Positions 1-64,000 of a DNA stretch of 64,000 nt are shown in pieces (position 1 is the stretch's first letter; each line of letters begins with the position of its first letter). The notes below the pieces were generated by a model. It searched no databases and had not been told where the DNA came from. It saw only the letters and a program-made list of their open reading frames with translations. Made by a program: the position numbers and the translations under genes. This DNA is from Myxococcus stipitatus (GTDB lineage Bacteria > Myxococcota > Myxococcia > Myxococcales > Myxococcaceae), in contig NZ_JAKCFI010000016.1 of assembly GCF_021412625.1 (NCBI RefSeq), forward strand, positions 1 to 64,000. Direction: 5' to 3'.

Positions 1-2
1 AG

Positions 3-104
3 CTCCTGGCCGCCGTCTACTCCGTCGCCAAGCGCCGGCAGCCCTTCACTCCACTGCTGCCTGCGGCCCCCTCACCGAACCCCTCCCCATGCGCAAACGC
101 TTGA
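3..104 (+). CDS. Possible 3' end of a gene cut by the window edge
   Basis: An open frame enters from the left edge and stops at TGA 102-104. The visible tail is about 33 residues and starts LLAAVYSVAKRRQPFTPLLP. That shape resembles the C-terminus of Gfo/Idh/MocA-type oxidoreductases, but so short a tail proves nothing. It converges on the RidA gene. It could also be non-coding. Confidence 0.35.
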   Translation, partial: LLAAVYSVAKRRQPFTPLLPAAPSPNPSPCANA

Positions 105-121
105 CTGAGACTCACGGCATC

Positions 122-529
122 TCAGTCCGGCTTCGCCGCCCCCTCCGCGACGATGGCGTCCGCCTCGATCTCCACCAGGAGTTCCGGGGAGATGAGCCGG
201 CTCACCTCCACCATGGAGGTCGCCGGCCGGATGTCGGCGAAGAACTCGCCGTGCGCCCGGCCGACCTCCTCCCACCGGGAGATGTCCGTGACGTACATGC
301 GGGTGCGCACCACGTCCTTCAGTCCCGCGCCCACCGCCTTCAGGGCGGACTCGATGTTGCGCAGCACCTGGACCGCCTGCAGGTAGGCGTCCGTGCCACC
401 GACGATGCGGCCGGAGGCATCCGTGGCGGTGGTCCCGGACACGGAGACGAAGGGCCCCACCCGGACGGCGCGGGAGTAGCCCACGCGGGGCTCCCAGGGG
501 GTTCCAGTGGCATAGAGGGTCCGCTGCAT
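122..529 (-). CDS. RidA family protein (reactive enamine/imine deaminase)
   Basis: 135 aa, the usual RidA/YjgF length. Family members hydrolyse reactive enamine/imine intermediates released by PLP enzymes in the cytoplasm. The C-terminal family signature is visible: [12 protein letters not shown] (the conserved Arg) followed by [12 protein letters not shown], with the RTRMYVTDI strand before it. The start chosen is the ATG giving MQRTLYATG; a longer in-frame ATG at 592 only adds a Pro-rich stretch unlike the family. It is divergent from prfC with 116 nt between them. Substrate specificity cannot be read from the sequence, and atypical RidA subgroups lack deaminase activity. Confidence 0.88.
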
Positions 530-645
530 GGCGTTCTCCGGGGGGACGGCGGGTGGGCGGCAGCCTCCCACGGCCCCCGTCCCGAGGGCCAAGGGCTGCT
601 TGTGGGCTGCAAGGAAACACGGCCCGTGGTAGTTGGCCCCGGGTC

Positions 646-2268
646 ATGACGAACGAGCTCGACAGGGAGGTCGCCCGGCGGCGCACCTTCGCGATCATCT
701 CCCACCCCGACGCGGGAAAGACCACGCTCACGGAGAAGCTGCTGCTCTACGGCGGCGCCATCCACCTGGCCGGCAGCGTGAAGGCCAAGCGGGCGCGGCG
801 CCACGCCACCAGCGACTGGATGGAGCTGGAGAAGGAGCGCGGCATCTCCGTCACGTCGTCCGTGCTCCAGTTCATCTACCGGGACCACGCCGTCAACCTG
901 CTGGACACCCCGGGCCACCAGGACTTCTCCGAGGACACCTACCGCACGCTCGCCGCCGCCGACGCGGCGGTGATGCTCATCGACGCGGCCAAGGGCGTCG
1001 AGCCGCAGACCAAGAAGCTCTTCAAGGTCTGCCGCATGCGCGGCATCCCCATCTTCACCTTCGTCAACAAGCTGGACCGCTACGGCCGCGAGCCGCTGGA
1101 GCTGATGAACGAGCTGGAGCAGGTGCTCGGCATCCGCTCCTACCCCATGAACTGGCCCATCGGCATGGGGCCGGAGTTCCGCGGCGTCTACGACCGGCAG
1201 AAGCGCGTGGTCCACGTCTTCTCCGCCGAGGGCTCCCACGGCGAGTCGGAGGTCGCCGAGCGCTCGGTGTCCATCGACTCGGACGAAATCAAGACGGTGC
1301 TCACCGACGCGGAGCTGGCCAAGCTGCACGAGGACATCGAGCTGCTCGACATCGGCGGGGACGAGTTCACCCGCGAGAAGAGCGACACCGGGCAGCTGAC
1401 GCCCATGTTCTTCGGCAGCGCCATGACGAACTTCGGCGTGCGCCCGTTCCTCGACGCGTTCCTGGACCTGGCCCCCGCGCCCACCCCGCGTCAGACGACC
1501 AAGGGCCCGCGCGAGCCCACCCACCCGAGGTTCGCGGGCTTCGTCTTCAAGATCCAGGCGAACATGGACCCCGCGCACCGCGACCGCATCGCCTTCATGC
1601 GCGTGGTGAGCGGCCGCTACGTCAAGGGCATGAACGCGTTCCACTCGCGCCTGGGCAAGGAAGTGCGCCTGGCCAAGCCCAGCCAGTTCATGGCCGCCGA
1701 GCGCACCGCCATCGAGGACGCGTGGCCGGGGGACGTCATCGGCCTGTTCGACCCGGGGCAGTACCGCATCGGCGACACGCTGGCGGAGGGTCAGGACGTG
1801 GAGTTCGAGGGCGTGCCGCGCTTCAGCCCGGAGCACTTCGCCGTGGTGCGCTCCAAGGACCCGCTGCGCCGCAAGCAGATGGAGAAGGGCCTGGAGCAGC
1901 TGTCGGAAGAGGGCACGGTGCAGATCTTCCAGCAGCTGGCCATGGGCATGAAGGACCCCATCGTGGGCGTGGTCGGCGCGCTCCAGTTCGAGGTCCTCCA
2001 GTACCGGCTGGAGCACGAGTACGGGGCGAAGATCGCCCTGGACCGGCTGCCCTTCAGCCACGCGCGCTGGGTGGTGGGGCCCAACTTCGACCCCAAGTCC
2101 TTCGACTGGGAGGGCAACCGCCAGACGGTGCAGGACCGCGACGGGCTGCCCCTGGTCCTCTTCCGCGACGACTGGGCGCTCCAGCACGCCGAGGACAAGC
2201 ACCCGGAGCTGAAGTTCCTCAACGAGGCCCCGCAGCTGCGCAAGCTCGCGGAGGCCGCCGCGGGCTGA
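646..2268 (+). CDS. prfC: Peptide chain release factor 3 (RF3)
   Basis: 540 aa, close to the usual RF3 length (~529). This GTPase recycles RF1/RF2 from the ribosome after termination. The G domain is N-terminal: P-loop SHPDAGKTT at residues 19-27, the switch region with ERGISVTSS, DTPGH at 87-91 and NKLD at 141-144. EF-Tu-like domain II and the RF3 C-terminal domain follow. The ATG at 646 places the P-loop where RF3 proteins have it; the open frame upstream encodes unrelated Arg/Pro-rich sequence. No strong Shine-Dalgarno precedes it. RF3, not EF-G, because of the short length and the SDWMELEKERGISV segment. It stops 25 nt before the convergent gene. Confidence 0.95.
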   Translation: MTNELDREVARRRTFAIISHPDAGKTTLTEKLLLYGGAIHLAGSVKAKRARRHATSDWMELEKERGISVTSSVLQFIYRDHAVNLLDTPGHQDFSEDTYRTLAAADAAVMLIDAAKGVEPQTKKLFKVCRMRGIPIFTFVNKLDRYGREPLELMNELEQVLGIRSYPMNWPIGMGPEFRGVYDRQKRVVHVFSAEGSHGESEVAERSVSIDSDEIKTVLTDAELAKLHEDIELLDIGGDEFTREKSDTGQLTPMFFGSAMTNFGVRPFLDAFLDLAPAPTPRQTTKGPREPTHPRFAGFVFKIQANMDPAHRDRIAFMRVVSGRYVKGMNAFHSRLGKEVRLAKPSQFMAAERTAIEDAWPGDVIGLFDPGQYRIGDTLAEGQDVEFEGVPRFSPEHFAVVRSKDPLRRKQMEKGLEQLSEEGTVQIFQQLAMGMKDPIVGVVGALQFEVLQYRLEHEYGAKIALDRLPFSHARWVVGPNFDPKSFDWEGNRQTVQDRDGLPLVLFRDDWALQHAEDKHPELKFLNEAPQLRKLAEAAAG

Positions 2269-2293
2269 GCCGCGCCGGACGGGGCGGCGGGCG

Positions 2294-2836
2294 CTACTTG
2301 AAGACGTCCACCGTCCCACCCCGGTGCTCGGAGTTGCGCAGGACCAGGCCCTCCTTGTAGAGGCGCGCCGCCTTGGGGCCCACGAAGAAGTCCTTCGGCT
2401 GGCCCCGGCGGAAGGTCTTCTTCACGTACTCCTCGATTTCGAGGAACAGGCGCCGGAAGCGGTCGGGCGCCGCGTTCTTGCGGCCCGTCTGCGCGGTGAT
2501 GTCCAGCTCCGCCCACAGCTGGCCGCTGACCAGCTCGCCCTCTTCGTTGGTGCGGCAGCGCTCCATGAAGATGACGGGCGAGCGCACCTCGTCCACGCGC
2601 CAGGAGCCCTTGTCCGGGCCGCGCTTCATCTTGTCGACGATGGCGGGGCCAATCTCGCTGGCGACCAGGTACATCTCCTCCGCGGGCAGCCGGTCGATGT
2701 TGTCCGGGTTGGCGCGGAAGGTCTCCCAGTCCTCGGGCACGCGCCGGGGGTACACCTCCAGCACGAAGCGCTCCAGGAAGCGGAAGAAGGCGACCTCGTC
2801 GTCGGGGGTCATGAAGAACTGGATGACATTGGCCAT
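2294..2836 (-). CDS. Conserved hypothetical protein
   Basis: 180 aa, family not recognised. It begins MANVIQFFMTPDDE, has no signal peptide or membrane segment, and is rich in acidic and aromatic residues (for example EVAFFRFLERFVLEVYP). The C-terminal half has KNAAPDRFRRLFLEIEEYV and DFFVGPKAARLYKEGL, which suggests a compact cytosolic alpha/beta fold. The ATG at 2836 has a GAGGG stretch a few bases upstream. The open frame runs on for hundreds of codons beyond this start, antisense to the M32 carboxypeptidase gene, but that part is a shadow. Divergent from the peptidase gene with 57 nt between them. Confidence 0.75.
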   Translation of the reverse strand: MANVIQFFMTPDDEVAFFRFLERFVLEVYPRRVPEDWETFRANPDNIDRLPAEEMYLVASEIGPAIVDKMKRGPDKGSWRVDEVRSPVIFMERCRTNEEGELVSGQLWAELDITAQTGRKNAAPDRFRRLFLEIEEYVKKTFRRGQPKDFFVGPKAARLYKEGLVLRNSEHRGGTVDVFK

Positions 2837-2893
2837 TGCCCGGCCCTCATACCCTTGTGCCTCCCGCCGTGAAAGCCCGGGGTGAGGCGGGTT

Positions 2894-4405
2894 ATGAAGT
2901 CGGGCATGGATACCTGGCTGCTGTCCCGGATGCAGGAGCTGAAGGACCTCCAAGGACTCATCGGACTCGCCACGTGGGACCAGGAGACGTACCTGCCCGC
3001 GAAGGCGGCCCCCGCCCGCGCCCACCAGCTGGCGACGCTCCAGGGCCTCCACCACGAGCGGCTGGTGGACCCGCGCCTGGGGGAGGCGCTCGCCCGCGCC
3101 CTGTCCGACGGGGCGGGCCTGTCCGACGACGCGCGGACCATGGCGGCCCTCCTCCACCGCGAGCGGGAGCGGGAGGTGCGCGTGCCCGCCGCGCTGGTGA
3201 AGGCCCTGGCCGAGGCCCAGAGCCACGCGCTCCACGCCTGGCGCGAGGCGCGCAAGGAGCGCCGCTTCGCCCGCTTCCAGCCCGCGCTCCAGCGCCTGCT
3301 GGGCCTGCGCCGCGAGCAGGCGGACGCGTACGGCCACGACGGCGAGCGCTACGACGCGCTCCTGGAGGGCTACGAGCCCGGCATGCGCGTCTCGCGCCTC
3401 ACCCCCGTGCTGACGGCGCTGCGCGAGCAGCTCATCCCCATGGTGGGCCGGCTCACCGCGAGCGCCCCGAGGGCGCCGGACCTGTTCGACGGCCGGCGCT
3501 ACGATAAGGACGCCCAGTGGCGCTTCACGCTGCGGCTGCTGGCGGACATGGGCTTCGACCTGGAGGCGGGGCGGCAGGACCTGAGCATCCACCCCTTCAC
3601 CGGGGGCACCCACCCGCTGGACGTGCGGCTCACCACGCACGTGGACGAGACCCAGCCGCTGTCGGCCCTCTTCAGCACCATCCACGAGGCGGGGCACGGG
3701 CTCTACGAGCAGGGGTTCGCGCCGGAGCTGTACCGCACGCCGCTGGCCGCCGTGCCCTCCATGGGGCTGCACGAGTCCCAGTCGCGCCTGTGGGAGAACA
3801 TCATCGGCCGCGGCCGGCCGTTCTGGGAGCACTACTTCCCCATCCTCCGGGACGACTACTTCCCCCAGGCCCTGGCCGGCGTGTCGCTCGAGGACTTCCT
3901 CGCCGCCGTCAACCAGGTGCGCCCGTCGCTCATCCGCATCGAGTCGGACGAGGTGACGTACAACCTCCACATCGCCGTGCGCTACGAGCTGGAGCTGCTC
4001 CTCGTCCGCGACGCGCTGCCGCTCGGGGAGCTGCCCGCCGCGTGGAACGAGCGCATGGCGCGCTACCTCGGCGTCACCCCGCCGGACGACGCCCAGGGCG
4101 TGCTCCAGGACATCCACTGGGCCTGGGGCGAGCTGGGCTACTTCCCCACGTACTCGCTCGGCAACCTCTACTCGGCCTCCCTGCACCGCGCCGCCGCGCG
4201 CGACCTGCCGGACCTGGACGGGCACCTGCGCCGGGGCGAGCTGCGCCCCCTGCGCGACTGGCTGCGCGAACACGTCCACCAGCACGGCTTCCGGCTCCCC
4301 GCCGAGGAGCGCGTGCGGCGCGTGACGGGGCAGGGCCTCACCGACACGGACTTCCTGTCGTATCTGCGTAACAAGTACGGCGCGCTCCACGGCATCGCGC
4401 CCTGA
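2894..4405 (+). CDS. Carboxypeptidase M32 (Taq-type metallocarboxypeptidase)
   Basis: 503 aa, normal for M32. These are cytosolic zinc carboxypeptidases that release C-terminal residues from peptides. The zinc motif HEAGH ([14 protein letters not shown]) lies near residue 264, followed by the family block [16 protein letters not shown]; the N-terminus [17 protein letters not shown] is also typical. ATG 2894 (MKSGMDT) has GGTGAGG about 6 nt upstream; ATG 2906 and GTG 2882 are in-frame alternatives. The C-terminal [12 protein letters not shown] matches the conserved end of the family. No signal peptide, so intracellular peptide turnover is likely. Confidence 0.92.
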
Positions 4406-4428
4406 GGGGCGCTGGGCGGGCGCTCCCG

Positions 4429-4785
4429 TCAGAAGGAGAACAGCAGGGGACGGCAGGCGCGGGCCAGCCGCAGCGCGTCCCTGGCGAGCGCGTGGGAGCC
4501 GGGGTCCTCGGCGTCCAGCCACGCGGCGCGCGCCACCTGGTTGCTCAGCTCGAAGCAGAGGCTGGCCGTCCGCCGCGCCAGCCGGCTCTCCTTGCGCAGC
4601 GCGCGCACGTTGAGCTCGCACAGCTCCGCGCACTGGCGCAGCGTGCGCACCGCCTCGCTGCTGAGCGTCTGACCCCGGGCCACCAGCCGCGCCATGCCCT
4701 CCTCGCACGCGGCCTGGCATTGGAGGCTCGCGTCGATGCAACGGGTCAGGTCACCTCTGGCACCACCCAGCCTGGTTCCCGTCAT
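4429..4785 (-). CDS. Small Cys-rich helical protein, DUF326/four-helix-bundle copper-binding-like
   Basis: 118 aa with regularly placed cysteines on predicted helices: CIDASLQCQAACEEG, then CAELCELNVRAL, then single Cys residues in SLCFEL and RACRPL. This spacing resembles DUF326/Csp-type four-helix bundles that bind copper(I), though it has fewer Cys than the archetypal copper-storage proteins. The start at 4785 has AGGAGG 9 nt upstream; an ATG at 4791 would leave only 3 nt. No signal peptide, so cytosolic if copper-binding. Metal binding is inferred from the pattern only. Confidence 0.7.
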   Translation of the reverse strand: MTGTRLGGARGDLTRCIDASLQCQAACEEGMARLVARGQTLSSEAVRTLRQCAELCELNVRALRKESRLARRTASLCFELSNQVARAAWLDAEDPGSHALARDALRLARACRPLLFSF

Positions 4786-4880
4786 GGCCATCCACCTCCT
4801 GGGGGACGATAAGGGTATGCCCACCACGGTTGGCAGCAACTGGAAGTGAGAGTCCGAGACGCGCTTGTTAAACGGTGACC

Positions 4881-5522
4881 ATGCCCAGACTCACCCTCAT
4901 CCCCCCAGAGGTCGACGCGTACGCGCTCGCGCACACCACGCCACCGGAGCCGCTTCTCGCGGAACTCCAGGAGTTCACCTATGCCACCCTGCCGTCGGCG
5001 GGGATGCAGGTGGGCGTCACTGCGGGCACCTTCCTGCGGATGCTCGTCGCCCTGACGGGGGCGCGGCGCGTGCTGGAGATAGGAACCTTCACGGGTTACT
5101 CGGCGCTGATGATGGCCGGGGCGCTCCCGGACGACGGCGAGCTCATCACCTGCGACATCAACCCTCGTCACGCGGAGGTGGCGCAGCGGTTCTTCGACCG
5201 GAGTCCGCATGGCCGGAAAATCCAGCTCCGGCTCGGGGCTGCCCTGGAAACCCTGGAGACGCTGCGGGGGCCGTTCGACCTGGTGTTCATCGACGCGGAC
5301 AAGGGTGGGTATGGGGCGTACTGGGACGCGGTGGTGCCGAAGGTGCGGCCCGGGGGGCTGGTGGTGGCGGACAACGTGCTGTGGTCCGGGCGGGTGCTGA
5401 GCCCGGAGGCGCCGGACGACCACGCGGTGGTGGCCTTCAACGCGAAGGCGGCGGCGGACCCGCGCGTGGAGCAGGTGCTGCTGACGGTGCGGGACGGGAT
5501 GCTGCTGGCGCGCAAGCGCTGA
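4881..5522 (+). CDS. Class I SAM-dependent O-methyltransferase (caffeoyl-CoA OMT-like)
   Basis: 213 aa, typical of the CCoAOMT-like family of metal-dependent catechol-type O-methyltransferases. SAM motif I reads VLEIGTFTGYSALMMA; the acidic motif is ITCDIN; the metal/substrate segment is FDLVFIDADKGGY, followed by GGLVVADNVLWSG. ATG 4881 gives MPRLTLIP; a GTG six bases upstream is the alternative. Substrate unknown. It stands alone between divergent and convergent neighbours, so context gives no pathway. Confidence 0.9.
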   Translation: MPRLTLIPPEVDAYALAHTTPPEPLLAELQEFTYATLPSAGMQVGVTAGTFLRMLVALTGARRVLEIGTFTGYSALMMAGALPDDGELITCDINPRHAEVAQRFFDRSPHGRKIQLRLGAALETLETLRGPFDLVFIDADKGGYGAYWDAVVPKVRPGGLVVADNVLWSGRVLSPEAPDDHAVVAFNAKAAADPRVEQVLLTVRDGMLLARKR

Positions 5523-5535
5523 GGGCCTGGGGCCG

Positions 5536-8274
<2,739 letters not shown>

Positions 8275-8402
8275 CGCGAAGCCCTCCCTCCGACCGCCGG
8301 GGCGTGACCCGTGCCGTGGGCCATTCCACCACCGACGTGCCGTGCGCGATAGCGTCTCGCGGCGGGGTCCGCCCTGACGCACCACCCGGGCGCGGCCGCG
8401 CT

Positions 8403-9572
8403 TCAGCCCTGGGCGGCGGGGTAGGGCGCGAGCAGCTCCACGAGCGCGGCGCCGTACAGCTTCAGCCGCTTGTCGCCGAAGTAGGGCAGCCGGGCGAGCT
8501 CGTCGAGGCTTTGGGGCGGGTGGGCGATGAGCGCGTCCATCAGCGGGTTGGTGAGCACCACGCTGGGCGTCACCTTGCGCTCGGTGGCCTTCTCCACGCG
8601 GAACGCCTTGAGCAGCTCCTCGCGCTTGCGGCGGTTGGCGTCCTTGGGACCCTTGGCCTCGCGCTCCGGCGCCAGCTCGCCCCGGAGGGACTTGTCCTGC
8701 TGCTCGCGGACGATGGCGAGCACCTCGTCGCCGTGGGCGCGGACGAACGCGCCGCGCACGCCCGCCGCGCGCGCCAGGTCCCGGGGGGTGGAAGGCACGC
8801 GCGTGGCGATGTCCGCCAGCGCCATGTTGGAGAGCATGCGCCCCATGGGGACGTTCTCCTTCTCCGCCCACTCCAGCCGCTTGCGGTGCAGCGCGTGGGC
8901 GATGGCGTGGGCCAGCGTCAGCTGCGCGGCGGACAGCCCGGAGCGCGGCAGCTTCGGCTTGTAGTCCGCCCCCACGTCGGGGCGCGCCACGGCCTCGTCG
9001 CACAGCCGCTCGCAGTCGAGCAGCACCTCCTCGAAGATGCCGGCCTCCTCGCAGGCCGCGCGCACCTGGCGGCCCAGCTCGCACAGGTAGCGCACGTCGT
9101 TGGCGATGTACTCGTGCATGCCCGGGGGCAGCGGACGCAGCGAGAAGTCGGATTGCTGGTGTTCCTTCGGCAGCTCCACGCCCAGTCGCTCGCGGGCGAT
9201 GTCCGCCAGGCCCACCTTGGGCCAGCCCAGCAGGGTGGCCGCGCGGTGCGTGTCGAACAGACCCCGCACCCGCACGCCCGCCTCCGCCAGGAACTGGAGG
9301 TCGCCCTGGGCGGCGTGGAAGAACTTGGTGCGCCCCGGGTCGCCCAGCAGCGGGGCGAGCAGCCGCGCCTCCACGCCGGGCTGGAGCGTGTCGAACAGGA
9401 AGACGTCGTGGTCGGTGCCGACCTGGACGAAGCACAGGCGGGCGCGGAAGGCGTGCATGGAGTCGGCCTCCAGGTCCACGGCCAGCTCGCTCGTGGCCTC
9501 CAGCTTCTGGATGGCGCCCTGGGCTCCAGCGGCATCCACCACGTCCACATCACCCTGCGGGTAGGTTGGCAT
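8403..9572 (-). CDS. rnd: Ribonuclease D
   Basis: 389 aa. RNase D is a 3'-5' exoribonuclease that trims tRNA precursors. DEDDy motifs are visible: AVDLEADSMH (Exo I), the HAAQGDLQFL block (Exo II) and NDVRYL with Tyr (Exo III). HRDC-type helical domains follow, for example AALVELL and the terminal SLDELARLPYFGDKRLKLYG. The HRDC region includes a charged Lys/Arg/Glu-rich insert (DANRRKREELLKAFR). Divergent from ttcA, with 65 nt between starts, so both tRNA-related genes may share a promoter region. Confidence 0.9.
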   Translation of the reverse strand: MPTYPQGDVDVVDAAGAQGAIQKLEATSELAVDLEADSMHAFRARLCFVQVGTDHDVFLFDTLQPGVEARLLAPLLGDPGRTKFFHAAQGDLQFLAEAGVRVRGLFDTHRAATLLGWPKVGLADIARERLGVELPKEHQQSDFSLRPLPPGMHEYIANDVRYLCELGRQVRAACEEAGIFEEVLLDCERLCDEAVARPDVGADYKPKLPRSGLSAAQLTLAHAIAHALHRKRLEWAEKENVPMGRMLSNMALADIATRVPSTPRDLARAAGVRGAFVRAHGDEVLAIVREQQDKSLRGELAPEREAKGPKDANRRKREELLKAFRVEKATERKVTPSVVLTNPLMDALIAHPPQSLDELARLPYFGDKRLKLYGAALVELLAPYPAAQG

Positions 9573-9637
9573 CGCGCTGGGCAGGCTAGCGGACCGGACC
9601 GCCTGAATGACGTGTTTTTTCCCGGGCCGCCGCTAGG

Positions 9638-10495
9638 ATGGCCACGCCGATGAACGACGTCCAGCGCCTGGAAAAGACTCTGCTCGGCCACATGGGCCGG
9701 GCCATCGCGGACCACCGCCTCATCGAGGACGGGGACCGCATCATGGTGGGTGTGTCCGGAGGCAAGGACTCCTACACCATGCTCTACCTGCTCCGGGAGC
9801 TTCAGCGTCGCGCGCCGGTGAAGTTCGACTTGCTCGCGGTGAACCTGGACCAGGGGCATCCGGGGTTCCCCGGACACATCCTGGAGGAGTACTTCCAGAA
9901 GGAGGGGTACGCCTACAAGATGCTGAAGGAGGATACCTACAGCATCGTCCTGGAGAAGACGCCTCCGGGGAAGACCCAGTGCGCGGTGTGCTCGCGCATG
10001 CGGCGGGGCATCCTCTACACGTCGGCGGTGGACATGGGGTGCACGAAGATCGCCCTGGGCCACCACCGCGACGACCTCATCCACACGCTGCTGCTCAACC
10101 TGTTCTTCGCCGGCTCCATCAAGGCGATGCCGCCGCTGCTCAAGAGCGACGACGGGCGCAACGTGGTCATCCGGCCGTTGTGCTACGCGCCGGAGAAGGA
10201 CATCGCGAGGTTCGCGGAGCTGAAGGGGTTCCCCATCATCCCCTGCGATTTGTGCGGCTCGCAGGAGAACCTCCAGCGCAAGCGGATGCAGAAGCTGGTG
10301 GAGGATTTGGGCAAGGAGATTCCCAACGTCCGCCAGAGCCTCCTGAACGCGATGGCCAACGTGCGGCCGTCGCATCTGCTGGACCGCTCGCTCAATCCGG
10401 ATCCGCTCAACGCGGTGGACGAGGCGGCGGCGGCGAAGATCGAAACGCAGGACACGCAAGGGGGAGCCAGTCCATGGCTCGAGAGCAGGCAGTGA
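9638..10495 (+). CDS. ttcA: tRNA 2-thiocytidine synthetase TtcA
   Basis: 285 aa. TtcA uses ATP and an iron-sulfur cluster to thiolate C32 of tRNA. The PP-loop SGGKDS is at residues 40-45; the cluster/catalytic cysteines are CAVC and the later CDLC, and GHHRDDL is the typical internal motif. ATG 9638 (MATPMNDV) and ATG 9650 (MNDVQRL) are both possible; most relatives begin near the second. Its last 22 nt overlap the start of the TerB-like gene, so the two are probably co-translated. Confidence 0.93.
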
Positions 10496-11298
10496 GCGCG
10501 CGCAAGGAGCGCAACGCCGCGTTGGTGGAGGTGATGCTGCTGGCGGCGATGGCCGACGGCCGTGTCTCGCAGCGGGAGATGACCACGCTCATCAGCCGGG
10601 TGCTGGAGCGCCCGGAGTTCGAGGGGACCCGTCCGGAGGAGCTCAACGCGCTGGTGGAGTCCAGCGCCGCGCGGCTGTCGGAGGCGCGCAACCTGGAGGA
10701 CGTGCTGGCGTCGCTGCGGCGGCGGCTGCCGGACCACAAGAACCGGATGCTGGCGTTCGGGCTGGCGGCGGCGGTGGCGCTGGCGGACCAGCGGGCCACG
10801 CGCACGGAGCTGGGGCTGCTCAAGACGTTCCAGGCGGCGCTGGGCATCTCCGAGGACGAGGTGGCGCAAATCATCGACGTCATCGAGAACGGCGGCAGCC
10901 TGGCGGAGGCGTTGGGCGAGCCGCTGGAGCGGCTGTACGCGGAGGTCATGGTGCTGGTGAGCGCGGCGGATGGCCGGCTCAAGGAGGCGGAGGCCCGGGC
11001 GCTGGTGGAGAGCTTCGCGGCGGACCCCCTCTTCGAGAACGTCAGCCCGGAGCGGGCCCAGAGCTTCGTCAGCGAGGCGGTGGTGGCCCTGTCCGCGGAG
11101 GGGCTGCCCCAGCGGCTCCAGGTGCTGGCGCACGGCCTGACGACGCACCCCCAGCGGGTGAAGGCCTTCCGGCTGGCCACGAAGATCGCCCACGCCGGGG
11201 GGGAGCCCAGCTCGGCGGAGCAGCGCATCCTCGACATGCTCCAGGCGACCTTCGGTCTGGCCGACGATGAAGTGGCGCGCCTGGGCAGGGAGGGGTAG
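10474..11298 (+). CDS. TerB-like protein with two TerB-type repeats
   Basis: 274 aa, soluble and helical. Two related halves are visible: [22 protein letters not shown] near residue 20 and [22 protein letters not shown] near residue 155, each followed by a four- to five-helix stretch ending in a second acidic segment ([12 protein letters not shown] and [12 protein letters not shown]). This ADGR..E pattern is that of the tellurite-resistance TerB fold, so the protein looks like an internal duplication. ATG 10474 has GGGGGAG about 8 nt upstream and overlaps the ttcA end by 22 nt. Function unknown; there are no other Ter genes nearby, so tellurite resistance should not be assumed. Confidence 0.8.
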
Positions 11299-11310
11299 TT
11301 AGGGGCCTGC

Positions 11311-12135
11311 ATGACCCTGGAAAGCCCCCACGCGCCGAGACACTCCTTCCGCTTCGGTCTTCCTCCGTCCCTCGGCAGTGAGACCGCGCGGGAGCGCGCG
11401 GACCGGCTGGCCTCCTTCCTCCAGCGGGCGCTGGGCAAGCTGGTGGAGGTGAACGTCGCCACCAGCTACGAGACGCTCGCCAAGGACCTGCTCTCCGGCC
11501 GCGCCGACGCGGCCTGGGCGCCGCCCTTCGTGTGCGCTCGCATGGAGGCCATGGGCGTGCGGGTGGTGGTGCGCGGGGTGCGCCGGGGCATGTCGTCCTA
11601 CCGCTCCGCGCTGGTGTGCCGCGCGGGGGCGGGGTTGTCCGTCGACCGGCTCAAGGGCACCACGGCCGTGTGGGTGGACCGGGATTCGGTGGCGGGCTAC
11701 CTGCTGCCCACGGCCTACCTGAAGGCGCAGGGGCTGGAGCCGACGCGGGCCTTCTTCGCGCAGCACTTCACGGGCTCCTACCGGGGCGCGCTGGAGGCGG
11801 TGCTGGAGGGCAAGGCGGACGTGACGAGCGTGTTCTGCCCGCCGTCCTCCACGGGGCTGACGTACGCCACGGGCGTGGACGACGTGCTCGGTGCGGGCTC
11901 GGGCCGGCGGTTCGACCTCATCGCCTACACGGACGAGGCGCCCAACGACGGCGTGCCGGTGGCCATGGGGCTGCCGCCGCAGCTGGTGACGTCGCTGGAG
12001 ACGACGCTGCTGGGGCTCCAGGCCACGCCCGAGGGCACGTCGCTGCTCAAGGACATCTTCAACGCGGAGCGCTTCGAACCGGCGCCGCGCATGGGCTACC
12101 GCGCGCTGTACCGCGTGGCGCTCGCGAGCCTGTAG
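11311..12135 (+). CDS. PhnD/SsuA-type substrate-binding-fold protein without signal peptide
   Basis: 274 aa. The fold is that of phosphonate/phosphite-binding periplasmic proteins (PhnD-like): NVATSYETLAKDLLSGRADAAW, later VDRDSVAGYLLPTAYLK and the FTGSYRGALEAVLEGKADV block. The first residues are polar with no hydrophobic core or lipobox, and AGGGG sits 6 nt before the ATG, so the N-terminus looks genuine. No ABC permease or ATPase is adjacent. It follows the TerB-like gene by 12 nt, so it is probably the third gene of the ttcA operon. A cytosolic ligand sensor is more likely than a transporter component (inference). Confidence 0.8.
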   Translation: MTLESPHAPRHSFRFGLPPSLGSETARERADRLASFLQRALGKLVEVNVATSYETLAKDLLSGRADAAWAPPFVCARMEAMGVRVVVRGVRRGMSSYRSALVCRAGAGLSVDRLKGTTAVWVDRDSVAGYLLPTAYLKAQGLEPTRAFFAQHFTGSYRGALEAVLEGKADVTSVFCPPSSTGLTYATGVDDVLGAGSGRRFDLIAYTDEAPNDGVPVAMGLPPQLVTSLETTLLGLQATPEGTSLLKDIFNAERFEPAPRMGYRALYRVALASL

Positions 12136-12216
12136 GCCAGGGGCCCTGGCGCCCGTGCGTGCTTGTCGCGGCGCGGCGGGCGATTTCGCGTGGACGCTCC
12201 TTCCGCGCGGTGCACG

Positions 12217-12591
12217 ATGTCGCGCATGAGCGAGAACGCGAAGAGCTACGAGGGTGGTTGCCACTGTGGGCGCGTGCGGTACGAGGTGAAGGTCGACCTG
12301 TCGCAGCCGGTGGTGACCTGTAACTGTTCCATCTGTCAGAAGTCCGGGACGATGCTGGCCTTCGTCCCCACGGCGCAGTTCACGCTGCGCTCGGGGCAGG
12401 AGGCGCTGACCGACTACCAGTTCAACAAGAAGGTCATCCACCACCTGTTCTGCTCCACCTGTGGCGTGCGCTCCTTCGCGCGCGGCTCCACGCCGGATGG
12501 CAAGGAGATGATCGCCATCAACGCGCGCTGCCTGGATGGCGTCGACGCGGCCTCCCTCAAGACGATGCCGGTCGACGGCCGCAGCTTCTGA
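12217..12591 (+). CDS. GFA family protein (zinc-binding, CENP-V/GFA fold)
   Basis: 124 aa. Cysteine motifs of the GFA family are complete: GGCHCGRVRYEV, CNCSICQKSG and CSTCGVRSFARG. Members bind zinc; some have been called glutathione-dependent formaldehyde-activating enzymes, but most have no proven activity. Two ATGs, 12217 and 12226 (MSENAKSYEGG), are possible and neither has a strong Shine-Dalgarno. A GC-rich 6-bp hairpin (12686-12701) without a T-tract lies downstream, so termination is uncertain. Confidence 0.88.
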   Translation: MSRMSENAKSYEGGCHCGRVRYEVKVDLSQPVVTCNCSICQKSGTMLAFVPTAQFTLRSGQEALTDYQFNKKVIHHLFCSTCGVRSFARGSTPDGKEMIAINARCLDGVDAASLKTMPVDGRSF

Positions 12592-12747
12592 CGTCACGCG
12601 GGGGTCCGGGCGCCCGGGCGGAGGCCCGTCGCCCGGTTGCCCGGCTGTCGTGGCTTCGCCCCGCGGCCCTGGAGCGCGCCGAGGAGGCCTCGAGCGAGGC
12701 CCCGCCGCCCTCCCGGAGGCCATGCGTGGGGCTTCCCTGCCCATGAC

Positions 12748-12775
12748 TTGCGTCGGGACTCGACGCGCCTTAAAC
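12748..12775 (+). promoter_or_regulatory. Predicted promoter of the ArsR operon
   Basis: TTGCGT at 12748-12753 and TTAAAC at 12770-12775 are separated by 16 nt. A start site about 7 nt downstream would fall at or next to the ATG at 12784, giving a leaderless transcript. There is also no Shine-Dalgarno before the ATG. The -10 match is imperfect. Confidence 0.45.
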
Positions 12776-12792
12776 TGAACCATATGGTTCAG
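12775..12792. promoter_or_regulatory. Perfect 18-bp palindrome over the ArsR start codon (probable autoregulatory operator)
   Basis: CTGAACCATATGGTTCAG reads the same on both strands. It starts at the last base of the putative -10 box and contains the ATG of the ArsR gene at 12784-12786, so it also encodes residues 1-3 (MVQ). A dimeric ArsR repressor bound here would block both polymerase and translation initiation. Confidence 0.7.
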
Positions 12793-13125
12793 CATCAAGC
12801 GCGACTCGATGCGACGTTCGGAGCGCTGGCGGATGGCACCCGCCGGGGTGTCCTGGAGCGGTTGGGACGGGGCGAGGCCTCCATCAGCGAGCTGGCGGAG
12901 CGCTTCGACATGACGCTGACGGGCATGAAGAAGCACGTGCACGTGCTCGAGGAAGCGGGGCTGGTCACCACCGAGAAGCAGGGGCGGGTGAGGACCTGCC
13001 GGCTGGGGCCTCGCCGCCTGGAGGAGGAGGCGGCGTGGATCGACGGCTATCGGCGCATGTTGGAGGCGCGGCTCGACCGGCTCGGCGAGTTCCTCGCGCA
13101 CGAGAAGAAAGGGGAGGACACATGA
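12784..13125 (+). CDS. ArsR/SmtB-family winged-helix repressor
   Basis: 113 aa. The helix-turn-helix reads SISELAERFDMTLTGMKKHVHVLEEAGLVTTEKQGR, and LDATFGALADGTRRGVLERL is the standard first helix of this subgroup. No Cys pairs of metal sensors are present. It belongs to the ArsR type that sits in front of SRPBCC/AHSA1 genes. The ATG lies inside a perfect palindrome, and the stop overlaps the next start as ATGA, so the two proteins are coupled. It probably represses its own operon; the inducer is unknown. Confidence 0.92.
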   Translation: MVQHQARLDATFGALADGTRRGVLERLGRGEASISELAERFDMTLTGMKKHVHVLEEAGLVTTEKQGRVRTCRLGPRRLEEEAAWIDGYRRMLEARLDRLGEFLAHEKKGEDT

Positions 13126-14042
13126 GCAAGTCATCGAACAAGGCCGTCGTCACACTGCCGACCGAACGGGAGATACGCGTCGAGCGCGTCTTCGAGGCCC
13201 CTCGCGAGCGGGTCTGGCGCGCGATGACGGACCCGAAGCAGGTGGCGCGGTGGTGGGGGCGGGGCCACCTGCTCGTCGTGGAGCGCCTCGAGGTGGAGCG
13301 CGGCGGTCATTGGCGCTTCGTCGAGCATGCCGAGGACGGGGTCCACGGCTTCGAGGGGCGCTTCCGCGAGGTGTCCCCGCCCGAGCGCATGGTCCAGACG
13401 TTCGAGTGGGACGGCATGCCCGGCCACGTCATCGTCAACACCACGACGCTGGAGGACCTGGGAGACGGGCGAACGCGGGTGGTGACGACGTCGCTCTTCC
13501 ACACGACAGAGGAGCGCGACGGCATGGCGGCCTCCGACATGGCGGAGGGGCTCGAGCAGAGCCAGCGCGCGCTGGACGCGCTGCTCGCCCAGGAGCCGGA
13601 CGCGGGCGCGGCCCCCCAGACGCCGGAGCAGGAGGTCCGCGCGGAGTTCGAGCAGTGGTTCGTGGACACGGCGAGGCGGGACCTCGATGCCCTGATGAGC
13701 AAGATTGCCGACGACGCGGTGTCCTACGAGCACGACGCTCCACTCCAGCATGTCGGCATCGCGGCCATCCGCGAGGTGTGTCGTCGCGGCTTCGAGCTCT
13801 CTCCCGGGGAGATTCACTGGGAGGTGCCGGACCTCGAGGTGCTCGTGCGGGGCGACCTCGCGGTGACCTGGGGGCTCAATCGGATGTACGGGCAGGGGCC
13901 GGATGGCGCGCGGTTCGAATCCTGGTCCCGGGGAACGCGCGTCTTCCAGAAGCGCGACGGGCGCTGGAAGATGATTCACGAGCACGTGTCCTTCCCGTAC
14001 GACCCGGAGACGGGACAGGCGAGGACGGACCTGCGGCCATGA
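13122..14042 (+). CDS. SRPBCC (AHSA1-like) domain fused to a SnoaL/NTF2-like domain
   Basis: 306 aa, two domains. Residues ~10-150 are an AHSA1/SRPBCC ligand-binding domain (IRVERVFEAPRERVWRAMTD, WWGRG, then TTTLEDLGDGRTRV and the closing helix EGLEQSQRALDALL). After an Ala/Pro/Glu linker, residues ~175-300 form a SnoaL-like NTF2 fold (VRAEFEQWFVDTARRDLDALM, WGLNRMYG, RDGRWKMIHEHVSFPYDPETG). It starts in ATGA overlap with the ArsR gene and ends in ATGA overlap with another SnoaL-like gene. Such pairs are often annotated as stress- or xenobiotic-related; the ligand is unknown. Confidence 0.88.
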   Translation: MSKSSNKAVVTLPTEREIRVERVFEAPRERVWRAMTDPKQVARWWGRGHLLVVERLEVERGGHWRFVEHAEDGVHGFEGRFREVSPPERMVQTFEWDGMPGHVIVNTTTLEDLGDGRTRVVTTSLFHTTEERDGMAASDMAEGLEQSQRALDALLAQEPDAGAAPQTPEQEVRAEFEQWFVDTARRDLDALMSKIADDAVSYEHDAPLQHVGIAAIREVCRRGFELSPGEIHWEVPDLEVLVRGDLAVTWGLNRMYGQGPDGARFESWSRGTRVFQKRDGRWKMIHEHVSFPYDPETGQARTDLRP

Positions 14043-14416
14043 GTGACGACGAGGTGGCCATTCGCGAGCTCATCGCGCGCTGGGTGGACGCGATTCGCGC
14101 GGGGGAGCTCGCGGCGGTGCTCGCCCCCCACCCGGAGGATGTCGTGCTGTTCGACGTCACGCCGCCGCTCGAGGCCCGGGGGCTCGCCGCGTACCGGCGT
14201 CACTGGGAGCCCTTCCTCTTGGACGGGCCTCATGAGGACTTCGAGCTGGGCGGGCTCCGACTCGTGGTCGGCGACACCGTGGCCTTTGCCCACGCGTCGG
14301 TGAAGCTCTCGGACGGCCCCGACTTCGCGGTGCGCCTGACGCTGGGCCTCGAGAAGCGCGGCGGTCGGTGGTGGCTGGTCCACGAGCACCACTCCGCGCC
14401 CGTCGGGAGCGGGTGA
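14039..14416 (+). CDS. SnoaL-like / NTF2-fold protein
   Basis: 125 aa, a single NTF2-like domain: EVAIRELIARWVDAIRAGEL, the FDVTPPLEARG turn, and the closing strands GRWWLVHEHHSAP. It resembles the C-terminal half of the preceding fusion protein, so it may be a diverged duplicate. Last gene of the ArsR operon, 4-nt overlap with the gene before. The 157 nt after it, up to the convergent kinase gene, contain a 14-bp palindrome (14482-14495) but no clear terminator. Confidence 0.88.
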   Translation: MSDDEVAIRELIARWVDAIRAGELAAVLAPHPEDVVLFDVTPPLEARGLAAYRRHWEPFLLDGPHEDFELGGLRLVVGDTVAFAHASVKLSDGPDFAVRLTLGLEKRGGRWWLVHEHHSAPVGSG

Positions 14417-14573
14417 CGAGGGCGGGACTTGCTCCGCCCTGTCAGGGCGCTGGCGCCATCGCGCGCCATCCGCCCGGGCGCGAGGGGGCCCCCTCCCCAA
14501 GGCCCCTGTCGCCGGACATCCAGGCGCGTACGCCACCCTCCACCCCGGCCCGGGAGGCGCGCGGCCGCGCCAG

Positions 14574-15977
14574 CTAGCCTTCGGGGTCTTCCTCGGAGGC
14601 GCGGGACGGGACGCGCTTGGGCGCCGAGCCGTCATCGGGCTTCGCGGTCCGCGCCACGCCCTGTCTCGCGGGAGGCGCGGTGGGCGGCCGTCCGGAGCCC
14701 GTGTCCGGGTTGCGGGGACGCGTCGGCTGCGGGGCCGCCATCATGGGGAGCGTGGCGGGCGAGGAGCCCGTGCCCGTCCGACGCGCGGGCGCCGCGAGCG
14801 GAGACGAACCCGTCCCCGTGCCCTGCGGCCTGGCCTGCGCGGCCTTGGGGGACATGGGCGCCGTCGTCGACCCACCCGGCGTGGTGCGGGGCGCGGCCTT
14901 CTGCTCCTGCGCCGCCGCCGCGGCCTGCTGGCGCGCCGCGAGGCGCGGGTCGTAGTGGATGACGGTGGGCTCGGCGGCGAGGCGCTCCTCCTCCAGCTCC
15001 TCCGCGTACATGTCCGTCATGAACGCCGCGAGGTGCGCGGGCGTCGCGTGCAGCTTCTGCTGGAGCAGGAACTCGTCGAGCGCCAGCTGCACCTCCCCGG
15101 CCGAGGAGAAGCGCTCGTCGCGCTTGCGGGCCAGGGCCTTGAGGACGATGGCGTCCAGCGCCTTGGGGACGTCCGGCACCACCTCCGACGGAGGGATGAT
15201 CTTCGTCCCCACCACCGCCTTGAGCGTGGCGATCTCCGTGTCGCGCTTGAACAGGCGCTGGTGCGTCAAGAGCTCGTAGAACACCGTGCCCAGGCCGAAC
15301 ACGTCCGAGCGCGAATCCAGCGGCTCGCCCCGCGCCTGCTCCGGCGACATGTAGGCGTGCTTGCCCTTGATGGTGCCCACCACCGTCTGGGAGAACTTCC
15401 CGGACGCCTTGGCCACGCCGAAGTCGATGAGCTTGACCCCGCCGTTGTAGCCGACGAGCACGTTCTGCGGGGACACGTCCCGGTGGATCAACGCCAGGTG
15501 CCGCCCGGAGGGGCTGCGGGCGTTGTGCGCCGCGTCCAACCCCGCCGCCGCGTCCGCGATGATGCGGCACTTGAGCCCCAGCGGAATCGCCACCTTGCGC
15601 TGCTGGGCGCGCACGCCGAGCGGGCCCACCGCCTCGCCATGCACGTACTCCATGGCGATGTAGTACTGCCCGTCCACGTCGCCCAGGTCGTAGATCTGCG
15701 CGATGTTGGGGTGGTTGAGGTGCGCGGCGATGCGCCCCTCGTCGAGGAACATCTCGATGAACTCGTCGTCCTCGGACAGGTGGGGCAACAGCCGCTTCAC
15801 CACCAGCAGCTTCTGGAACCCCACGGGCCCCTTCTGCCGCGCCAGATAGACAGCGCCCATCCCGCCGATGGCGATCTTCCGCAGCAGTTCGTAGCGGCCG
15901 AATGTCTCCACGTCGCCCGGTACGATAGCCGCCAGGGGCCCACAGGCGGAAGACCGCCTCGCGTCATTTCCCCTCAT
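14574..15977 (-). CDS. Eukaryotic-like Ser/Thr protein kinase, cytosolic
   Basis: 467 aa. The kinase domain covers residues ~28-310: glycine loop IAIGGMGAVYLA, lysine K61 (LVVKR), catalytic loop HRDVSPQN at 165-172 (a form common in myxobacterial kinases), DFG at 185-187 and the YMSPEQARG activation segment. The tail (~345-467) is low-complexity Ala/Pro/Thr/Gly with repeated GTGTGSSP-like pieces and no transmembrane helix, so there is no sensor domain outside the membrane. A GTG start at 15911 (encoding VETFGRYELL) would match many relatives better than ATG 15977. Substrate and partner unknown. Confidence 0.9.
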   Translation of the reverse strand: MRGNDARRSSACGPLAAIVPGDVETFGRYELLRKIAIGGMGAVYLARQKGPVGFQKLLVVKRLLPHLSEDDEFIEMFLDEGRIAAHLNHPNIAQIYDLGDVDGQYYIAMEYVHGEAVGPLGVRAQQRKVAIPLGLKCRIIADAAAGLDAAHNARSPSGRHLALIHRDVSPQNVLVGYNGGVKLIDFGVAKASGKFSQTVVGTIKGKHAYMSPEQARGEPLDSRSDVFGLGTVFYELLTHQRLFKRDTEIATLKAVVGTKIIPPSEVVPDVPKALDAIVLKALARKRDERFSSAGEVQLALDEFLLQQKLHATPAHLAAFMTDMYAEELEEERLAAEPTVIHYDPRLAARQQAAAAAQEQKAAPRTTPGGSTTAPMSPKAAQARPQGTGTGSSPLAAPARRTGTGSSPATLPMMAAPQPTRPRNPDTGSGRPPTAPPARQGVARTAKPDDGSAPKRVPSRASEEDPEG

Positions 15978-16020
15978 TTCCAGAGGGGCCCGCCAACCTC
16001 GACGCGGCGCGCGAAACGTC

Positions 16021-19000
16021 TCAGGGCTGTTTCGTGGGGGCCTTGCACACGCTGCGGTAGCGCACCTCCACCGTCTGTCCGGGCCTGGGCACCGCCGCGC
16101 CGTTGAAGACGATGGCGTTGGCGTCGGCGTCGTAGGTCCACTGTGACTCCGGCACCGGCTGGCCCTGCACGCGCACGCTCATCTCCGCCTGGCCCATGGG
16201 GTCCGCGGTGAGCGGGAAGTCCGCCTGCAGGTCGCCGGCGCGCTGGATGACGGAGTCGAGCAGCGGCCGGTAGTCGCCATCGCAGATGGACTCCACGCGC
16301 CCGCCGGTGCCGCGCGCCACGGAGATGAAGCGGTCCGCGTCGTCACCCGCCGTGGTGCAGCGGCTGTCGGTGGGCACCAGCGCGTAGAGCTGGCTGCGGT
16401 GGGACATGCCCGTGCCCTTGAGCGTCTGGAGGAACTGGATGTAGCTGTCCGGCGTGAAGCCGGAGTTGTCGTCCTCGTCCGCGAGCACCACCACCGCCAT
16501 GCGCGCCGCCGGGCGGGTGAAGCCCCAGTTGCCGTCGTTGGGCTGGGCGGTGCGCGGGTCGTCCGTCTGCTCCGACAGGGGCGCGGACAGCGCCTGGCGC
16601 ATCGTCTCCAGGCCCTGCACCAGGTTGTGACACAGGCCCACCTCGAGGTTGGCCTGCAGGCCCGTGGCCGCGTTGGGGCTGTTGCTCGACAGCACGCGCG
16701 CGCGGTTGCCGTCCACGGGGAAGAGGCGCCCGGCCTCGCCGCCGTTGGCGCCGCCGCCGCACTGCGGGCCGCGTTGCACCAGGCCCGTGCTGGTGACGCC
16801 CACGCGCACGTCCACACCCTGCTCCCGCGCGTAGTCCAGCCAGCCGGGGATCGCCGACTGGAGGCGGTCCTGGTAGGGCCCCATCGTCGTGGTGTTGGAG
16901 ACGACGAAGAGCACGTCGAGCTGGCTGTCGGTGCCCTGCGTGTAGCGGTCCACCTGGATGCCCTCGTGGTTCGTCTCGCCAATCAGCGGCACGAGGAACG
17001 GCGAGGGCTCGTTGGCCACGCGCAGGTACAGCGGAGAGAAGTGCTGGCCCAGCGTGTCGCGCGCGTAGTCCACCTCCAGCTCGAAGCCCTCGCCGGCCTG
17101 CAGCGTGCGCGGCTGGAGGATGGGCGTGAGCAGCGAGAACTGCCCGCTGGTGCCATTGCCGATGTCCGCGCTCATGACGGTGAGCGGCTCGCTGCACCGG
17201 TTGGAGATGTACGTCTTGCGCGGCGCGGCGGCGCAGTCGAAGCGGATGGGGCCGAAGTCCACGTAGGTCGGCGTGGCGACCAGGCAGCTCGTGCGCGACA
17301 CGCCCTTGAGGGGCAGCGTCACCGTGGGGTGCGCCGGGTTGTTCACCGTCAGCTTCAGCTCGCCGGTGTACGTGCCCTCCGCCTGGGGACGGAAGGCCAC
17401 CATGGCGCTGAAGGCCGTGTCGTAGAGCACCACGCCGCCGGTGAGCGCGCCGCCCGGCATGAAGAAGGCGCCGCCCGCGTCGTTGGACAGGTGGACGTCC
17501 TTCACCGCGCACTCACCCCGGCCGGGGTTGCGGAAGTAGAAGCCCTGCACCGCGCCACGTCCGGGCACCACGTTGCCGAAGTCCATCTCCGGCTGCGGCA
17601 AGAGCTCGAACTCGCAGGGGCCGCTGGTGCGCGCGCGGCCGGTGAGCAGGATTTCGCGCTCCGGGTTGAACAGGTCGTCCGAGCGCACGCGCAGCCGCGC
17701 CAGGAATCCGCCCTCCGACGTGGGCTCGAAGAAGACCTTCAGCTCCAGCGCGTCGTTGCCCGGGGCGATCTCCAACCCGCCGGACTCCAGCGTGGGCCAC
17801 GCGCCCGCGGCCCACGGGTAGGTCTGCGTGCCCCGCGTGGGCGCGCCCACGCTGAACTGCGGGCTGTCGCCATCCGCGCTCACCCCGATGAAGCGCAGCG
17901 AGCCGTTGGTGCCCGCGTTGGTGATGCGGATGACCTGCTCCACCTTGCCGCCCACCGGCAGCTCGCCGAAGTCGAGCGTCACCGGCGTCACCGCCAGGGT
18001 GGGCCGGCCGCCGCGCGCGTCCAGGATGACCTTGGACTGCCGGTCCTTGTCCGACGCGTAGTGCACCTCCAGGTCCCCCACGTTGGGGCCGGAGTAGCGC
18101 GCGGCGAACTCCATGGGCAGCTCCACCACCTCGCCCGGCTGCACCGTGGTGCCCTCCGGCTTGGTCAGCGGGACGAAGGCGAAGTCGCTGGTGACCAGCC
18201 GGGAGATGGTCACCGGGCGCCAGGTGATGTTGCGCGCGCGCGTGAAGGACTGGGTGCGCTCGTGCACCGGAATCTGGTCGAACGGCACCGGCGCCGGGTC
18301 GAACACGAAGGCGCTGGCCACCGAGTTGCCCTTGAGGTCCACCACGGACGGGGTGCAGCCCTCGCACGAGCGCACCTCCAGCCGCGCGCCCATGGCGCCC
18401 AGCGCGCGCGGCAGGTACCGGGTCGCCACCTTGCGCGAGGACTGGGGCGGGATGGTGATGGTGTCCGGGGTGAACGGGTCCGGCCAGTCGCCGCGCACCT
18501 CCAGCGTCAGGGGCAGGTCCACCGGGTTGGTGATGGTCACCTCGAGCGTGCGCTCGCTGTCCACCTCCAGCGTCTCGTAGTCGAGCAGCGGCGGCTCGAT
18601 GCCGACCTGCGTGGGCGTGCCCAGGCCCATCAGCCGCACCTGGGCCTGCGAGCCCTGGTTGGCGTCCGTCGCCACGTGCACCATCTCCTCGGACACGCCC
18701 TCCGCCAGGGGATGGAAGCGCACCCGCACCAGGTGCGACTCGCCCGGCATCACCCGCCCGCCGCCGTCCGCCAGCTCCACCTCGTACGAAGGGTTGCCGA
18801 CGAGCGCCAGCGCCTCGATGGCGAAGAAGGGCACATAGCCGACGTTGCGGATGCGCACCTCGCGCTCCCGCCACTCGCCCACCGGCACCTCGCCGAAGTC
18901 GAGCACGTCCATGTCCACCACCGCGGTCGCCTGCACCGAGCGGGTCTCATCCCCCTCGTGGCACCCCATCGCGGTCGTGACGAGCACCGCCAACGCGAGG

Positions 19001-19026
19001 ACTCGCCCCCTCAACCCCATCCCCAT
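16021..19026 (-). CDS. Large lipoprotein with choice-of-anchor D (ASH/Hydin-type) repeats and a C-terminal VWA-like domain
   Basis: 1001 aa. Signal peptide with lipobox TTAMGC, then several Ig-like choice-of-anchor D repeats marked by DFGEVPVGEW, DFGELPVGGKV, DFGNVVPGRG and DFGPIRFDC. From about residue 690 a von Willebrand A-like domain begins (LDVLFVVSNTTTMGPYQDRL), with later VVVLADEDDNSG. The first MIDAS motif, normally D.S.S, reads VSNTTTM here, so its first Asp is lost. ATG 19026 has GAGGAG about 7 nt upstream; the longer frame lacks a signal peptide. A surface adhesion or scaffold role is inferred. Confidence 0.85.
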   Translation of the reverse strand: MGMGLRGRVLALAVLVTTAMGCHEGDETRSVQATAVVDMDVLDFGEVPVGEWREREVRIRNVGYVPFFAIEALALVGNPSYEVELADGGGRVMPGESHLVRVRFHPLAEGVSEEMVHVATDANQGSQAQVRLMGLGTPTQVGIEPPLLDYETLEVDSERTLEVTITNPVDLPLTLEVRGDWPDPFTPDTITIPPQSSRKVATRYLPRALGAMGARLEVRSCEGCTPSVVDLKGNSVASAFVFDPAPVPFDQIPVHERTQSFTRARNITWRPVTISRLVTSDFAFVPLTKPEGTTVQPGEVVELPMEFAARYSGPNVGDLEVHYASDKDRQSKVILDARGGRPTLAVTPVTLDFGELPVGGKVEQVIRITNAGTNGSLRFIGVSADGDSPQFSVGAPTRGTQTYPWAAGAWPTLESGGLEIAPGNDALELKVFFEPTSEGGFLARLRVRSDDLFNPEREILLTGRARTSGPCEFELLPQPEMDFGNVVPGRGAVQGFYFRNPGRGECAVKDVHLSNDAGGAFFMPGGALTGGVVLYDTAFSAMVAFRPQAEGTYTGELKLTVNNPAHPTVTLPLKGVSRTSCLVATPTYVDFGPIRFDCAAAPRKTYISNRCSEPLTVMSADIGNGTSGQFSLLTPILQPRTLQAGEGFELEVDYARDTLGQHFSPLYLRVANEPSPFLVPLIGETNHEGIQVDRYTQGTDSQLDVLFVVSNTTTMGPYQDRLQSAIPGWLDYAREQGVDVRVGVTSTGLVQRGPQCGGGANGGEAGRLFPVDGNRARVLSSNSPNAATGLQANLEVGLCHNLVQGLETMRQALSAPLSEQTDDPRTAQPNDGNWGFTRPAARMAVVVLADEDDNSGFTPDSYIQFLQTLKGTGMSHRSQLYALVPTDSRCTTAGDDADRFISVARGTGGRVESICDGDYRPLLDSVIQRAGDLQADFPLTADPMGQAEMSVRVQGQPVPESQWTYDADANAIVFNGAAVPRPGQTVEVRYRSVCKAPTKQP

Positions 19027-19248
19027 TGTCCGCTCCTCACCCTTCTCCGCACACGCGCCCGTCTGGGTCTTGGGCGCGTGATCCACCCACCCCGCTTCAA
19101 TCAATTCGCATACCAACCCGAGAGGCCGAGGACGGTGTCCTGAATTCAAGGGGTTGAGATGCAAAGTGGCCGGACTGATGGCCGGAGTGAACGCGGGTGC
19201 CCTGGAAGGAGTAAGAGTTTTCCCTGCGTTCCGACCGGATGGCGGGCG

Positions 19249-20106
19249 TCAGCGGATGAAGGTGGCCAACACCCGGGCGACCTCGGAGGGCCGCTCCATG
19301 TGCACGTGGTGTCCGCCGGGGAACACGTGGGGCGTCCCGACGAGCGTGGGCAGCGCCTCCAGCCGGGCCCGCAGCCGCTGGGGAGCGGGTGTCAGGCCCT
19401 GCTCACCCCGGATGAGCTGCACCGGACAGGTGACGGCCGCCTGGAGGGCCAGCCACTGCGCCTCGTCGTAGCCCTGGGCGAAGCGGCGGCGGTGGCGAGG
19501 GTCGAACGTGAAGGCCACGCCCCCCTCGAAGGGCTCGGTGCCGTGCCGCGCCAGGTGCAGCGCGGCGGCCTCCGGCAGGGAGGGGTTGTTCTCCCGCAGG
19601 CGCGCGGCGGCGGCCGCCACGTCCGGGTAGCGCTTGCGGTGGGGCGGCCGGCGCGAGTCGTCCAGGAAGGCCCGCAGCCGCTCCACCGCGACGCGCGGCT
19701 CGCCGCCGGTGGGGCCCAGGCTCTCGATGAGGGAGACCGTCAGCACGCGCCCGGGGCGCGCGGCCGCGTACGTCAGCGCGACGATGCCGCCCAGCGAGTG
19801 GCCCACCAGGTGCGCCCGCTCCAGGCCCAGCCCGTCCAGGGCGGCCTCCACGTCGAGCGCGTGGTCGGCGGATTGGTAGTGGGCCTCGGGCGGCGCGTGC
19901 GCGCTCCGGCCCATGCCCCGGAAGTCGAGCAGCGCCAGGCGCCAGTGCGCCGGCACGTGCTCGAGGAGGGCATCGAAGGAGTGGGAGTGGTCCAACCAGC
20001 CGTGGAGGAAGAGCACCGCGGGCGCGTCCGCGGGCGCCGGACGGTGGCGCACGTGCAGACGCAGGCCCTGGGCATCGACGAAGAGGGACTCGGGGGATGG
20101 GGACAC
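19249..20106 (-). CDS. Alpha/beta hydrolase
   Basis: 285 aa, cytosolic. Hydrolase landmarks: oxyanion block FLHGWLDHSHSF, nucleophile elbow GHSLGG (Ser), and the C-terminal His in PGGHHVHMERP. The GTG start at 20106 has GGAG 8 nt upstream. Closest in style to carboxylesterase/epoxide-hydrolase-like proteins of the MhpC class; substrate unknown. It ends 222 nt from the start of the large lipoprotein gene on the same strand. Confidence 0.9.
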   Translation of the reverse strand: MSPSPESLFVDAQGLRLHVRHRPAPADAPAVLFLHGWLDHSHSFDALLEHVPAHWRLALLDFRGMGRSAHAPPEAHYQSADHALDVEAALDGLGLERAHLVGHSLGGIVALTYAAARPGRVLTVSLIESLGPTGGEPRVAVERLRAFLDDSRRPPHRKRYPDVAAAAARLRENNPSLPEAAALHLARHGTEPFEGGVAFTFDPRHRRRFAQGYDEAQWLALQAAVTCPVQLIRGEQGLTPAPQRLRARLEALPTLVGTPHVFPGGHHVHMERPSEVARVLATFIR

Positions 20107-20151
20107 GGGCGGCTCCTGCCCCCGTGCCTTATCCGTTTGTCCGGCGCCCGC

Positions 20152-20331
20152 CTAGCGAGGCTGCGCGGGAGGTCGCGGCGGCCCGCCGCTGTCCGGCTTG
20201 GACATCACCAACGCCAGCTGACGCGCCTGGTTCTCCGTGGCGCACCGGTACTCCTGGACCTTCCCGTTCTCTTTCTCGATGCGGAGCACCCAGACGTCGT
20301 TTTCCTTCGTCACGTTCGGACGATGAGACAT
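20152..20331 (-). CDS. Small conserved-looking protein, 59 aa
   Basis: 59 aa: an N-terminal MSHRPNVTKEND, an amphipathic beta-like core (VWVLRIEKENGKVQEYRC), a helix (TENQARQLALVM) and a Pro-rich tail. It looks like a tiny DUF2188-style beta-beta-alpha fold (inference). The ATG at 20331 has GGGGAGG 7 nt upstream, which supports this start over the longer open frame beginning at 20541. The region upstream is AT-rich and has three spaced GACAAA repeats. Confidence 0.7.
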   Translation of the reverse strand: MSHRPNVTKENDVWVLRIEKENGKVQEYRCATENQARQLALVMSKPDSGGPPRPPAQPR

Positions 20332-20439
20332 GGCGGTTCCTCCCCACTGCGGGGCATAAGCACGTCTCGTGCCCGACAAGCCGCATGGAGCCAAAGGCTT
20401 GATATTCCGGCGCACCTGCCCGCACGGGTTGGGCGAGGT

Positions 20440-20490
20440 GACAAATTTCGACCCGGTTTGCGACAAATTTTGGATCACGACCCTGACAAA
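20440..20490. repeat. Three direct GACAAA repeats at 22-23 bp spacing upstream of the 59-aa gene
   Basis: GACAAATTT occurs at 20440-20448 and 20462-20470, and GACAAA at 20485-20490. The period of 22-23 bp is about two helical turns, so the copies lie on one face of the DNA. They are 110-160 nt before the 59-aa gene and downstream of the helicase gene. Possibly a regulator binding array; no regulator can be named. Confidence 0.4.
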
Positions 20491-20554
20491 CGTTGCGTAG
20501 TACCGCGGGGCTGGGTCCAGAGGGACCTGCGGCCGAGACATCGCGAGACATGGC

Positions 20555-22468
20555 TCACGGGACGTCAGGCCATTCCCAGACGGAGCGGTAGCCGCCGTTC
20601 GTTTGTGTTCCTTCGATGAAGCGCGCGTAGAAGGGGTGGCCGCTCAGGGTGGCGGAGTCGCCCACGACGAAGAGGTGGCGGCGGGCGCGGGTGAGGGCGA
20701 CGTTGACGCGGCGCAGGTCGGTGAGGAAGCCGAGCTGGCCCTCGCCGTTGGAGCGGGTGAGGGAGACGAGGACGGCGTCCTTCTCCCGGCCCTGGAAGGC
20801 GTCCACCGTGTCGACCTCGACCTCCGGGGCGAAGGGCTCCAGCCGCTCACGCAGGCGCAGGGCCTGGGCGCTGTAGGGGGCAATCACGGCCAGCTCGCGC
20901 TGGGGCAGGCCCGCGGCGAGCAGGGCGCGGACGCGGGCCTCGACGAGGTCCGCCTCGCCGGTGTTGAAGAGGCTGCGCGTGGTGGGCTCCACCTCCTCCT
21001 CGAAGCCCTTGCCGGCGGTGTCGAGGAAGAGGACGGGAGGGGCGTCCACGTCCGCGCCGGGGGTGAGCACCTGCGCGAGCACGCGGTGGGCGACGGACGG
21101 GTGGGCGCGCAGCTGGCCGCCGTACATCTCGCGCGAGGGGAAGTCCATGATGCGCTCGTTCATCCGGTACTGCTCGCGCAGCATGCGCTTGACGCCGTCG
21201 CCGTGGTCGGCGAGCAGCCGCTCGAAGAGGCTCACCGCGAGCCCCGCCCTCGCGGCCTCCTGCGAGAGGACGGTGGGCGGCAGCTGCTGCGGGTCTCCGG
21301 CGAGGATGACGATGGGGGCGCGCAGGAAGCCCAAAAGCGTCAGGGGTTCGGTGGCCTGGGTGGCCTCGTCGAGCAGGGCGAGGTCGAACGCCTCCCCGGA
21401 GAGCACGCCGGAGTCGAGGCTGGCCAGGGTGACGCAGACCACGTCCGCGTTGGCGAGCACCGCGCGCACCGCCTTGCGCTCCAATGTGCGCGCCTCGTCG
21501 AGCAGGGCCTTGGCCTCCGTGGTGGACGCGCGGGCGTTGGCGAAGCGCTCGCGGCTGCGGCCCTGGGTGCGCTGGCGGCGCGCGTAGCCCAGCAGGGAGA
21601 AGGCCTCGTCGAACAAATCCCTGGAGATGACGCGGTCGGGGTGCTCCTCCACGACGATGTCCAGCGTGTGCTCCTGGAGGCGGGGGGCGACGCGGGCGGG
21701 GTGGCCCACGCGGATGGCGCGCAGGCCCTGGGCGAGGCACAGGTCCAGCAGGTGGTCCACGCCAGCGTTGCTGGCCGCGGTGCACAGCAGGCGCTGGCCG
21801 CGCGCCACGGCCTGGGCGGCCACCTCCGCGAGCACGGTGGACTTGCCGGTGCCGGGCGGGCCGTGGACCAGGAAGAAGTCCTCGGCGGCGAGCGCGCGGC
21901 CCACGGCGTCGAGCTGCTCGGGGTTGAGGGGGCGGCCCGGCTCGAAGGGGCGGGGTGTGTCGGCGCGGGGCGGCTCGTTGCCCAGCAGCACCTCGCGCTT
22001 GCGGCGCTCGGCGCCCTTGTCCAGGGCCTTGATGCGCTGGAGGCCCGCGCGCATGCGCTCGTAGGTGACGTCGTTGGGGACGACGTCCAGGCGCAAGAGG
22101 CCCTCGTGGACGTAGGGCGGCGGTGAGCGGTCGAAGGCGAGCTGGAGGCGGGTGGCGGTGGCGCGGGAGATGAGCGCGCGGGCGGGCTCCTTCACCTCCG
22201 CGCGGCGGGGGAGCACGGCGACCAGGTCGCCGTTGTGCAGCCGCGCGGGCAGGGGGCGGCGGTCGGCGCGGGCCAGGGTGAGCAGGACGCGGCCGCCCAG
22301 GCCCACCGCCTCCTCGACGGACTCGAGGTCCAGCACGGACAGGCCCTGCTCCTCGCGCTCGTGGAGGGACAGGCCCTCGGCGAGCGTGGCCATGCGGGCT
22401 TTCTCGGCCTCGCGCTCCTTGGAGAGGAGCGCGCCGAGCTGGTCGAAGAAGGAGACGTCACGAGCCAT
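20555..22468 (-). CDS. Superfamily 1 helicase (UPF1/IGHMBP2-like AAA_11/AAA_12)
   Basis: 637 aa. Helicase motifs in order: Walker A HGPPGTGKST near residue 203, motif II LLDEATQ, motif III AGDPQQLPP, REQYRMNE (motif IV region), VDTVDAFQGREKD (motif V) and VNVALTRARRHLFVVGD (motif VI). The N-terminal segment has the small OB-like domain of IGHMBP2-type enzymes (LARADRRPLPARLHNGDLVAVLP). Family members unwind DNA/RNA 5'-3'. No nuclease domain is fused. The ATG encodes MARDVSFFDQLG. The biological role is not shown by the neighbours. Confidence 0.92.
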   Translation of the reverse strand: MARDVSFFDQLGALLSKEREAEKARMATLAEGLSLHEREEQGLSVLDLESVEEAVGLGGRVLLTLARADRRPLPARLHNGDLVAVLPRRAEVKEPARALISRATATRLQLAFDRSPPPYVHEGLLRLDVVPNDVTYERMRAGLQRIKALDKGAERRKREVLLGNEPPRADTPRPFEPGRPLNPEQLDAVGRALAAEDFFLVHGPPGTGKSTVLAEVAAQAVARGQRLLCTAASNAGVDHLLDLCLAQGLRAIRVGHPARVAPRLQEHTLDIVVEEHPDRVISRDLFDEAFSLLGYARRQRTQGRSRERFANARASTTEAKALLDEARTLERKAVRAVLANADVVCVTLASLDSGVLSGEAFDLALLDEATQATEPLTLLGFLRAPIVILAGDPQQLPPTVLSQEAARAGLAVSLFERLLADHGDGVKRMLREQYRMNERIMDFPSREMYGGQLRAHPSVAHRVLAQVLTPGADVDAPPVLFLDTAGKGFEEEVEPTTRSLFNTGEADLVEARVRALLAAGLPQRELAVIAPYSAQALRLRERLEPFAPEVEVDTVDAFQGREKDAVLVSLTRSNGEGQLGFLTDLRRVNVALTRARRHLFVVGDSATLSGHPFYARFIEGTQTNGGYRSVWEWPDVP

Positions 22469-22580
22469 GGGCCCGTCATGCCACCTGGACGCGGCGGCGG
22501 CCAGTGCCCGCGTGGGCCGCTGTCGCGCGGGAGGCGGGCCGGTGCGCCGCGAGGGGGCACCGGCCCGCGCGGGGGACGGG

Positions 22581-24890
22581 CTACCGCTGGATGAGGCCGC
22601 CGCTCACGACGAGGCCGTAGTCGGCGTCGATGGCGGCGGTCTCCAGCCTGGCGTCCTGGACGATTTCGTCGCCCAGCACCTCCACCTTCCACAGGCCGGC
22701 CTGGGGATTGGCGAGGAAGACGTTCTCCACCGTGTCCACCTTGTTCGACGTGCCGCCCGCCGTGGAGGTGTTGCCGGCGGACAGGCCGTTGTTGCCGTAG
22801 TAGACGACGCCCCCCGGAGACGTCACGCGCAGGGTGAGGTCGTTGATGCGCGCCTGGGCCGCGCCCACCGTGCCCGCCGGGTCGTTGAAGACGAGCGTGA
22901 CGTTGAGCTCCTTCTCCCCCGCCGCCACGGAGACCGTGTAGCTCTTGATGCCCAGCGGGGTGATGACGTCGGACTCGTCGATGATGCTCGTCACGGCCGC
23001 GCGGTCATACAGCTTCTTGAGGTCCGCGGTGCCCCAGCCCTGGCGCACGCGGGTCAGGTCGCTGTTGGAGCCGACGACGTTCCAGTTGTAGCGGTAGGCC
23101 ATGTTGATCATCAGCGCCTTGGCGGTGGCCATCTGCGGGCGGCTCGCGAAGACGTCCGTCTTGCCGCCGAAGCCCGCCCACACGCCTTCGTGCCACATCT
23201 GGAACAGCACCCCGAAGTGGCCCGCCGTCTGGGGCGTGGCCGCGCTGGTGCCGCTGAAGTTGTAGTACGAGTTGTCGGCGCTGTTGTTGGCCGAGCGGAT
23301 GGCGTCGTAGAAGTACGACAGGTCCGGCTTGATGCGGCCGTCGGCCGCGGGCCCGGTGCTCGCGCCGCCGCCCCACCGGTCGTTGGTCCGGTCGAGGTCG
23401 TCGTTGTGGTAGTAGCCGCCCACGGAGACGATGTTCTTGGCCCACGCCTGGGGACGGGAGCTGGTGGAGCCGGCGTTGCTCTGCGACTGGGTGCTGAGGA
23501 TGGGCGCGCGCAGCAGGTAGTCGTCCACCTCGGCGGAGATGGTGGTGTACGCGGTGGTCAGCGCGCTGCCCACGCTCGACGTCTGGAACACCGCGCGGTA
23601 GCGGCCGTTGGGGTCCGTCAGCTCGCGGTTGATGTCGTAGCGGGACTTGGTGCCGCCGAACTGGGTGGACTGGCTGTAGAGGAAGAAGATGCCCTGGCCG
23701 TAGGGCAGCATGCCGCGCGCGTTGGCGTCGATGCCCTGCGCGAAGTTGATGCTGTAGCAGCTGGTGCCGTGGGCGGAGCCGGCGGTGGAGGTGCTGTGGA
23801 TGACCGGCGGGAAGCCCCACTCCTGGTGGGTGGTGCGCAGCTCCGTGTCGAAGATTTCACCGCGCACGCCCTGGCCCAGCCAGCCCTTGAGGTCCTCCAG
23901 GTACTTGGCGCCACCCAGCTGGCGGACGATGTTCATGTCCACCTCGCCGGGGCCGCCCCAGCGGTCGATGTACTGGACGGCGTTGGAGCGGGCCAGCTTC
24001 GCCAGCTGGTCCTGGGTGAGCGTGGCCTCCACGCGCAGGCCGCCCGGCTCGATGAGCTCCACGGTGCCGCCCAACGCGCGCACCGCGTCCGCGACCTCGC
24101 CCTGCCGCGCCTCGCCGCGCTCACCCACCATGATGGAGTAGCGCTGCGGCGCCAGCGGCGCGGCGTGGCCCTGGATGGCCTCGCGCAGGACGCTCTCCAC
24201 GCGGTACTCGGGATGGTACGCGCCCACCCAGCGCACGAAGGGAAGGTCCGCCACGCGCTTGCGCGTGTCGGCGTCCATCTCCACCAGGAACGTGTGGTCC
24301 GTGAGGAAGCGCAGCACCTTGCCGCCCTCGCGCTCCAGCGCCTCCCGCATCTCCGGGACCGGCGTGGCCGTCAGCTGCACCAGCTGCAGCGTGTTCTGCG
24401 CGTCCGCCATGAGCTGCGCCGACACCAAGGGCTGCGCCTCGCGCAGCGGGTCGAACCGGACGTGCTCGAGCCGCACCTGGTACGTGGTGGCCTGCACCCG
24501 TCCGGCCAGCTCCGTCCCACCGCGGCTGTAGGCGAAGAAATCCTGACGCTCCCCGGCCGCGTCGACTTCCTCCCAGGTATGCAACTGGAGCGTGGAGTGG
24601 GGGACCTGGAGCGTCTTCAGCGCCTGCACGGTGTTGTCCGTGCGGTGGAAGACCAGGCCCGCGCCCGTCACGAGCGCGTAACGCCCCGTCGCCTCGGTGG
24701 CCAGTCCGGCGATGGGCTTCGAAGCGGCGCCCGCCTCCACCACGCGCGCGCTGGCCGTCCGCGCGGCGCCCGGCTTCGGAGCGTCCTTCGACGCCGCGAG
24801 CGCCGGCAATGGGGCGATGAGGCCCCAGCCCAGGGCCATGACAGAGAGTCGACGCCAGCGTCCCGCATACGACGAGAATGACGAGGTCAT
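22581..24890 (-). CDS. Secreted S8 (subtilisin-like) serine protease
   Basis: 769 aa. A signal peptide ends near residue 33 (LPALAAS). A long N-terminal prodomain region, including an I9-like stretch, precedes the catalytic core. Catalytic residues are Asp in GEIFDTELRTTHQEW (~346), His in GSAHGTSCYSINF (~374) and Ser in FSGTSAATPQTAG (~546); the Asp motif is atypical for subtilisins. The C-terminal ~130 residues look like a P/proprotein-convertase beta domain (YTVSVAAGEKELNVTLVF). The ATG has AAGGAG about 7 nt upstream. An extracellular protease, consistent with a predatory bacterium. Confidence 0.9.
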   Translation of the reverse strand: MTSSFSSYAGRWRRLSVMALGWGLIAPLPALAASKDAPKPGAARTASARVVEAGAASKPIAGLATEATGRYALVTGAGLVFHRTDNTVQALKTLQVPHSTLQLHTWEEVDAAGERQDFFAYSRGGTELAGRVQATTYQVRLEHVRFDPLREAQPLVSAQLMADAQNTLQLVQLTATPVPEMREALEREGGKVLRFLTDHTFLVEMDADTRKRVADLPFVRWVGAYHPEYRVESVLREAIQGHAAPLAPQRYSIMVGERGEARQGEVADAVRALGGTVELIEPGGLRVEATLTQDQLAKLARSNAVQYIDRWGGPGEVDMNIVRQLGGAKYLEDLKGWLGQGVRGEIFDTELRTTHQEWGFPPVIHSTSTAGSAHGTSCYSINFAQGIDANARGMLPYGQGIFFLYSQSTQFGGTKSRYDINRELTDPNGRYRAVFQTSSVGSALTTAYTTISAEVDDYLLRAPILSTQSQSNAGSTSSRPQAWAKNIVSVGGYYHNDDLDRTNDRWGGGASTGPAADGRIKPDLSYFYDAIRSANNSADNSYYNFSGTSAATPQTAGHFGVLFQMWHEGVWAGFGGKTDVFASRPQMATAKALMINMAYRYNWNVVGSNSDLTRVRQGWGTADLKKLYDRAAVTSIIDESDVITPLGIKSYTVSVAAGEKELNVTLVFNDPAGTVGAAQARINDLTLRVTSPGGVVYYGNNGLSAGNTSTAGGTSNKVDTVENVFLANPQAGLWKVEVLGDEIVQDARLETAAIDADYGLVVSGGLIQR

Positions 24891-24964
24891 GCGTGTCTCC
24901 TTCTCGGGTTTGCGCTGCTTGCTGCTGTGGTGCTCTCCACCGCCATGTCTTCACTTAGAGCGGT

Positions 24965-25035
24965 GAATTACGACATTCATTGAAAATATGTAAAACAGGA
25001 CAGACTTGATAACGAGTTTGTTCATGTCATGTCAA
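24965..25035. promoter_or_regulatory. AT-rich divergent promoter region between the protease and the kinase/Thg1 operon
   Basis: About 70 bp of clearly lower GC than anything around it lies in the 248-bp gap between two divergent starts. TTGAAAATATG at ~24980 and TTGATAACG at ~25017 look like promoter pieces, and CATGTCATGTC near 25024 is a short repeat. No single -35/-10 pair stands out. Confidence 0.4.
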
Positions 25036-25138
25036 CGCGAACGCATGCCGCGAGGGCGTCTGGACCTGGGGTGGGGTGTGGGGGACTGCTGGCGTGGCGT
25101 CAGCCGGTCCTGGCGCGGTGCGTCCGGAGGTGCTGGCC

Positions 25139-25612
25139 ATGGAACTCGTCGTGTTCATCGGGCTGCAGGGCTCCGGCAAGAGCAGCTTCTTCCGACAGCG
25201 CTTCGCGTCGAGCCACGTGCTGGTGAGCAAGGACCTGTGGCCGAGCACGCGTGACAAGGAGGCCCGGCAGCGGCGGGTCGTCGCCGCGGCGCTCGCGGCG
25301 GGGAGCTCGGTGGTGGTGGACAACACCCACCCGGAGGTGGAGGCGCGCGCGCCGCTCATCGCCCTGGGGCGCGAGCACGGCGCGCGCGTCGTGGGCTACT
25401 TCTTCTCGTCGCGGTTGGAGGAGTGCCTGGCGCGCAACGCGCGGAGGACGGGCCGGGCGCGGGTGCCGGACGTGGCGCTGTACGCCACCCTGAAGCGGCT
25501 GCGGCGCCCGAGCCTGTCCGAGGGGTTCGATTCGCTGTACTTCGTGAGGCTCGCCGCCGAAGGAGACTTCGTCGTCGAGGCGTGGAGGGAGGATGCCGAT
25601 GCTGGACCCTGA
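25139..25612 (+). CDS. P-loop polynucleotide-kinase-like / zeta-toxin-fold kinase
   Basis: 157 aa. Walker A GLQGSGKSS at residues 8-16; SKDLWPS is the typical acceptor/substrate strand; VVVDNTHP (~57) and the lid helix with CLARNARRTGRARVP follow the AAA_33/T4 Pnkp kinase-domain pattern. It likely phosphorylates a nucleotide or RNA/DNA 5' end. ATG 25139 has GGAGGT 8 nt upstream. It overlaps the Thg1-like gene, which suggests that the pair act together on RNA ends (inference). A zeta-toxin role is less likely: no antitoxin is present. Confidence 0.82.
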   Translation: MELVVFIGLQGSGKSSFFRQRFASSHVLVSKDLWPSTRDKEARQRRVVAAALAAGSSVVVDNTHPEVEARAPLIALGREHGARVVGYFFSSRLEECLARNARRTGRARVPDVALYATLKRLRRPSLSEGFDSLYFVRLAAEGDFVVEAWREDADAGP

Positions 25613-26369
25613 CGAGCTGGCGCGCCGCGTGCGGCAGGGAGAGCTGTTCCACGCCTTGCGCCTGTTGCCGGGGGCGTGGGCGGTGCTGCGGGTGGACGGC
25701 CGCGGCTTCTCCCGCTTCACGCAGGAGCGCTTCGAGAAGCCCTTCGACCCCGTCTTCCACCGGCTGATGGTGCGCACGGCCAGCGCGCTGCTGGAGGACT
25801 TCCAGGGCGTGCTCGCGTACACGCAGAGCGACGAAATCTCCGTCCTCTTCCGGCCGGAGTGGCGGCTGTTCGACCGCGAGGTGGAGAAGCTGGTGTCGCT
25901 GTCGGCGGGGCTGGCGAGCGCCACGTTCACGCACGGGGCGGGCGTGCCGGCGATGTTCGACGGCCGCGTGTGGCTGGGCGCGGACGAGCGCGCGGTGCTG
26001 GACTACTTCGCGTGGCGGCAGGCGGACGGCACCCGGTGCGCGTTGCAGGGCTGGTGCTACTGGACGCTGCGCAAGGAGGGGCTCTCCGCGGCGCAGGCCA
26101 CGCGCGAGCTGGACGGACGCTCGACGTCCTTCAAGCACGAGCTGCTCTTCCAGCGCGGCATCAACTTCAACGACCTGCCGGCCTGGCAGCGCCGGGGCGT
26201 GCTCGTCCGCTGGGAGCGCTACACGAAGGAGGGCGTGGACCCACGCGATGGCTCGCGCACGCGGACGACCCGGCGCCGCCTGGGCGTGGACGCGGACCTG
26301 CCCATGAAGGACGACTTCGCCCGGCACCTGCGCGACGTGCTCGCGACCTCACCGGCCCAGGCGCCGTAG
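25599..26369 (+). CDS. Thg1-like protein (tRNA-His guanylyltransferase family, 3'-5' polymerase)
   Basis: 256 aa. Thg1 hallmarks: metal ligand Asp33 in VLRVDGRGFSRFT, second metal pair in YTQSDEISVLF (Asp78, Glu79), HGAGVPAMFDGRVW, and the typical C-terminal block GWCYWTLRKEGLSAAQATREL with ELLFQRGINFNDLP. Bacterial members (TLPs) add nucleotides templated in the 3'-5' direction to repair 5'-truncated tRNAs; myxobacterial homologues are known. ATG 25599 sits 6 nt after AGGGAGG; ATG 25593 touches that motif. It overlaps the kinase gene by 14 nt, so the two are translationally coupled. Confidence 0.93.
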   Translation: MLDPDELARRVRQGELFHALRLLPGAWAVLRVDGRGFSRFTQERFEKPFDPVFHRLMVRTASALLEDFQGVLAYTQSDEISVLFRPEWRLFDREVEKLVSLSAGLASATFTHGAGVPAMFDGRVWLGADERAVLDYFAWRQADGTRCALQGWCYWTLRKEGLSAAQATRELDGRSTSFKHELLFQRGINFNDLPAWQRRGVLVRWERYTKEGVDPRDGSRTRTTRRRLGVDADLPMKDDFARHLRDVLATSPAQAP

Positions 26370-26515
26370 CCGCCAGACGGGCCGCGCCCGGGGACGCTGT
26401 CCGTTCGTGGGACCGCGCTTCGCGCAATCGAACAGGCCCCACCCCCCGGACTTCGTGATTCCGGGGAGTTGAGGGCTCAGCGGGCTGGCATGCGGCTCGC
26501 TTTGGCTCCCCGGGC

Positions 26516-28948
26516 ATGGAGAGCTTCCTTCAGGACGTGAGGTACGCGCTGCGGACGCTGCGCGGCAGCCCGGGCTTCGCCTTCATGGCGGTGCTCGCGC
26601 TGGCGCTGGGCATCGGCGCCACCAGCGCGGTCTTCAGCGTGGTGAACGGCGTGCTCCTCCGGCCGCTGCCCTTCCACGAGCCCGAGCGGCTCGCGCGCGT
26701 GTTCGGGAACCTGCGCGCGTGGGACCTGACGGACATCACCTCGTCGGTGCCCGAGTACCAGGAGTACCGGGAGCAGCTGCGGTCCTTCTCGTCGCTCGCG
26801 GCCTATGTCCAGGGCGACATGACGCTGACGGGCGGCGAGCGCCCCCAGCGCGTCGTCGCGACGCGGGCCACGGCCTCGCTCCTCCAGACGTTGGGCGTGA
26901 CGCCCTCGTTGGGGCGGGGCTTCATGGCGCAGGAGGAGGTTCCGGGCCATGACCGGGTGGTGCTGCTGACGCGCAAGGCGTGGCGCGAGCACTTCGCCGA
27001 GGCCCCGGACGTGCTCGGCCAGACGCTGCGGCTGGATGGTGAGCCCTACACGGTGGTGGGCGTGCTGCCGGAGGAGGGGCTCTATCCGGTGGAGACGGAG
27101 GTCTTCCTGCCCCTGGCGCCCCCGGCCGAGCACTTCTCAGAGAACTACCGGGGCGCGCGCTACCTGTCCGTCCTGGGACGCCTGCGGCCGGGCGTGACCG
27201 AGGAGGGCACGCGCGAGGACCTGGCGCGGGCCTCGCGGGTGCTCGGCGAGGCGCATCCGGCGCACTATCAGGACGCGGGCTGGTCCCTCTCCCTCAAGTC
27301 GCTGGAGGAGCGGACGGTGGGAGGCGTGCGCGGCACGCTGTGGCTGCTGATGGGCGCGGTGGGCTTCGTGCTGCTGGTCGCGTGCTCGAGCGTGGCGAAC
27401 CTGTTGCTGGCGCGGGGCGTGGCGCGGGGGCGCGAGGTGGCCATCCGCGCGGCGCTGGGCGCGGACCGTCGTCGGCTGGTGGCGCAGCTCTTGACGGAGA
27501 GCCTGTTGCTGGCGGTGGCCGGAGGCGCGCTCGGCGTGCTGCTCGCGGCGTGGGGCATGGACGCGCTGCTGGCGCTCGTGGGGGACGCGCTGCCCCGGGC
27601 CGGGGAGGTGCGGCTGGACGCAACGTCGCTCCTGTTCACCGCGGGCGTGTCGCTGTTGACGGGCGTGGTGTTCGGCCTGGTGCCGGCGCTGCGCGTCAGC
27701 CGCGTGGACCTGGACGCGGCGATGCGACAGGGCGCGCGCGGGACGGCGGACGGGGCGACGGGGCGGCTGCGCGGGGGCCTGGTGGTGGGGCAGATCGCGC
27801 TCGCGCTGGTGCTGCTGGTGGGCGCGGGGCTGTTCTCGCGCAGCTTCGTCTCCCTGCGCGAGGTGGACCCGGGCTACTCGCCCGACGGCGTGCTGACGGG
27901 GCAGCTCTCCCTGTCGCGCGCCAGCTACCCGGACGCCGCGCGGCAGGCGGCGTTCCAGGCCGAGCTGCTGACGCGTGTCCAGGCGCTGCCCGGGGTCGCC
28001 TCCGCGGGGCTCGCCAACATCCTCCCCCTGTCGGGTCAGCGCGACAACACCTTCGACATCGAGGGGCGCACGCTGACGACGGCCGACCGGCTGCCGGCAG
28101 TGCAGTATCGCGCGGTGTCCGCCGGCTACCTGCGGACGCTCCAGGTGAAGCTGCGTCAGGGTCGCATGCTCCAGGACTCGGATGACGCCCACGCGCCAGG
28201 GGCGCTGGTCATCAACCGGACGTTCGCGGACCTCTACTGGCCCAAGGGAGACGCGCTGGGCCAGCGGCTGAAGCTGCACGCGCCGGACGCCCGGTGGGCG
28301 ACGGTGGTGGGCATCGTCGAGGACCTGCGGGAGGCGAACCTGAGCGAGCCCGCGCGCCCCACCGCCTACTGGTCGCTGGCGCAGCAGCCGTCCGCCAACC
28401 TGGGGCTGGTGGTGCGCCTGGCGGCGGGCGCGCCGGAGTCGGTGGTCGCCAGCGTCGAGGCGGCGCTGCGCGAGGTGGACGGGGACGTCCCCCTCTACGC
28501 GGTGACGTCGCTGTCCCGGATGGTGGAGGACTCGCTAGGCTCGCGGCGGCTGTCCGCGCTGTTGATGGGGCTGTTCGCCGGGGTGTCGCTGGTGCTGGCG
28601 GCGCTGGGCATCGCCGGCGTCATCGCGTTCATGGTGGTGCAGCGCACGCGCGAGCTGGGCATCCGCATGGCGCTGGGCGCGGCCCGGGGAGACGTGCTGC
28701 GGCTGGTGCTGGGGCAGGGCATGCGGCTGGCCTCGCTGGGGCTGGTCCTGGGCCTGGCGCTGTCGCTGGCGCTGTCGTGGGGCCTGTCCCGGATGCTGGG
28801 GCCGCTGCTGTATGGCGTGACGGCGCTGGACCCGTGGACGTTCGCGGGCGTGGCGGGGCTCCTGGGCGGGGTGGCGCTCCTCGCCACCTGGTTGCCGGCG
28901 CGACGCGCCACGCGCGTGGACCCCATCATCGCGCTGCGCGCGGAGTAG
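26516..28948 (+). CDS. ADOP-type ABC transporter permease (FtsX/MacB family)
   Basis: 810 aa. Begins MESFLQDVRYALRTLRGSPG, the usual start of this permease type, then a membrane helix, a MacB periplasmic core (VLPEEGLYPVETEVFLPLAP), FtsX helices with EVAIRAALGADRRRL, a second periplasmic core (ILPLSGQRDNTFDIEG) and a second FtsX block with ELGIRMALGAARGDVLRLVL ending ARRATRVDPIIALRAE. The two-repeat layout is normal for the family. No ATPase gene is adjacent, so its ATP-binding partner must be elsewhere. Export substrate unknown. Confidence 0.9.
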   Translation: MESFLQDVRYALRTLRGSPGFAFMAVLALALGIGATSAVFSVVNGVLLRPLPFHEPERLARVFGNLRAWDLTDITSSVPEYQEYREQLRSFSSLAAYVQGDMTLTGGERPQRVVATRATASLLQTLGVTPSLGRGFMAQEEVPGHDRVVLLTRKAWREHFAEAPDVLGQTLRLDGEPYTVVGVLPEEGLYPVETEVFLPLAPPAEHFSENYRGARYLSVLGRLRPGVTEEGTREDLARASRVLGEAHPAHYQDAGWSLSLKSLEERTVGGVRGTLWLLMGAVGFVLLVACSSVANLLLARGVARGREVAIRAALGADRRRLVAQLLTESLLLAVAGGALGVLLAAWGMDALLALVGDALPRAGEVRLDATSLLFTAGVSLLTGVVFGLVPALRVSRVDLDAAMRQGARGTADGATGRLRGGLVVGQIALALVLLVGAGLFSRSFVSLREVDPGYSPDGVLTGQLSLSRASYPDAARQAAFQAELLTRVQALPGVASAGLANILPLSGQRDNTFDIEGRTLTTADRLPAVQYRAVSAGYLRTLQVKLRQGRMLQDSDDAHAPGALVINRTFADLYWPKGDALGQRLKLHAPDARWATVVGIVEDLREANLSEPARPTAYWSLAQQPSANLGLVVRLAAGAPESVVASVEAALREVDGDVPLYAVTSLSRMVEDSLGSRRLSALLMGLFAGVSLVLAALGIAGVIAFMVVQRTRELGIRMALGAARGDVLRLVLGQGMRLASLGLVLGLALSLALSWGLSRMLGPLLYGVTALDPWTFAGVAGLLGGVALLATWLPARRATRVDPIIALRAE

Positions 28949-28959
28949 CCGCGCGGGGC

Positions 28960-29838
28960 TCAGCCGCTCACGTCGGTGCCCACCGGCAGCACCACCCACA
29001 GGTTCGGCTTGTCGTAGCGGGGGGGAATCATGCCCAGGGGCCATCCGTCGGTGGTGACCTCGGCGTACTGGTAGCTGCGCCCGCCGTGGCGCAGCCGCGT
29101 GCGCCCGCCGGGCAGGTCCACGCCCACCGCCGCGTGCGCGAGCGGGTCCGAGTACAGCACCACCGCGCGGATGCCCACCTGCTGGAGCAGCATCACCGCG
29201 AGCACCGCCTTGGAGTCGCAGTCGCCCCGGTTCCTCGCGGGCACCAGCGCGGGCGGGACGATGCCGAAGGGCTCGTCCTGGGGCAGCTCGTACTGGATGC
29301 GCTGCACGAAGCCGAGGATGAGCTGCGCGGCCTGGGCGGCGCTCAGGTGGCGCTCGCGGATGGAGGTCTCGAAGCGCTCGCCCAGCGCCTTCACCGGCCC
29401 CGCGTTGCTGCGGATGAGCTCCTCGTAGATGCAGCGCATGTCCGCCGTGCAGCCCCGCGGCGCCTGGTACGTGAAGCGCTCGCCGCCCAGCGGGCGGTAG
29501 CGCAGCCGGCGCGCGAAGGCGCGGTGCTGGTCCTCCAGCCAGGCATCCAGCGTCGTCCCCAGGCCATACGTCACGCGGTGCCGGGGGGGCTGGAGGCCCT
29601 CCGTGCTCCAGGCGTACGTCCGCGCGCCCTCCAGGGACGTGTCGGGCGGCAGCAGCACCTGGCCCAGGTCCTCCGTCTCCACGTCGTCGACCGAGGGTTC
29701 GATGGTGATGCGCCCGCGGGGTTCGGTCCACCGCCCCACCGTCCCCAGCGCGACGACGGACACGCCGCCCACCACGCCGATGCACACGACGAGCAGCAGG
29801 AGGACGGCCCGGCTGGGGCGGGGAGCGGACGGACTCAT
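28960..29838 (-). CDS. Membrane-anchored transglutaminase-like protein
   Basis: 292 aa. One N-terminal membrane segment (residues ~11-32), then a periplasmic domain with the transglutaminase/papain-like triad: Cys in ARNRGDCDSKAVLAVML, His in DPLAHAAVGVDLP, and the acidic third residue probably in YAEVTTDGWP. These proteins are usually proteases or acyltransferases rather than true cross-linkers. It starts 4 nt after the stop of the DUF350 gene, so the two form an operon. It converges with the permease gene, with 11 nt between their ends. Confidence 0.82.
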   Translation of the reverse strand: MSPSAPRPSRAVLLLLVVCIGVVGGVSVVALGTVGRWTEPRGRITIEPSVDDVETEDLGQVLLPPDTSLEGARTYAWSTEGLQPPRHRVTYGLGTTLDAWLEDQHRAFARRLRYRPLGGERFTYQAPRGCTADMRCIYEELIRSNAGPVKALGERFETSIRERHLSAAQAAQLILGFVQRIQYELPQDEPFGIVPPALVPARNRGDCDSKAVLAVMLLQQVGIRAVVLYSDPLAHAAVGVDLPGGRTRLRHGGRSYQYAEVTTDGWPLGMIPPRYDKPNLWVVLPVGTDVSG

Positions 29839-29842
29839 GCCC

Positions 29843-30385
29843 TCACGATGGCGCGCGCAGCGTCCCCTCGGGGAGCTGGGGGAAGGGGATGAGGCCGTCG
29901 AGCGCGGACTGGAGGCCGGGCGCCGTCAGGAGCGCGAGCACGAGCAGCATCGCGGAGAGGATGAGCGCCGCGGCGACGTTGCCCTTGCGCACCTCCGCCA
30001 GCTCGTCGATGCCGGGCGTCATCCGGTCGAACAGCAGGATGCCCAGCCCGAGCACCGCGACCCCCACGCCCAGCGACAGGCCCACGTGCAGCGCCGCCAC
30101 GACGAGCAGCCGGCCCACCATCAGCGGCTGGACGGGCAGGGCCCTCACGGTGAGGTCCACCGCGTCGGACGTGGCCAGCACCGCGTGCTGGACCAGCATG
30201 CCCAGCGCGACGAGGCTGGTGGCGTGGACGATGCCGGCGGCGACGTTGCCCTGGCGCAGCTCCTCCACCGGCTGGCTGCCGAGGATGCGGCTCAGCCCGC
30301 GCAGCGCGAACCAGATGCCCAGCGCGGCGACGAGGCCGCCCAGCACCACCTTGACGAGTCCGACGAGGAAGAGGACGGGGTCCAT
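29843..30385 (-). CDS. DUF350 membrane protein with two internal repeats
   Basis: 180 aa, about five membrane helices. The DUF350 signature appears twice: EELRQGNVAAGIVHATSLVA and AEVRKGNVAAALILSAMLL, each after a helix, so it is a tandem DUF350 (YjfL-like) protein. ATG 30385 has GGAG 6 nt upstream. It is the first gene of a pair with the transglutaminase-like protein. DUF350 proteins elsewhere accompany glutathionylspermidine-synthase-like ATP-grasp genes; here a transglutaminase-like partner takes that place. Confidence 0.88.
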   Translation of the reverse strand: MDPVLFLVGLVKVVLGGLVAALGIWFALRGLSRILGSQPVEELRQGNVAAGIVHATSLVALGMLVQHAVLATSDAVDLTVRALPVQPLMVGRLLVVAALHVGLSLGVGVAVLGLGILLFDRMTPGIDELAEVRKGNVAAALILSAMLLVLALLTAPGLQSALDGLIPFPQLPEGTLRAPS

Positions 30386-30427
30386 GCAGGGCTCCGTACT
30401 CTATACCCCCAGCGTGGGGACGGCGCT

Positions 30428-30464
30428 CACCCCGGATGCACGGGGCCCTCGTGCATCCGGGGTG
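30428..30464. terminator. Strong 15-bp perfect hairpin between the NlpC/P60 and DUF350 genes
   Basis: Left arm 30428-30442 (CACCCCGGATGCACG), 7-nt loop, right arm 30450-30464, all 15 pairs matched. It lies 47 nt after the NlpC/P60 stop and 43 nt before the DUF350 start, both on the minus strand. No T-tract follows on either strand, so it is either a non-canonical terminator or an RNA/DNA element acting on the DUF350 operon. Confidence 0.55.
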
Positions 30465-30510
30465 GCGTGGGCCGGCTTCTCGGAGGGGGACGAGGCGGCC
30501 TGGATGACGC

Positions 30511-31001
30511 TCAGTACTTGAGGCCCGGCACCAGCGCGCCGGACGTCCAGCCCCGGCCCTTGGCGCTGAAGATGCCCACGCCGTAGGCGCTGCCCTTGGC
30601 CTCGATGGTGCGCCCGTCGCCCAGGCTGATGGCCACGTGGCCGGGCTTGAACAGCAGCGCGCCCCGCGTCTTCAACGCCTGCTCGACGGAGAGGGTGGTG
30701 CCCTTCTGCTTGCAGTACGGCACCTGGTTCATCGTCCCGTCCGGCATGTGCACGCCCGCCTGCGCCGCCGCCCACTCCACCAGCTCCGAGCAGTCGAACG
30801 CCTTCGGGTTGGGGTCGTTCAGCTTCGTCTCCGCGCCGAAGATGTACTTGTCGCCCGCCTGCGCGAGTGCCTTCTGGACGAACGTCTCCACCGAACCCCT
30901 GCCGCCCGCGGAAGGCTTGCCGGTGGGGGGCTTGTGGCGGGGGTGCTGGCGGCGGCGGCGGTGGTGACGCGTCGCGAACCCGTGGCGGAGACACCTGACA
31001 T
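30511..31001 (-). pseudogene. NlpC/P60 (C40) peptidase gene with an apparent N-terminal frameshift
   Basis: The C-terminal frame encodes a clear NlpC/P60 domain: FDCSELVEWAAAQAG (catalytic Cys), then PGHVAISLGDGRTIEA (catalytic His). Upstream in that frame the sequence is an Arg/His-rich run (RHHRRRR) typical of an off-frame reading. The best start, ATG 31001 with GGGGGTG before it, reads MSGVSATGSRRVTTAAA in the next frame and continues smoothly only if one C is added in the C5 run at 30939-30943; then STPRHKPPTGKPSAGG joins the domain. So either the gene is broken, a sequencing indel exists, or translation starts at a GTG near 31010. No signal peptide in any version. Confidence 0.7.
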
Positions 31002-31102
31002 TTTGCACCCCCGTTAAACTTGCAAAAGCTGTCTTCCTCGTTATCGGGAGTCGGGAAAAACGGGTTGTCTCGTCCCGTGGGGAGGGGTTGTTTCGACCTG
31101 GT

Positions 31103-32476
31103 TCAGGGCTTCGCGTCGCGGACCCACCAGACGCGGAAGGTGTGGAGGACCCGGCCCTTGTAGGTGCCGTACAGGTAGGCGGGTTCATCCATGGCGGTGA
31201 AGCGGTCGGTGAGGGCGCTGGGGGCGAAGGGCCCGTCTTCCTCGACCCAGAGCACGTCCTGTCCCGGGGCGACGGTGGGTGGGGGCCACAAGTCGTACTG
31301 GCTGAAGCGCACGGGGCCCGCGGTGCCCACGGGGACCTTCGCGTAGTGGGCGATCTGCGAGGCGAGCTGGTAGTTGGCCGCGTACACGGCGACGACGTCG
31401 CCCGGCTTCATGTCGGGGAAGAGCGTGTGCGGCCTGGCGAGGGCGGAGAGCACGTCCCAGCCCTGCGTGCGCCACAGCGCGGTGTCCCGCTTGAAGCGCA
31501 GCACGGGGAAGAACAGGTGGGAGGTGACGGCCAGCACCAGGGCCAGGTTGGTGGCCAGGGCCACGCGTTGCCACACGGGGCGCATGCCCGCGACGCCCAC
31601 GCAGACGGAGACGTACGCCATGGCGGGCCAGTTCACCTCGCCGCGCGCGCGCGCCGCCGCGTAGCCGAAGAAGAGCAGGGGCACCACGGTGGCCATGCGC
31701 AGCAGCACCTGCGTGGGCGGCCCCCGCACCGCGTACACCCACGCGAGCGGGAAGAGCACCAGGCCGCCGAAGACGAACTGCCCGCCGACGAACTCTCCGA
31801 GCGTCGCCCAGCCGCCCTTGCCGTCCAGGCCGTGGCGGAGCTGGAAGGCGATGCCCACCCAGTCATGGCCCGCGTTCCACAGGAGCACGGGGGTGACGCA
31901 GGCGGCGGCGAGCGCGGCCGTGCCCCACGCCCATGCGGGCAACCGGCGCTGGCTCAACCCGGCGAGCAGGAAGGCCGCGCCCAGCAGCACCGCGGGGAAC
32001 TTCGACAGCAGCGCCAGTCCACAGGCCAGTCCCGCCAGCAGCCACCGCTCGCGCCACAGCGCCCACAGCGCGAGCGTCCAGAAGAGCAGCAGGGGCGAGT
32101 CCGGCGTCGCCCACGTCCCCGCCACCATGCCGGCGGGCACCACGCTCCACAGCGCCGCCGCGCGCCACGCCGCGGCGCGGTCCGCGTACACGTCGCGCGC
32201 CAGTCCCCAGACGGCGACCACGGTGCCCGTCCCGCACACCAGCGCGGTGGCGTGGATGCCCAGCGCGGCGATGAGCCAGGCCACCAAGGGGGGATGGTCG
32301 TAGTACCCCCAATCCAGGCGCCGGGCCCATTGCCAGTAGTACGCCGTGTCGAAGTAGACGTTCGTGCCGAGCGCGAGCACGACGCGAAGCACCAGCGCCA
32401 CGCCCACCACGACGAGGGAGCTCTTCAGTCCGAGGTCAGCGGAGGAGGGAGGCGGGGCGGGTGCGGGAGAGGCCAT
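31103..32476 (-). CDS. Membrane glycosyltransferase, GT39/PMT-ArnT-like
   Basis: 457 aa with about ten membrane helices. Family features: the first loop holds [24 protein letters not shown] (catalytic acidic residue and HPP motif), and later loops carry [14 protein letters not shown]. The C-terminal ~110 residues form a soluble domain. It should transfer sugar from a polyprenyl-phosphate donor to lipid or protein. ATG 32476 gives [11 protein letters not shown]; no clear Shine-Dalgarno. Divergent from the YyaL-type gene (121 nt). Confidence 0.88.
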
Positions 32477-32597
32477 TCGCGCGTCGTGCCGCCAGCGTAC
32501 CAGCGCCCCCGTTGGCCAGCGAAGGGTTGCGTCCTTTGGGCTTGCCCTGTTTTCCGGTGCTCCATATGCCCGGGGCCCTCTCTTGCTCGGAGTCCGC

Positions 32598-34688
32598 ATG
32601 GCTTCCCACCCCCCGCCTCCTGGCGCGTCGAACCGTCTGGCCCAGGAGCCCTCGCCGTACCTGAGGCAGCACGCGCGCAACCCGGTGGACTGGTTCCCCT
32701 GGGGCGAGGAGGCGCTCGCGCGCGCGAAGGCGGAGGACAAGCCCATCCTGCTGTCGGTGGGGTACTCGGCGTGTCATTGGTGTCACGTCATGGCCCACGA
32801 GTCGTTCGAGTCCCCGGAGATTGCCCGGTGGATGAACGAGGGGTTCATCAACATCAAGGTGGACCGCGAGGAGCGGCCCGACGTGGATCAGCTCTACCAG
32901 GGCGTGGTGCAGTTGATGGGGCAGGGCGGAGGCTGGCCGCTGACGGTGTTCCTCACGCCGGACCTGCGGCCCTTCTACGGGGGGACGTACTTCCCGCCGG
33001 TGGACAGCCACGGACGGCCGGGCTTCCCGCGCCTGCTGGCGGCGCTGCGCGACGCGTGGACGAACAAGCGCGACGAGGTGCTGCGGCAGGCGGCGCAGTT
33101 CGAGGAGGGGCTGGGCGTGCTGGCCGCGTACGGGCTCGACGCGGCGCCGGGAACGCTCGTCCCCGCCGACGTGGTGGCGATGGGCCAGCGCATGGCCCGC
33201 CAGGTGGACCCGGTGAATGGCGGGTTCGGCGGGGCGCCCAAGTTCCCCAACCCGATGAACCTGTCGCTGCTGTTGCGCGCGTGGCGGCGAGGGGGCGGCG
33301 CGCCGCTGAAGGACGCGGTGTTCCTCACGCTGGAGCGGATGGCGTTGGGGGGCATCTACGACCAGCTGGGGGGCGGCTTCCATCGGTACTCGGTGGACGA
33401 GCGGTGGCTGGTGCCCCACTTCGAGAAGATGCTCTACGACAACGCGCAGCTCGTGCACCTGTACTCGGAGGCGCAGCAGGTGGAGGCCCGGCCGCTGTGG
33501 CGCAAGGTGGTGGAGGAGACGGTGGAGTACGTGCGCCGCGAGATGACCGACGCGGGCGGGGGCTTCTACGCGGCGCAGGACGCGGACAGCGAGGGGGAGG
33601 AAGGGAAGTTCTTCGTCTGGAAGCCCGAGGAGGTGGACCGGGTGCTGTCCGCGGAGCGCGCGGCGTTGGTGAAGCGGCACTTCCACTTCGCGCCCCGGGG
33701 CAACTTCGAGCACGGCGCCACGGTGCTGGAGGTGGTGACGTCCGTGGATGCGCTGGCGAAGGAGCGCGGCGTGCCGGCGGCGGAGGTGGAGCGGGAGCTG
33801 GCGGAGGCGCGCGCGGCCCTGTTCGCGGCGCGTGAGTCCCGGGTGAAGCCGGGGCGGGACGACAAGATCCTCGCGGGCTGGAACGGGTTGATGATTCGCG
33901 GGTTGGCGCTGGCCGCGCGCGTGTTCGAGCGGCCGGAGTGGACGCGGCTGGCGGTCCAGGCGGCGGACTTCGTGTTGGCGAGCATGTGGAACGGGCAGCG
34001 GCTGGCGCGCTCGTTCCAGGAGGGGCAGGCCCGCATCGACGGGTTCCTCGAGGACTACGGGGACCTGGCCTCGGGCCTCACCGCGCTCTACCAGGCGACG
34101 TTCGACGTGAAGTACCTGGAGGCGGCGGACGCGCTGGCGCGGCGCGCGGCGGAGCTGTTCTGGGACGAGGACAAGGGCGCGTACCTCACCGCGCCGCGCG
34201 GGCAGAAGGACCTGGTCGTCGCGACGTATGGCCTGTTCGACAACGCGTTCCCCTCCGGCGCGTCCACGCTGACGGAGGCGCAGGTGGCGCTCGCGGCGCT
34301 CACGGGGGACAAGCGCCACCTGGACCTCGCGGAGAAGTACGTGTCGCGGATGCGCGAGGGGCTGGTGTCCAACGCCATGGGCTATGGGCACCTGGGGCTC
34401 GCGGCGGACGCGCTGCTCGACGGGGCGGCGGGCGTCACCTTCGCCGGGACACGGGACGCGGTGGCGCCGCTGCTGCGCGAGGCGAACGGCGTCTACGCGC
34501 CGACGTATGCGTTCGGGTGGAACGACACGGAGGCGCCCACGCCCGCGCTGCTGAAGGACCTGTTCGAGGCGCGCGAGCCCGTGGATGGGCGGGGCGCCGC
34601 GTACGTGTGCCAGCGCTTCGCCTGCGAGCGGCCCCGCACGGACGCGCGGGAAGTGGCGGCGCGGCTTGCTCCCTCGAGTGGGGAGTGA
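32598..34688 (+). CDS. YyaL/SSP411-type thioredoxin-domain protein
   Basis: 696 aa, the usual length. N-terminal thioredoxin-like domain with [14 protein letters not shown] (CHWC pair near residue 60), preceded by the family opening [25 protein letters not shown], then an alpha/alpha-toroid (six-hairpin-like) region with [27 protein letters not shown]. Catalytic role is unproven in this family; a redox or sugar-epimerase-like function has been suggested. Cytosolic. ATG 32598 is chosen because relatives start right before this opening block. Confidence 0.92.
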
Positions 34689-34989
34689 GGTTGGCGGTGG
34701 GGGCGCGCTCCGCCCGTGAGCGCCTCCGGCCGCGCACGTCCCGGACGTGGCGTCGGCCGGGGCGCGCCGCGAGGCCAGCGCTCCATCCCGTGAGGTGACT
34801 CGGGAGGGGCTTGGCACTCGGCGTCGAGCGAAGCGCGCCGCGAGGCCGTTTCCCACGAACGTTGGCCCCTCTCCAGGTGACGACGAGCGGAGCCGCCGGC
34901 GATGCCGTTGCTCGTGCGGATTGCCGCGCCTCCCTTCGGGGCACCTGTCGGCGCGGCCCCTTCCGCGAGGCCGCGCATCCCCGGTGCCG
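34689..34989. other. 301-bp convergent intergenic region, nothing recognised
   Basis: GC-rich sequence between the YyaL-type gene and the convergent transglutaminase-like gene. No hairpin with a T-tract, tRNA, small gene with a ribosome-binding site, or repeat was seen. Open frames crossing it are extensions of antisense shadows. Confidence 0.6.
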
Positions 34990-36474
34990 CTACCGGACCT
35001 CGGTCACCTTCAACGTGCCGATGAGGGGCGTGATTTCGGCGTTCCCCTCGCGGCCGAAGGAGAAGTGCGTGGCGTCCGCGACGGGCTGGTTGAACGTCGG
35101 GTCGAGCTGCGTCCACTCGCCCACGTACGCCTCCACCCACTCGTGCCAGTACAGCGCGGGCACGCCGTCCTGGTTCACCATGTAGATGACGCCGTCCACG
35201 CGCCGCGCGGGGATGCCCGCCGCGCGCAGCAGCGCCACCGACAGGAGCGAGTGCTCCGTGCAGTCACCGCGCTTCTGGCGCAGTACGTCCGTCGCCCGGT
35301 CGGCGCTCGCGCCGTAGTCCTTCTCCAGGTGCGTGGCCACCCACGTGTTCACCTTCTGCGCGGCGCGGTACGCGTCCTTCTCGTCGCCGATGATCTTCCT
35401 CGCCTGGTCGCGGATGGCCGCGTTGTCGCTCTCCACCGTGAGCGTCGACTTGAGGTTCTCTCCGCCCTCCGGGTCCGCGAGCGGGCGGGGCTTGCGGTTC
35501 GTGGCCGACGGCGCGTTGGCCAGCAGCGTCACCTCCACGCTCCCATCCGGCTGGGCCTTGAACTTCTGCCGGTACGATTCCACGCGGAACTTCTCCGGCA
35601 GCCCCTGCACCACCAGCTTCACCGACCCCGGCACCTCCCGCGCGGACTCCGGCAGCGGCCTGGGCAGCACCACGCGCGTCAACCCGAACACCTCCACCAG
35701 GTCCATCCGCTTGGCGACCGCCTCCGTCTCCTTGCGCGCCTGCATCGTCTGGCCGAACTCCACCAGCACCATCTCCCCGCGCTGCGTGACGTAGGACACC
35801 ACGGGCACCTTCTCCTTCTGCGAAAGGGTGCTCGCCTTGCCCAGCTTCACCTTCACGCCGTTGAGCGTGCGCTGCTCGACGGGCTCCACCGTGGTGACCA
35901 TGCCGTACGTCTCCAGGTCCATCCCGTCCAGCGTGAAGCCCTCCACCTTCGCCTTGCGCAGGAGCGCCACGCGGGCCTGGTCCGCGTCCTCCACGTGCTC
36001 CTTCGCGGGCGGCTGCAACGGCAGCGTCTCGTCCTTGTAGCCCACGCGCTTGCGCACCACGCTCACCCCGTCCGGCGTGGCCGCGCCGTTCAGCTCCTGG
36101 TCGCCGCCGTCACCCCGCTGCACGACGGTGAAGGACAACAGCCGCCCACGCGGCTTCGCCTCGTAGACGCGCTCCTCGCGGTGCGTGCGCTCCGACAGCC
36201 GCGTGCCGACGAGCGCCTTGAACGTGAGCTGGTTGGTGACCTTCACCTTCGCGGGCTCGCCCGGCAGCAGCTCCAGGTCGGTGAAGAGCCAGCCGACCTT
36301 CTTGTCCATGAGGTAGAGGCCGAAGTACTCGCCGCCCTTGGGGCGGGGGGCCTTCACCACGTCGGACAGCTCGGCGGTGGCCGCGGGCGCGGCGGCCAGG
36401 GCGGTCGAGGCGCCCACCAGCAGGGCGCACAAGGACACGAGGGCCAGGGACGTCGGTCGGAGCGTGCGGGTCAT
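34990..36474 (-). CDS. Secreted transglutaminase-like domain protein
   Basis: 494 aa. A signal peptide ends after STALAAA. Residues ~30-330 are beta-rich with no recognised family; the transglutaminase core is C-terminal: QKRGDCTEHSLLSVALLRAAGIPAR (Cys), ALYWHEWVEAYVG (His) and TQLDPTFNQP (Asp), all three triad residues present. These DUF3857-like layouts are probably periplasmic peptidases or acyltransferases. ATG 36474 has AAGGGG close upstream. Second transglutaminase-like gene in the window; the two share only the core. Confidence 0.88.
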   Translation of the reverse strand: MTRTLRPTSLALVSLCALLVGASTALAAAPAATAELSDVVKAPRPKGGEYFGLYLMDKKVGWLFTDLELLPGEPAKVKVTNQLTFKALVGTRLSERTHREERVYEAKPRGRLLSFTVVQRGDGGDQELNGAATPDGVSVVRKRVGYKDETLPLQPPAKEHVEDADQARVALLRKAKVEGFTLDGMDLETYGMVTTVEPVEQRTLNGVKVKLGKASTLSQKEKVPVVSYVTQRGEMVLVEFGQTMQARKETEAVAKRMDLVEVFGLTRVVLPRPLPESAREVPGSVKLVVQGLPEKFRVESYRQKFKAQPDGSVEVTLLANAPSATNRKPRPLADPEGGENLKSTLTVESDNAAIRDQARKIIGDEKDAYRAAQKVNTWVATHLEKDYGASADRATDVLRQKRGDCTEHSLLSVALLRAAGIPARRVDGVIYMVNQDGVPALYWHEWVEAYVGEWTQLDPTFNQPVADATHFSFGREGNAEITPLIGTLKVTEVR

Positions 36475-36535
36475 CACGCCCCTTCTAACGGGGGAGGCGG
36501 CCTTTGTCTTCAACCGCCCCGCCCGCCCCGGGGGA

Positions 36536-37003
36536 CTACAGGCGCTTGGTGAGGATGATGAGGTCGTCGCCGACCTTGTAGAAGTCGCGGATGCGCGCTT
36601 CCTCGCCGTACTTCATGGAGGCGTAGAAGCCACGCGTGGGGCCGTAGGCCTCCGTCGCGCTCGTCTCCACGCGGATGAGCCGGCCGTCGTGGCGGCGGAT
36701 GTCGCCCTCCATGGCGGACACCAGCGCGGCGCCCACGCCCTGCCCGCGCACCTCCGGCGAGGAGGCGATCCAGTACAGGTCGTAGGTGTCCTCCGTCATC
36801 GGCGTGGCGCCGTAACAGACGTAGCCGACCAGCTCCCCGCCGCGGTCCGCGACGAGGATGCTGTAGTCCGTGTTGCCCGGCGTGAGCGCGATGCCGACCA
36901 GCTCGATGGCGACCTCAACCTCCTGCGGCGAGAAGGTTTCGATCTTTCGAATCAGCGCGGCGAGGGGCTCCCGGTCCTTTCCTTCGATGGGACGGATGTC
37001 CAT
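36536..37003 (-). CDS. GNAT family N-acetyltransferase
   Basis: 155 aa. Acetyl-CoA-binding motif: YWIASSPEVRGQGVGAALVSAME (R/QxxGxG/A), with the preceding beta strands SILVADRGGELVGYVCYG and C-terminal YASMKYGEEARIRDFY. ATG 37003 (MDIRPIEGKDREP) lies within the 3' end of the ATP-grasp gene, 89 nt before its stop, so the two genes overlap out of frame. Likely co-translated with the ATP-grasp ligase; substrate unknown, possibly the ligase product. Confidence 0.9.
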   Translation of the reverse strand: MDIRPIEGKDREPLAALIRKIETFSPQEVEVAIELVGIALTPGNTDYSILVADRGGELVGYVCYGATPMTEDTYDLYWIASSPEVRGQGVGAALVSAMEGDIRRHDGRLIRVETSATEAYGPTRGFYASMKYGEEARIRDFYKVGDDLIILTKRL

Positions 37004-37994
37004 GGGCTCTTTCGGTCGCGACTTCCACCAGGCGGGCGGCCAGTGTCGGGTAGTCCATGCCCGCGGCGGCGGCGGCCCTGGCGAACCCTGCGCCCGGGTG
37101 GAGGTCGCAGTTGGGGTTGATGTCGATGACGTAGGGCACGCCCTCCGGAGACACCCGGAGGTCGACCCGGCCATAGTCCTGACAGTCGAGCGCTGCGAAC
37201 GCCTCCAGCGCCACCTGCACACAACGAGCTTCCAGCGCCGCGTCCACCTGGCACGGCCCGGTGGGCGTGTCCCGGTACTCGGGCGAGCCCACCTCCCACT
37301 TGGCGCTGTACGACACGATGTTGGGCCGGTCCTCGAAGGTACGGCCGAAGTGGATCTCCGTCAGCGGCAGCGCGCGGCGCGGCTGGTTGCCCAGCAGCGG
37401 CACGTAGATCTCGCGGCCGGGAATGAACTGCTCCACCAGCGCCGGCTGATGGAAGGCGCGCAGCACCGTCTCGCAGGCGCGCACCAGGGCGGAGCGGTCG
37501 TGCACCACCGAGTCCGCCGTCACGCCCACGCTGGCGTCCTCGCGCGCCGGCTTGACGATGAGGGGCCAGGGCAGGTCCACCGCCAGCGCGTCCTCCAGCC
37601 GCTCCACCACGCGGAAGCCGGGCGTGGGCACGCCCCGCGCGGTGAGCACCTCCTTCGCCTTGGGCTTGTGCAGCGCCAGCCCCAGCGACAGGGCGGACGA
37701 GCCGGTGTAGGCCAGCCCGAGCGCGTCCAGGAGGCAGGGCACCGCCATCTCCCCGCGGCTGTCGGCCGCCAGCGACTCGCAGAGGTTGACCACCAGGTCC
37801 GGCTGGCGCCGGCGCAGGGTGTCCACGAAGTCCAGCCGCTCTCCCTCGATGGCCAGCGGCTCCGCCAGGGTGTCCCCCCGGGTGAGGGCCTCCGCGAGCG
37901 AGGTGGCGACGCGCACCACGTCCTCACGCGCCTCCCGCCCCGGGTCGTCCTGGAGGAGGTCGTGGTCGCGGTTGTGCAGCAGGATGATGTGCAT
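36915..37994 (-). CDS. ATP-grasp ligase, D-Ala-D-Ala ligase-like
   Basis: 359 aa. ATP-grasp features: LPWPLIVKPAREDASVGV (ATP-binding strand and loop), VEQFIPGREIYVPLLG, and the metal-binding end DYGRVDLRVSPEGVPYVIDINPNCDL (Asp/Glu/Asn ligands). The N-terminal domain begins MHIILLHNRDHDLLQDDPG, unlike true Ddl, so it is more likely a peptide or amino-acid ligase of the Ddl superfamily than the cell-wall enzyme. The last ~30 residues (HRRKGPGAPRR region) are basic and overlap the GNAT gene by 89 nt. Divergent from the HD gene. Confidence 0.88.
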   Translation of the reverse strand: MHIILLHNRDHDLLQDDPGREAREDVVRVATSLAEALTRGDTLAEPLAIEGERLDFVDTLRRRQPDLVVNLCESLAADSRGEMAVPCLLDALGLAYTGSSALSLGLALHKPKAKEVLTARGVPTPGFRVVERLEDALAVDLPWPLIVKPAREDASVGVTADSVVHDRSALVRACETVLRAFHQPALVEQFIPGREIYVPLLGNQPRRALPLTEIHFGRTFEDRPNIVSYSAKWEVGSPEYRDTPTGPCQVDAALEARCVQVALEAFAALDCQDYGRVDLRVSPEGVPYVIDINPNCDLHPGAGFARAAAAAGMDYPTLAARLVEVATERAHGHPSHRRKGPGAPRRADSKDRNLLAAGG

Positions 37995-38009
37995 TCGTAG
38001 GTGGCGGAG

Positions 38010-38108
38010 GGTTACCACGTCCCCTCGCGGGAGCACAGTCCGCAGGTGACGGTTGGTTACCTCCTGGGCTACCTCTCGGAGGGCTATGAAGTACGGTGGG
38101 TTACCTCC
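38010..38108. repeat. GGTTACC direct repeats in the ATP-grasp/HD divergent promoter region
   Basis: GGTTACCTCC occurs exactly at 38055-38064 and 38099-38108; GGTTACC again at 38010-38016, and the near copy GGCTACCTCT at 38067-38076. They fill the 147-bp gap between two divergent genes. Spacings of 45, 12 and 32 bp are near whole helical turns for the last two. Possible operator for both genes; could also be chance in a GC-rich gap. Confidence 0.35.
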
Positions 38109-38141
38109 CGTGGGGGTATCCAGGAGTATGGAAAGGGCATC

Positions 38142-39437
38142 ATGCGCATCCGAGACCCCATTCACGGCACCATCCCGGTGAGTGATTCGGAGAAGGCCGT
38201 CATCGACAGCCGGCACTACCAACGGCTGCGGTACGTGCGGCAGCTCGGGTTCGGAGACCTGGCCTTCCCCGGCGCCACCCACACCCGCCATATCCATTCC
38301 CTGGGCGCCATGCACGTCGCGTCCCGGGTGTTCCAGGCGGTGGCCGCCCGCTCGTCGCTCCCGGAGGACGTACGGGAGCGCTTCTGCGCCGCGGTGCGGC
38401 TGGCGGTGCTCTGCCACGACCTGGGGCACATGCCGCTGTCTCATGCCTCCGAACGCATCGCCCCCCGGCGCTCCCTGCTGCGCCTGCCCGGCTGGCTGGA
38501 CGCGGTGGCGGAAGGGGAGCAGGCCACCCACGAGGACTTCACCGCCAAGATTCTGTTGGACAGCTCGCTGACGCCCATCATCGAACGCGAGTTCGGCGGC
38601 CGGGGCATCACCCCCATGGCCGCGGTGGCGCTCATCACCGGCGCCCGCCCGCCCAGGGACCCGGGCTTCACGTGGCAGGGCGTGGACTGGACGCCGCTTC
38701 TGCGCGCCATCGTCTCCGGTGAGCTGGACGCCGACCGCATGGACTACCTGCTGCGCGACTCCTTCTACACGGGGGTCAACTACGGCCGGTACGACATGGA
38801 TTGGATCATCAACAACCTCAACCCGGCGGTGAAGGACGGGCGCGCGTACCTGGCGCTGAGCCGGGCGGCGGCGTTCGCCTTCGAGGACTTCCTGCTCAGC
38901 CGGTACCACATGTTCGTGTCGGTGTACCTGCACCACACGTCGGTCAGCTTCGACTACATGCTGCGGCGCTACTACGAGGAGTCGCCGGGCGAGTTCGAGA
39001 TTCCGTCGGACCCGGAGGCGTTCCTGCTCTGTGACGACGCGGCGCTCTGGTACACGCTGCGCCGCTCGCGCAACAAGTGGGCCGAGCGCATCAGCACCCG
39101 CACGGGCTTCAAGCTGCTGGCGCAGTTCACGGAGCGCGACGCCGGGTATGACCTGGACGTGCTGCGCAGCGCACTCGTCACGTCGGGCTACGAGCACTAC
39201 GTGGTCGAGTCGGTGAACGCGCTGAGCAAGTACACCTCGGGGCCCAAGGGGTCGGGGCCGAGCCTCTACATCATCGACGCGTCCACGGGCCGGTTGACGG
39301 AAGTGGCGCGCTACACGGCCCTGTATCAGCGATACAGTGGAGCCGTCCGTCTCAGCCGGCTGTACGTCCGGCCGGACCAGGCGGACGCGGCGCACGAGCT
39401 GATGGGCCGGCTCCTCGGCCAGACGGTGCAACCATGA
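38142..39437 (+). CDS. HD-domain phosphohydrolase (dGTPase-like)
   Basis: 431 aa. Opens MRIRDPIHGTIPVSDSEKAV, the standard start of this family. HD metal motifs: HTRHIHSLGAMHVA (His), LAVLCHDLGHMPLSHASE (HD), and the distal Asp in GELDADRMDYLLRDS. Members hydrolyse dNTPs or related (deoxy)nucleotides. ATG 38142 has GGAAAGGG upstream; the open frame extends upstream through the repeats, but the conserved start is here. Its stop overlaps the next gene as ATGA. Confidence 0.93.
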   Translation: MRIRDPIHGTIPVSDSEKAVIDSRHYQRLRYVRQLGFGDLAFPGATHTRHIHSLGAMHVASRVFQAVAARSSLPEDVRERFCAAVRLAVLCHDLGHMPLSHASERIAPRRSLLRLPGWLDAVAEGEQATHEDFTAKILLDSSLTPIIEREFGGRGITPMAAVALITGARPPRDPGFTWQGVDWTPLLRAIVSGELDADRMDYLLRDSFYTGVNYGRYDMDWIINNLNPAVKDGRAYLALSRAAAFAFEDFLLSRYHMFVSVYLHHTSVSFDYMLRRYYEESPGEFEIPSDPEAFLLCDDAALWYTLRRSRNKWAERISTRTGFKLLAQFTERDAGYDLDVLRSALVTSGYEHYVVESVNALSKYTSGPKGSGPSLYIIDASTGRLTEVARYTALYQRYSGAVRLSRLYVRPDQADAAHELMGRLLGQTVQP

Positions 39438-40966
39438 GCGAGCGACTTCCGGGGCTGGGCCTCGGCCTGGACCTGACCCATGTCCCCGCGGAGCCACGCG
39501 GCTCCGCCGTGGCGCTGCTGTACCGGCGCGTCGGCGCGGGCGTGGAGCTGTTCTGGGTGAAGCGGGGCAAGGCGCTGTCCTTCGCGGGCGGCTTCTACGC
39601 GTTCCCCGGCGGCAAGCTGGACGCGGCCGACGCGGAGGTGCCCGTGCGGGGCGCCAGCGGCGAGGAGGCCGCGCTGCGCTCGGCGGCGGCGCGCGAGCTG
39701 TTCGAGGAGGCGGGCGTCCTCGTCGCGGAGGGCGCGGAGGGACTGTCCCAGCAGAAGGTGGACGCGCTGCGCCGCGCGCTCCTGGCCGGCGAGCGCGGCT
39801 GGGGCGCGATGCTGCGGGAGGAGGGGCTTTCGCTGCGGGCCGAGGACTTCCGTCCGGCGGGCCGCTGGATAACGCCGCCGTCGGTGCCGGTGCGCTTCGA
39901 CACGCACTTCTACCTGGTGGAGCTGCCCGCGCACGCCCGCGCCGACCTGTGGCCCGGGGAGCTGTCGGAGGGCGCGTGGATTTCGCCCGCGGCGGCCCTG
40001 GCGCGCTGGGGGCAGGGCACGGCGCTGCTGCACCCGCCCGCGCTGCACGCGTTCCAGGTGCTCGGCGCCTTCACGGACGAGGCGGACGCGCGCGCGCGGC
40101 TGGCGACGCCGCCCTACTGCCCCGGCTACGTCTCCCAGCGCATCGAGTTCCAGCAGGGCATCCGCGTGGTGGCGCTGGAGACGCCCACCCTGCCGCCGGC
40201 CACGCACACCAACGCGTACGTGCTGGGCAACGGCGAGCTCCTGCTGGTGGACCCGGGCTCCGGCGACGTGAAGCAGTACGCGAAGCTGCTGTCGCTGGTG
40301 GCGGGGCTCAAGTCGGAGGGGTTGCGGCCGGTGGCGGTGGTGTTGACGCACCACCATGGCGACCACGTCGGCGGGGCGCGCGCGGTGAAGGAGCGGCTGG
40401 GCATCCCGTTGTGGTGCCACGAGCAGACGGCCCGGTGGCTGGACTTCCCCGTGGAGCGGCACCTGGAAGACGGCGAGGTGCTGGAGCTGGCGGGCGACGT
40501 GCCGCAGCGCTGGCGGGTGCTGCACACGCCCGGGCACGCGCGCGGACACCTCTGCCTGGTGGACGAGCGCAGCCGCGCGGCGGTGGTGGGCGACATGGTG
40601 GCGGGCGTGGGCTCCATCGTCATCGACCCGCCCGAGGGGAACATGCGCGACTACCTGGCGCAGCTGACGCGGCTGCGCGACTGGCCCGTGGGCACGCTCT
40701 ACCCCGCGCACGGCCAGCCGCTGCTCGACGGCCCCGGCAAGCTCCAGGAGTACCTGGACCACCGCGCCCAGCGCGAGGCCCTCATCCTCCAGGCGGTGCC
40801 TCCGGAGGGCGCCTCGCTGGCGCGTGTGGTGGAGGTGGCGTACGCGGACACGCCGCCGCTGATGCACCCGGTGGCCGAGCGCAGCGCCCTGGCCACGCTG
40901 GAGAAGCTGGTGGCGGAGGGACGCGTGCGCGAGGAGTCGCTCCAGTACTTCCGCGTCGCGGGTTGA
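39434..40966 (+). CDS. NUDIX hydrolase fused to a metallo-beta-lactamase domain
   Basis: 510 aa, two domains. Residues ~20-200: NUDIX, with GGFYAFPGGKLDAAD and the Nudix-box core RELFEEAGVLV. Residues ~235-500: LACTB2-like MBL hydrolase with THHHGDHVGG (~306), HTPGHARGH, VGDMVAG and YPAHGQPLLDGP. LACTB2-type MBLs are RNA endonucleases in mammals, and NUDIX domains remove nucleotide diphosphate adducts; the combination suggests clean-up of nucleotides or RNA. Translationally coupled to the HD phosphohydrolase by ATGA. Closest alternative for the NUDIX half is NUDT19-like CoA diphosphatase. Confidence 0.9.
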   Translation: MSERLPGLGLGLDLTHVPAEPRGSAVALLYRRVGAGVELFWVKRGKALSFAGGFYAFPGGKLDAADAEVPVRGASGEEAALRSAAARELFEEAGVLVAEGAEGLSQQKVDALRRALLAGERGWGAMLREEGLSLRAEDFRPAGRWITPPSVPVRFDTHFYLVELPAHARADLWPGELSEGAWISPAAALARWGQGTALLHPPALHAFQVLGAFTDEADARARLATPPYCPGYVSQRIEFQQGIRVVALETPTLPPATHTNAYVLGNGELLLVDPGSGDVKQYAKLLSLVAGLKSEGLRPVAVVLTHHHGDHVGGARAVKERLGIPLWCHEQTARWLDFPVERHLEDGEVLELAGDVPQRWRVLHTPGHARGHLCLVDERSRAAVVGDMVAGVGSIVIDPPEGNMRDYLAQLTRLRDWPVGTLYPAHGQPLLDGPGKLQEYLDHRAQREALILQAVPPEGASLARVVEVAYADTPPLMHPVAERSALATLEKLVAEGRVREESLQYFRVAG

Positions 40967-40991
40967 GGCGGCGCGCGCGGGCGCGGCCGCC

Positions 40992-41741
40992 TCAGAAGCG
41001 GCCCATCAACCCCAGGCGGGGGCCGTGCTCCGTCATCCCCGCCAGCGGCATGACGCGCACCTTCGTGTCGCGCGCGGGCGCGGCGGGCGGCGGCGTCGCC
41101 TCGAGGGCGCCCTGCTGGGACAGCTCGTAGCCGGCGGTGGCGCCCGCCAGCGGGAGCAAGAGCAGGAACGCCGCGAGCGTCTTGTCGTCGTCGCCCAGGC
41201 CCAGCACCGCGGAGCCGAGCAGCGCGCCGCCCCAGCCCACGAGGCTGCCGGCGGTGGTGCCGAGGAACGTCCCCTTGCCGCCCATGAGGCGCCCACCCAC
41301 CCACGTGCCCGCGGGGATGCCCACGAGCGCGCCGGTGAGTCCGCCCACCAGCGACACCACGTTGCACTCGTCGCAGCCCACGGTGGGCGCGCCCAGCAGG
41401 TAGCCCGCCGCCAGGCCCAGGGTGCCGCCCACGACACCTCCGGCGGTACCGGCCACCGCCTCCACGGCGATGCGCGGGACGGGGTCCTCCGCGGGCCTGG
41501 CCAGCTCCTTGCGAGGTCGGGCCTGCTCCGCGACGGGGGGCCGGGGCGGCGGCGAGGCGTCGTCGTCCCCCGTCCTGGCGGGGGGCTCGGGCTCACTGGG
41601 GAAGATGGGGATGAGCGGGGGCGGCGTGAGCTCGGGCGCGGGGACCTGGGCGGGCTCGTGGGTGTCCTGACCCCAGGCCACCCGCGTTCCCGATAGGAGC
41701 AGGAGGAGGAGGACCTGGGGACACACGCGCGCGAACTTCAC
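40992..41741 (-). CDS. Secreted Gly/Pro-rich protein with glycine-zipper-like hydrophobic segments
   Basis: 249 aa. A signal peptide from the GTG at 41741 (VKFARVC, run of Leu, cleavage near AWGQD). A Pro/Glu-rich linker (residues ~30-85), then an Ala/Gly-rich region with repeated hydrophobic hairpins (AGTAGGVVGGTLGLAAGYLLG, VGGLTGALVGIPAGTWVGG). C-terminus LGLMGRF ends in Phe. Family not recognised; the segments look like small membrane-inserting helices or an outer-membrane glycine zipper. A TTG at 41759 is the longer alternative. Confidence 0.7.
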   Translation of the reverse strand: MKFARVCPQVLLLLLLSGTRVAWGQDTHEPAQVPAPELTPPPLIPIFPSEPEPPARTGDDDASPPPRPPVAEQARPRKELARPAEDPVPRIAVEAVAGTAGGVVGGTLGLAAGYLLGAPTVGCDECNVVSLVGGLTGALVGIPAGTWVGGRLMGGKGTFLGTTAGSLVGWGGALLGSAVLGLGDDDKTLAAFLLLLPLAGATAGYELSQQGALEATPPPAAPARDTKVRVMPLAGMTEHGPRLGLMGRF

Positions 41742-41778
41742 GCCGCCAAGGTACCGCAAGGCGGGGGGCCACGTCGCG

Positions 41779-43629
41779 TCAACTGGCGGACACCCCGGTG
41801 ACGCCCGTGGCGCGCGCGCGACGGCGCAGGGCGAGCGCCAGGGGCACGGCCGCCAGCACGGCCTGGGGGAGCAGGGACACGGCGTCCGGGTAGAGCCCCA
41901 GCAGGTCCACGGTGACGAAGGGGACGGGCACCAGCGGCAGCGCGCCCACTTCCTGGAGCGAGTGCAGGCCCTTGCCCAGCAGCATCACCGCCGTCACGAC
42001 GAGCACCACGGTGGAGATGTTGAAGAGCGTCTTCATGGGCAGCCGGAAGCCCAGCCGGTTGATGAAGAGCACCAGCACGGAGATGGCCACCGCGCCCACC
42101 AGCGCGCCCCACGCCACGCCCGCCGGCGAGTCCAGCGCCAGGCCCTGCAGGAAGATGGCCGTCTCGAAGCTCTCGCGCAGCACGGCGGTGAAGGCGATGA
42201 AGAACAGGCCGAACATGCTGCCCCGGCCCAGCGCGCCCTGCATCTTCTGGCGCAGCTCGCCCATGAACTGGCTCACGTTGGAGCGCGCGTTGAGCCACAG
42301 CGCGGCGTAGATGAGCATGCCCACCGCCACCAGCGCGGCCACGCCCTCCATCCACTCGCGCTGGGCGCCCGCCAGCAGGTGCCGGCCCAGGACGTAGGCC
42401 ACCGCGCCGATGACGAGCGCGGACACCCAGCCGGCGTGCACCACGCGCACGTGCTCGGTGGCCTTCATCTTCTTCAGGGCCGCCAGCAGCGCGGCGACGA
42501 TGATGGCCGCCTCGAAGCCCTCGCGGATGAGGATGAGCACCGTCAGCCACAGCGTGGACAGGAGGTCCGCGGCGGTGCCGCTGTCGCGCCGCGCCTGGTC
42601 CAGGAGCGACACCAGCTCGCGGCCCTCGTCCTGGAGGTGGGGGCTGTTCTTCTCCGCGGCGAGGCGCGCCTGGAGGAAGGCCTTCTCCAGCTTGAGCACC
42701 AGCTCCGGGCTGCGCGAGCTGAGCTTGGGCTCCACCGGCTCCAGGCCGTTGAGGTACGCGTCGAGCAGCGCCGCCTTCGCGCCCGCGGCGTCCCCGGCGG
42801 CGCCCCGGCGCAGGGCCTCCTGCACACCGTCGCGCGCGGTCAGCAGCGAGCGCTCCTCGTCGACCTCCGGCAGGTTGCGGCGCAGGCACGCCAGCGTGTC
42901 CTCGCCGAAGGCCTTCACCAGGTCGTCGTCGGTGGCGTTGGCCAGCCGCTCCAGCGACGCGCGCGGCGCGGTGCCCTCGCACGGCGGCAGGCGCATGGTG
43001 AAGACGAAGAAGGCCAGCGACCAGCGCTCGTCCTCGGACAGCGTGGGGTAGGCCGGCATCGCGGTGCCCGGCACGCCGAAGCTGGTGGTGTTGAAGGCCT
43101 TGTAGGGCGTCAGGCCCCCCATCAGCTCCGGGTCCCGGAAGTTCGCGGGCCGGGGCTCCATGGTGGCGGCGATGGGGACGTTGGCGCTGCCATCCGCCGC
43201 GTGGCAGGCCGCGCAGTTGGTCTGGAAGAGCGCCTCGCCGCGCTTCAGGTCCGGCGCGTGGCGCGGGCTGCGCGCCAGGCCGCCGGCCAGCACCAGGTCC
43301 TCCACCAGCGCGCCGCAGTCCCGGCTCACGCCCTCCGCGTCCGTGGACTGGTCCACGCGCGCCTGCACCGCCTTCACGCGCGGCACGAACTGCTCCGCCG
43401 CCGGTCCCAGCTCCTGCGCCGCGGACACCGCCTCCGCCGCGAAGCTCTTCTGCTCCGCCAGCTCGAACTCGGACCGCGACTCGATGGCCGCCGGATAGTC
43501 CGCCTCCAGGTACTGGAGGATGCCCACGAGCCGGTGCCACGTCCGCTCGTCCGATGCGCCCTCCGCCGCCAGGGCCGGGGTGGACAGCGACGACATCAAC
43601 AGGAGGAGGACGGGGACCACACGATTCAT
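41779..43629 (-). CDS. FTR1-family iron permease fused to a cytochrome c domain
   Basis: 616 aa. Signal peptide (residues 1-22), a periplasmic helical region, a c-type heme site CAACH at 139-143 with a probable Met ligand in GTAMPAYPTL (~191), and a C-terminal seven-helix FTR1 permease with both REXXE motifs (REGFEA at 369-374, RESFETA at 485-491). FTR1 imports ferric iron after oxidation of Fe(II) by a partner oxidase; the attached heme may supply or remove electrons (inference). ATG 43629 has a G-run just upstream. Downstream of the IGA-repeat gene by 65 nt. Confidence 0.9.
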   Translation of the reverse strand: MNRVVPVLLLLMSSLSTPALAAEGASDERTWHRLVGILQYLEADYPAAIESRSEFELAEQKSFAAEAVSAAQELGPAAEQFVPRVKAVQARVDQSTDAEGVSRDCGALVEDLVLAGGLARSPRHAPDLKRGEALFQTNCAACHAADGSANVPIAATMEPRPANFRDPELMGGLTPYKAFNTTSFGVPGTAMPAYPTLSEDERWSLAFFVFTMRLPPCEGTAPRASLERLANATDDDLVKAFGEDTLACLRRNLPEVDEERSLLTARDGVQEALRRGAAGDAAGAKAALLDAYLNGLEPVEPKLSSRSPELVLKLEKAFLQARLAAEKNSPHLQDEGRELVSLLDQARRDSGTAADLLSTLWLTVLILIREGFEAAIIVAALLAALKKMKATEHVRVVHAGWVSALVIGAVAYVLGRHLLAGAQREWMEGVAALVAVGMLIYAALWLNARSNVSQFMGELRQKMQGALGRGSMFGLFFIAFTAVLRESFETAIFLQGLALDSPAGVAWGALVGAVAISVLVLFINRLGFRLPMKTLFNISTVVLVVTAVMLLGKGLHSLQEVGALPLVPVPFVTVDLLGLYPDAVSLLPQAVLAAVPLALALRRRARATGVTGVSAS

Positions 43630-43662
43630 GCCCCCCCGTGTACCAGCCAGGAAACGGCGCAT

Positions 43663-43707
43663 CAATCCTGCGAATCAATCTCAAAACGGGCTTTTCAAGC
43701 CTGCGAA
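43663..43707. repeat. Direct repeat CAA(T/G)CCTGCGAA upstream of the FTR1 gene
   Basis: CAATCCTGCGAA (43663-43674) and CAAGCCTGCGAA (43696-43707) match at 11 of 12 bases and are 33 bp apart, three helical turns. They lie directly upstream of the FTR1 start on the minus strand, in a short AT-richer patch. Possible iron-regulator site, not a recognisable Fur box. The second copy touches the 3' end of the IGA-repeat gene. Confidence 0.3.
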
Positions 43708-44117
43708 GACACGGGGGGCGGCGAGGTCGGGTTGCGAGCGCCGGTCCAGCGTCCGACCTCCAGGGAGTCGATGCGCAGGTGGGCCAGTCTCCAGTCGCGG
43801 CCGCGCAGCCGGCCCACGGAGAGTCCGCCCACGGTGAGCGCGCCGATGGCGAGCGCGCCGATGGACAGGGCGCCGATGGCGAAGCCGCCCAGGGCCGCGG
43901 CGCCGATGGCGAGCGCGGGGAGGGCGCGGGGGCCGAGCGCGCGGGGGCGGCGCCACCGCGTGGTGTCCTGGCGCCGCGCGCCGAGCGTGAGCGCGGTGTT
44001 GGCGGTCAGGAGGGTGGCGGCGCCGGCGAGGGCCAGGGGGCGCCAGGGGACGGGCGTCGCGACGACGCCGGGGAGTCGCAAGGGCAGGGTGGAGCGCATG
44101 CCGTTGCAGGTGGGCAT
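43695..44117 (-). CDS. Hypothetical protein with IGA-type pentapeptide-like repeats
   Basis: 140 aa. The C-terminal half is a run of five-residue units, AIGAAALGGFAIGALSIGAL then AIGALTVGGLSVGRL, ending LAHLRIDSLEVGRW. This periodicity suggests a right-handed beta-helix or membrane-associated stack. On the DNA the unit GCGCCGATGG recurs at 43840, 43855, 43870 and 43900. Function unknown. The start could be ATG 44117 or 44099; no clear ribosome-binding site. Upstream of the FTR1 gene and in the same direction. Confidence 0.6.
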   Translation of the reverse strand: MPTCNGMRSTLPLRLPGVVATPVPWRPLALAGAATLLTANTALTLGARRQDTTRWRRPRALGPRALPALAIGAAALGGFAIGALSIGALAIGALTVGGLSVGRLRGRDWRLAHLRIDSLEVGRWTGARNPTSPPPVSSQA

Positions 44118-44173
44118 CACCGCCACGGCCGTCAGCGCGCGAGGGAGAGGGCCCCCGCCCGTCCGCGTGCGTC

Positions 44174-44653
44174 TCAGCGCTCGAAGGTGATGAACGCGAA
44201 CGGGGGCTCGGCCTCCGGGTGCGGCTCCTCCTCCACGCACCGCCAGCCGGACAGGTCGACGTCGGGGAAGAAGGTGTCGCCCGGGTACTCGCGGTCGATG
44301 CGTGTCAGGTACAGCCGGTGGAGCAGGGGCATCGTCTGGGCGTAGACGTCCGCTCCGCCGATGACGAAGACCTCGTCGTCCGCGCGCGCGCGCGCCTGTT
44401 CGAGCGCCTGCTCCACGGAGTGGGCCACCGTCACGCCCGCTGGCGCGTAGTCCGGCTGGCGCGTGACGACGATGAAGTGGCGGCCCGGCAGGGGACGGCC
44501 GATGGATTCGTACGTCTTGCGCCCCATGACGAGCGTGTGGCCCATGGTGAGGCGCTTGAAGCGCGCGAGGTCCTGGGGCAGGCGCCAGGGCAGCTGGTTG
44601 TCTGCGCCGATGACACGGTTGGACGCCAGCGCGACGATGGCCGACAGCTTCAT
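44174..44653 (-). CDS. folA: Dihydrofolate reductase
   Basis: 159 aa, normal for bacterial DHFR. Reduces dihydrofolate with NADPH. Visible: [33 protein letters not shown] (catalytic Asp near residue 28), [17 protein letters not shown], and [11 protein letters not shown]. It starts in a 4-nt overlap (ATGA) with thyA, which supplies its substrate dihydrofolate, so the pair is a classic thyA-folA operon. Confidence 0.96.
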
Positions 44654-45444
44654 ACGGCCACGGGGGCCTTGATGGCGGGGTGCGGGTCGTAGCCCTCGAG
44701 CGTGAAGTCCTCGTAGCGGAACGCGAACAGGTCCTTCACGTCCGGGTTGAGGCGCATGCGGGGCAGCGGTCGGGGCTCGCGGGCCAGCTGTGTCCGGGCC
44801 TGCTCCACGTGGTTGAGGTACAGGTGCGCGTCGCCGAGCGTGTGGATGAACTCGTGCGGCACCAGCCCCGTCACCTGCGCCACCATCATCGTCAGCAGCG
44901 AGTAGGACGCGATGTTGAAGGGCAGGCCCAGGAACAGGTCCGCGCTGCGCTGGTAGAGCTGGCAGGACAGCTTCCCGTCGGCCACGTAGAACTGGAAGAG
45001 CACGTGGCAGGGCGGCAGCTTCATCGACGGCAGGTCCGCCACGTTCCACGCGCTGACGAGGTGTCGACGCGAGTCGGGGTTCTTCCTCAGTCCGTCGACC
45101 AGCGCCTTCATCTGGTCGATGTGGCCGCCATCCGGCGTGTTCCACGAGCGCCACTGGTGGCCGTAGACGGGCCCCAGCTCGCCCTGCGCGTTGGCCCACT
45201 CGTCCCAGATGGTGACGCCGTTCGCCTGGAGCGTGCGCACGTTCGTGTCCCCGGCGAGCATCCACAGGAGCTCGTGCAGGATGGACTTCACGTGCAGCTT
45301 CTTCGTGGTGACGAGCGGGAAGCCCCGGGTCAGGTCGAACCGGAGCTGGGGGCCGAAGACGCTGAGCGTCCCCGTACCGGTACGGTCGCCCTTCTTCGTC
45401 CCGTGCTTCAGGACATGGTCGAGCAAGGCCAGGTAGGGCTGCAT
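44650..45444 (-). CDS. thyA: Thymidylate synthase
   Basis: 264 aa, the short E. coli-type ThyA. Methylates dUMP using methylene-THF. Catalytic Cys in [12 protein letters not shown], substrate motifs [13 protein letters not shown] (start region), [17 protein letters not shown] and HLYLNHVEQ. It is upstream of folA and overlaps it by 4 nt. Divergent from the cobalamin adenosyltransferase gene. Confidence 0.97.
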
Positions 45445-45531
45445 GGGGCCAAGGCGTCTAGCGCGTTTCTGGACGGACCTCCAGGCCTTCCCATTGGACG
45501 CCCGGGGGGCGCGCCGCTAGAAGCGCGGGGC

Positions 45532-46095
45532 ATGAAGATCTACACGAAGACTGGCGACGCGGGAGAGACCGGGCTGTTCGGTGGTGGACGGGTCCCCAAG
45601 GACGACGAGCGTGTGGACGCGTACGGAGAGGTGGACGAACTCAACGCGACGCTGGGGATGGCGCGCGCGTTCGCGTTGCCACAGGAACTGGACGCGATGT
45701 TGCAGGGGCTCCAGGACCAGCTCTTCACGGTGGGCGCGGTGATGGCCACACCCTCGGGGACGAAGGCGTCCGCGTTCATCCCGGAGCTGAAGGCGTCCTG
45801 GGCGGAGGACATGGAGCACGCCATGGACCGCTTCGACGCGGAGCTGCCGAAGATGACGCACTTCATCCTGCCCGGGGGCACGCAGGGCTCCGCCGCGCTG
45901 CACCTGGCGCGCACGGTCTGCCGCCGCGCCGAGCGGCGGGCCATTCCGTTGCTGCGCGACGGGAAGGTTCCCCGGGAGGTGATGGTCTTCCTCAACCGGC
46001 TGTCGGACCTGCTCTTCGTCATGGCTCGCGTGGCCAACCACCGCGCGGGGGTCCAGGACGTGAAGTGGATTCCGGAGAAGCCGTCCGCCTCCTAG
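45532..46095 (+). CDS. Cob(I)alamin adenosyltransferase, PduO type
   Basis: 187 aa. Adenosylates cob(I)alamin with ATP to make coenzyme B12. Family motifs: MKIYTKTGDAGETGLFGGGRV (ATP-binding N-terminus), DAYGEVDELNA, and the C-terminal active-site helix LNRLSDLLFVMARVANHRAG. ATG 45532 begins the conserved motif directly. Followed 19 nt later by queG, whose product belongs to a B12-dependent family, so co-expression makes biochemical sense. Confidence 0.94.
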   Translation: MKIYTKTGDAGETGLFGGGRVPKDDERVDAYGEVDELNATLGMARAFALPQELDAMLQGLQDQLFTVGAVMATPSGTKASAFIPELKASWAEDMEHAMDRFDAELPKMTHFILPGGTQGSAALHLARTVCRRAERRAIPLLRDGKVPREVMVFLNRLSDLLFVMARVANHRAGVQDVKWIPEKPSAS

Positions 46096-46114
46096 TCGTC
46101 CCAAGGTCTGTTCC

Positions 46115-47128
46115 ATGTTGCCCACCGCCCACCTGCGCGACCTCGCCCTCTCGGTCGGCTTCGACCTGGTGGGCTTCGCGCGCGCGGAGCCCATTCCGCC
46201 CTCCTTCCTCCTGGAGTGGCTGGAGGCGGGCTTCGCGGCGGACATGGATTGGATGTCCGAGCGGGCGGACGAGCGCCTGGACGTGAAGAACCTCCTGCCG
46301 GGCGCGAGGACGGTCATCGCCTTCGCGAACAACTACTGGCGGGACGACACGCAGTCGACGGGCTCTCCCATCGCGCGGTACGCGCGGGGGCGCGACTACC
46401 ACTCCACGCTGCGCGACCGGATGAAGGCGTTCCGCAAAGCCATCACGGTGATGTACCCGGGCCTGGGCACCTACGGCAGCGTGGACAGCGGCCCGCTGAT
46501 GGAGAAGGTGTGGGCCGCGCGCGCCGGGCTGGGCTACGTGGGGAAGAACGGCTGCTTCATCACCGAGCCGTATGGCTCGTGGGTGCTGCTGGCCACGCTG
46601 GTGCTGGACAGGGAAGTGGACGCGTACGCGGAGGGGCCGGCGGCGGACCGGTGCGGCGCGTGTCGCCGGTGTCTCATGTCGTGTCCCACGGGCGCGCTCG
46701 TGGGCAACGGACGGGTGGACGCGGGGGCGTGCCTGTCCTACCAGACCATCGAGAACCGCGAGCGCGAGGTGCCCGAGCCCTTCCGCCTCAAGTTCGACAA
46801 CCTCGTCTTCGGGTGCGACATCTGCCAGCAGGTCTGTCCACTCAACCGCAAGCCCGTCTTCGCCACCCATCCACGCTTCGCGCCCCGCGCCGTGGCGGAG
46901 CTGGGCACGCTGGAGCTGGCGGGGCTCACGCTCACCCAGTACGAGCAGCTCATCCCGGGCACGGCGTTGGCTCGCGCACGGTACGACGGCCTGCGGCGCA
47001 ACGCGGTGTACGCGCTGGGCGTGGCCAGGCAGGCGGACGCGAGGCGGCTGCTCGAAAAGCTCTGCGGAGATTCGAGCGACTTGGTACGTAGCGCCGCGCA
47101 ATGGGCGCTTCACCAGCTCGACCCCTGA
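46115..47128 (+). CDS. queG: Epoxyqueuosine reductase
   Basis: 337 aa. QueG makes queuosine from epoxyqueuosine in tRNA with cobalamin and two 4Fe-4S clusters. Cluster motifs are complete: CGACRRCLMSCPTGAL and CDICQQVCPLN; the cobalamin region has GSVDSGPLMEKVWAARAGLGYVGKNG. The C-terminal ~60 residues are HEAT-like. It directly follows the adenosyltransferase gene and overlaps the EamA gene by 28 nt. Cobalamin chemistry links the first two genes of this trio. Confidence 0.95.
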   Translation: MLPTAHLRDLALSVGFDLVGFARAEPIPPSFLLEWLEAGFAADMDWMSERADERLDVKNLLPGARTVIAFANNYWRDDTQSTGSPIARYARGRDYHSTLRDRMKAFRKAITVMYPGLGTYGSVDSGPLMEKVWAARAGLGYVGKNGCFITEPYGSWVLLATLVLDREVDAYAEGPAADRCGACRRCLMSCPTGALVGNGRVDAGACLSYQTIENREREVPEPFRLKFDNLVFGCDICQQVCPLNRKPVFATHPRFAPRAVAELGTLELAGLTLTQYEQLIPGTALARARYDGLRRNAVYALGVARQADARRLLEKLCGDSSDLVRSAAQWALHQLDP

Positions 47129-48066
47129 ACCCCGCCGCGGCCCCCGCGCTCGGCGGTGTGTACGCCGCGCTCCTCGTCCAGGTCTGCATCAGCGCCGGCA
47201 CCTACCTGACCGCCAAGCGCGCCATGACGGAGCTGCCGCCGCTCACCGTGGTGTTGTGGCGCTTCCTCCTCAGCGGCGCGGTGTTCGTGCTGCTGCTGGC
47301 GATGCTGCCCGGGCCGAAGCTGCCGCCGCGCGAGGCGTGGGGTCGCGTCTTCCTGCTGGGGCTGCTCGCCGGGCCGGTGAACCAGGTGTTCTTCTTCACC
47401 GGGCTGGCGCGCTCGACCGCCGCGCACGGCGCGCTGCTGTACGCGCTCACGCCCCTGGGTGTGTACCTGTCGAGCCTGGCGCGTCGACAGGAGCGCGCCT
47501 CGTCGCGGACGCTGGTGGGCATCGCCACCGCGTTCGTGGGCGTGGTGGTGCTGCTGCTGGGGCGGGGCCTCGCGGACGCGCGGGGCTCGATGCTGGGGGA
47601 CGTGCTCATCCTCCTCGCGGTGCTGGCGTGGGTGGCCTACACGACGGAGGGCAAGCCGCTCGTCGCCACGCACGGCCCGCTGCGCGCGACGTCGTGGTGC
47701 ATGGTGATGGGCACGGTGCTGATGCTGCCCTTCGCGCCCCTCTACGGGAACGTCGACGCGCTGGTGTCGTCGACCGCGCTGGCGAAGGCGTGCATCGGCT
47801 ACCTGGGCCTGATGACGTCGGTGGTGGCGTACCTGCTCTGGTTCTACGCGCTCTCGAAGGTGTCCGCCTCGAAGGTGGCCATCTTCTCCAACCTCCAGCC
47901 CGCGGCGACCGCGCTGGCCGCGTGGGCGGTGCTGGACGAGTCCCTGCACTGGGAGCTCGCCGTGGGTGGCGTGCTCGTGCTGGTGGGCGTGCGGCTCACG
48001 CAGATGGCGAGGACACAGCCACCACCGGCGCCCCTCCCCGTCGTGGAGGAGCGCCGGACGGCCTGA
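47101..48066 (+). CDS. EamA/DMT-family transporter
   Basis: 321 aa with ten predicted helices in two five-helix EamA repeats (VYAALLVQVCISAGTYL, LLRFLL-type helix LWRFLLSGAVFVLLLAML; second half begins LGDVLILLAVLAWVAYTT). Drug/metabolite exporter family; substrate unknown. ATG 47101 lies inside queG (28-nt overlap), so it is probably co-translated. The C-terminal ~25 residues are a Pro-rich tail. Confidence 0.88.
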   Translation: MGASPARPLNPAAAPALGGVYAALLVQVCISAGTYLTAKRAMTELPPLTVVLWRFLLSGAVFVLLLAMLPGPKLPPREAWGRVFLLGLLAGPVNQVFFFTGLARSTAAHGALLYALTPLGVYLSSLARRQERASSRTLVGIATAFVGVVVLLLGRGLADARGSMLGDVLILLAVLAWVAYTTEGKPLVATHGPLRATSWCMVMGTVLMLPFAPLYGNVDALVSSTALAKACIGYLGLMTSVVAYLLWFYALSKVSASKVAIFSNLQPAATALAAWAVLDESLHWELAVGGVLVLVGVRLTQMARTQPPPAPLPVVEERRTA

Positions 48067-48070
48067 GCCG

Positions 48071-49576
48071 CTACTGCGGATCCCACCCCGCGTTCACCGT
48101 CATGCGGTCCAGCTCGCGAACGGTGACGTAGGGGACGAAGCCCGCCGCGCGCGAGCGGGTATAGGCGTCCGCCACGTGCGCGGCCTGGGTGGCGTAGTCG
48201 GTGGAGAGCACCAGCTTGCCGGCGGCGCGGACCCGGGCGGCGTTCGTCCGGTTCTCCTCGCACCAGGCCTCGTCACAGGCGAGGTCGTCGGACCAGTACA
48301 TGTCCTCCATGCCCAGCCCGTCGATGGCGGGCAGGTAGGCGGGGTCATCCACCAGCTCCGGGGAGTTCTGCGGCATCACCTTGAAGGCCGGGTTGCGCGC
48401 CTTGGCGTACTGGCTGATGCGCGCGATGAGGGCCACCATCTTCCGCGCGAGGTCGGCGCGGTTGGTGCCCGCGGAGCCCGCGGGAATCTCCTCGTACGTC
48501 ACCACCATGTCCAGGTAGCACCCGGTGAAGCCCGCGGCGAGCGCCTGGTCGATGCGCCCCTGGACGATGGGCCACCAGCGCTCGTCCCAGTACTTCACGT
48601 ACTGCTCGTCGGGCCAGCCATCCACCGGGCCGAGCTTCATGTCGGCGGGCACCTGGGACCACTCGGGGCGGTACTCCTCGATGGCGCCAATCTCGAAGTA
48701 CGCGAGCACCTGCTTGCCCCGGTTCTTGAGCGCGGTGATTTCGGCGGCGGTGAACCAGTCGTCGGAGCCGTCGCGCGACAGCTCGACGATGGCGAGGTCG
48801 AACTTCGAGCCGGCGATGGTGTCGAGCTTCCCCTGGGGATAGTTCGTGAGCTGGTAGGTGAAGCTGTGGACGCCCTCCCACGGCACGGGCGTGCCGGCGT
48901 CGGTGCTCGTGCCGGCGTCCGCGGGCGTGCCCGCGTCACCCGGCGTGCCCGCGTCCGTGGGGGTCCCCGCGTCGCCGGGCGTGCCGGCGTCCGAGGCGGA
49001 GACCTGGATGCGCACCACGAGCAGGTCCAGCAGGGACGCATCCGCCGTGGACGTCGTGCGGTAGCGCAGCTGCACCGGGCCCCCGCTCACGAAGCGCTGG
49101 GGGGACGTCAGCGCGAGCGACGTGGCGGTCCACTTCCACGACTGCGCGAAGGTGTTGTCGCCCACCAGCACCCAGGCGCCCGCCGCGTAGTCCCACGCCT
49201 CGAACAGCCAGCGCATCTCCGACTTGAGCGGCCCTCGATAGTTGATGCCCACCTCGGCGGCGACGACGTCGGCGACGCTCACGTCCGCGGGGAGCGCGTA
49301 CGTGCACGTGGCGGACGTGCCGGGCGCGAACTCGACGTACTCCGCCCAGCGGTCCTGCGTGCCCGACAGCGTCTGCGTGTGGAGCCCCTGCACGGTCTGC
49401 CCCGAACCGATGGAGCCGCTCGCGACCTGGAGGCTCGTGCACGTCAAGGTCCGCGCATCCGCGAGGACCGCCGCGTCCCCGCTCCGCTCCGGGCCGTCCG
49501 CGCTCCCGGAGGACCCACCACAGGCGAACAGCGCGATGCACCACAAACTCGACCAACCCACTGCCGCGACTCGCAT
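48071..49576 (-). CDS. GH114-like glycosidase lipoprotein with DAGTP linker repeats
   Basis: 501 aa. Lipobox LFACGG after a short signal. Residues ~45-195: beta-sandwich carbohydrate-binding-like domain. Residues ~197-232: six six-residue DAGTP(X) units as a linker. Residues ~235-500: GH114 (endo-alpha-1,4-polygalactosaminidase-like) TIM barrel: KFDLAIVELSRDG, LAYFEIGAIEEYRPEW, FTGCYLDMVVTYEEIP, GLGMEDMYWSDD. Acts outside the cell on galactosamine-type polymers, possibly other bacteria's or its own exopolysaccharide (inference). It ends 4 nt from the convergent EamA gene. Confidence 0.85.
   Translation of the reverse strand: MRVAAVGWSSLWCIALFACGGSSGSADGPERSGDAAVLADARTLTCTSLQVASGSIGSGQTVQGLHTQTLSGTQDRWAEYVEFAPGTSATCTYALPADVSVADVVAAEVGINYRGPLKSEMRWLFEAWDYAAGAWVLVGDNTFAQSWKWTATSLALTSPQRFVSGGPVQLRYRTTSTADASLLDLLVVRIQVSASDAGTPGDAGTPTDAGTPGDAGTPADAGTSTDAGTPVPWEGVHSFTYQLTNYPQGKLDTIAGSKFDLAIVELSRDGSDDWFTAAEITALKNRGKQVLAYFEIGAIEEYRPEWSQVPADMKLGPVDGWPDEQYVKYWDERWWPIVQGRIDQALAAGFTGCYLDMVVTYEEIPAGSAGTNRADLARKMVALIARISQYAKARNPAFKVMPQNSPELVDDPAYLPAIDGLGMEDMYWSDDLACDEAWCEENRTNAARVRAAGKLVLSTDYATQAAHVADAYTRSRAAGFVPYVTVRELDRMTVNAGWDPQ
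48888..48996. repeat. 18-bp tandem repeats encoding DAGTPX linker
   Basis: Six tandem imperfect 18-bp units inside the GH114 gene encode DAGTPG, DAGTPT, DAGTPG, DAGTPA, DAGTST and DAGTPV. It is a coding linker of the kind frequent in myxobacterial lipoproteins, probably length-variable between strains. Confidence 0.7.
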
Positions 49577-49823
49577 GTGCTCTCCCTTTCGCCGGAGCCG
49601 GGCCTTCGCCCTGATATCGAGATGCGCTCGGCGAACGCGGCGGGCTTTAACGTCAGGCGCGCGGAGTCAGCAACGCGAAGTGGCGCGCGACACGCGACAT
49701 TCCTCCGCGCGTTGGAACATTCGTTCCTGTCTGGATGGGGGGCGCGCGTCGAGCGTGGCGGGGGCCAATCCCTGGCGGAAATTTGAAGCCCGCATGTCGA
49801 GGGGGCGCCATACACTCGCGCGC

Positions 49824-50501
49824 ATGTTCCGTTCGGGCGAGGATCTGCTCCACGTGGAGGGTCGGCTCTGGGTGCTGACCGCTCCCACGGGCAAGGCCAT
49901 CTACGACTTCGCGTTCGACACGTTCTTCGCCTGTCGACGGCCGTACCAGCTGCCGTCGTCGCTGGAGGTGGTGGCGCGCGTGGGCGTGTGGAACGACTAC
50001 GCGGAGCGCTACCGCGAGCTGGAGAACGAGGGCCTGCGGCTCATCCATTCGCCGGAGCAGCACCTGCTGGCCACGGAGCTGCCGCACTGGTACCCGCGCC
50101 TCGCGGACCTCACCCCGAAGGACCCCATCCTCCACTGGCAGCGGGTGGTCTGCCGCGAGCTGCGGCCCTTGCGGCGCGTGGAGGAGGGCGCGCCGGACCG
50201 CATCCCCAGCTCCTTCGAGTTCCGCACCTTCTGGTGGAGAGGGGAGCTGGTGGGGTGGGGGCCCTATTGGTGGCAGGGCTCGCCGTACACGATGAACGAG
50301 GCCGAGCAGCGCGAGGCGCTCGCGCTGGGGCGCGAGGTGGCGCGCCGCGTGGACGTGCCCTTCCTCGTGGTGGACGTGGCGCAGGAGGTCTCCGGCCGGT
50401 GGATCGTCATCGAGTGCAATGACGGACAGGAGAGCGGCTTCGCGGGCATCTCCCCGTTCGCGCTGTGGCGCAACATCCTGGAGCGGGAGGCCGCGCGCTG
50501 A
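49824..50501 (+). CDS. R2K-like ATP-grasp domain protein (DUF4343 type)
   Basis: 225 aa. The C-terminal part reads as an R2K-clade ATP-grasp end: FRTFWWRGELVGWGPYWWQ, then FLVVDVAQEVSGRWIVIECNDGQESGF with the acidic and Asn metal ligands. The N-terminal ~110 residues resemble the small lid domain. Such proteins form peptide-like amide bonds or act as maturation enzymes; substrate unknown. ATG 49824 opens MFRSGEDLLHVEG; no strong Shine-Dalgarno. It stands alone, divergent from the GH114 gene (247 nt). Confidence 0.75.
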   Translation: MFRSGEDLLHVEGRLWVLTAPTGKAIYDFAFDTFFACRRPYQLPSSLEVVARVGVWNDYAERYRELENEGLRLIHSPEQHLLATELPHWYPRLADLTPKDPILHWQRVVCRELRPLRRVEEGAPDRIPSSFEFRTFWWRGELVGWGPYWWQGSPYTMNEAEQREALALGREVARRVDVPFLVVDVAQEVSGRWIVIECNDGQESGFAGISPFALWRNILEREAAR

Positions 50502-50555
50502 GCCGGGTGGGGCGCGGTGTCCCGCCTCGCGGCGGAGCGGGAGACGCTCCTCGCA

Positions 50556-50825
50556 TCACGAAGCGCTCTTCTTCTTCTCCCTCGACAGGCCGGTGAAGAA
50601 CAGCGCGAGCACGAGCGACACCGGACCGAGGACGGGCGCCGCCAGCAAGCCCAGCGCCGTGCAGATTCCGTTGAGGCCGCCTTCGTTGTGTCCCAAGAAG
50701 TGATTGCGGTCGAGGACGTAGCCGACGAGTGGGGGCAGCACCAGGCCGGCGACGAGCGCGAGCAGGCCGATGAGGGCGGGGCCGAATCCGCTCGAGGAGC
50801 GTCTCTGGGGTGAAGTGGGCGTCAT
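50556..50825 (-). CDS. Small two-helix membrane protein, EGGLNG family (copy 1)
   Basis: 89 aa. Two membrane helices around a conserved loop: LPPLVGYVLDRNHFLGHNEG followed by GLNG, then LGLL, LGP and LVLAL. The end is basic (REKKKSAS). It shares this pattern with the gene 151 nt away, so they are tandem paralogues. Family not recognised. The ATG at 50825 has no strong ribosome-binding site. Confidence 0.65.
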   Translation of the reverse strand: MTPTSPQRRSSSGFGPALIGLLALVAGLVLPPLVGYVLDRNHFLGHNEGGLNGICTALGLLAAPVLGPVSLVLALFFTGLSREKKKSAS

Positions 50826-50976
50826 GTCGAGGTGTGGTGCGCGAAGCGGGGGGAGGGCGAGACATCCGCCGAGGTGGGGGACGCGCTCGTCCCGTGAGGC
50901 GTCGCTGGGATGCGCTGGCGTGCAGCGGACTGCACACGTCGCGAGGGAGTTTGCACGCGGTCGTGTCGCGGTGGCT

Positions 50977-51264
50977 TCACACCGGACCTGGGAGGGGCTG
51001 CTTCCCGCGTGTCAGCGCGTGGCAGATGGCCGCGCCGATGAGGGTGAGCACCAGGGCGAGGGGGCCCAGGATGCCGCCGAGGAGGAGTCCCAGCAGGGTG
51101 AAGAGGCCGTTGAGCCCTCCCTCCGCGTGGCCCATGCTGGGGTGGTGGTCGAGGTAGCAGCCGACGAGCGGCGGGAGCAGGGTTCCCGTGGCCGTCGTGA
51201 TGACGCAGACGAGGGCGGTCGGGGTCAGCCAGCGGCTGGGACGTGGGGCCAGGGACGTGGTCAT
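50977..51264 (-). CDS. Small two-helix membrane protein, EGGLNG family (copy 2)
   Basis: 95 aa. Same architecture as its neighbour: LLPPLVGCYLDHHPSMGHAE followed by GGLNG, then LGLLLGG, LGP and LVLTL, ending in a basic tail. Helices are diverged but the loop residues LPPLVG, LD, GH.EGGLNG and LGP are kept. Same direction as copy 1 (upstream of it). Function unknown; the conserved polar loop suggests an ion or ligand contact. Confidence 0.65.
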   Translation of the reverse strand: MTTSLAPRPSRWLTPTALVCVITTATGTLLPPLVGCYLDHHPSMGHAEGGLNGLFTLLGLLLGGILGPLALVLTLIGAAICHALTRGKQPLPGPV

Positions 51265-51319
51265 GCCTGGGGTGATTGCAACGGCCGCGCCCAGGGCGCC
51301 GACACCCCATGCCTCGGGC

Positions 51320-52243
51320 TCAATCGCCGTTCGGGTCCCACACGGAGATGTCGTCCTTCGGCTCGGGAGGAATCGACGGGCGCGTCGAACTGGAGGGCGG
51401 CGGCGGCGCGGGCTTCTTCGCGGTGACCGTGGGAGGCGGGGGCTTCACGGGTTCGGGCGCGGGCGCGTCGTCGTCCCCACCCAACAGCGGGTCCTTCTCG
51501 TCGGTCACCGAGGCTGCGACGGGCGCGGGCTTCTGCGTGGGCCCACTGGAGTCGGACTTCGTCGACGCCCTGGCGGCGGCGGTGGGCGCGGCGGGCGGCG
51601 GGGCGTCCAGCGGCTCCAGGTCCCCGAGGTCGGTGGCCGCCGTGGGGCTGGGCGTGGGCGCGGGCGCGGGCTCCTCCGTGGCGGCCTGGGACGCGCGGTA
51701 GACGCCCTGGCGCGAGACGGGCGGAGGGGGTGGCGAGGTATCCACCGGCGCGGCGTCCCTCGGCGTGGGCGACGCCTCCTCGCGCGTGCGGCCCGTGTCG
51801 AGCGGAGGCGGGATGTCGTCGGAGCGGTTCGCGTTGCGGTGCCCGGCGCGGATGGAGCGGCTCTCCGGCTGGCCATCCCCGAAGGGGTCCTCGTCCCGAT
51901 TGGTGGGGCGGTGCGAGCTGTCCGAGTCCCCGAACGGGTCCTCCTCGCGGTCCACCTTCTTCCCGCTGGGGCGCTTCCTCGGTCGCGGCTCGTCGGCGAC
52001 GACGCCCGGGGGCAACCCCCGCAGGGCCGAGTGGCGGTCGGCGCAGTTGGCGCGGTTCTCCTGGCACTCCGAGAGGCACTGGGTGAGCTGCTTGATGGTG
52101 CGCCCGCTGCCTCCGTACTCGATGGAGCAGTCCTCCTTGCAGGTGGAGAAGTCCTCCTGACAGCCAGAGGGGACGGAGCGCGCGCTCTGGGCGGCGGCGG
52201 GGCCGGCGGCGAGCGCCATTAGCAGGACGGTGACGAGACGCAT
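51320..52243 (-). CDS. Secreted Cys-rich protein with disordered Pro/Asp-rich tail
   Basis: 307 aa. Signal peptide (MRLVTVLLMALAAG to AAAQ). A short Cys-rich domain (residues ~25-75) with CQEDFSTCKEDC and QCLSECQENRANC, probably disulfide-bonded helical hairpin. The rest is low-complexity: two EDPFGD boxes and one DLGDLEPLDAP, Pro-rich strings, ending SVWDPNGD. Family not recognised. ATG 52243 chosen because it starts the signal peptide. Divergent from the phosphorylase gene (98 nt). Confidence 0.72.
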   Translation of the reverse strand: MRLVTVLLMALAAGPAAAQSARSVPSGCQEDFSTCKEDCSIEYGGSGRTIKQLTQCLSECQENRANCADRHSALRGLPPGVVADEPRPRKRPSGKKVDREEDPFGDSDSSHRPTNRDEDPFGDGQPESRSIRAGHRNANRSDDIPPPLDTGRTREEASPTPRDAAPVDTSPPPPPVSRQGVYRASQAATEEPAPAPTPSPTAATDLGDLEPLDAPPPAAPTAAARASTKSDSSGPTQKPAPVAASVTDEKDPLLGGDDDAPAPEPVKPPPPTVTAKKPAPPPPSSSTRPSIPPEPKDDISVWDPNGD

Positions 52244-52341
52244 GGCAATCACGAAAACTACCAGTCTTCCCACCTCCCCGCGCCAGGGGGCCGCGCTATG
52301 GTCCAGGCTTGGCGCGGCCGGCGCGCATGCGAAGGAGGCAC

Positions 52342-53229
52342 ATGGCTGTCAGGGTGGGCATCATCGGGAGCCATGGGCTGGAGCACCATCTGGGGCTCGC
52401 GGGTCGGTTGGAATCCCACACCCTCGAAACACCGTTCGGCCCGCACGCGGGACCGCTGCTCAGCGGGGAGCTGGACGGAGTGTCCGTCGTCTACGTGCCC
52501 CGGCACGGCGCCGGACACGTCTTCAACGCCACGCGCGCGCCCTATCGCGCCAACCTCTTCGCGCTGAAGCTGCTGGGCGTCACCCACGTGCTGGCCACCG
52601 GCACCGTGGGCAGCCTCCAGGAGCGCCTGCCACCGCTGCTGCCCGTCGTGCCGGACCAGGTCATCGACCGGACATACCGGCGGCCCTGCACCTTCTACGA
52701 CGACGTCGCCGTGCACGTGGAGCTGGACCAGCCCTTCTGCGGCACCCTGCGCCGGGTGCTGGCGGACGCGGGCGCCGCCATGGGGGACACCGTGGCCACC
52801 CAGGCCACCTATGTCTGCGTGGAGGGCCCGTCCTTGAGCACGCGCGCGGAGAGCCTGCTGTACCGCGCCTGGGGCGGGGACCTGGTGGGCATGACGGCCA
52901 TGCCGGAGGCGCGGCTGGCCCGCGAGGCGGAGCTGCACTACGCCCTGGTGGCGCTGCCCACCGACCATGACTCCTGGCAGCCCCAGCCCGAGGGCCACGA
53001 ACACGAGGCGCTCCTGTCCCGGCTGTCGCACAACGTCCAGGCCGTCACGGCCCGGGGCGCGGCGCTCGTGCGTCGCGCGCTGCCGCGCGTCGCCGAGGCG
53101 ACGCTGTCGTGCCGCTGCGACTCCGCGCTGACGATGGCCCTGTGGACCGAGCGCCAGCGCATCCCCGAGGAGGTCCGCTCCCGCCTGCGTCCACTGCTGG
53201 GCAGGTACCTCCCGCCGAACGTCGTCTAG
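52342..53229 (+). CDS. 5'-methylthioadenosine phosphorylase / PNP-family nucleoside phosphorylase
   Basis: 295 aa. MTAP markers: VGIIGSHGLEHHLG (phosphate-binding start), TGTVGSL, EGPSLSTRAES, MTAMPEARLAREAEL and TDHDSW (the MTAP subgroup has TDYDCW-like sequence here). It should split 5'-methylthioadenosine to adenine and methylthioribose-1-phosphate, or act on a related nucleoside. ATG 52342 has AAGGAGG 4 nt upstream. No other methionine-salvage gene is nearby. Confidence 0.88.
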   Translation: MAVRVGIIGSHGLEHHLGLAGRLESHTLETPFGPHAGPLLSGELDGVSVVYVPRHGAGHVFNATRAPYRANLFALKLLGVTHVLATGTVGSLQERLPPLLPVVPDQVIDRTYRRPCTFYDDVAVHVELDQPFCGTLRRVLADAGAAMGDTVATQATYVCVEGPSLSTRAESLLYRAWGGDLVGMTAMPEARLAREAELHYALVALPTDHDSWQPQPEGHEHEALLSRLSHNVQAVTARGAALVRRALPRVAEATLSCRCDSALTMALWTERQRIPEEVRSRLRPLLGRYLPPNVV

Positions 53230-53319
53230 CCGGACGAGGCCTCGGCCGCCCGCCTGCTGCCGACGCGCATCGCGGACCCCACCTTCCGTTACCCGTGGGT
53301 CGGGAGGGAGGAGGGAAGG

Positions 53320-54369
53320 ATGCGGCTGCCGCGGCTCAAGTACCTCACGTGGCGCGAATTCGCCCGGCGCTTCGTGAAGGAGTTCCAGGAAGACACCGTC
53401 ACGGACATCGCGGCGCAGTTGTCGTACTACCTCCTCTTCTCGCTGTTCCCGTTCCTCTTCTTCCTCGTCACGCTGGTGGCCTACCTGCCGTTCGCGCCGG
53501 GGGCGGTGGACGCGATGCTGGACCGCATCCGCCCGCTGGTGCCTTCGCAGGCGCTGGGCGTGGTGACGCAGCACCTGACGTCGCTGGTGGACCAGCCCCG
53601 GCCCAGGCTGCTCACGGTGGGTCTGGTGGTGGCGCTCTGGACGGCATCGCGCGGCGTGGACGCCCTGCGCAAGGCGCTCAACCTGGCCTACGACGTGCCC
53701 GAGTCCCGCCCCTTCTGGAAGACGCAGGGTCTGGCCATGGTGGTGACGCTCATCGGCACGCTGCTCATCCCCCTGTCGTTCGCCATCTTCCTCCTGGGCG
53801 GACGGTTGGGGGCGTGGCTGGCGGAGCGGCTGCACGTCCAGGAGGCCTTCCACATGGTCTGGTCCTGGGTGCGCTGGCCGTTCACCGCGGGGCTGGTGAT
53901 GCTGGTGCTCTCGCTCTGCTACTACCTGCTGCCGGACGTGAGGCAGCGCTTCAAGTACATCACCCCGGGCTCCGTGCTGGGCACGCTGGTGTGGATGGGG
54001 AGCACGTGGGGCTTCACGCAGTACGTGGAGCACTTCGGCAAGTACAACGTCACCTACGGCTCCATCGGTGGCGTGGTGGTGCTGCTGCTGTGGCTCTACA
54101 TCTCCGGGCTGGTGTTCATCTGCGGCGGCGAGCTCAACGCCATCCTCGAGCACGCGTCCTCGGAGGGGAAGGAGAAGGGCGCGCGGACGTTCGACGAGCC
54201 GGCGCCGCTGGAGCCGCCGCTCAAGACGCCCGGCGCGGCCAAGAGCGCCAGCAGCGCGCGGCGCTCGCGGCTGGCCTTCTGGCGCTGGCGTCGCCGGGTG
54301 GCCCGGGGACAGTCCCCCGAGCCGAGCGGGGCGGAGCAGCAGGGAGGCCCTCCGCCCACGTTGCACTGA
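53320..54369 (+). CDS. YihY/BrkB-type inner-membrane protein
   Basis: 349 aa with about six helices. Family motifs: IAAQLSYYLLFSLFPFLFFLV, SRGVDALRKALNLAYDVPE, and YGSIGGVVVLLLWLYISGLVFICGGELNA. The last ~75 residues are a basic, disordered tail (KSASSARRSR). Often called ribonuclease BN in old annotations, but this is a membrane protein of unknown role. ATG 53320 follows a GGGAGGGAGGAGGGAAGG purine run, a strong ribosome-binding region. Confidence 0.93.
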   Translation: MRLPRLKYLTWREFARRFVKEFQEDTVTDIAAQLSYYLLFSLFPFLFFLVTLVAYLPFAPGAVDAMLDRIRPLVPSQALGVVTQHLTSLVDQPRPRLLTVGLVVALWTASRGVDALRKALNLAYDVPESRPFWKTQGLAMVVTLIGTLLIPLSFAIFLLGGRLGAWLAERLHVQEAFHMVWSWVRWPFTAGLVMLVLSLCYYLLPDVRQRFKYITPGSVLGTLVWMGSTWGFTQYVEHFGKYNVTYGSIGGVVVLLLWLYISGLVFICGGELNAILEHASSEGKEKGARTFDEPAPLEPPLKTPGAAKSASSARRSRLAFWRWRRRVARGQSPEPSGAEQQGGPPPTLH

Positions 54370-54381
54370 GGCGGGGCGGGA

Positions 54382-55200
54382 CTACCTGCCGCCCAGCTTC
54401 TGCTTGATGGCGGGCAGCTGGCCCGGGCTGTTGTTGGTGGAGCGCAGGTTGTTCTGCCGGATGTACTCCTGGAGGTCCTTGATGCGCTTCTCGTTGGTGG
54501 GGTGCGTGCTGAGCCACTTCATGACGCCCGGCGTGCTGCCCTGCTCCTTCTGGAGCTTCTCGAAGAAGGTGATGAGGCCGCGCGGGTCGTAGCCGGCGCC
54601 GTTGGCGTAGCGCGCGCCGTACTGATCCGCCTCGGACTCCTCGCTGCGGCTGTGCGCGAGCATCGCGCCGCCGCCCACCAGCTGCGCGGCGATCTGCGCG
54701 GCGGCGCCCGGGTTCTGCCCCAGCGCCAACTGCGACACCGTCTGGATGCCCATCTGGTTCACCATGGCCCGCGCCGAGTGCCGGCCCACCACGTGACCCG
54801 CCTCGTGCGCCATGACGCCGGCCAGCTCCGCCTCCGTGTCCGAGGCGAGGATGAGGCCGGTGTACACATACAGGTAGCCACCCGGCGTGGCGAAGGCGTT
54901 CACCGTCTTCGGGTCGTCGATGACGTTGATCTTCCACTGCACGCCCGGCCGGTCCTTCGTGGCCTGCCGGATGATGGGCGAGGACAGGTTGCGCACGTAG
55001 TCGACGACGGCGGCGTCCTGCACGTACTTGATGCCCTCCTTCGTCTCGAGCTCCTTCTTCACCTGCTGGCCGATCTCCTCCTCCTGCTCGTCGGAGACGA
55101 AGGTCTTCGCCAGCGCCTTCTCCGCCTGGACACGCTGCGTGGTGCAGCCCACCGTCAGGGCCAGGGAGAGGCCCAGTACCGCCGTGAGAATCCGTTGCAT
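54382..55200 (-). CDS. M48-family metalloprotease lipoprotein
   Basis: 272 aa. Lipoprotein signal with lipobox LTVGC (MQRILTAVLG start), zinc motif VMAHEAGHVVGRH (HEAGH), and third ligand Glu in RSEESEADQYG. C-terminal half includes LSTHPTNEKRIKDLQ, typical of BepA/LoiP-like periplasmic M48 proteases that clean up outer-membrane proteins. ATG 55200 gives the lipoprotein; a longer ATG at 55236 gives a basic extension. Converges with the YihY gene, 12 nt between ends. Confidence 0.92.
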   Translation of the reverse strand: MQRILTAVLGLSLALTVGCTTQRVQAEKALAKTFVSDEQEEEIGQQVKKELETKEGIKYVQDAAVVDYVRNLSSPIIRQATKDRPGVQWKINVIDDPKTVNAFATPGGYLYVYTGLILASDTEAELAGVMAHEAGHVVGRHSARAMVNQMGIQTVSQLALGQNPGAAAQIAAQLVGGGAMLAHSRSEESEADQYGARYANGAGYDPRGLITFFEKLQKEQGSTPGVMKWLSTHPTNEKRIKDLQEYIRQNNLRSTNNSPGQLPAIKQKLGGR

Positions 55201-55499
55201 GGCCGAGGATGCCTTTCTTTTCGCCTGTGGGTTCATCGAGGAAGCGACCGCCGGGACTCTTGGGCAGCGCGGGGCCTGGCGGCAAGTCCCGAGTCGCCGC
55301 TCCGTCCGCGTGGCGTCCGGGGGAGGTCAGCGGCGGCCCGGAGAGGGCGGGTCGGCCCGAGCGCACGGCCGGGCGCTGGGAGCGCCGCGCCATGCCCGCG
55401 CGGCCGACGGGGTGGACACCAGCGCTTGCGGCGCCTGGGCCCGGGATGGACCTTGACGTGAGGAGCTGTCGCGGGTGGGGACACCGCGGGGAGGTCGCC

Positions 55500-56363
55500 A
55501 TGTCACGTCCGGTCTGGGTCGGTTCGCTGCGCTTCGGCGTGGTGACGTTGCCGGTGCGGCTGCATGGCGCCGTCGCCTCGCGCCAGGTGCGCTTCCACCT
55601 GCTGCATGACGCGGACGGCGGGCGCATCCAGAACCGGCGCGTGTGCTCGGTGGATGGCGAGCAGGTGCCGCTGGAGCACGTGGTGCGCGGGCACGAGCGG
55701 GAGGGCGGCGGCTTCGTGGCGGTGACGAGCGGCGAGCTGGACGCCCTGGACCCCCAGGCCAGCCGTGTCATCGAGTTGACGGAGTTCGTGGAGCCGGCCT
55801 CCGTGGACCCGGTGCTGTGGGATGCCTCCTACCACCTGGTGCCGGCCGAGGGGGCCGAGCGGGCCCATGCCCTGTTGACCCAGGCGCTGCGCTCGTCGGG
55901 GCGCGCGGGGGTGGGGCAGTTCGTGCTGCGCCAGAAGGGGCACCTGTGCCTGGTCCGACCGTATGGGCGGGGGCTGGTGCTGACCACGCTGCACTACGCG
56001 GACGAGGTGGTGCCGCAGGACGCGCTGCCGGAGCTGGCCCTGTCGGCCCCGGAGCCGTCGCCCCAGGAGCTGGACGCCGTGCTGGGGTTGATCTCCGCGG
56101 GCGCGATGGACTTCGACGCTCGCCGCTACCGCGACACCCACCGGGAGCGGGTGCTCGCTTTCCTGGAGCGCAGGGCCCGGTCCCGCTCCCGTTCCGTGAC
56201 GGTGGGCCCCTGGCCCCGGCCGTCCCGGGAGGCGGAGGCGTCCGGGAGCCTGCGGCTGCGCTCGCGCCTGGCGGCGCGCGAGGTCCGCGCGCGGGACGAG
56301 GCGCCGGAGGACGTCGGGGCCCAGGCCCCGGCGCGGGAGGAGGGCGAGGAGCCGTCGTCCTGA
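55500..56363 (+). CDS. ku: Bacterial Ku protein (NHEJ)
   Basis: 287 aa. Ku homodimers bind DNA ends for nonhomologous end joining, normally with LigD. The family is clear: MSRPVWVGSLRFGVVTLPVRLHGA, VRFHLLHDADGGRIQNRRVCSVDG, GRAGVGQFVLRQKGHLCLVRP and the closing helix. The C-terminal ~60 residues are a long charged tail rich in Arg/Ser and Glu. ATG 55500 has GGGGAGG 6 nt upstream. No ligD is in the window. A weak TTGACG at 55453-55458 could be a promoter element. Confidence 0.95.
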   Translation: MSRPVWVGSLRFGVVTLPVRLHGAVASRQVRFHLLHDADGGRIQNRRVCSVDGEQVPLEHVVRGHEREGGGFVAVTSGELDALDPQASRVIELTEFVEPASVDPVLWDASYHLVPAEGAERAHALLTQALRSSGRAGVGQFVLRQKGHLCLVRPYGRGLVLTTLHYADEVVPQDALPELALSAPEPSPQELDAVLGLISAGAMDFDARRYRDTHRERVLAFLERRARSRSRSVTVGPWPRPSREAEASGSLRLRSRLAAREVRARDEAPEDVGAQAPAREEGEEPSS

Positions 56364-56478
56364 GTCCTCCGCGCGCGCGGGCTTCGTCCTCCGCCGGTCA
56401 CGGGGCCGGATGTCCGCGGCCCGACATGCGAAGAAATGCGTGGGCGGAGCGGGCGCCGGTGCTATGTGCCGGACCCGG

Positions 56479-57300
56479 ATGCCTGAATTACCCGAAGTGG
56501 AGATCGCCCGGCGCAACCTGGTGCGCTGGTTCGAGGGTCGACGTCTCGAGCGCGCCGAGGCCGACTCCAGCCGCGTCTTCCGGGGCGCGGAGCGGACCCG
56601 CTTCTCCCAACTCCATGGCCGGTTGAACTCGCTCGTCCGGCGGGGCAAGTACCTGCTGTTCGCCTTCGAGGAGGACCGGGGGCTCTTGGCCCACCTGGGG
56701 ATGACGGGCAAGTTCGTGCGCCGCCAGGAGGGGGAGGCCGTCCCCGCCAGCCGCGCCCGCTTCCACCTGGACGATGGACGCGTCATCCACTTCGCCGACG
56801 CGCGCATGTTCGGCCGCATGGAGCCGGTGGCCGCCTCCGGCCTGCGCGACCTGGAGGTGGTCCGGGCCCTGGGGAGGGATCCGCTCGCGGACGGCCTCAC
56901 CGCCGCCCAGCTCCAGCAGGCCGTGGGCGGGTCCAAGCAGGATTTGAAGGTCGCCCTGATGGACCAGGGGCGTATCGCCGGGCTCGGCAACATCCACGCC
57001 GCCGAGGCCCTCTTCCGGGCGGGGCTCCACCCCTCCCGCAAGCCCTCCTCCCTCGCCCCGGAGGACTGGAAGCGGCTGGTCCAGGCCATCCGCGAGAGCA
57101 TCGACTTCGGCCTCGAGGAGCAGGAGGGGGAGGAGCCCGTGTACCTGGAGGAGGGGAAGTCGGAGAACCCGTTCCTCGTGTATGGGCGGGGAGGTGGCCC
57201 ATGCTCCCGGTGTGGCTCCCCGGTGGAGTCCTTCCTCCAGGCCGGCCGTACCACCCATGCCTGTCCCCGGTGCCAACCCCGGGGGAGGACTGGGAAATGA
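56479..57300 (+). CDS. mutM: Formamidopyrimidine-DNA glycosylase (Fpg/MutM)
   Basis: 273 aa. Removes oxidised purines (8-oxoG) from DNA. Start ATG 56479 gives MPELPEVE with catalytic Pro2 and Glu3. H2TH motif QGRIAGLGNIHAAEALFRAG, and the C-terminal zinc finger PCSRCGSPVESFLQAGRTTH with CPRCQ is complete. The longer frame before 56479 cannot be used because Pro2 must be the N-terminus. Downstream of ku by 115 nt, same direction. Confidence 0.96.
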   Translation: MPELPEVEIARRNLVRWFEGRRLERAEADSSRVFRGAERTRFSQLHGRLNSLVRRGKYLLFAFEEDRGLLAHLGMTGKFVRRQEGEAVPASRARFHLDDGRVIHFADARMFGRMEPVAASGLRDLEVVRALGRDPLADGLTAAQLQQAVGGSKQDLKVALMDQGRIAGLGNIHAAEALFRAGLHPSRKPSSLAPEDWKRLVQAIRESIDFGLEEQEGEEPVYLEEGKSENPFLVYGRGGGPCSRCGSPVESFLQAGRTTHACPRCQPRGRTGK

Positions 57301-57428
57301 CCCCGGGCATCCCGCCGTTGACGGCGCGAACCCGAGGCCCCGTTGGCGTTGACACCCCCCTGTCCCGTGGCTTGAATCGCCCGCCTTTCCGACCCGGCCG
57401 CCCCGAGCGGCCCTGGAGATCGTTGCCC

Positions 57429-59231
57429 ATGTCTCACGTCCTGCTGGCGGCGTTGCTCGTCGCTTCCTCCACGGCCACCGCCCAGGTGACCGGCGAAGCT
57501 ACGCCCCCACCCGCGCCCGCGGAGGCCGCGCCCGCTCCCGCCCCTGCCGACGCCACGCAGGCCCCGGCCGCCACGCAGGCTCCCGCCGCCGAGGGCGCCG
57601 AGCCCGTCACCCGGGACGACCTGGAGGCCGCCCGCCAGGAGCTGCGCGGGGAGATCCGCGCCGAGGCCGCCAAGCAGTCGCTCAGCGGCGACGAGTGGAG
57701 CGAGGAGTACCCGGAGGAGACCCGCAAGCTGGAGGTCTTCCAGCTCGACGGCTACTTCCGACTGCGCCCCACGCTCTTCTACAAGTTCGACCTGGGCAAG
57801 GCGCCCACTCGGAGCATCTTCCCCGGCTCGTCCAACCGCTACGGCGAGAACACCCAGTCCTTCGCCACCATGCGCCTGCGCCTGGACCCCACGTTCAACG
57901 TGTCCGAGCAGGTGAAGATCAAGCTCCAGGTGGACGGCCTGGACAACCTGGTGTTCGGCTCCACGCCGGACACGCTCAACCCGCTCGACCAGCGCAACAT
58001 CTTCAACATCTTCTCCGAGGACCAGGAGTCGCTGGGCGACACGTTGTCGGACTCCATCAAGCTGCGCCGCGCCTACGGTGAGGTGAACACCCCGGTGGGT
58101 ATCCTGCGCTTCGGCCGCATGGGCAGCCAGTGGGGCCTGGGCATGTTGCGCAACGACGGCAACTGCTTCGACTGCGACTTCGGCGACACGGTGGACCGCA
58201 TCCAGTTCGTCACCGAGCCGTTCGCCGGCTGGTACGTGACGCCGATGCTGGACTTCAACGCCGAGGGCGGCACCTACAGCGGCGGCTCGGAGGGCGAGCC
58301 GGTGGACCTGACCCAGGCGGACGACGCGCACAGCTGGGTCATCGCCATCGCCCGCCGCGACACGGACGCGCAGATCCGCTCCAAGCTGGAGAACAACCAG
58401 GGCGTGCTCCAGTACGGCCTGCACTTCGCCTACCGCACGCAGGCCTACGACCAGGCCAAGAACACCGAGGGCCAGACGACCAGCGGCTTCGTGCCGCGCG
58501 ACGCGTCGCTCTACATCCCGGACCTGTGGCTGCGCTACGAGGAGCGCAACTGGCGCCTGGAGTTCGAGTTCGCGGCCATCCTGGGCAACATCGGCAACCG
58601 CGCCATCACGGTGGGCGAGTCGGCCCTGGACCAGAGCCTGAAGGTCGCGCAGTTCGGCGGCGTGGCGCAGGGCGAGGTGAAGCTGGCGCAGAACAAGCTG
58701 TCGCTGGGGCTGGAGCTCGGCTTCGCCTCCGGTGACAAGGCGCCGGGCTTCGGCAACCTCCAGCGCAAGAGGGGCTCCAACACCGACGGCTCCACCGCGC
58801 CGGGCGACGTCGACGGGCCGCAGTACCGCTGCGACAACACGGGCTGCGCCGACAACGCCATCCGCAACTTCCGCTTCAACCGCGACTACCGCGTCGACCT
58901 CATCCTGTGGCGCGAGCTGCTGGGCGGCATCACCGACGCGTTCTACATCCGGCCCTCGGTCAAGTACACGGTGGCCCCGGGCATCGACATCTACGGTCGG
59001 GTCATCTACTCGCAGGCGATCTACGCGGAGTCCACGCCGTCGTACACGAGCAAGGCGCTGGGCGTCGAGGCGAACGCGGGCGTGGACTACACGACGGAGG
59101 ACGGCTTCATCGCCGGCGTCGCGTACGGCATCCTCTTCCCGATGAAGGGCCTGCAGGAGTTCGCGCCGGAGCTGCGTCGCGACCTGGAGACGCCGCAGAC
59201 GGTGCGCGGCTGGCTGGGCATCAAGTTCTAG
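57429..59231 (+). CDS. Outer-membrane beta-barrel protein (TIGR04551-like)
   Basis: 600 aa. A signal peptide (MSHVLLAALLVASSTATAQ), an Ala/Pro-rich linker and a short coiled coil (VTRDDLEAARQELRGEIRAEA), then ~480 residues of alternating aromatic beta-strands (FRLRPTLFYKFDLG, LRYEERNWRLEFEFAAILGN) and a terminal strand ending GIKF, with the C-terminal Phe used for barrel insertion. It resembles TIGR04551-type myxobacterial proteins; this name is from memory. A cysteine pair (FDCDFG) occurs in one loop. Upstream of lptM-like/lysA with 2 nt gap. Confidence 0.8.
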   Translation: MSHVLLAALLVASSTATAQVTGEATPPPAPAEAAPAPAPADATQAPAATQAPAAEGAEPVTRDDLEAARQELRGEIRAEAAKQSLSGDEWSEEYPEETRKLEVFQLDGYFRLRPTLFYKFDLGKAPTRSIFPGSSNRYGENTQSFATMRLRLDPTFNVSEQVKIKLQVDGLDNLVFGSTPDTLNPLDQRNIFNIFSEDQESLGDTLSDSIKLRRAYGEVNTPVGILRFGRMGSQWGLGMLRNDGNCFDCDFGDTVDRIQFVTEPFAGWYVTPMLDFNAEGGTYSGGSEGEPVDLTQADDAHSWVIAIARRDTDAQIRSKLENNQGVLQYGLHFAYRTQAYDQAKNTEGQTTSGFVPRDASLYIPDLWLRYEERNWRLEFEFAAILGNIGNRAITVGESALDQSLKVAQFGGVAQGEVKLAQNKLSLGLELGFASGDKAPGFGNLQRKRGSNTDGSTAPGDVDGPQYRCDNTGCADNAIRNFRFNRDYRVDLILWRELLGGITDAFYIRPSVKYTVAPGIDIYGRVIYSQAIYAESTPSYTSKALGVEANAGVDYTTEDGFIAGVAYGILFPMKGLQEFAPELRRDLETPQTVRGWLGIKF

Positions 59232-59233
59232 CC

Positions 59234-59473
59234 ATGGGCCGCGTCCTCTCGTCGTTCGGGGTGGCCACCGGCCTCGCGCTGGTGCTGGTGGCCTGCGGCA
59301 TCAAGGGGGCGCCCAAGCCGCCGCTCCCGACCTCCGCGCCCGCGACGGAGGCGTCCGCGCCGCCGTCGGCCACGGAGGAGCGCAGCGTGGAGTCGGCGGG
59401 CCCCTCCGTCACTCCCACCACGGATGGCGAGGCGCTGACGCCCACCACCTTCGCGGACGCCGGAACGCCGTGA
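59234..59473 (+). CDS. LptM-like small lipoprotein
   Basis: 79 aa. Signal and lipobox VLVACG, followed by GIKGAPKPPLP, which resembles the LptM (YifL) signature CG.KGPL..P. LptM assists assembly of the LptD translocon; here the identity is likely but the tail is a Thr/Pro/Ala-rich disordered stretch. ATG 59234 is 2 nt after the barrel gene stop and its own stop overlaps the lysA start as GTGA. LptM genes commonly precede lysA or dapF. Confidence 0.8.
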   Translation: MGRVLSSFGVATGLALVLVACGIKGAPKPPLPTSAPATEASAPPSATEERSVESAGPSVTPTTDGEALTPTTFADAGTP

Positions 59474-60711
59474 GCCACTTCCCCTTTCGCAAGGGTGTGC
59501 TGCACGCGGAGGGGGTGCCCCTGCCGGCCATCGCCGACGCGGTGGGCACCCCCACCTATGTCTATTCCACCGCCGCGCTGACGGAGCACTTCCGCGCGGT
59601 GACGGAGGCCTTCGCGCCGACGCGGCACCTCGTGTGCTACTCGGTGAAGGCCAACTCCAACCTCGCCATCCTCAAGCTCCTCGCGGGGCTGGGCGGGGGC
59701 TTCGACATCGTCTCCGGCGGCGAGCTGGCCCGGGTGCGGCACGCGGGCGGCGATGCGGCGAAGACGGTGTTCGCGGGCGTGGGCAAGACGGCGGAGGAGA
59801 TGGAGGCGGCGCTGGCCGCCGGCCTCCTGCTCTTCAACGTGGAGAGCGCGGAGGAGCTGGAGCTGCTCGACGCGGTGGGGCGCCGGCTGGGACGGCGCGC
59901 GCCGTTCGCCCTGCGGGTGAACCCGGACGTCGACGCGCGCACCCACCGCTACATCGCCACGGGGCTGAAGACGTCGAAGTTCGGCGTGCCCTTCGAGGAG
60001 GCGATGGCGCTCTACGCGCGCTCGAAGAAGCTCAAGGGCGTGCGCGCGGCCGGGCTGGACTGCCACATCGGCTCGCAGCTCACGCAGGGCGCGCCCATGC
60101 GGGCCGCGCTCACCAAGGTCGCGGGGCTCTACGCGGAGCTCAAGGCCCGCAAGCACCCGCTGGAGTACCTGGACGTGGGCGGCGGCCTGGGCATCACCTA
60201 CACGGACGAGACGCCGCCGACGGCCGCGGAGTACGCGCGCATCGTGCTCGCCGCGACGAAGGACACGGGCGCCACGCTGGTGCTGGAGCCCGGGCGCTTC
60301 CTGATGGGCAACGCCGGCGTGCTGCTCACCCGCGTGCTGTACCGCAAGCGCACCCCCGCCAAGCAGTTCGTGGTGGTGGACGCGGGGATGAACGACCTCA
60401 TCCGCCCCGCCCTCTACGAGGCCCACCACGGCCTCGTCCCCCTGCGCATGCGCCGGGGCAAGGCGGTGGAGGTGGACGTGGTGGGGCCGGTGTGTGAGTC
60501 GACGGACGTGCTCGCGAAGGCGCGGCCCCTGATCCTCCCCCGGGCGGGCGAGCTGTATGCCTTCCTCGGCGCCGGGGCTTACGGCATGAGCATGGCTTCC
60601 AACTACAACTCGCGGCCCCGTCCGGCGGAGGTGCTGGTGGACGGTCAGGCGTGGCGGGTGGTGAGGGAGCGCGAGCGCACCGAGGATCTCTGGCGCGGCG
60701 AGCGGGCCTGA
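59470..60711 (+). CDS. lysA: Diaminopimelate decarboxylase
   Basis: 413 aa. Decarboxylates meso-DAP to lysine with PLP. Lys60 in CYSVKANSN binds PLP; SGGELARV, DCHIGSQLTQ, DVGGGLGITY, EPGRFLMGNAG, VDAGMNDLIRPALYEAHH and GPVCESTDVLA are standard blocks. GTG start at 59470 overlaps the lptM-like stop (GTGA). First of the lysine genes in this operon: lysA, then dapA and dapB. Confidence 0.96.
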   Translation: MSHFPFRKGVLHAEGVPLPAIADAVGTPTYVYSTAALTEHFRAVTEAFAPTRHLVCYSVKANSNLAILKLLAGLGGGFDIVSGGELARVRHAGGDAAKTVFAGVGKTAEEMEAALAAGLLLFNVESAEELELLDAVGRRLGRRAPFALRVNPDVDARTHRYIATGLKTSKFGVPFEEAMALYARSKKLKGVRAAGLDCHIGSQLTQGAPMRAALTKVAGLYAELKARKHPLEYLDVGGGLGITYTDETPPTAAEYARIVLAATKDTGATLVLEPGRFLMGNAGVLLTRVLYRKRTPAKQFVVVDAGMNDLIRPALYEAHHGLVPLRMRRGKAVEVDVVGPVCESTDVLAKARPLILPRAGELYAFLGAGAYGMSMASNYNSRPRPAEVLVDGQAWRVVRERERTEDLWRGERA

Positions 60712-60727
60712 ACATATAAGCGCCGGC

Positions 60728-61615
60728 ATGAAGACCTTCGAAGGCTCCATGACGGCGCTGGCCACCCCGTTCCGCGATGGCGCGCTCGACGAGCCGGCCT
60801 ACCGCGCCCTGGTCCGGCAGCAGATTGAGGGAGGCACCAGCGTCCTGGTGCCCATGGGCACCACCGGCGAGTCCGTGACGATGACGGCGGACGAGTGCGC
60901 GCGGGCGGTGCGGGTGGTGGTGGAGGAGGCGAAGGGCCGCGCGCTCGTGGTGGGCGGCGCGGGCTCCAACAACACCGCGGAGGTCATCGAGAGTGTCGCG
61001 CGCGTGCGCGACGCCGGCGCGGACGGCGCCCTCGTCGTGACGCCGTACTACAACCGGCCCACGCAGGCGGGCCTCGTGGCGCACTTCGGCGCGGTGGCGC
61101 GCGCGCACCCGGGCTTCCCCCTGGTCGCGTACAACGTCCCCGGCCGCACCGGCGTGGACCTGCTGCCGGAGACGGCGCTGCGCCTGTGCGACTTCCCGGA
61201 GGTGGTGGCCATCAAGGAGGCCACGGGCAACCTGGCCCGGACCATCGACCTGGTGGAGAAGTGCGGCGACCGGCTGACGCTCCTGTCCGGCGACGACTTC
61301 ACCGTGCTGCCCTTCATCGCCTGCGGCGGCAAGGGCGTCATCTCCGTGTCCTCCAACGTGGCGCCGCGGATGATGGCGGACCTGGTCGCGGCGGCGCGCG
61401 CCGGAGACCTGGCGAAGGCGCGGGGGCTCCAGGTGAAGATGAACAACCTGCACCGGCTGCTCTTCGTCGAGTCGAGCCCCACCCCCGTGAAGTGGGCGCT
61501 GCACCTGATGGGCCTGTTCGGGCCGGAGATCCGCCTGCCGCTGCTGCCCATGACGGAGCCCAACGCCGCGAAGCTGCGCGACGAGCTGCGCCACCTGGGC
61601 CTGCTGCCGGCCTGA
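60728..61615 (+). CDS. dapA: 4-Hydroxy-tetrahydrodipicolinate synthase
   Basis: 295 aa. Condenses pyruvate with aspartate semialdehyde. Schiff-base Lys in [12 protein letters not shown] (~163), tyrosines in [10 protein letters not shown] and [15 protein letters not shown] near residue 45. ATG 60728 is 16 nt after lysA stop. Typical single-domain enzyme. Followed by dapB. Confidence 0.97.
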
Positions 61616-61640
61616 GACACCCGAGGGAGTGGCCGCGCAC

Positions 61641-62459
61641 ATGATTCGCACCGTCATCACCGGAAGCGCGGGGCGCATGGGCAGCACGCTGGTGCGCCTG
61701 ACGCGCGACTCGAAGGCGCTGGAGCTGGTGGGCGCCACCGCGCGCCCGGGCAGCCCCTTCGTGGGACAGGACGCGGGGCTCGCCGCGAGGGTGGGCGAGG
61801 CGCGCGTCCCGGTGTCGGACGACCTGGGGCGGACCCTGGACGCGGCCCACGCGGACGTCGTCATCGACTTCACCAGCGCGGAGCTGAGCGTGGCCCACGC
61901 GAAGGCGTGCGCCGCGCGGGGCGTGGCGCTGGTGGTGGGCTCCACGGGCTTCGACCCCGGGCAGCAGGCGGCGCTGGCGGAGTGCGCGAAGCGCATCCCC
62001 ATCGTGGCCGCGCCGAACATGTCGGTGGGCGTCAACGTGGTGTTCCGCGTGGCGGCGGAGCTGGCGCGCGTGCTGGGCGACGGCTTCGACGTGGAGGTGC
62101 TGGAGGCGCACCACCGCATGAAGAAGGACGCGCCCAGCGGCACCGCCCTGCGGCTGGCGGAGGTGCTGGCGTCGGCGCTCGGGCGCACGAAGGACGACCT
62201 CGCCTTCGCGCGCCACGGAAACATCGGCGCCCGGCCCGCGCGCGAGATTGGCGTGCAGACGCTGCGCGGCGGGGACGTGGTGGGCGAGCACACGGTGTTC
62301 TTCTACGGTGAGGGTGAGCGCATCGAGCTGACCCACCGGGCGACCAGCCGGGACCAGTTCGGCCTGGGCGCGCTGCGCGCCGCGCGTTGGGTGGTGGGCC
62401 GCCCGCCAGGGCTGTATGACATGGCCGACGTGCTCGGCTTCCAACAGGGGACTCCATGA
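61641..62459 (+). CDS. dapB: 4-Hydroxy-tetrahydrodipicolinate reductase
   Basis: 272 aa. Reduces the DapA product with NAD(P)H. Dinucleotide motif ITGSAGRMG (8-14), substrate/catalytic block [16 protein letters not shown] (His and Lys), and [23 protein letters not shown] 61641 has GAGGGAG ~11 nt upstream; a GTG at 61629 is the longer option. Its stop overlaps the FAH gene as ATGA. Confidence 0.97.
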
Positions 62460-63229
62460 CGACCGCCCGCTACTGCCGCTTCCTGCACGAGGGCCGCGCG
62501 CACCACGGCCGCGTCGAGGGTTCGGAGGTGGTGGTGCTCACCTCCGCGCCGTGGCTGTCGGGCGCGAAGGACACCGGCATCCGCCGCTCGCTGTCCGCGG
62601 TGACGCTGCTGGTGCCCTCGGACGCGTCGAAGGTCGTGTGCATCGGGCAGAACTACCGCAAGCACGCGGAGGAGATGGGCAAGCCCGTCCCCGTCGAGCC
62701 GCTCATCTTCACCAAGCCCTCCACCTCGCTCAACGGCCCGGGTTCGCCCATCCGCATCCCCAAGGCGAGCCAGGAGGTCCACTTCGAGGCGGAGCTGGCC
62801 ATCGTCATCGGCGAGCGGCTGAAGAACGCGGACGAGACCACCGCCGCGCGCGCCATCTGGGGCCTGACGTGCTTCAACGACGTCACCGCGCGCGACATCC
62901 AGAAGCGCGAAATCCAGCACACGCGCGCCAAGGGCTACGACACCTTCGCCTGCGCCGGCCCCTGGGCCGTGACGGGCCTGTCCCCCGACGACCTCCAGAT
63001 CTCCTGCCGCGTCAACGGACAGGTGCGCCAGGACAGCCGCACGTCGGACATGGTGTTCAGCCCCGCGCGCCTGGTCGCCTTCATCTCCCACATCATGACG
63101 CTGCTGCCGGGCGACCTGGTCAGCACCGGGACGCCCTCGGGCGTGGGGAAGCTTGCGGCCGGGGACTCGGTTGAAGTGGAAATCGAGGGAATCGGGACCC
63201 TGCTCAATCCGGTTGAGCTGGAGCCGTGA
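62456..63229 (+). CDS. Fumarylacetoacetate hydrolase family protein
   Basis: 257 aa. FAH fold with metal ligands in [17 protein letters not shown] (Glu pair), and the family blocks [29 protein letters not shown] and [13 protein letters not shown]. Members hydrolyse C-C bonds in acylpyruvates (FahD1-like) or decarboxylate oxaloacetate. It is not a lysine-pathway enzyme, yet it is coupled to dapB and folK by 4-nt overlaps, so it may clear oxaloacetate/acylpyruvate side products (inference). Confidence 0.92.
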
Positions 63230-63750
63230 ACACCATCGTCTACGTTGGGTTGGGGTCGAACGAGGGGGAGCGGGAAGCCCACCTCGTGGCCGCTTTGACC
63301 GCGCTGTCCCGCATCGACGCGGTGGCGGTGCTCCGCTGTTCCTCCCTGTTCGACAGCGCCCCGGTGGGGCCGCCGCAGCCGCGCTACCTCAACGCGGTGG
63401 TGGCGCTCGACTGCGGGCTGTCGCCGCAGCGCCTGCTGGCCATCCTCCAGCAGATAGAGAAGGACCTCGGCCGTCGTCGGGACCAGCACTGGGGGCCGCG
63501 CACCATCGACCTGGACATCCTCTTCTGGGAGGGACAGGTGGTGGCGGACCCCAACCTCCAGGTACCGCACCTGGAGCTGCACAAGCGCCGCTTCGCGCTG
63601 GAGCCGCTGGCCGAGCTGGCGCCGGACCTGAAGCACCCCGTGCTCGGAATGACGGTGACGGAGCTCCTCGGGAAGCTCGCCCCGCAGGATGTCCGCAAGA
63701 GTGAGTCCACCTGGTGGCCCGAAGCGAGCCTACCGAGCAACGAGACATGA
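63226..63750 (+). CDS. folK: 2-Amino-4-hydroxy-6-hydroxymethyldihydropteridine pyrophosphokinase
   Basis: 174 aa. Transfers pyrophosphate from ATP to hydroxymethyldihydropterin, an early folate step. Motifs: YVGLGSNEGEREAHL, PPQPRYLNAVVAL, and WGPRTIDLDILFW (the catalytic Asp pair). GTG start overlaps the FAH stop (GTGA), and its own stop overlaps the last gene. Folate synthesis here joins thyA-folA elsewhere in the window only in function, not in operon. Confidence 0.95.
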   Translation: MNTIVYVGLGSNEGEREAHLVAALTALSRIDAVAVLRCSSLFDSAPVGPPQPRYLNAVVALDCGLSPQRLLAILQQIEKDLGRRRDQHWGPRTIDLDILFWEGQVVADPNLQVPHLELHKRRFALEPLAELAPDLKHPVLGMTVTELLGKLAPQDVRKSESTWWPEASLPSNET

Positions 63751-64000
63751 ACCTCTCCCTGGCCCTGGCCACCGCGGCGCTGCTCGCCGCCGAGCCGTCC
63801 TCCCCGCTGCCCCCTGGTCACCCGCCCGTCCCTCCGGGGACGCAGGCCTCGCCCGCCGTGTCGCCCGAGGGCGCGCAGTCAGGCGCGCTGCCCCAGGGCC
63901 ACCCGCGGGTGGACGGCGCGAGCGCGACGCCGGCCCCCTCGGGGGCGCTGCCCCAGGGCCACCCGCCGCTGTCGGGCACGGGCAAGGCGCCGCCGTCCGC
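63747..64000 (+). CDS. 5' part of a secreted protein with repeated LPxGHP motifs (runs off the window)
   Basis: At least 84 codons, open to the window end. A signal-like start (MNLSLALATAALLAAEP) is followed by a Pro/Ala-rich region with LPPGHPPV, LPQGHPRV and LPQGHPPL. The ATG overlaps the folK stop (ATGA), so it is in the same operon. Function unknown; the rest of the gene lies to the right. Confidence 0.6.
   Translation, partial: MNLSLALATAALLAAEPSSPLPPGHPPVPPGTQASPAVSPEGAQSGALPQGHPRVDGASATPAPSGALPQGHPPLSGTGKAPPS

Follow-up and report, generated by a model that had tools for sequence, protein, structure and literature searches.

A polynucleotide kinase and Thg1-like polymerase gene pair in Myxococcus stipitatus, a candidate module for RNA 5'-end repair

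A gene neighbourhood joining Thg1 to a polynucleotide kinase was predicted in bacteria by Anantharaman, Iyer and Aravind in 2010, with Myxococcus xanthus in the species list (PMC2904730). There, the 5'-phosphate comes from the kinase, and 5' activation by adenylation is the task of the Thg1-like protein (TLP) itself; the main text also mentions RNA ligase and MACRO-domain neighbours and suggests ligation via a 5' App end, and it contains neither Hen1 nor histidinol nor histidine biosynthesis (PMC2904730). According to the main text of a 2019 review, the bacterial and archaeal TLPs tested all prefer 5'-truncated tRNA, that of M. xanthus extends tRNAHis by a single G, and the biological substrates of TLPs are not entirely addressed; the word 'kinase' is absent from that main text (PMC6471195).

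Here we describe such a pair in a 64,000-nucleotide stretch of the Myxococcus stipitatus genome (hereafter the window). The pair is a further member of the system predicted in 2010, now better supported, and we think that it probably constitutes a two-enzyme RNA 5'-end repair module, with real room for doubt.

The locus and its two proteins

The kinase gene occupies 25139..25612 on the + strand and encodes 157 aa, from an ATG at 25139 to a stop codon that ends at 25612. It is followed on the same strand by the TLP gene (25593..26369), which encodes 258 aa from an ATG at 25593 or 256 aa from an ATG at 25599. Both open reading frames lie at the positions originally claimed for them. The two genes overlap within 25593..25612, by 20 nt if translation of the TLP begins at 25593 and by 14 nt if it begins at 25599, and the 14-nt overlap of the original prediction therefore holds for the second start and fails for the first. 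We favour 25599 because, in relatives from the genus, the alignment starts with the third or fourth residue of the longer version.

By the gene calls, the next gene 3' of the TLP starts at 26516, 146 nt past its stop, and the gene 5' of the pair is oriented away from it. Searches of the surrounding locus (window 24093-27866, L002) returned no match to Hen1 or Pnkp, nor was either found among the called neighbour genes; the Hen1/Pnkp arrangement, in which Hen1 and a three-domain Pnkp share an operon, does not occur here. The window's pair stands alone. A scan for promoters and terminators at the pair found none, which carries little weight in a high-GC myxobacterium, and neither protein had a match in a defence-system library. 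The genome measures 10.1 Mb, and the closest named TLP matches, within the 80 top-scoring of 525 confirmed hits, come from Myxococcus and Pyxidicoccus at 75-83% identity.

By sequence and by fold, the upstream protein is a PNK-type P-loop kinase. It matches Pfam AAA_33 (9e-16), its PHROGs matches are phage polynucleotide kinases, and its NCBIfam matches are the kinase parts of the PNKP and bacterial Pnkp models, with scores far under the cut-offs for full-length PNKP/Pnkp, as expected of one domain. A profile of 16 kinase relatives matched mammalian PNKP (3e-22), the Clostridium thermocellum Pnkp kinase (2e-14) and T4 Pnk (1e-4). The AlphaFold2 model of the kinase has a mean pLDDT of 93.2; in structure comparison it was closest to PNKP (Z 19.3) and C. 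thermocellum Pnkp (19.0), followed by two fungal kinases (18.2 and 18.0), seryl-tRNA(Sec) kinase (15.8) and T4 Pnk (14.4), and Foldseek also ranked PNKP and C. thermocellum Pnkp first. The original description of a polynucleotide-kinase-fold protein with the Walker A motif GLQGSGKSS is thus backed by Pfam, NCBIfam, PHROGs and the nearest structures. The Walker A core GLQGSGKS (residues 8-15) lies at 25160..25183 on the + strand and contains the Walker A lysine, K14. D32 (25232..25234, + strand), the counterpart of the Asp in the 'NRD' stretch of PNKP, is the probable catalytic base, and R99 and R103 are presumably the arginines of the lid. A common fold does not by itself reveal the substrate of a kinase, and phosphorylation of RNA 5'-OH ends is an activity predicted from sequence and model.

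The downstream protein is a complete TLP, as originally claimed, with both Thg1 domains over the Pfam cut-offs: PF04446 (Thg1) at 106.3 bits, 1e-30 (cut-off 29.2), and PF14413 (Thg1C) at 56.7 bits, 3e-15 (cut-off 26.3). Its nearest solved structure is 5axk, a Thg1-like protein that we take to be from Methanosarcina acetivorans. Counted from ATG 25599, its catalytic residues are Asp33 (25695..25697, + strand) and the QSDE motif (25824..25835, + strand), which correspond to Asp35, Ser79, Asp80 and Glu81 from ATG 25593; the three metal-binding carboxylates, this Asp and the Asp-Glu of SDE, are all present. The window's TLP is accordingly a predicted 3'-5' nucleotide-adding enzyme, judged by its sequence.

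Conservation and history of the pair

Kinase and TLP are adjacent as one predicted operon, and this arrangement is conserved. From a genome-wide TLP scan with 525 confirmed matches we used the 80 best, a sample biased toward relatives of the window's TLP, and detected kinases in those loci with a model built from kinases collected in this analysis. Among these best 80 of 525 matches, 59 loci carry a kinase directly upstream of the TLP on the same strand, and by record names they span 11 phyla; at two of the 59 (L133 and L137) the kinase is split or partial. Measured to the nearest usable TLP start, the two genes overlap at 40 of the 59 loci, are separated by 0-20 nt at 14 and lie farther apart at five, and the overlap is therefore far from chance within this sample of the best matches. 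Co-occurrence points the same way. In 244 evenly drawn cyanobacterial genomes, the TLP was found in 10, the kinase in 12 and both in nine, with the two genes adjacent in all nine (Fisher 3e-13, uncorrected for kinship). Adjacency in relatives, the point on which the original prediction had been staked beforehand, is thus kept across 11 phyla among the best 80 of 525 matches, alongside near-perfect co-occurrence in cyanobacteria. Neighbour clustering at the best 80 of 525 TLP loci yielded no third recurrent operon gene beyond local synteny, although this clustering is weak, the gene caller having taken shadow ORFs in high-GC loci.

Several arrangements at individual loci are recorded here for their own sake, among them candidate alternative partners for TLPs without a kinase. 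In three Plantactinospora loci an HD-domain protein (PF01966 in all three) takes the usual position of the kinase, immediately upstream of the TLP (L100 4382-4981; L110 228-827; L115 4269-4976). A weak nucleotidyltransferase and a HepT-like ORF directly precede a TLP without kinase in L077 (4060-4925). Nudix-like ORFs adjoin the pair or the TLP in L145 (4088-4531), L111 (5797-6327) and L134 (5781-6299), with Pfam applied to L145 only. On the Embleya plasmid NZ_CP108785.1, kinase and TLP lie side by side at 2187799-2188980, by protein-search coordinates.

A tree of 201 TLPs, from which sequences shorter than 190 residues were excluded along with 28 loci that were duplicates or unwanted, and whose midpoint root serves for drawing only, resolves into two deep clades, A with 64 members (61 viral, three from genomes) and B with 137, among them the window's TLP. 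Because the contrast between the clades is partly one between viruses and cells, we added ten plasmid TLPs (10 of 19 plasmid records); eight fell in clade A, none of them with a kinase, and two in clade B, one with a kinase. With the plasmids included, a neighbouring kinase occurs at 0 of 71 assessable clade A loci (11 of the clade's 72 members are non-viral) and at 96 of 137 assessable clade B loci, leaving 41 without one; at L119 the contig ends just upstream of the TLP. Kinase linkage is confined to clade B, and within it the absence of the kinase is spread widely, requiring 27 changes on the tree. The residues D-S-D-E are retained in 136 of 137 clade B TLPs, the exception being L172, with K-T-D-E. 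This TLP (L172/L309, in G549), which has lost the first catalytic Asp, has no kinase beside it.

Distances among kinases and among their TLPs are correlated (r 0.896 over 93 pairs, with 0 of 2000 permutations as high), and both kinds of distance also reflect host kinship. In this correlation and in the kinase tree one entry, L165, is represented by a Pnkp kinase domain instead of the small kinase, as that locus has both, with the small kinase upstream of its TLP. On two viral contigs the order is swapped, the TLP coming first and the kinase second, with a 4-nt overlap in L175 (5001-6241) and a 4-nt gap in L178 (5001-6246), and the adjacency has therefore outlived a change of gene order. Only 4 of the 19 viral members of clade B have the kinase. 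When 50,697 phage records were searched at the protein level, 122 proved to contain TLPs, but the window-type kinase had no match in any of them.

The two genes are also found apart. Among 100 relatives, the window's own genome included, 36 had a TLP match and 48 a kinase match (threshold at least 90 bits); 33 had both, 15 the kinase alone and three the TLP alone. Four of the 33 (G012, G016, G017 and G021) retain one or both genes as remnants only, and in G054 both are present, about 1.3 Mb apart. Both genes are complete in 22 of 27 genomes of the genus, in which varied losses have struck a single locus (G012, G016, G017, G021 and G024; loci L032-L036): G012 and G021 keep TLP remnants adjoining a complete kinase, a search of the G024 genome found no TLP, a deletion in G016 took out the kinase/TLP junction, and the G017 kinase is without its front part. 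Kinases left after loss of the TLP have dN/dS values, measured against nearest relatives only, of 0.18 (G021), 0.16 (G024) and 0.27 (G012). Separately, in L150 (598-2292, G313) the front of a TLP continues in frame into unrelated sequence beside an intact kinase.

On the kinase tree, solo kinases are scattered among paired ones, which forces at least 11 changes. K14 is kept in 92 of 94 paired kinases (the other two being gaps) and in 26 of 26 solo kinases, and 25 of the 26 solo kinases have all of K14, D32, D61, R99 and R103. Because solo kinases keep the catalytic residues and are placed repeatedly among paired ones, the kinase probably has some use independent of the TLP. Of ten genes scanned next to solo myxobacterial kinases, nine fell into a family and one did not; the nine are mostly metabolic enzymes but include a PF10672 methyltransferase whose target could be RNA, so that an RNA link there is possible. 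Compensation for loss of the small kinase by Pnkp was considered and rejected, as long Pnkp-like frames show no clear pattern, being present in genomes that have the small kinase and in others that lack it. Since each gene also occurs alone, kinase and TLP are not an obligate two-part machine.

Substrates and neighbouring repair genes

As a repair module, the pair would work in three steps. The starting point would be an RNA cut by a nuclease, most probably a tRNA, that bears a 5'-OH and may have lost part of its 5' end; the small kinase would then use ATP to convert the 5'-OH to a 5'-phosphate; and the TLP would activate that phosphate and refill the missing nucleotides in the 3'-5' direction with the opposite strand as template, a step with an in vitro precedent in the preference of TLPs for 5'-truncated tRNA described in the 2019 review (PMC6471195). 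Action of the kinase on RNA, use of its product by the TLP and damaged tRNA as the cellular target are all inferences. Of the original idea that a 5'-kinase primes the TLP in a two-step repair, the pairing is strengthened by conserved adjacency and co-occurrence; the idea itself had been published in 2010, and in that proposal activation of the 5' end belongs to the TLP, not to the kinase. What speaks against a strict machine is that the separate losses are repeated, that the neighbours of solo kinases are mostly metabolic and that repair neighbours occur at few loci.

The pair might alternatively serve the upkeep of tRNAHis, restoring or replacing G-1 on that tRNA only and not mending damaged RNA generally. 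The best hint here for tRNAHis as a substrate comes from Tenacibaculum, in which the kinase-TLP pair interrupts the histidine operon, with hisD on one side and hisC on the other (L141 3250-6824; L288 6681-10255; L412; L413). In L141 the two flanking genes are, by Pfam, a histidinol dehydrogenase and an aminotransferase of class I/II that we regard as HisC. By eye, L288 has further his-like ORFs around the pair, L412 has the same two neighbours as L141, and L413 shows the hisD side, its sequence ending before the hisC side. The single G that the M. xanthus TLP adds to tRNAHis, as the 2019 review describes, fits this reading as well (PMC6471195). The TLP is found in 3 of 97 Tenacibaculum genomes and in 4 of 249 genomes of the family, with an 11-nt kinase/TLP overlap in all four and a truncated TLP in G313, and the location may well be, and probably is, one old insertion. 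The tRNAHis genes of G124 and G125, which have both TLP and kinase, already encode G-1, seen by eye opposite C73. If RNase P leaves a 5'-phosphate, a 5'-kinase would be superfluous for tRNAHis. We therefore hold upkeep of tRNAHis alone to be unlikely. Motif and DNA searches of the window's genome did not find its tRNAHis, one motif being one base off, and we found no paper joining Thg1, histidine biosynthesis and an operon in the open-licence PMC literature.

A distinctly unlikely reading, in our judgement, is that the kinase has another target, perhaps a small molecule or the 5' ends of DNA, and neighbours the TLP through shared ancestry or regulation only. In sequence it is most like mammalian PNKP, whose entry title calls it a DNA repair enzyme, and solo kinases occur without a TLP in many lineages. 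Against a target other than RNA count the tight overlap, the co-occurrence, the swapped gene order and the RNA-repair neighbours described below, and the C. thermocellum Pnkp kinase is almost as good a structural match as PNKP.

In some bacteria the repair module is part of a larger repair set, with Hen1/Pnkp, with Hen1/RlaP or with an RNA ligase. Two cyanobacteria have the gene order Hen1, kinase, TLP, Pnkp (L274 6176-11464 in G466; L275 4130-9499 in G399), with Hen1 scores of 713 and 742 bits (NCBIfam cut-off 340) and Pnkp scores of 1439 and 1456 bits (cut-off 750). Their taxonomic order was covered by 291 genomes, 43 of them TLP-positive; of the 30 loci read from these, 20 have the small kinase and two have the four-gene operon. 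Since the two TLPs are 79% identical, the operon may be one event. Within it Pnkp is a second 5'-kinase and the small kinase looks redundant, which also argues against a strict two-enzyme machine. A second case, unrelated to the cyanobacterial operon, is the mobilizable plasmid NZ_CP083459.1 of Deinococcus taeanensis (L424 5602-10861), on which kinase and TLP overlap by 4 nt and are followed by a small ORF on the opposite strand, a DUF705 ORF, Hen1 and two RlaP genes. The 18-kb stretch around this pair yielded no Pnkp. RlaP also flanks TLPs without a kinase in the cyanobacterial loci L074 (2271-4818) and L314 (806-3017) and follows such a TLP on a Thiodictyon plasmid (L415 2016-3774). An RNA ligase (PF09414) ORF directly precedes kinase and TLP in Limnoglobus roseus (L093 3378-4538), and viral loci L186, L188 and L215 have an RNA-ligase-like match 2-3 kb from the TLP. 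In all, Hen1, Pnkp, RlaP or an RNA ligase lies near the TLP at few of 285 loci, many of them short and many duplicate. A separate observation is a partial RNA-ligase-like match of 55 bits just after the pair in a further cyanobacterium (L299 2373-2894, G644). RNA repair systems were reportedly treated broadly by Burroughs and Aravind in 2016, and some of the repair links given here may be covered there. We found no paper that has Hen1 and Thg1 together in the open-licence PMC literature, and the Hen1-kinase-TLP-Pnkp operon and the Deinococcus set may be the new parts.

A TLP needs a template strand, and the anticodon loop has none. In the window's genome the kinase search gave no Pnkp-like second match; in 13 other genomes of the genus such a match lies within a long open frame, which we judge to be Pnkp. 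RNA sealing, in which 5'-AppRNA made by the TLP, or refilled ends, would go to an RNA ligase such as Pnkp or Rnl, as in the repair of tRNAs that lost nucleotides to a nuclease, is very doubtful as the main role: the four-gene operon in two genomes, Hen1 and two RlaP genes near the Deinococcus pair, the ligase adjoining the pair in L093, RlaP adjoining the TLP in L074, L314 and L415 and the ligation via 5' App suggested in 2010 (PMC2904730) favour it, but loci with an adjoining ligase are few, the Deinococcus stretch and the kinase search of the window's genome lack Pnkp, and the anticodon loop offers no template.

A broader scheme, suggested by the cyanobacterial operon and the Deinococcus set and possible though we advance it tentatively, would keep the repair module and place sealing after it. 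Kinase and TLP would restore losses at the 5' end and RlaP those at the 3' end, and Hen1 with a ligase, for example Pnkp, would seal and protect; the window's pair would be a free-standing refill module. If the refill reading is true, bacteria can mend RNA breaks from which nucleotides were lost. The conserved kinase partner and the context of repair genes suggest that the TLP pathway starts from RNA with 5'-OH ends, and the role of bacterial TLPs in the cell becomes testable in Myxococcus.

Comparison with known systems

The repair reading stands closest to the 2010 prediction of Thg1 with a polynucleotide kinase, which has the same two adjacent families and the same logic (PMC2904730). Added here are the restriction to one TLP clade, the swapped order, the co-occurrence counts and the repeated separate losses. 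With the characterised TLPs of M. xanthus, B. thuringiensis and M. acetivorans the window's TLP shares the catalytic residues and the domain pair; among solved structures, that of the B. thuringiensis TLP (4kgk) ranks first for a clade A member, whereas the window's TLP belongs to clade B.

T4 Pnkp and the fungal kinases 9d8a and 9drz, which act in tRNA repair, share the P-loop kinase fold with the window's kinase (Z 14 and 18, respectively). Unlike T4 Pnkp, to which it is a weak sequence match, the window's kinase has no phosphatase domain. Hen1/Pnkp repair, finally, employs a 5'-kinase of related fold, and in two cyanobacteria a pair of the window's type lies inside such an operon; the window's own pair differs from that system in having no Hen1, phosphatase or ligase adjoining it and in its single-domain kinase.
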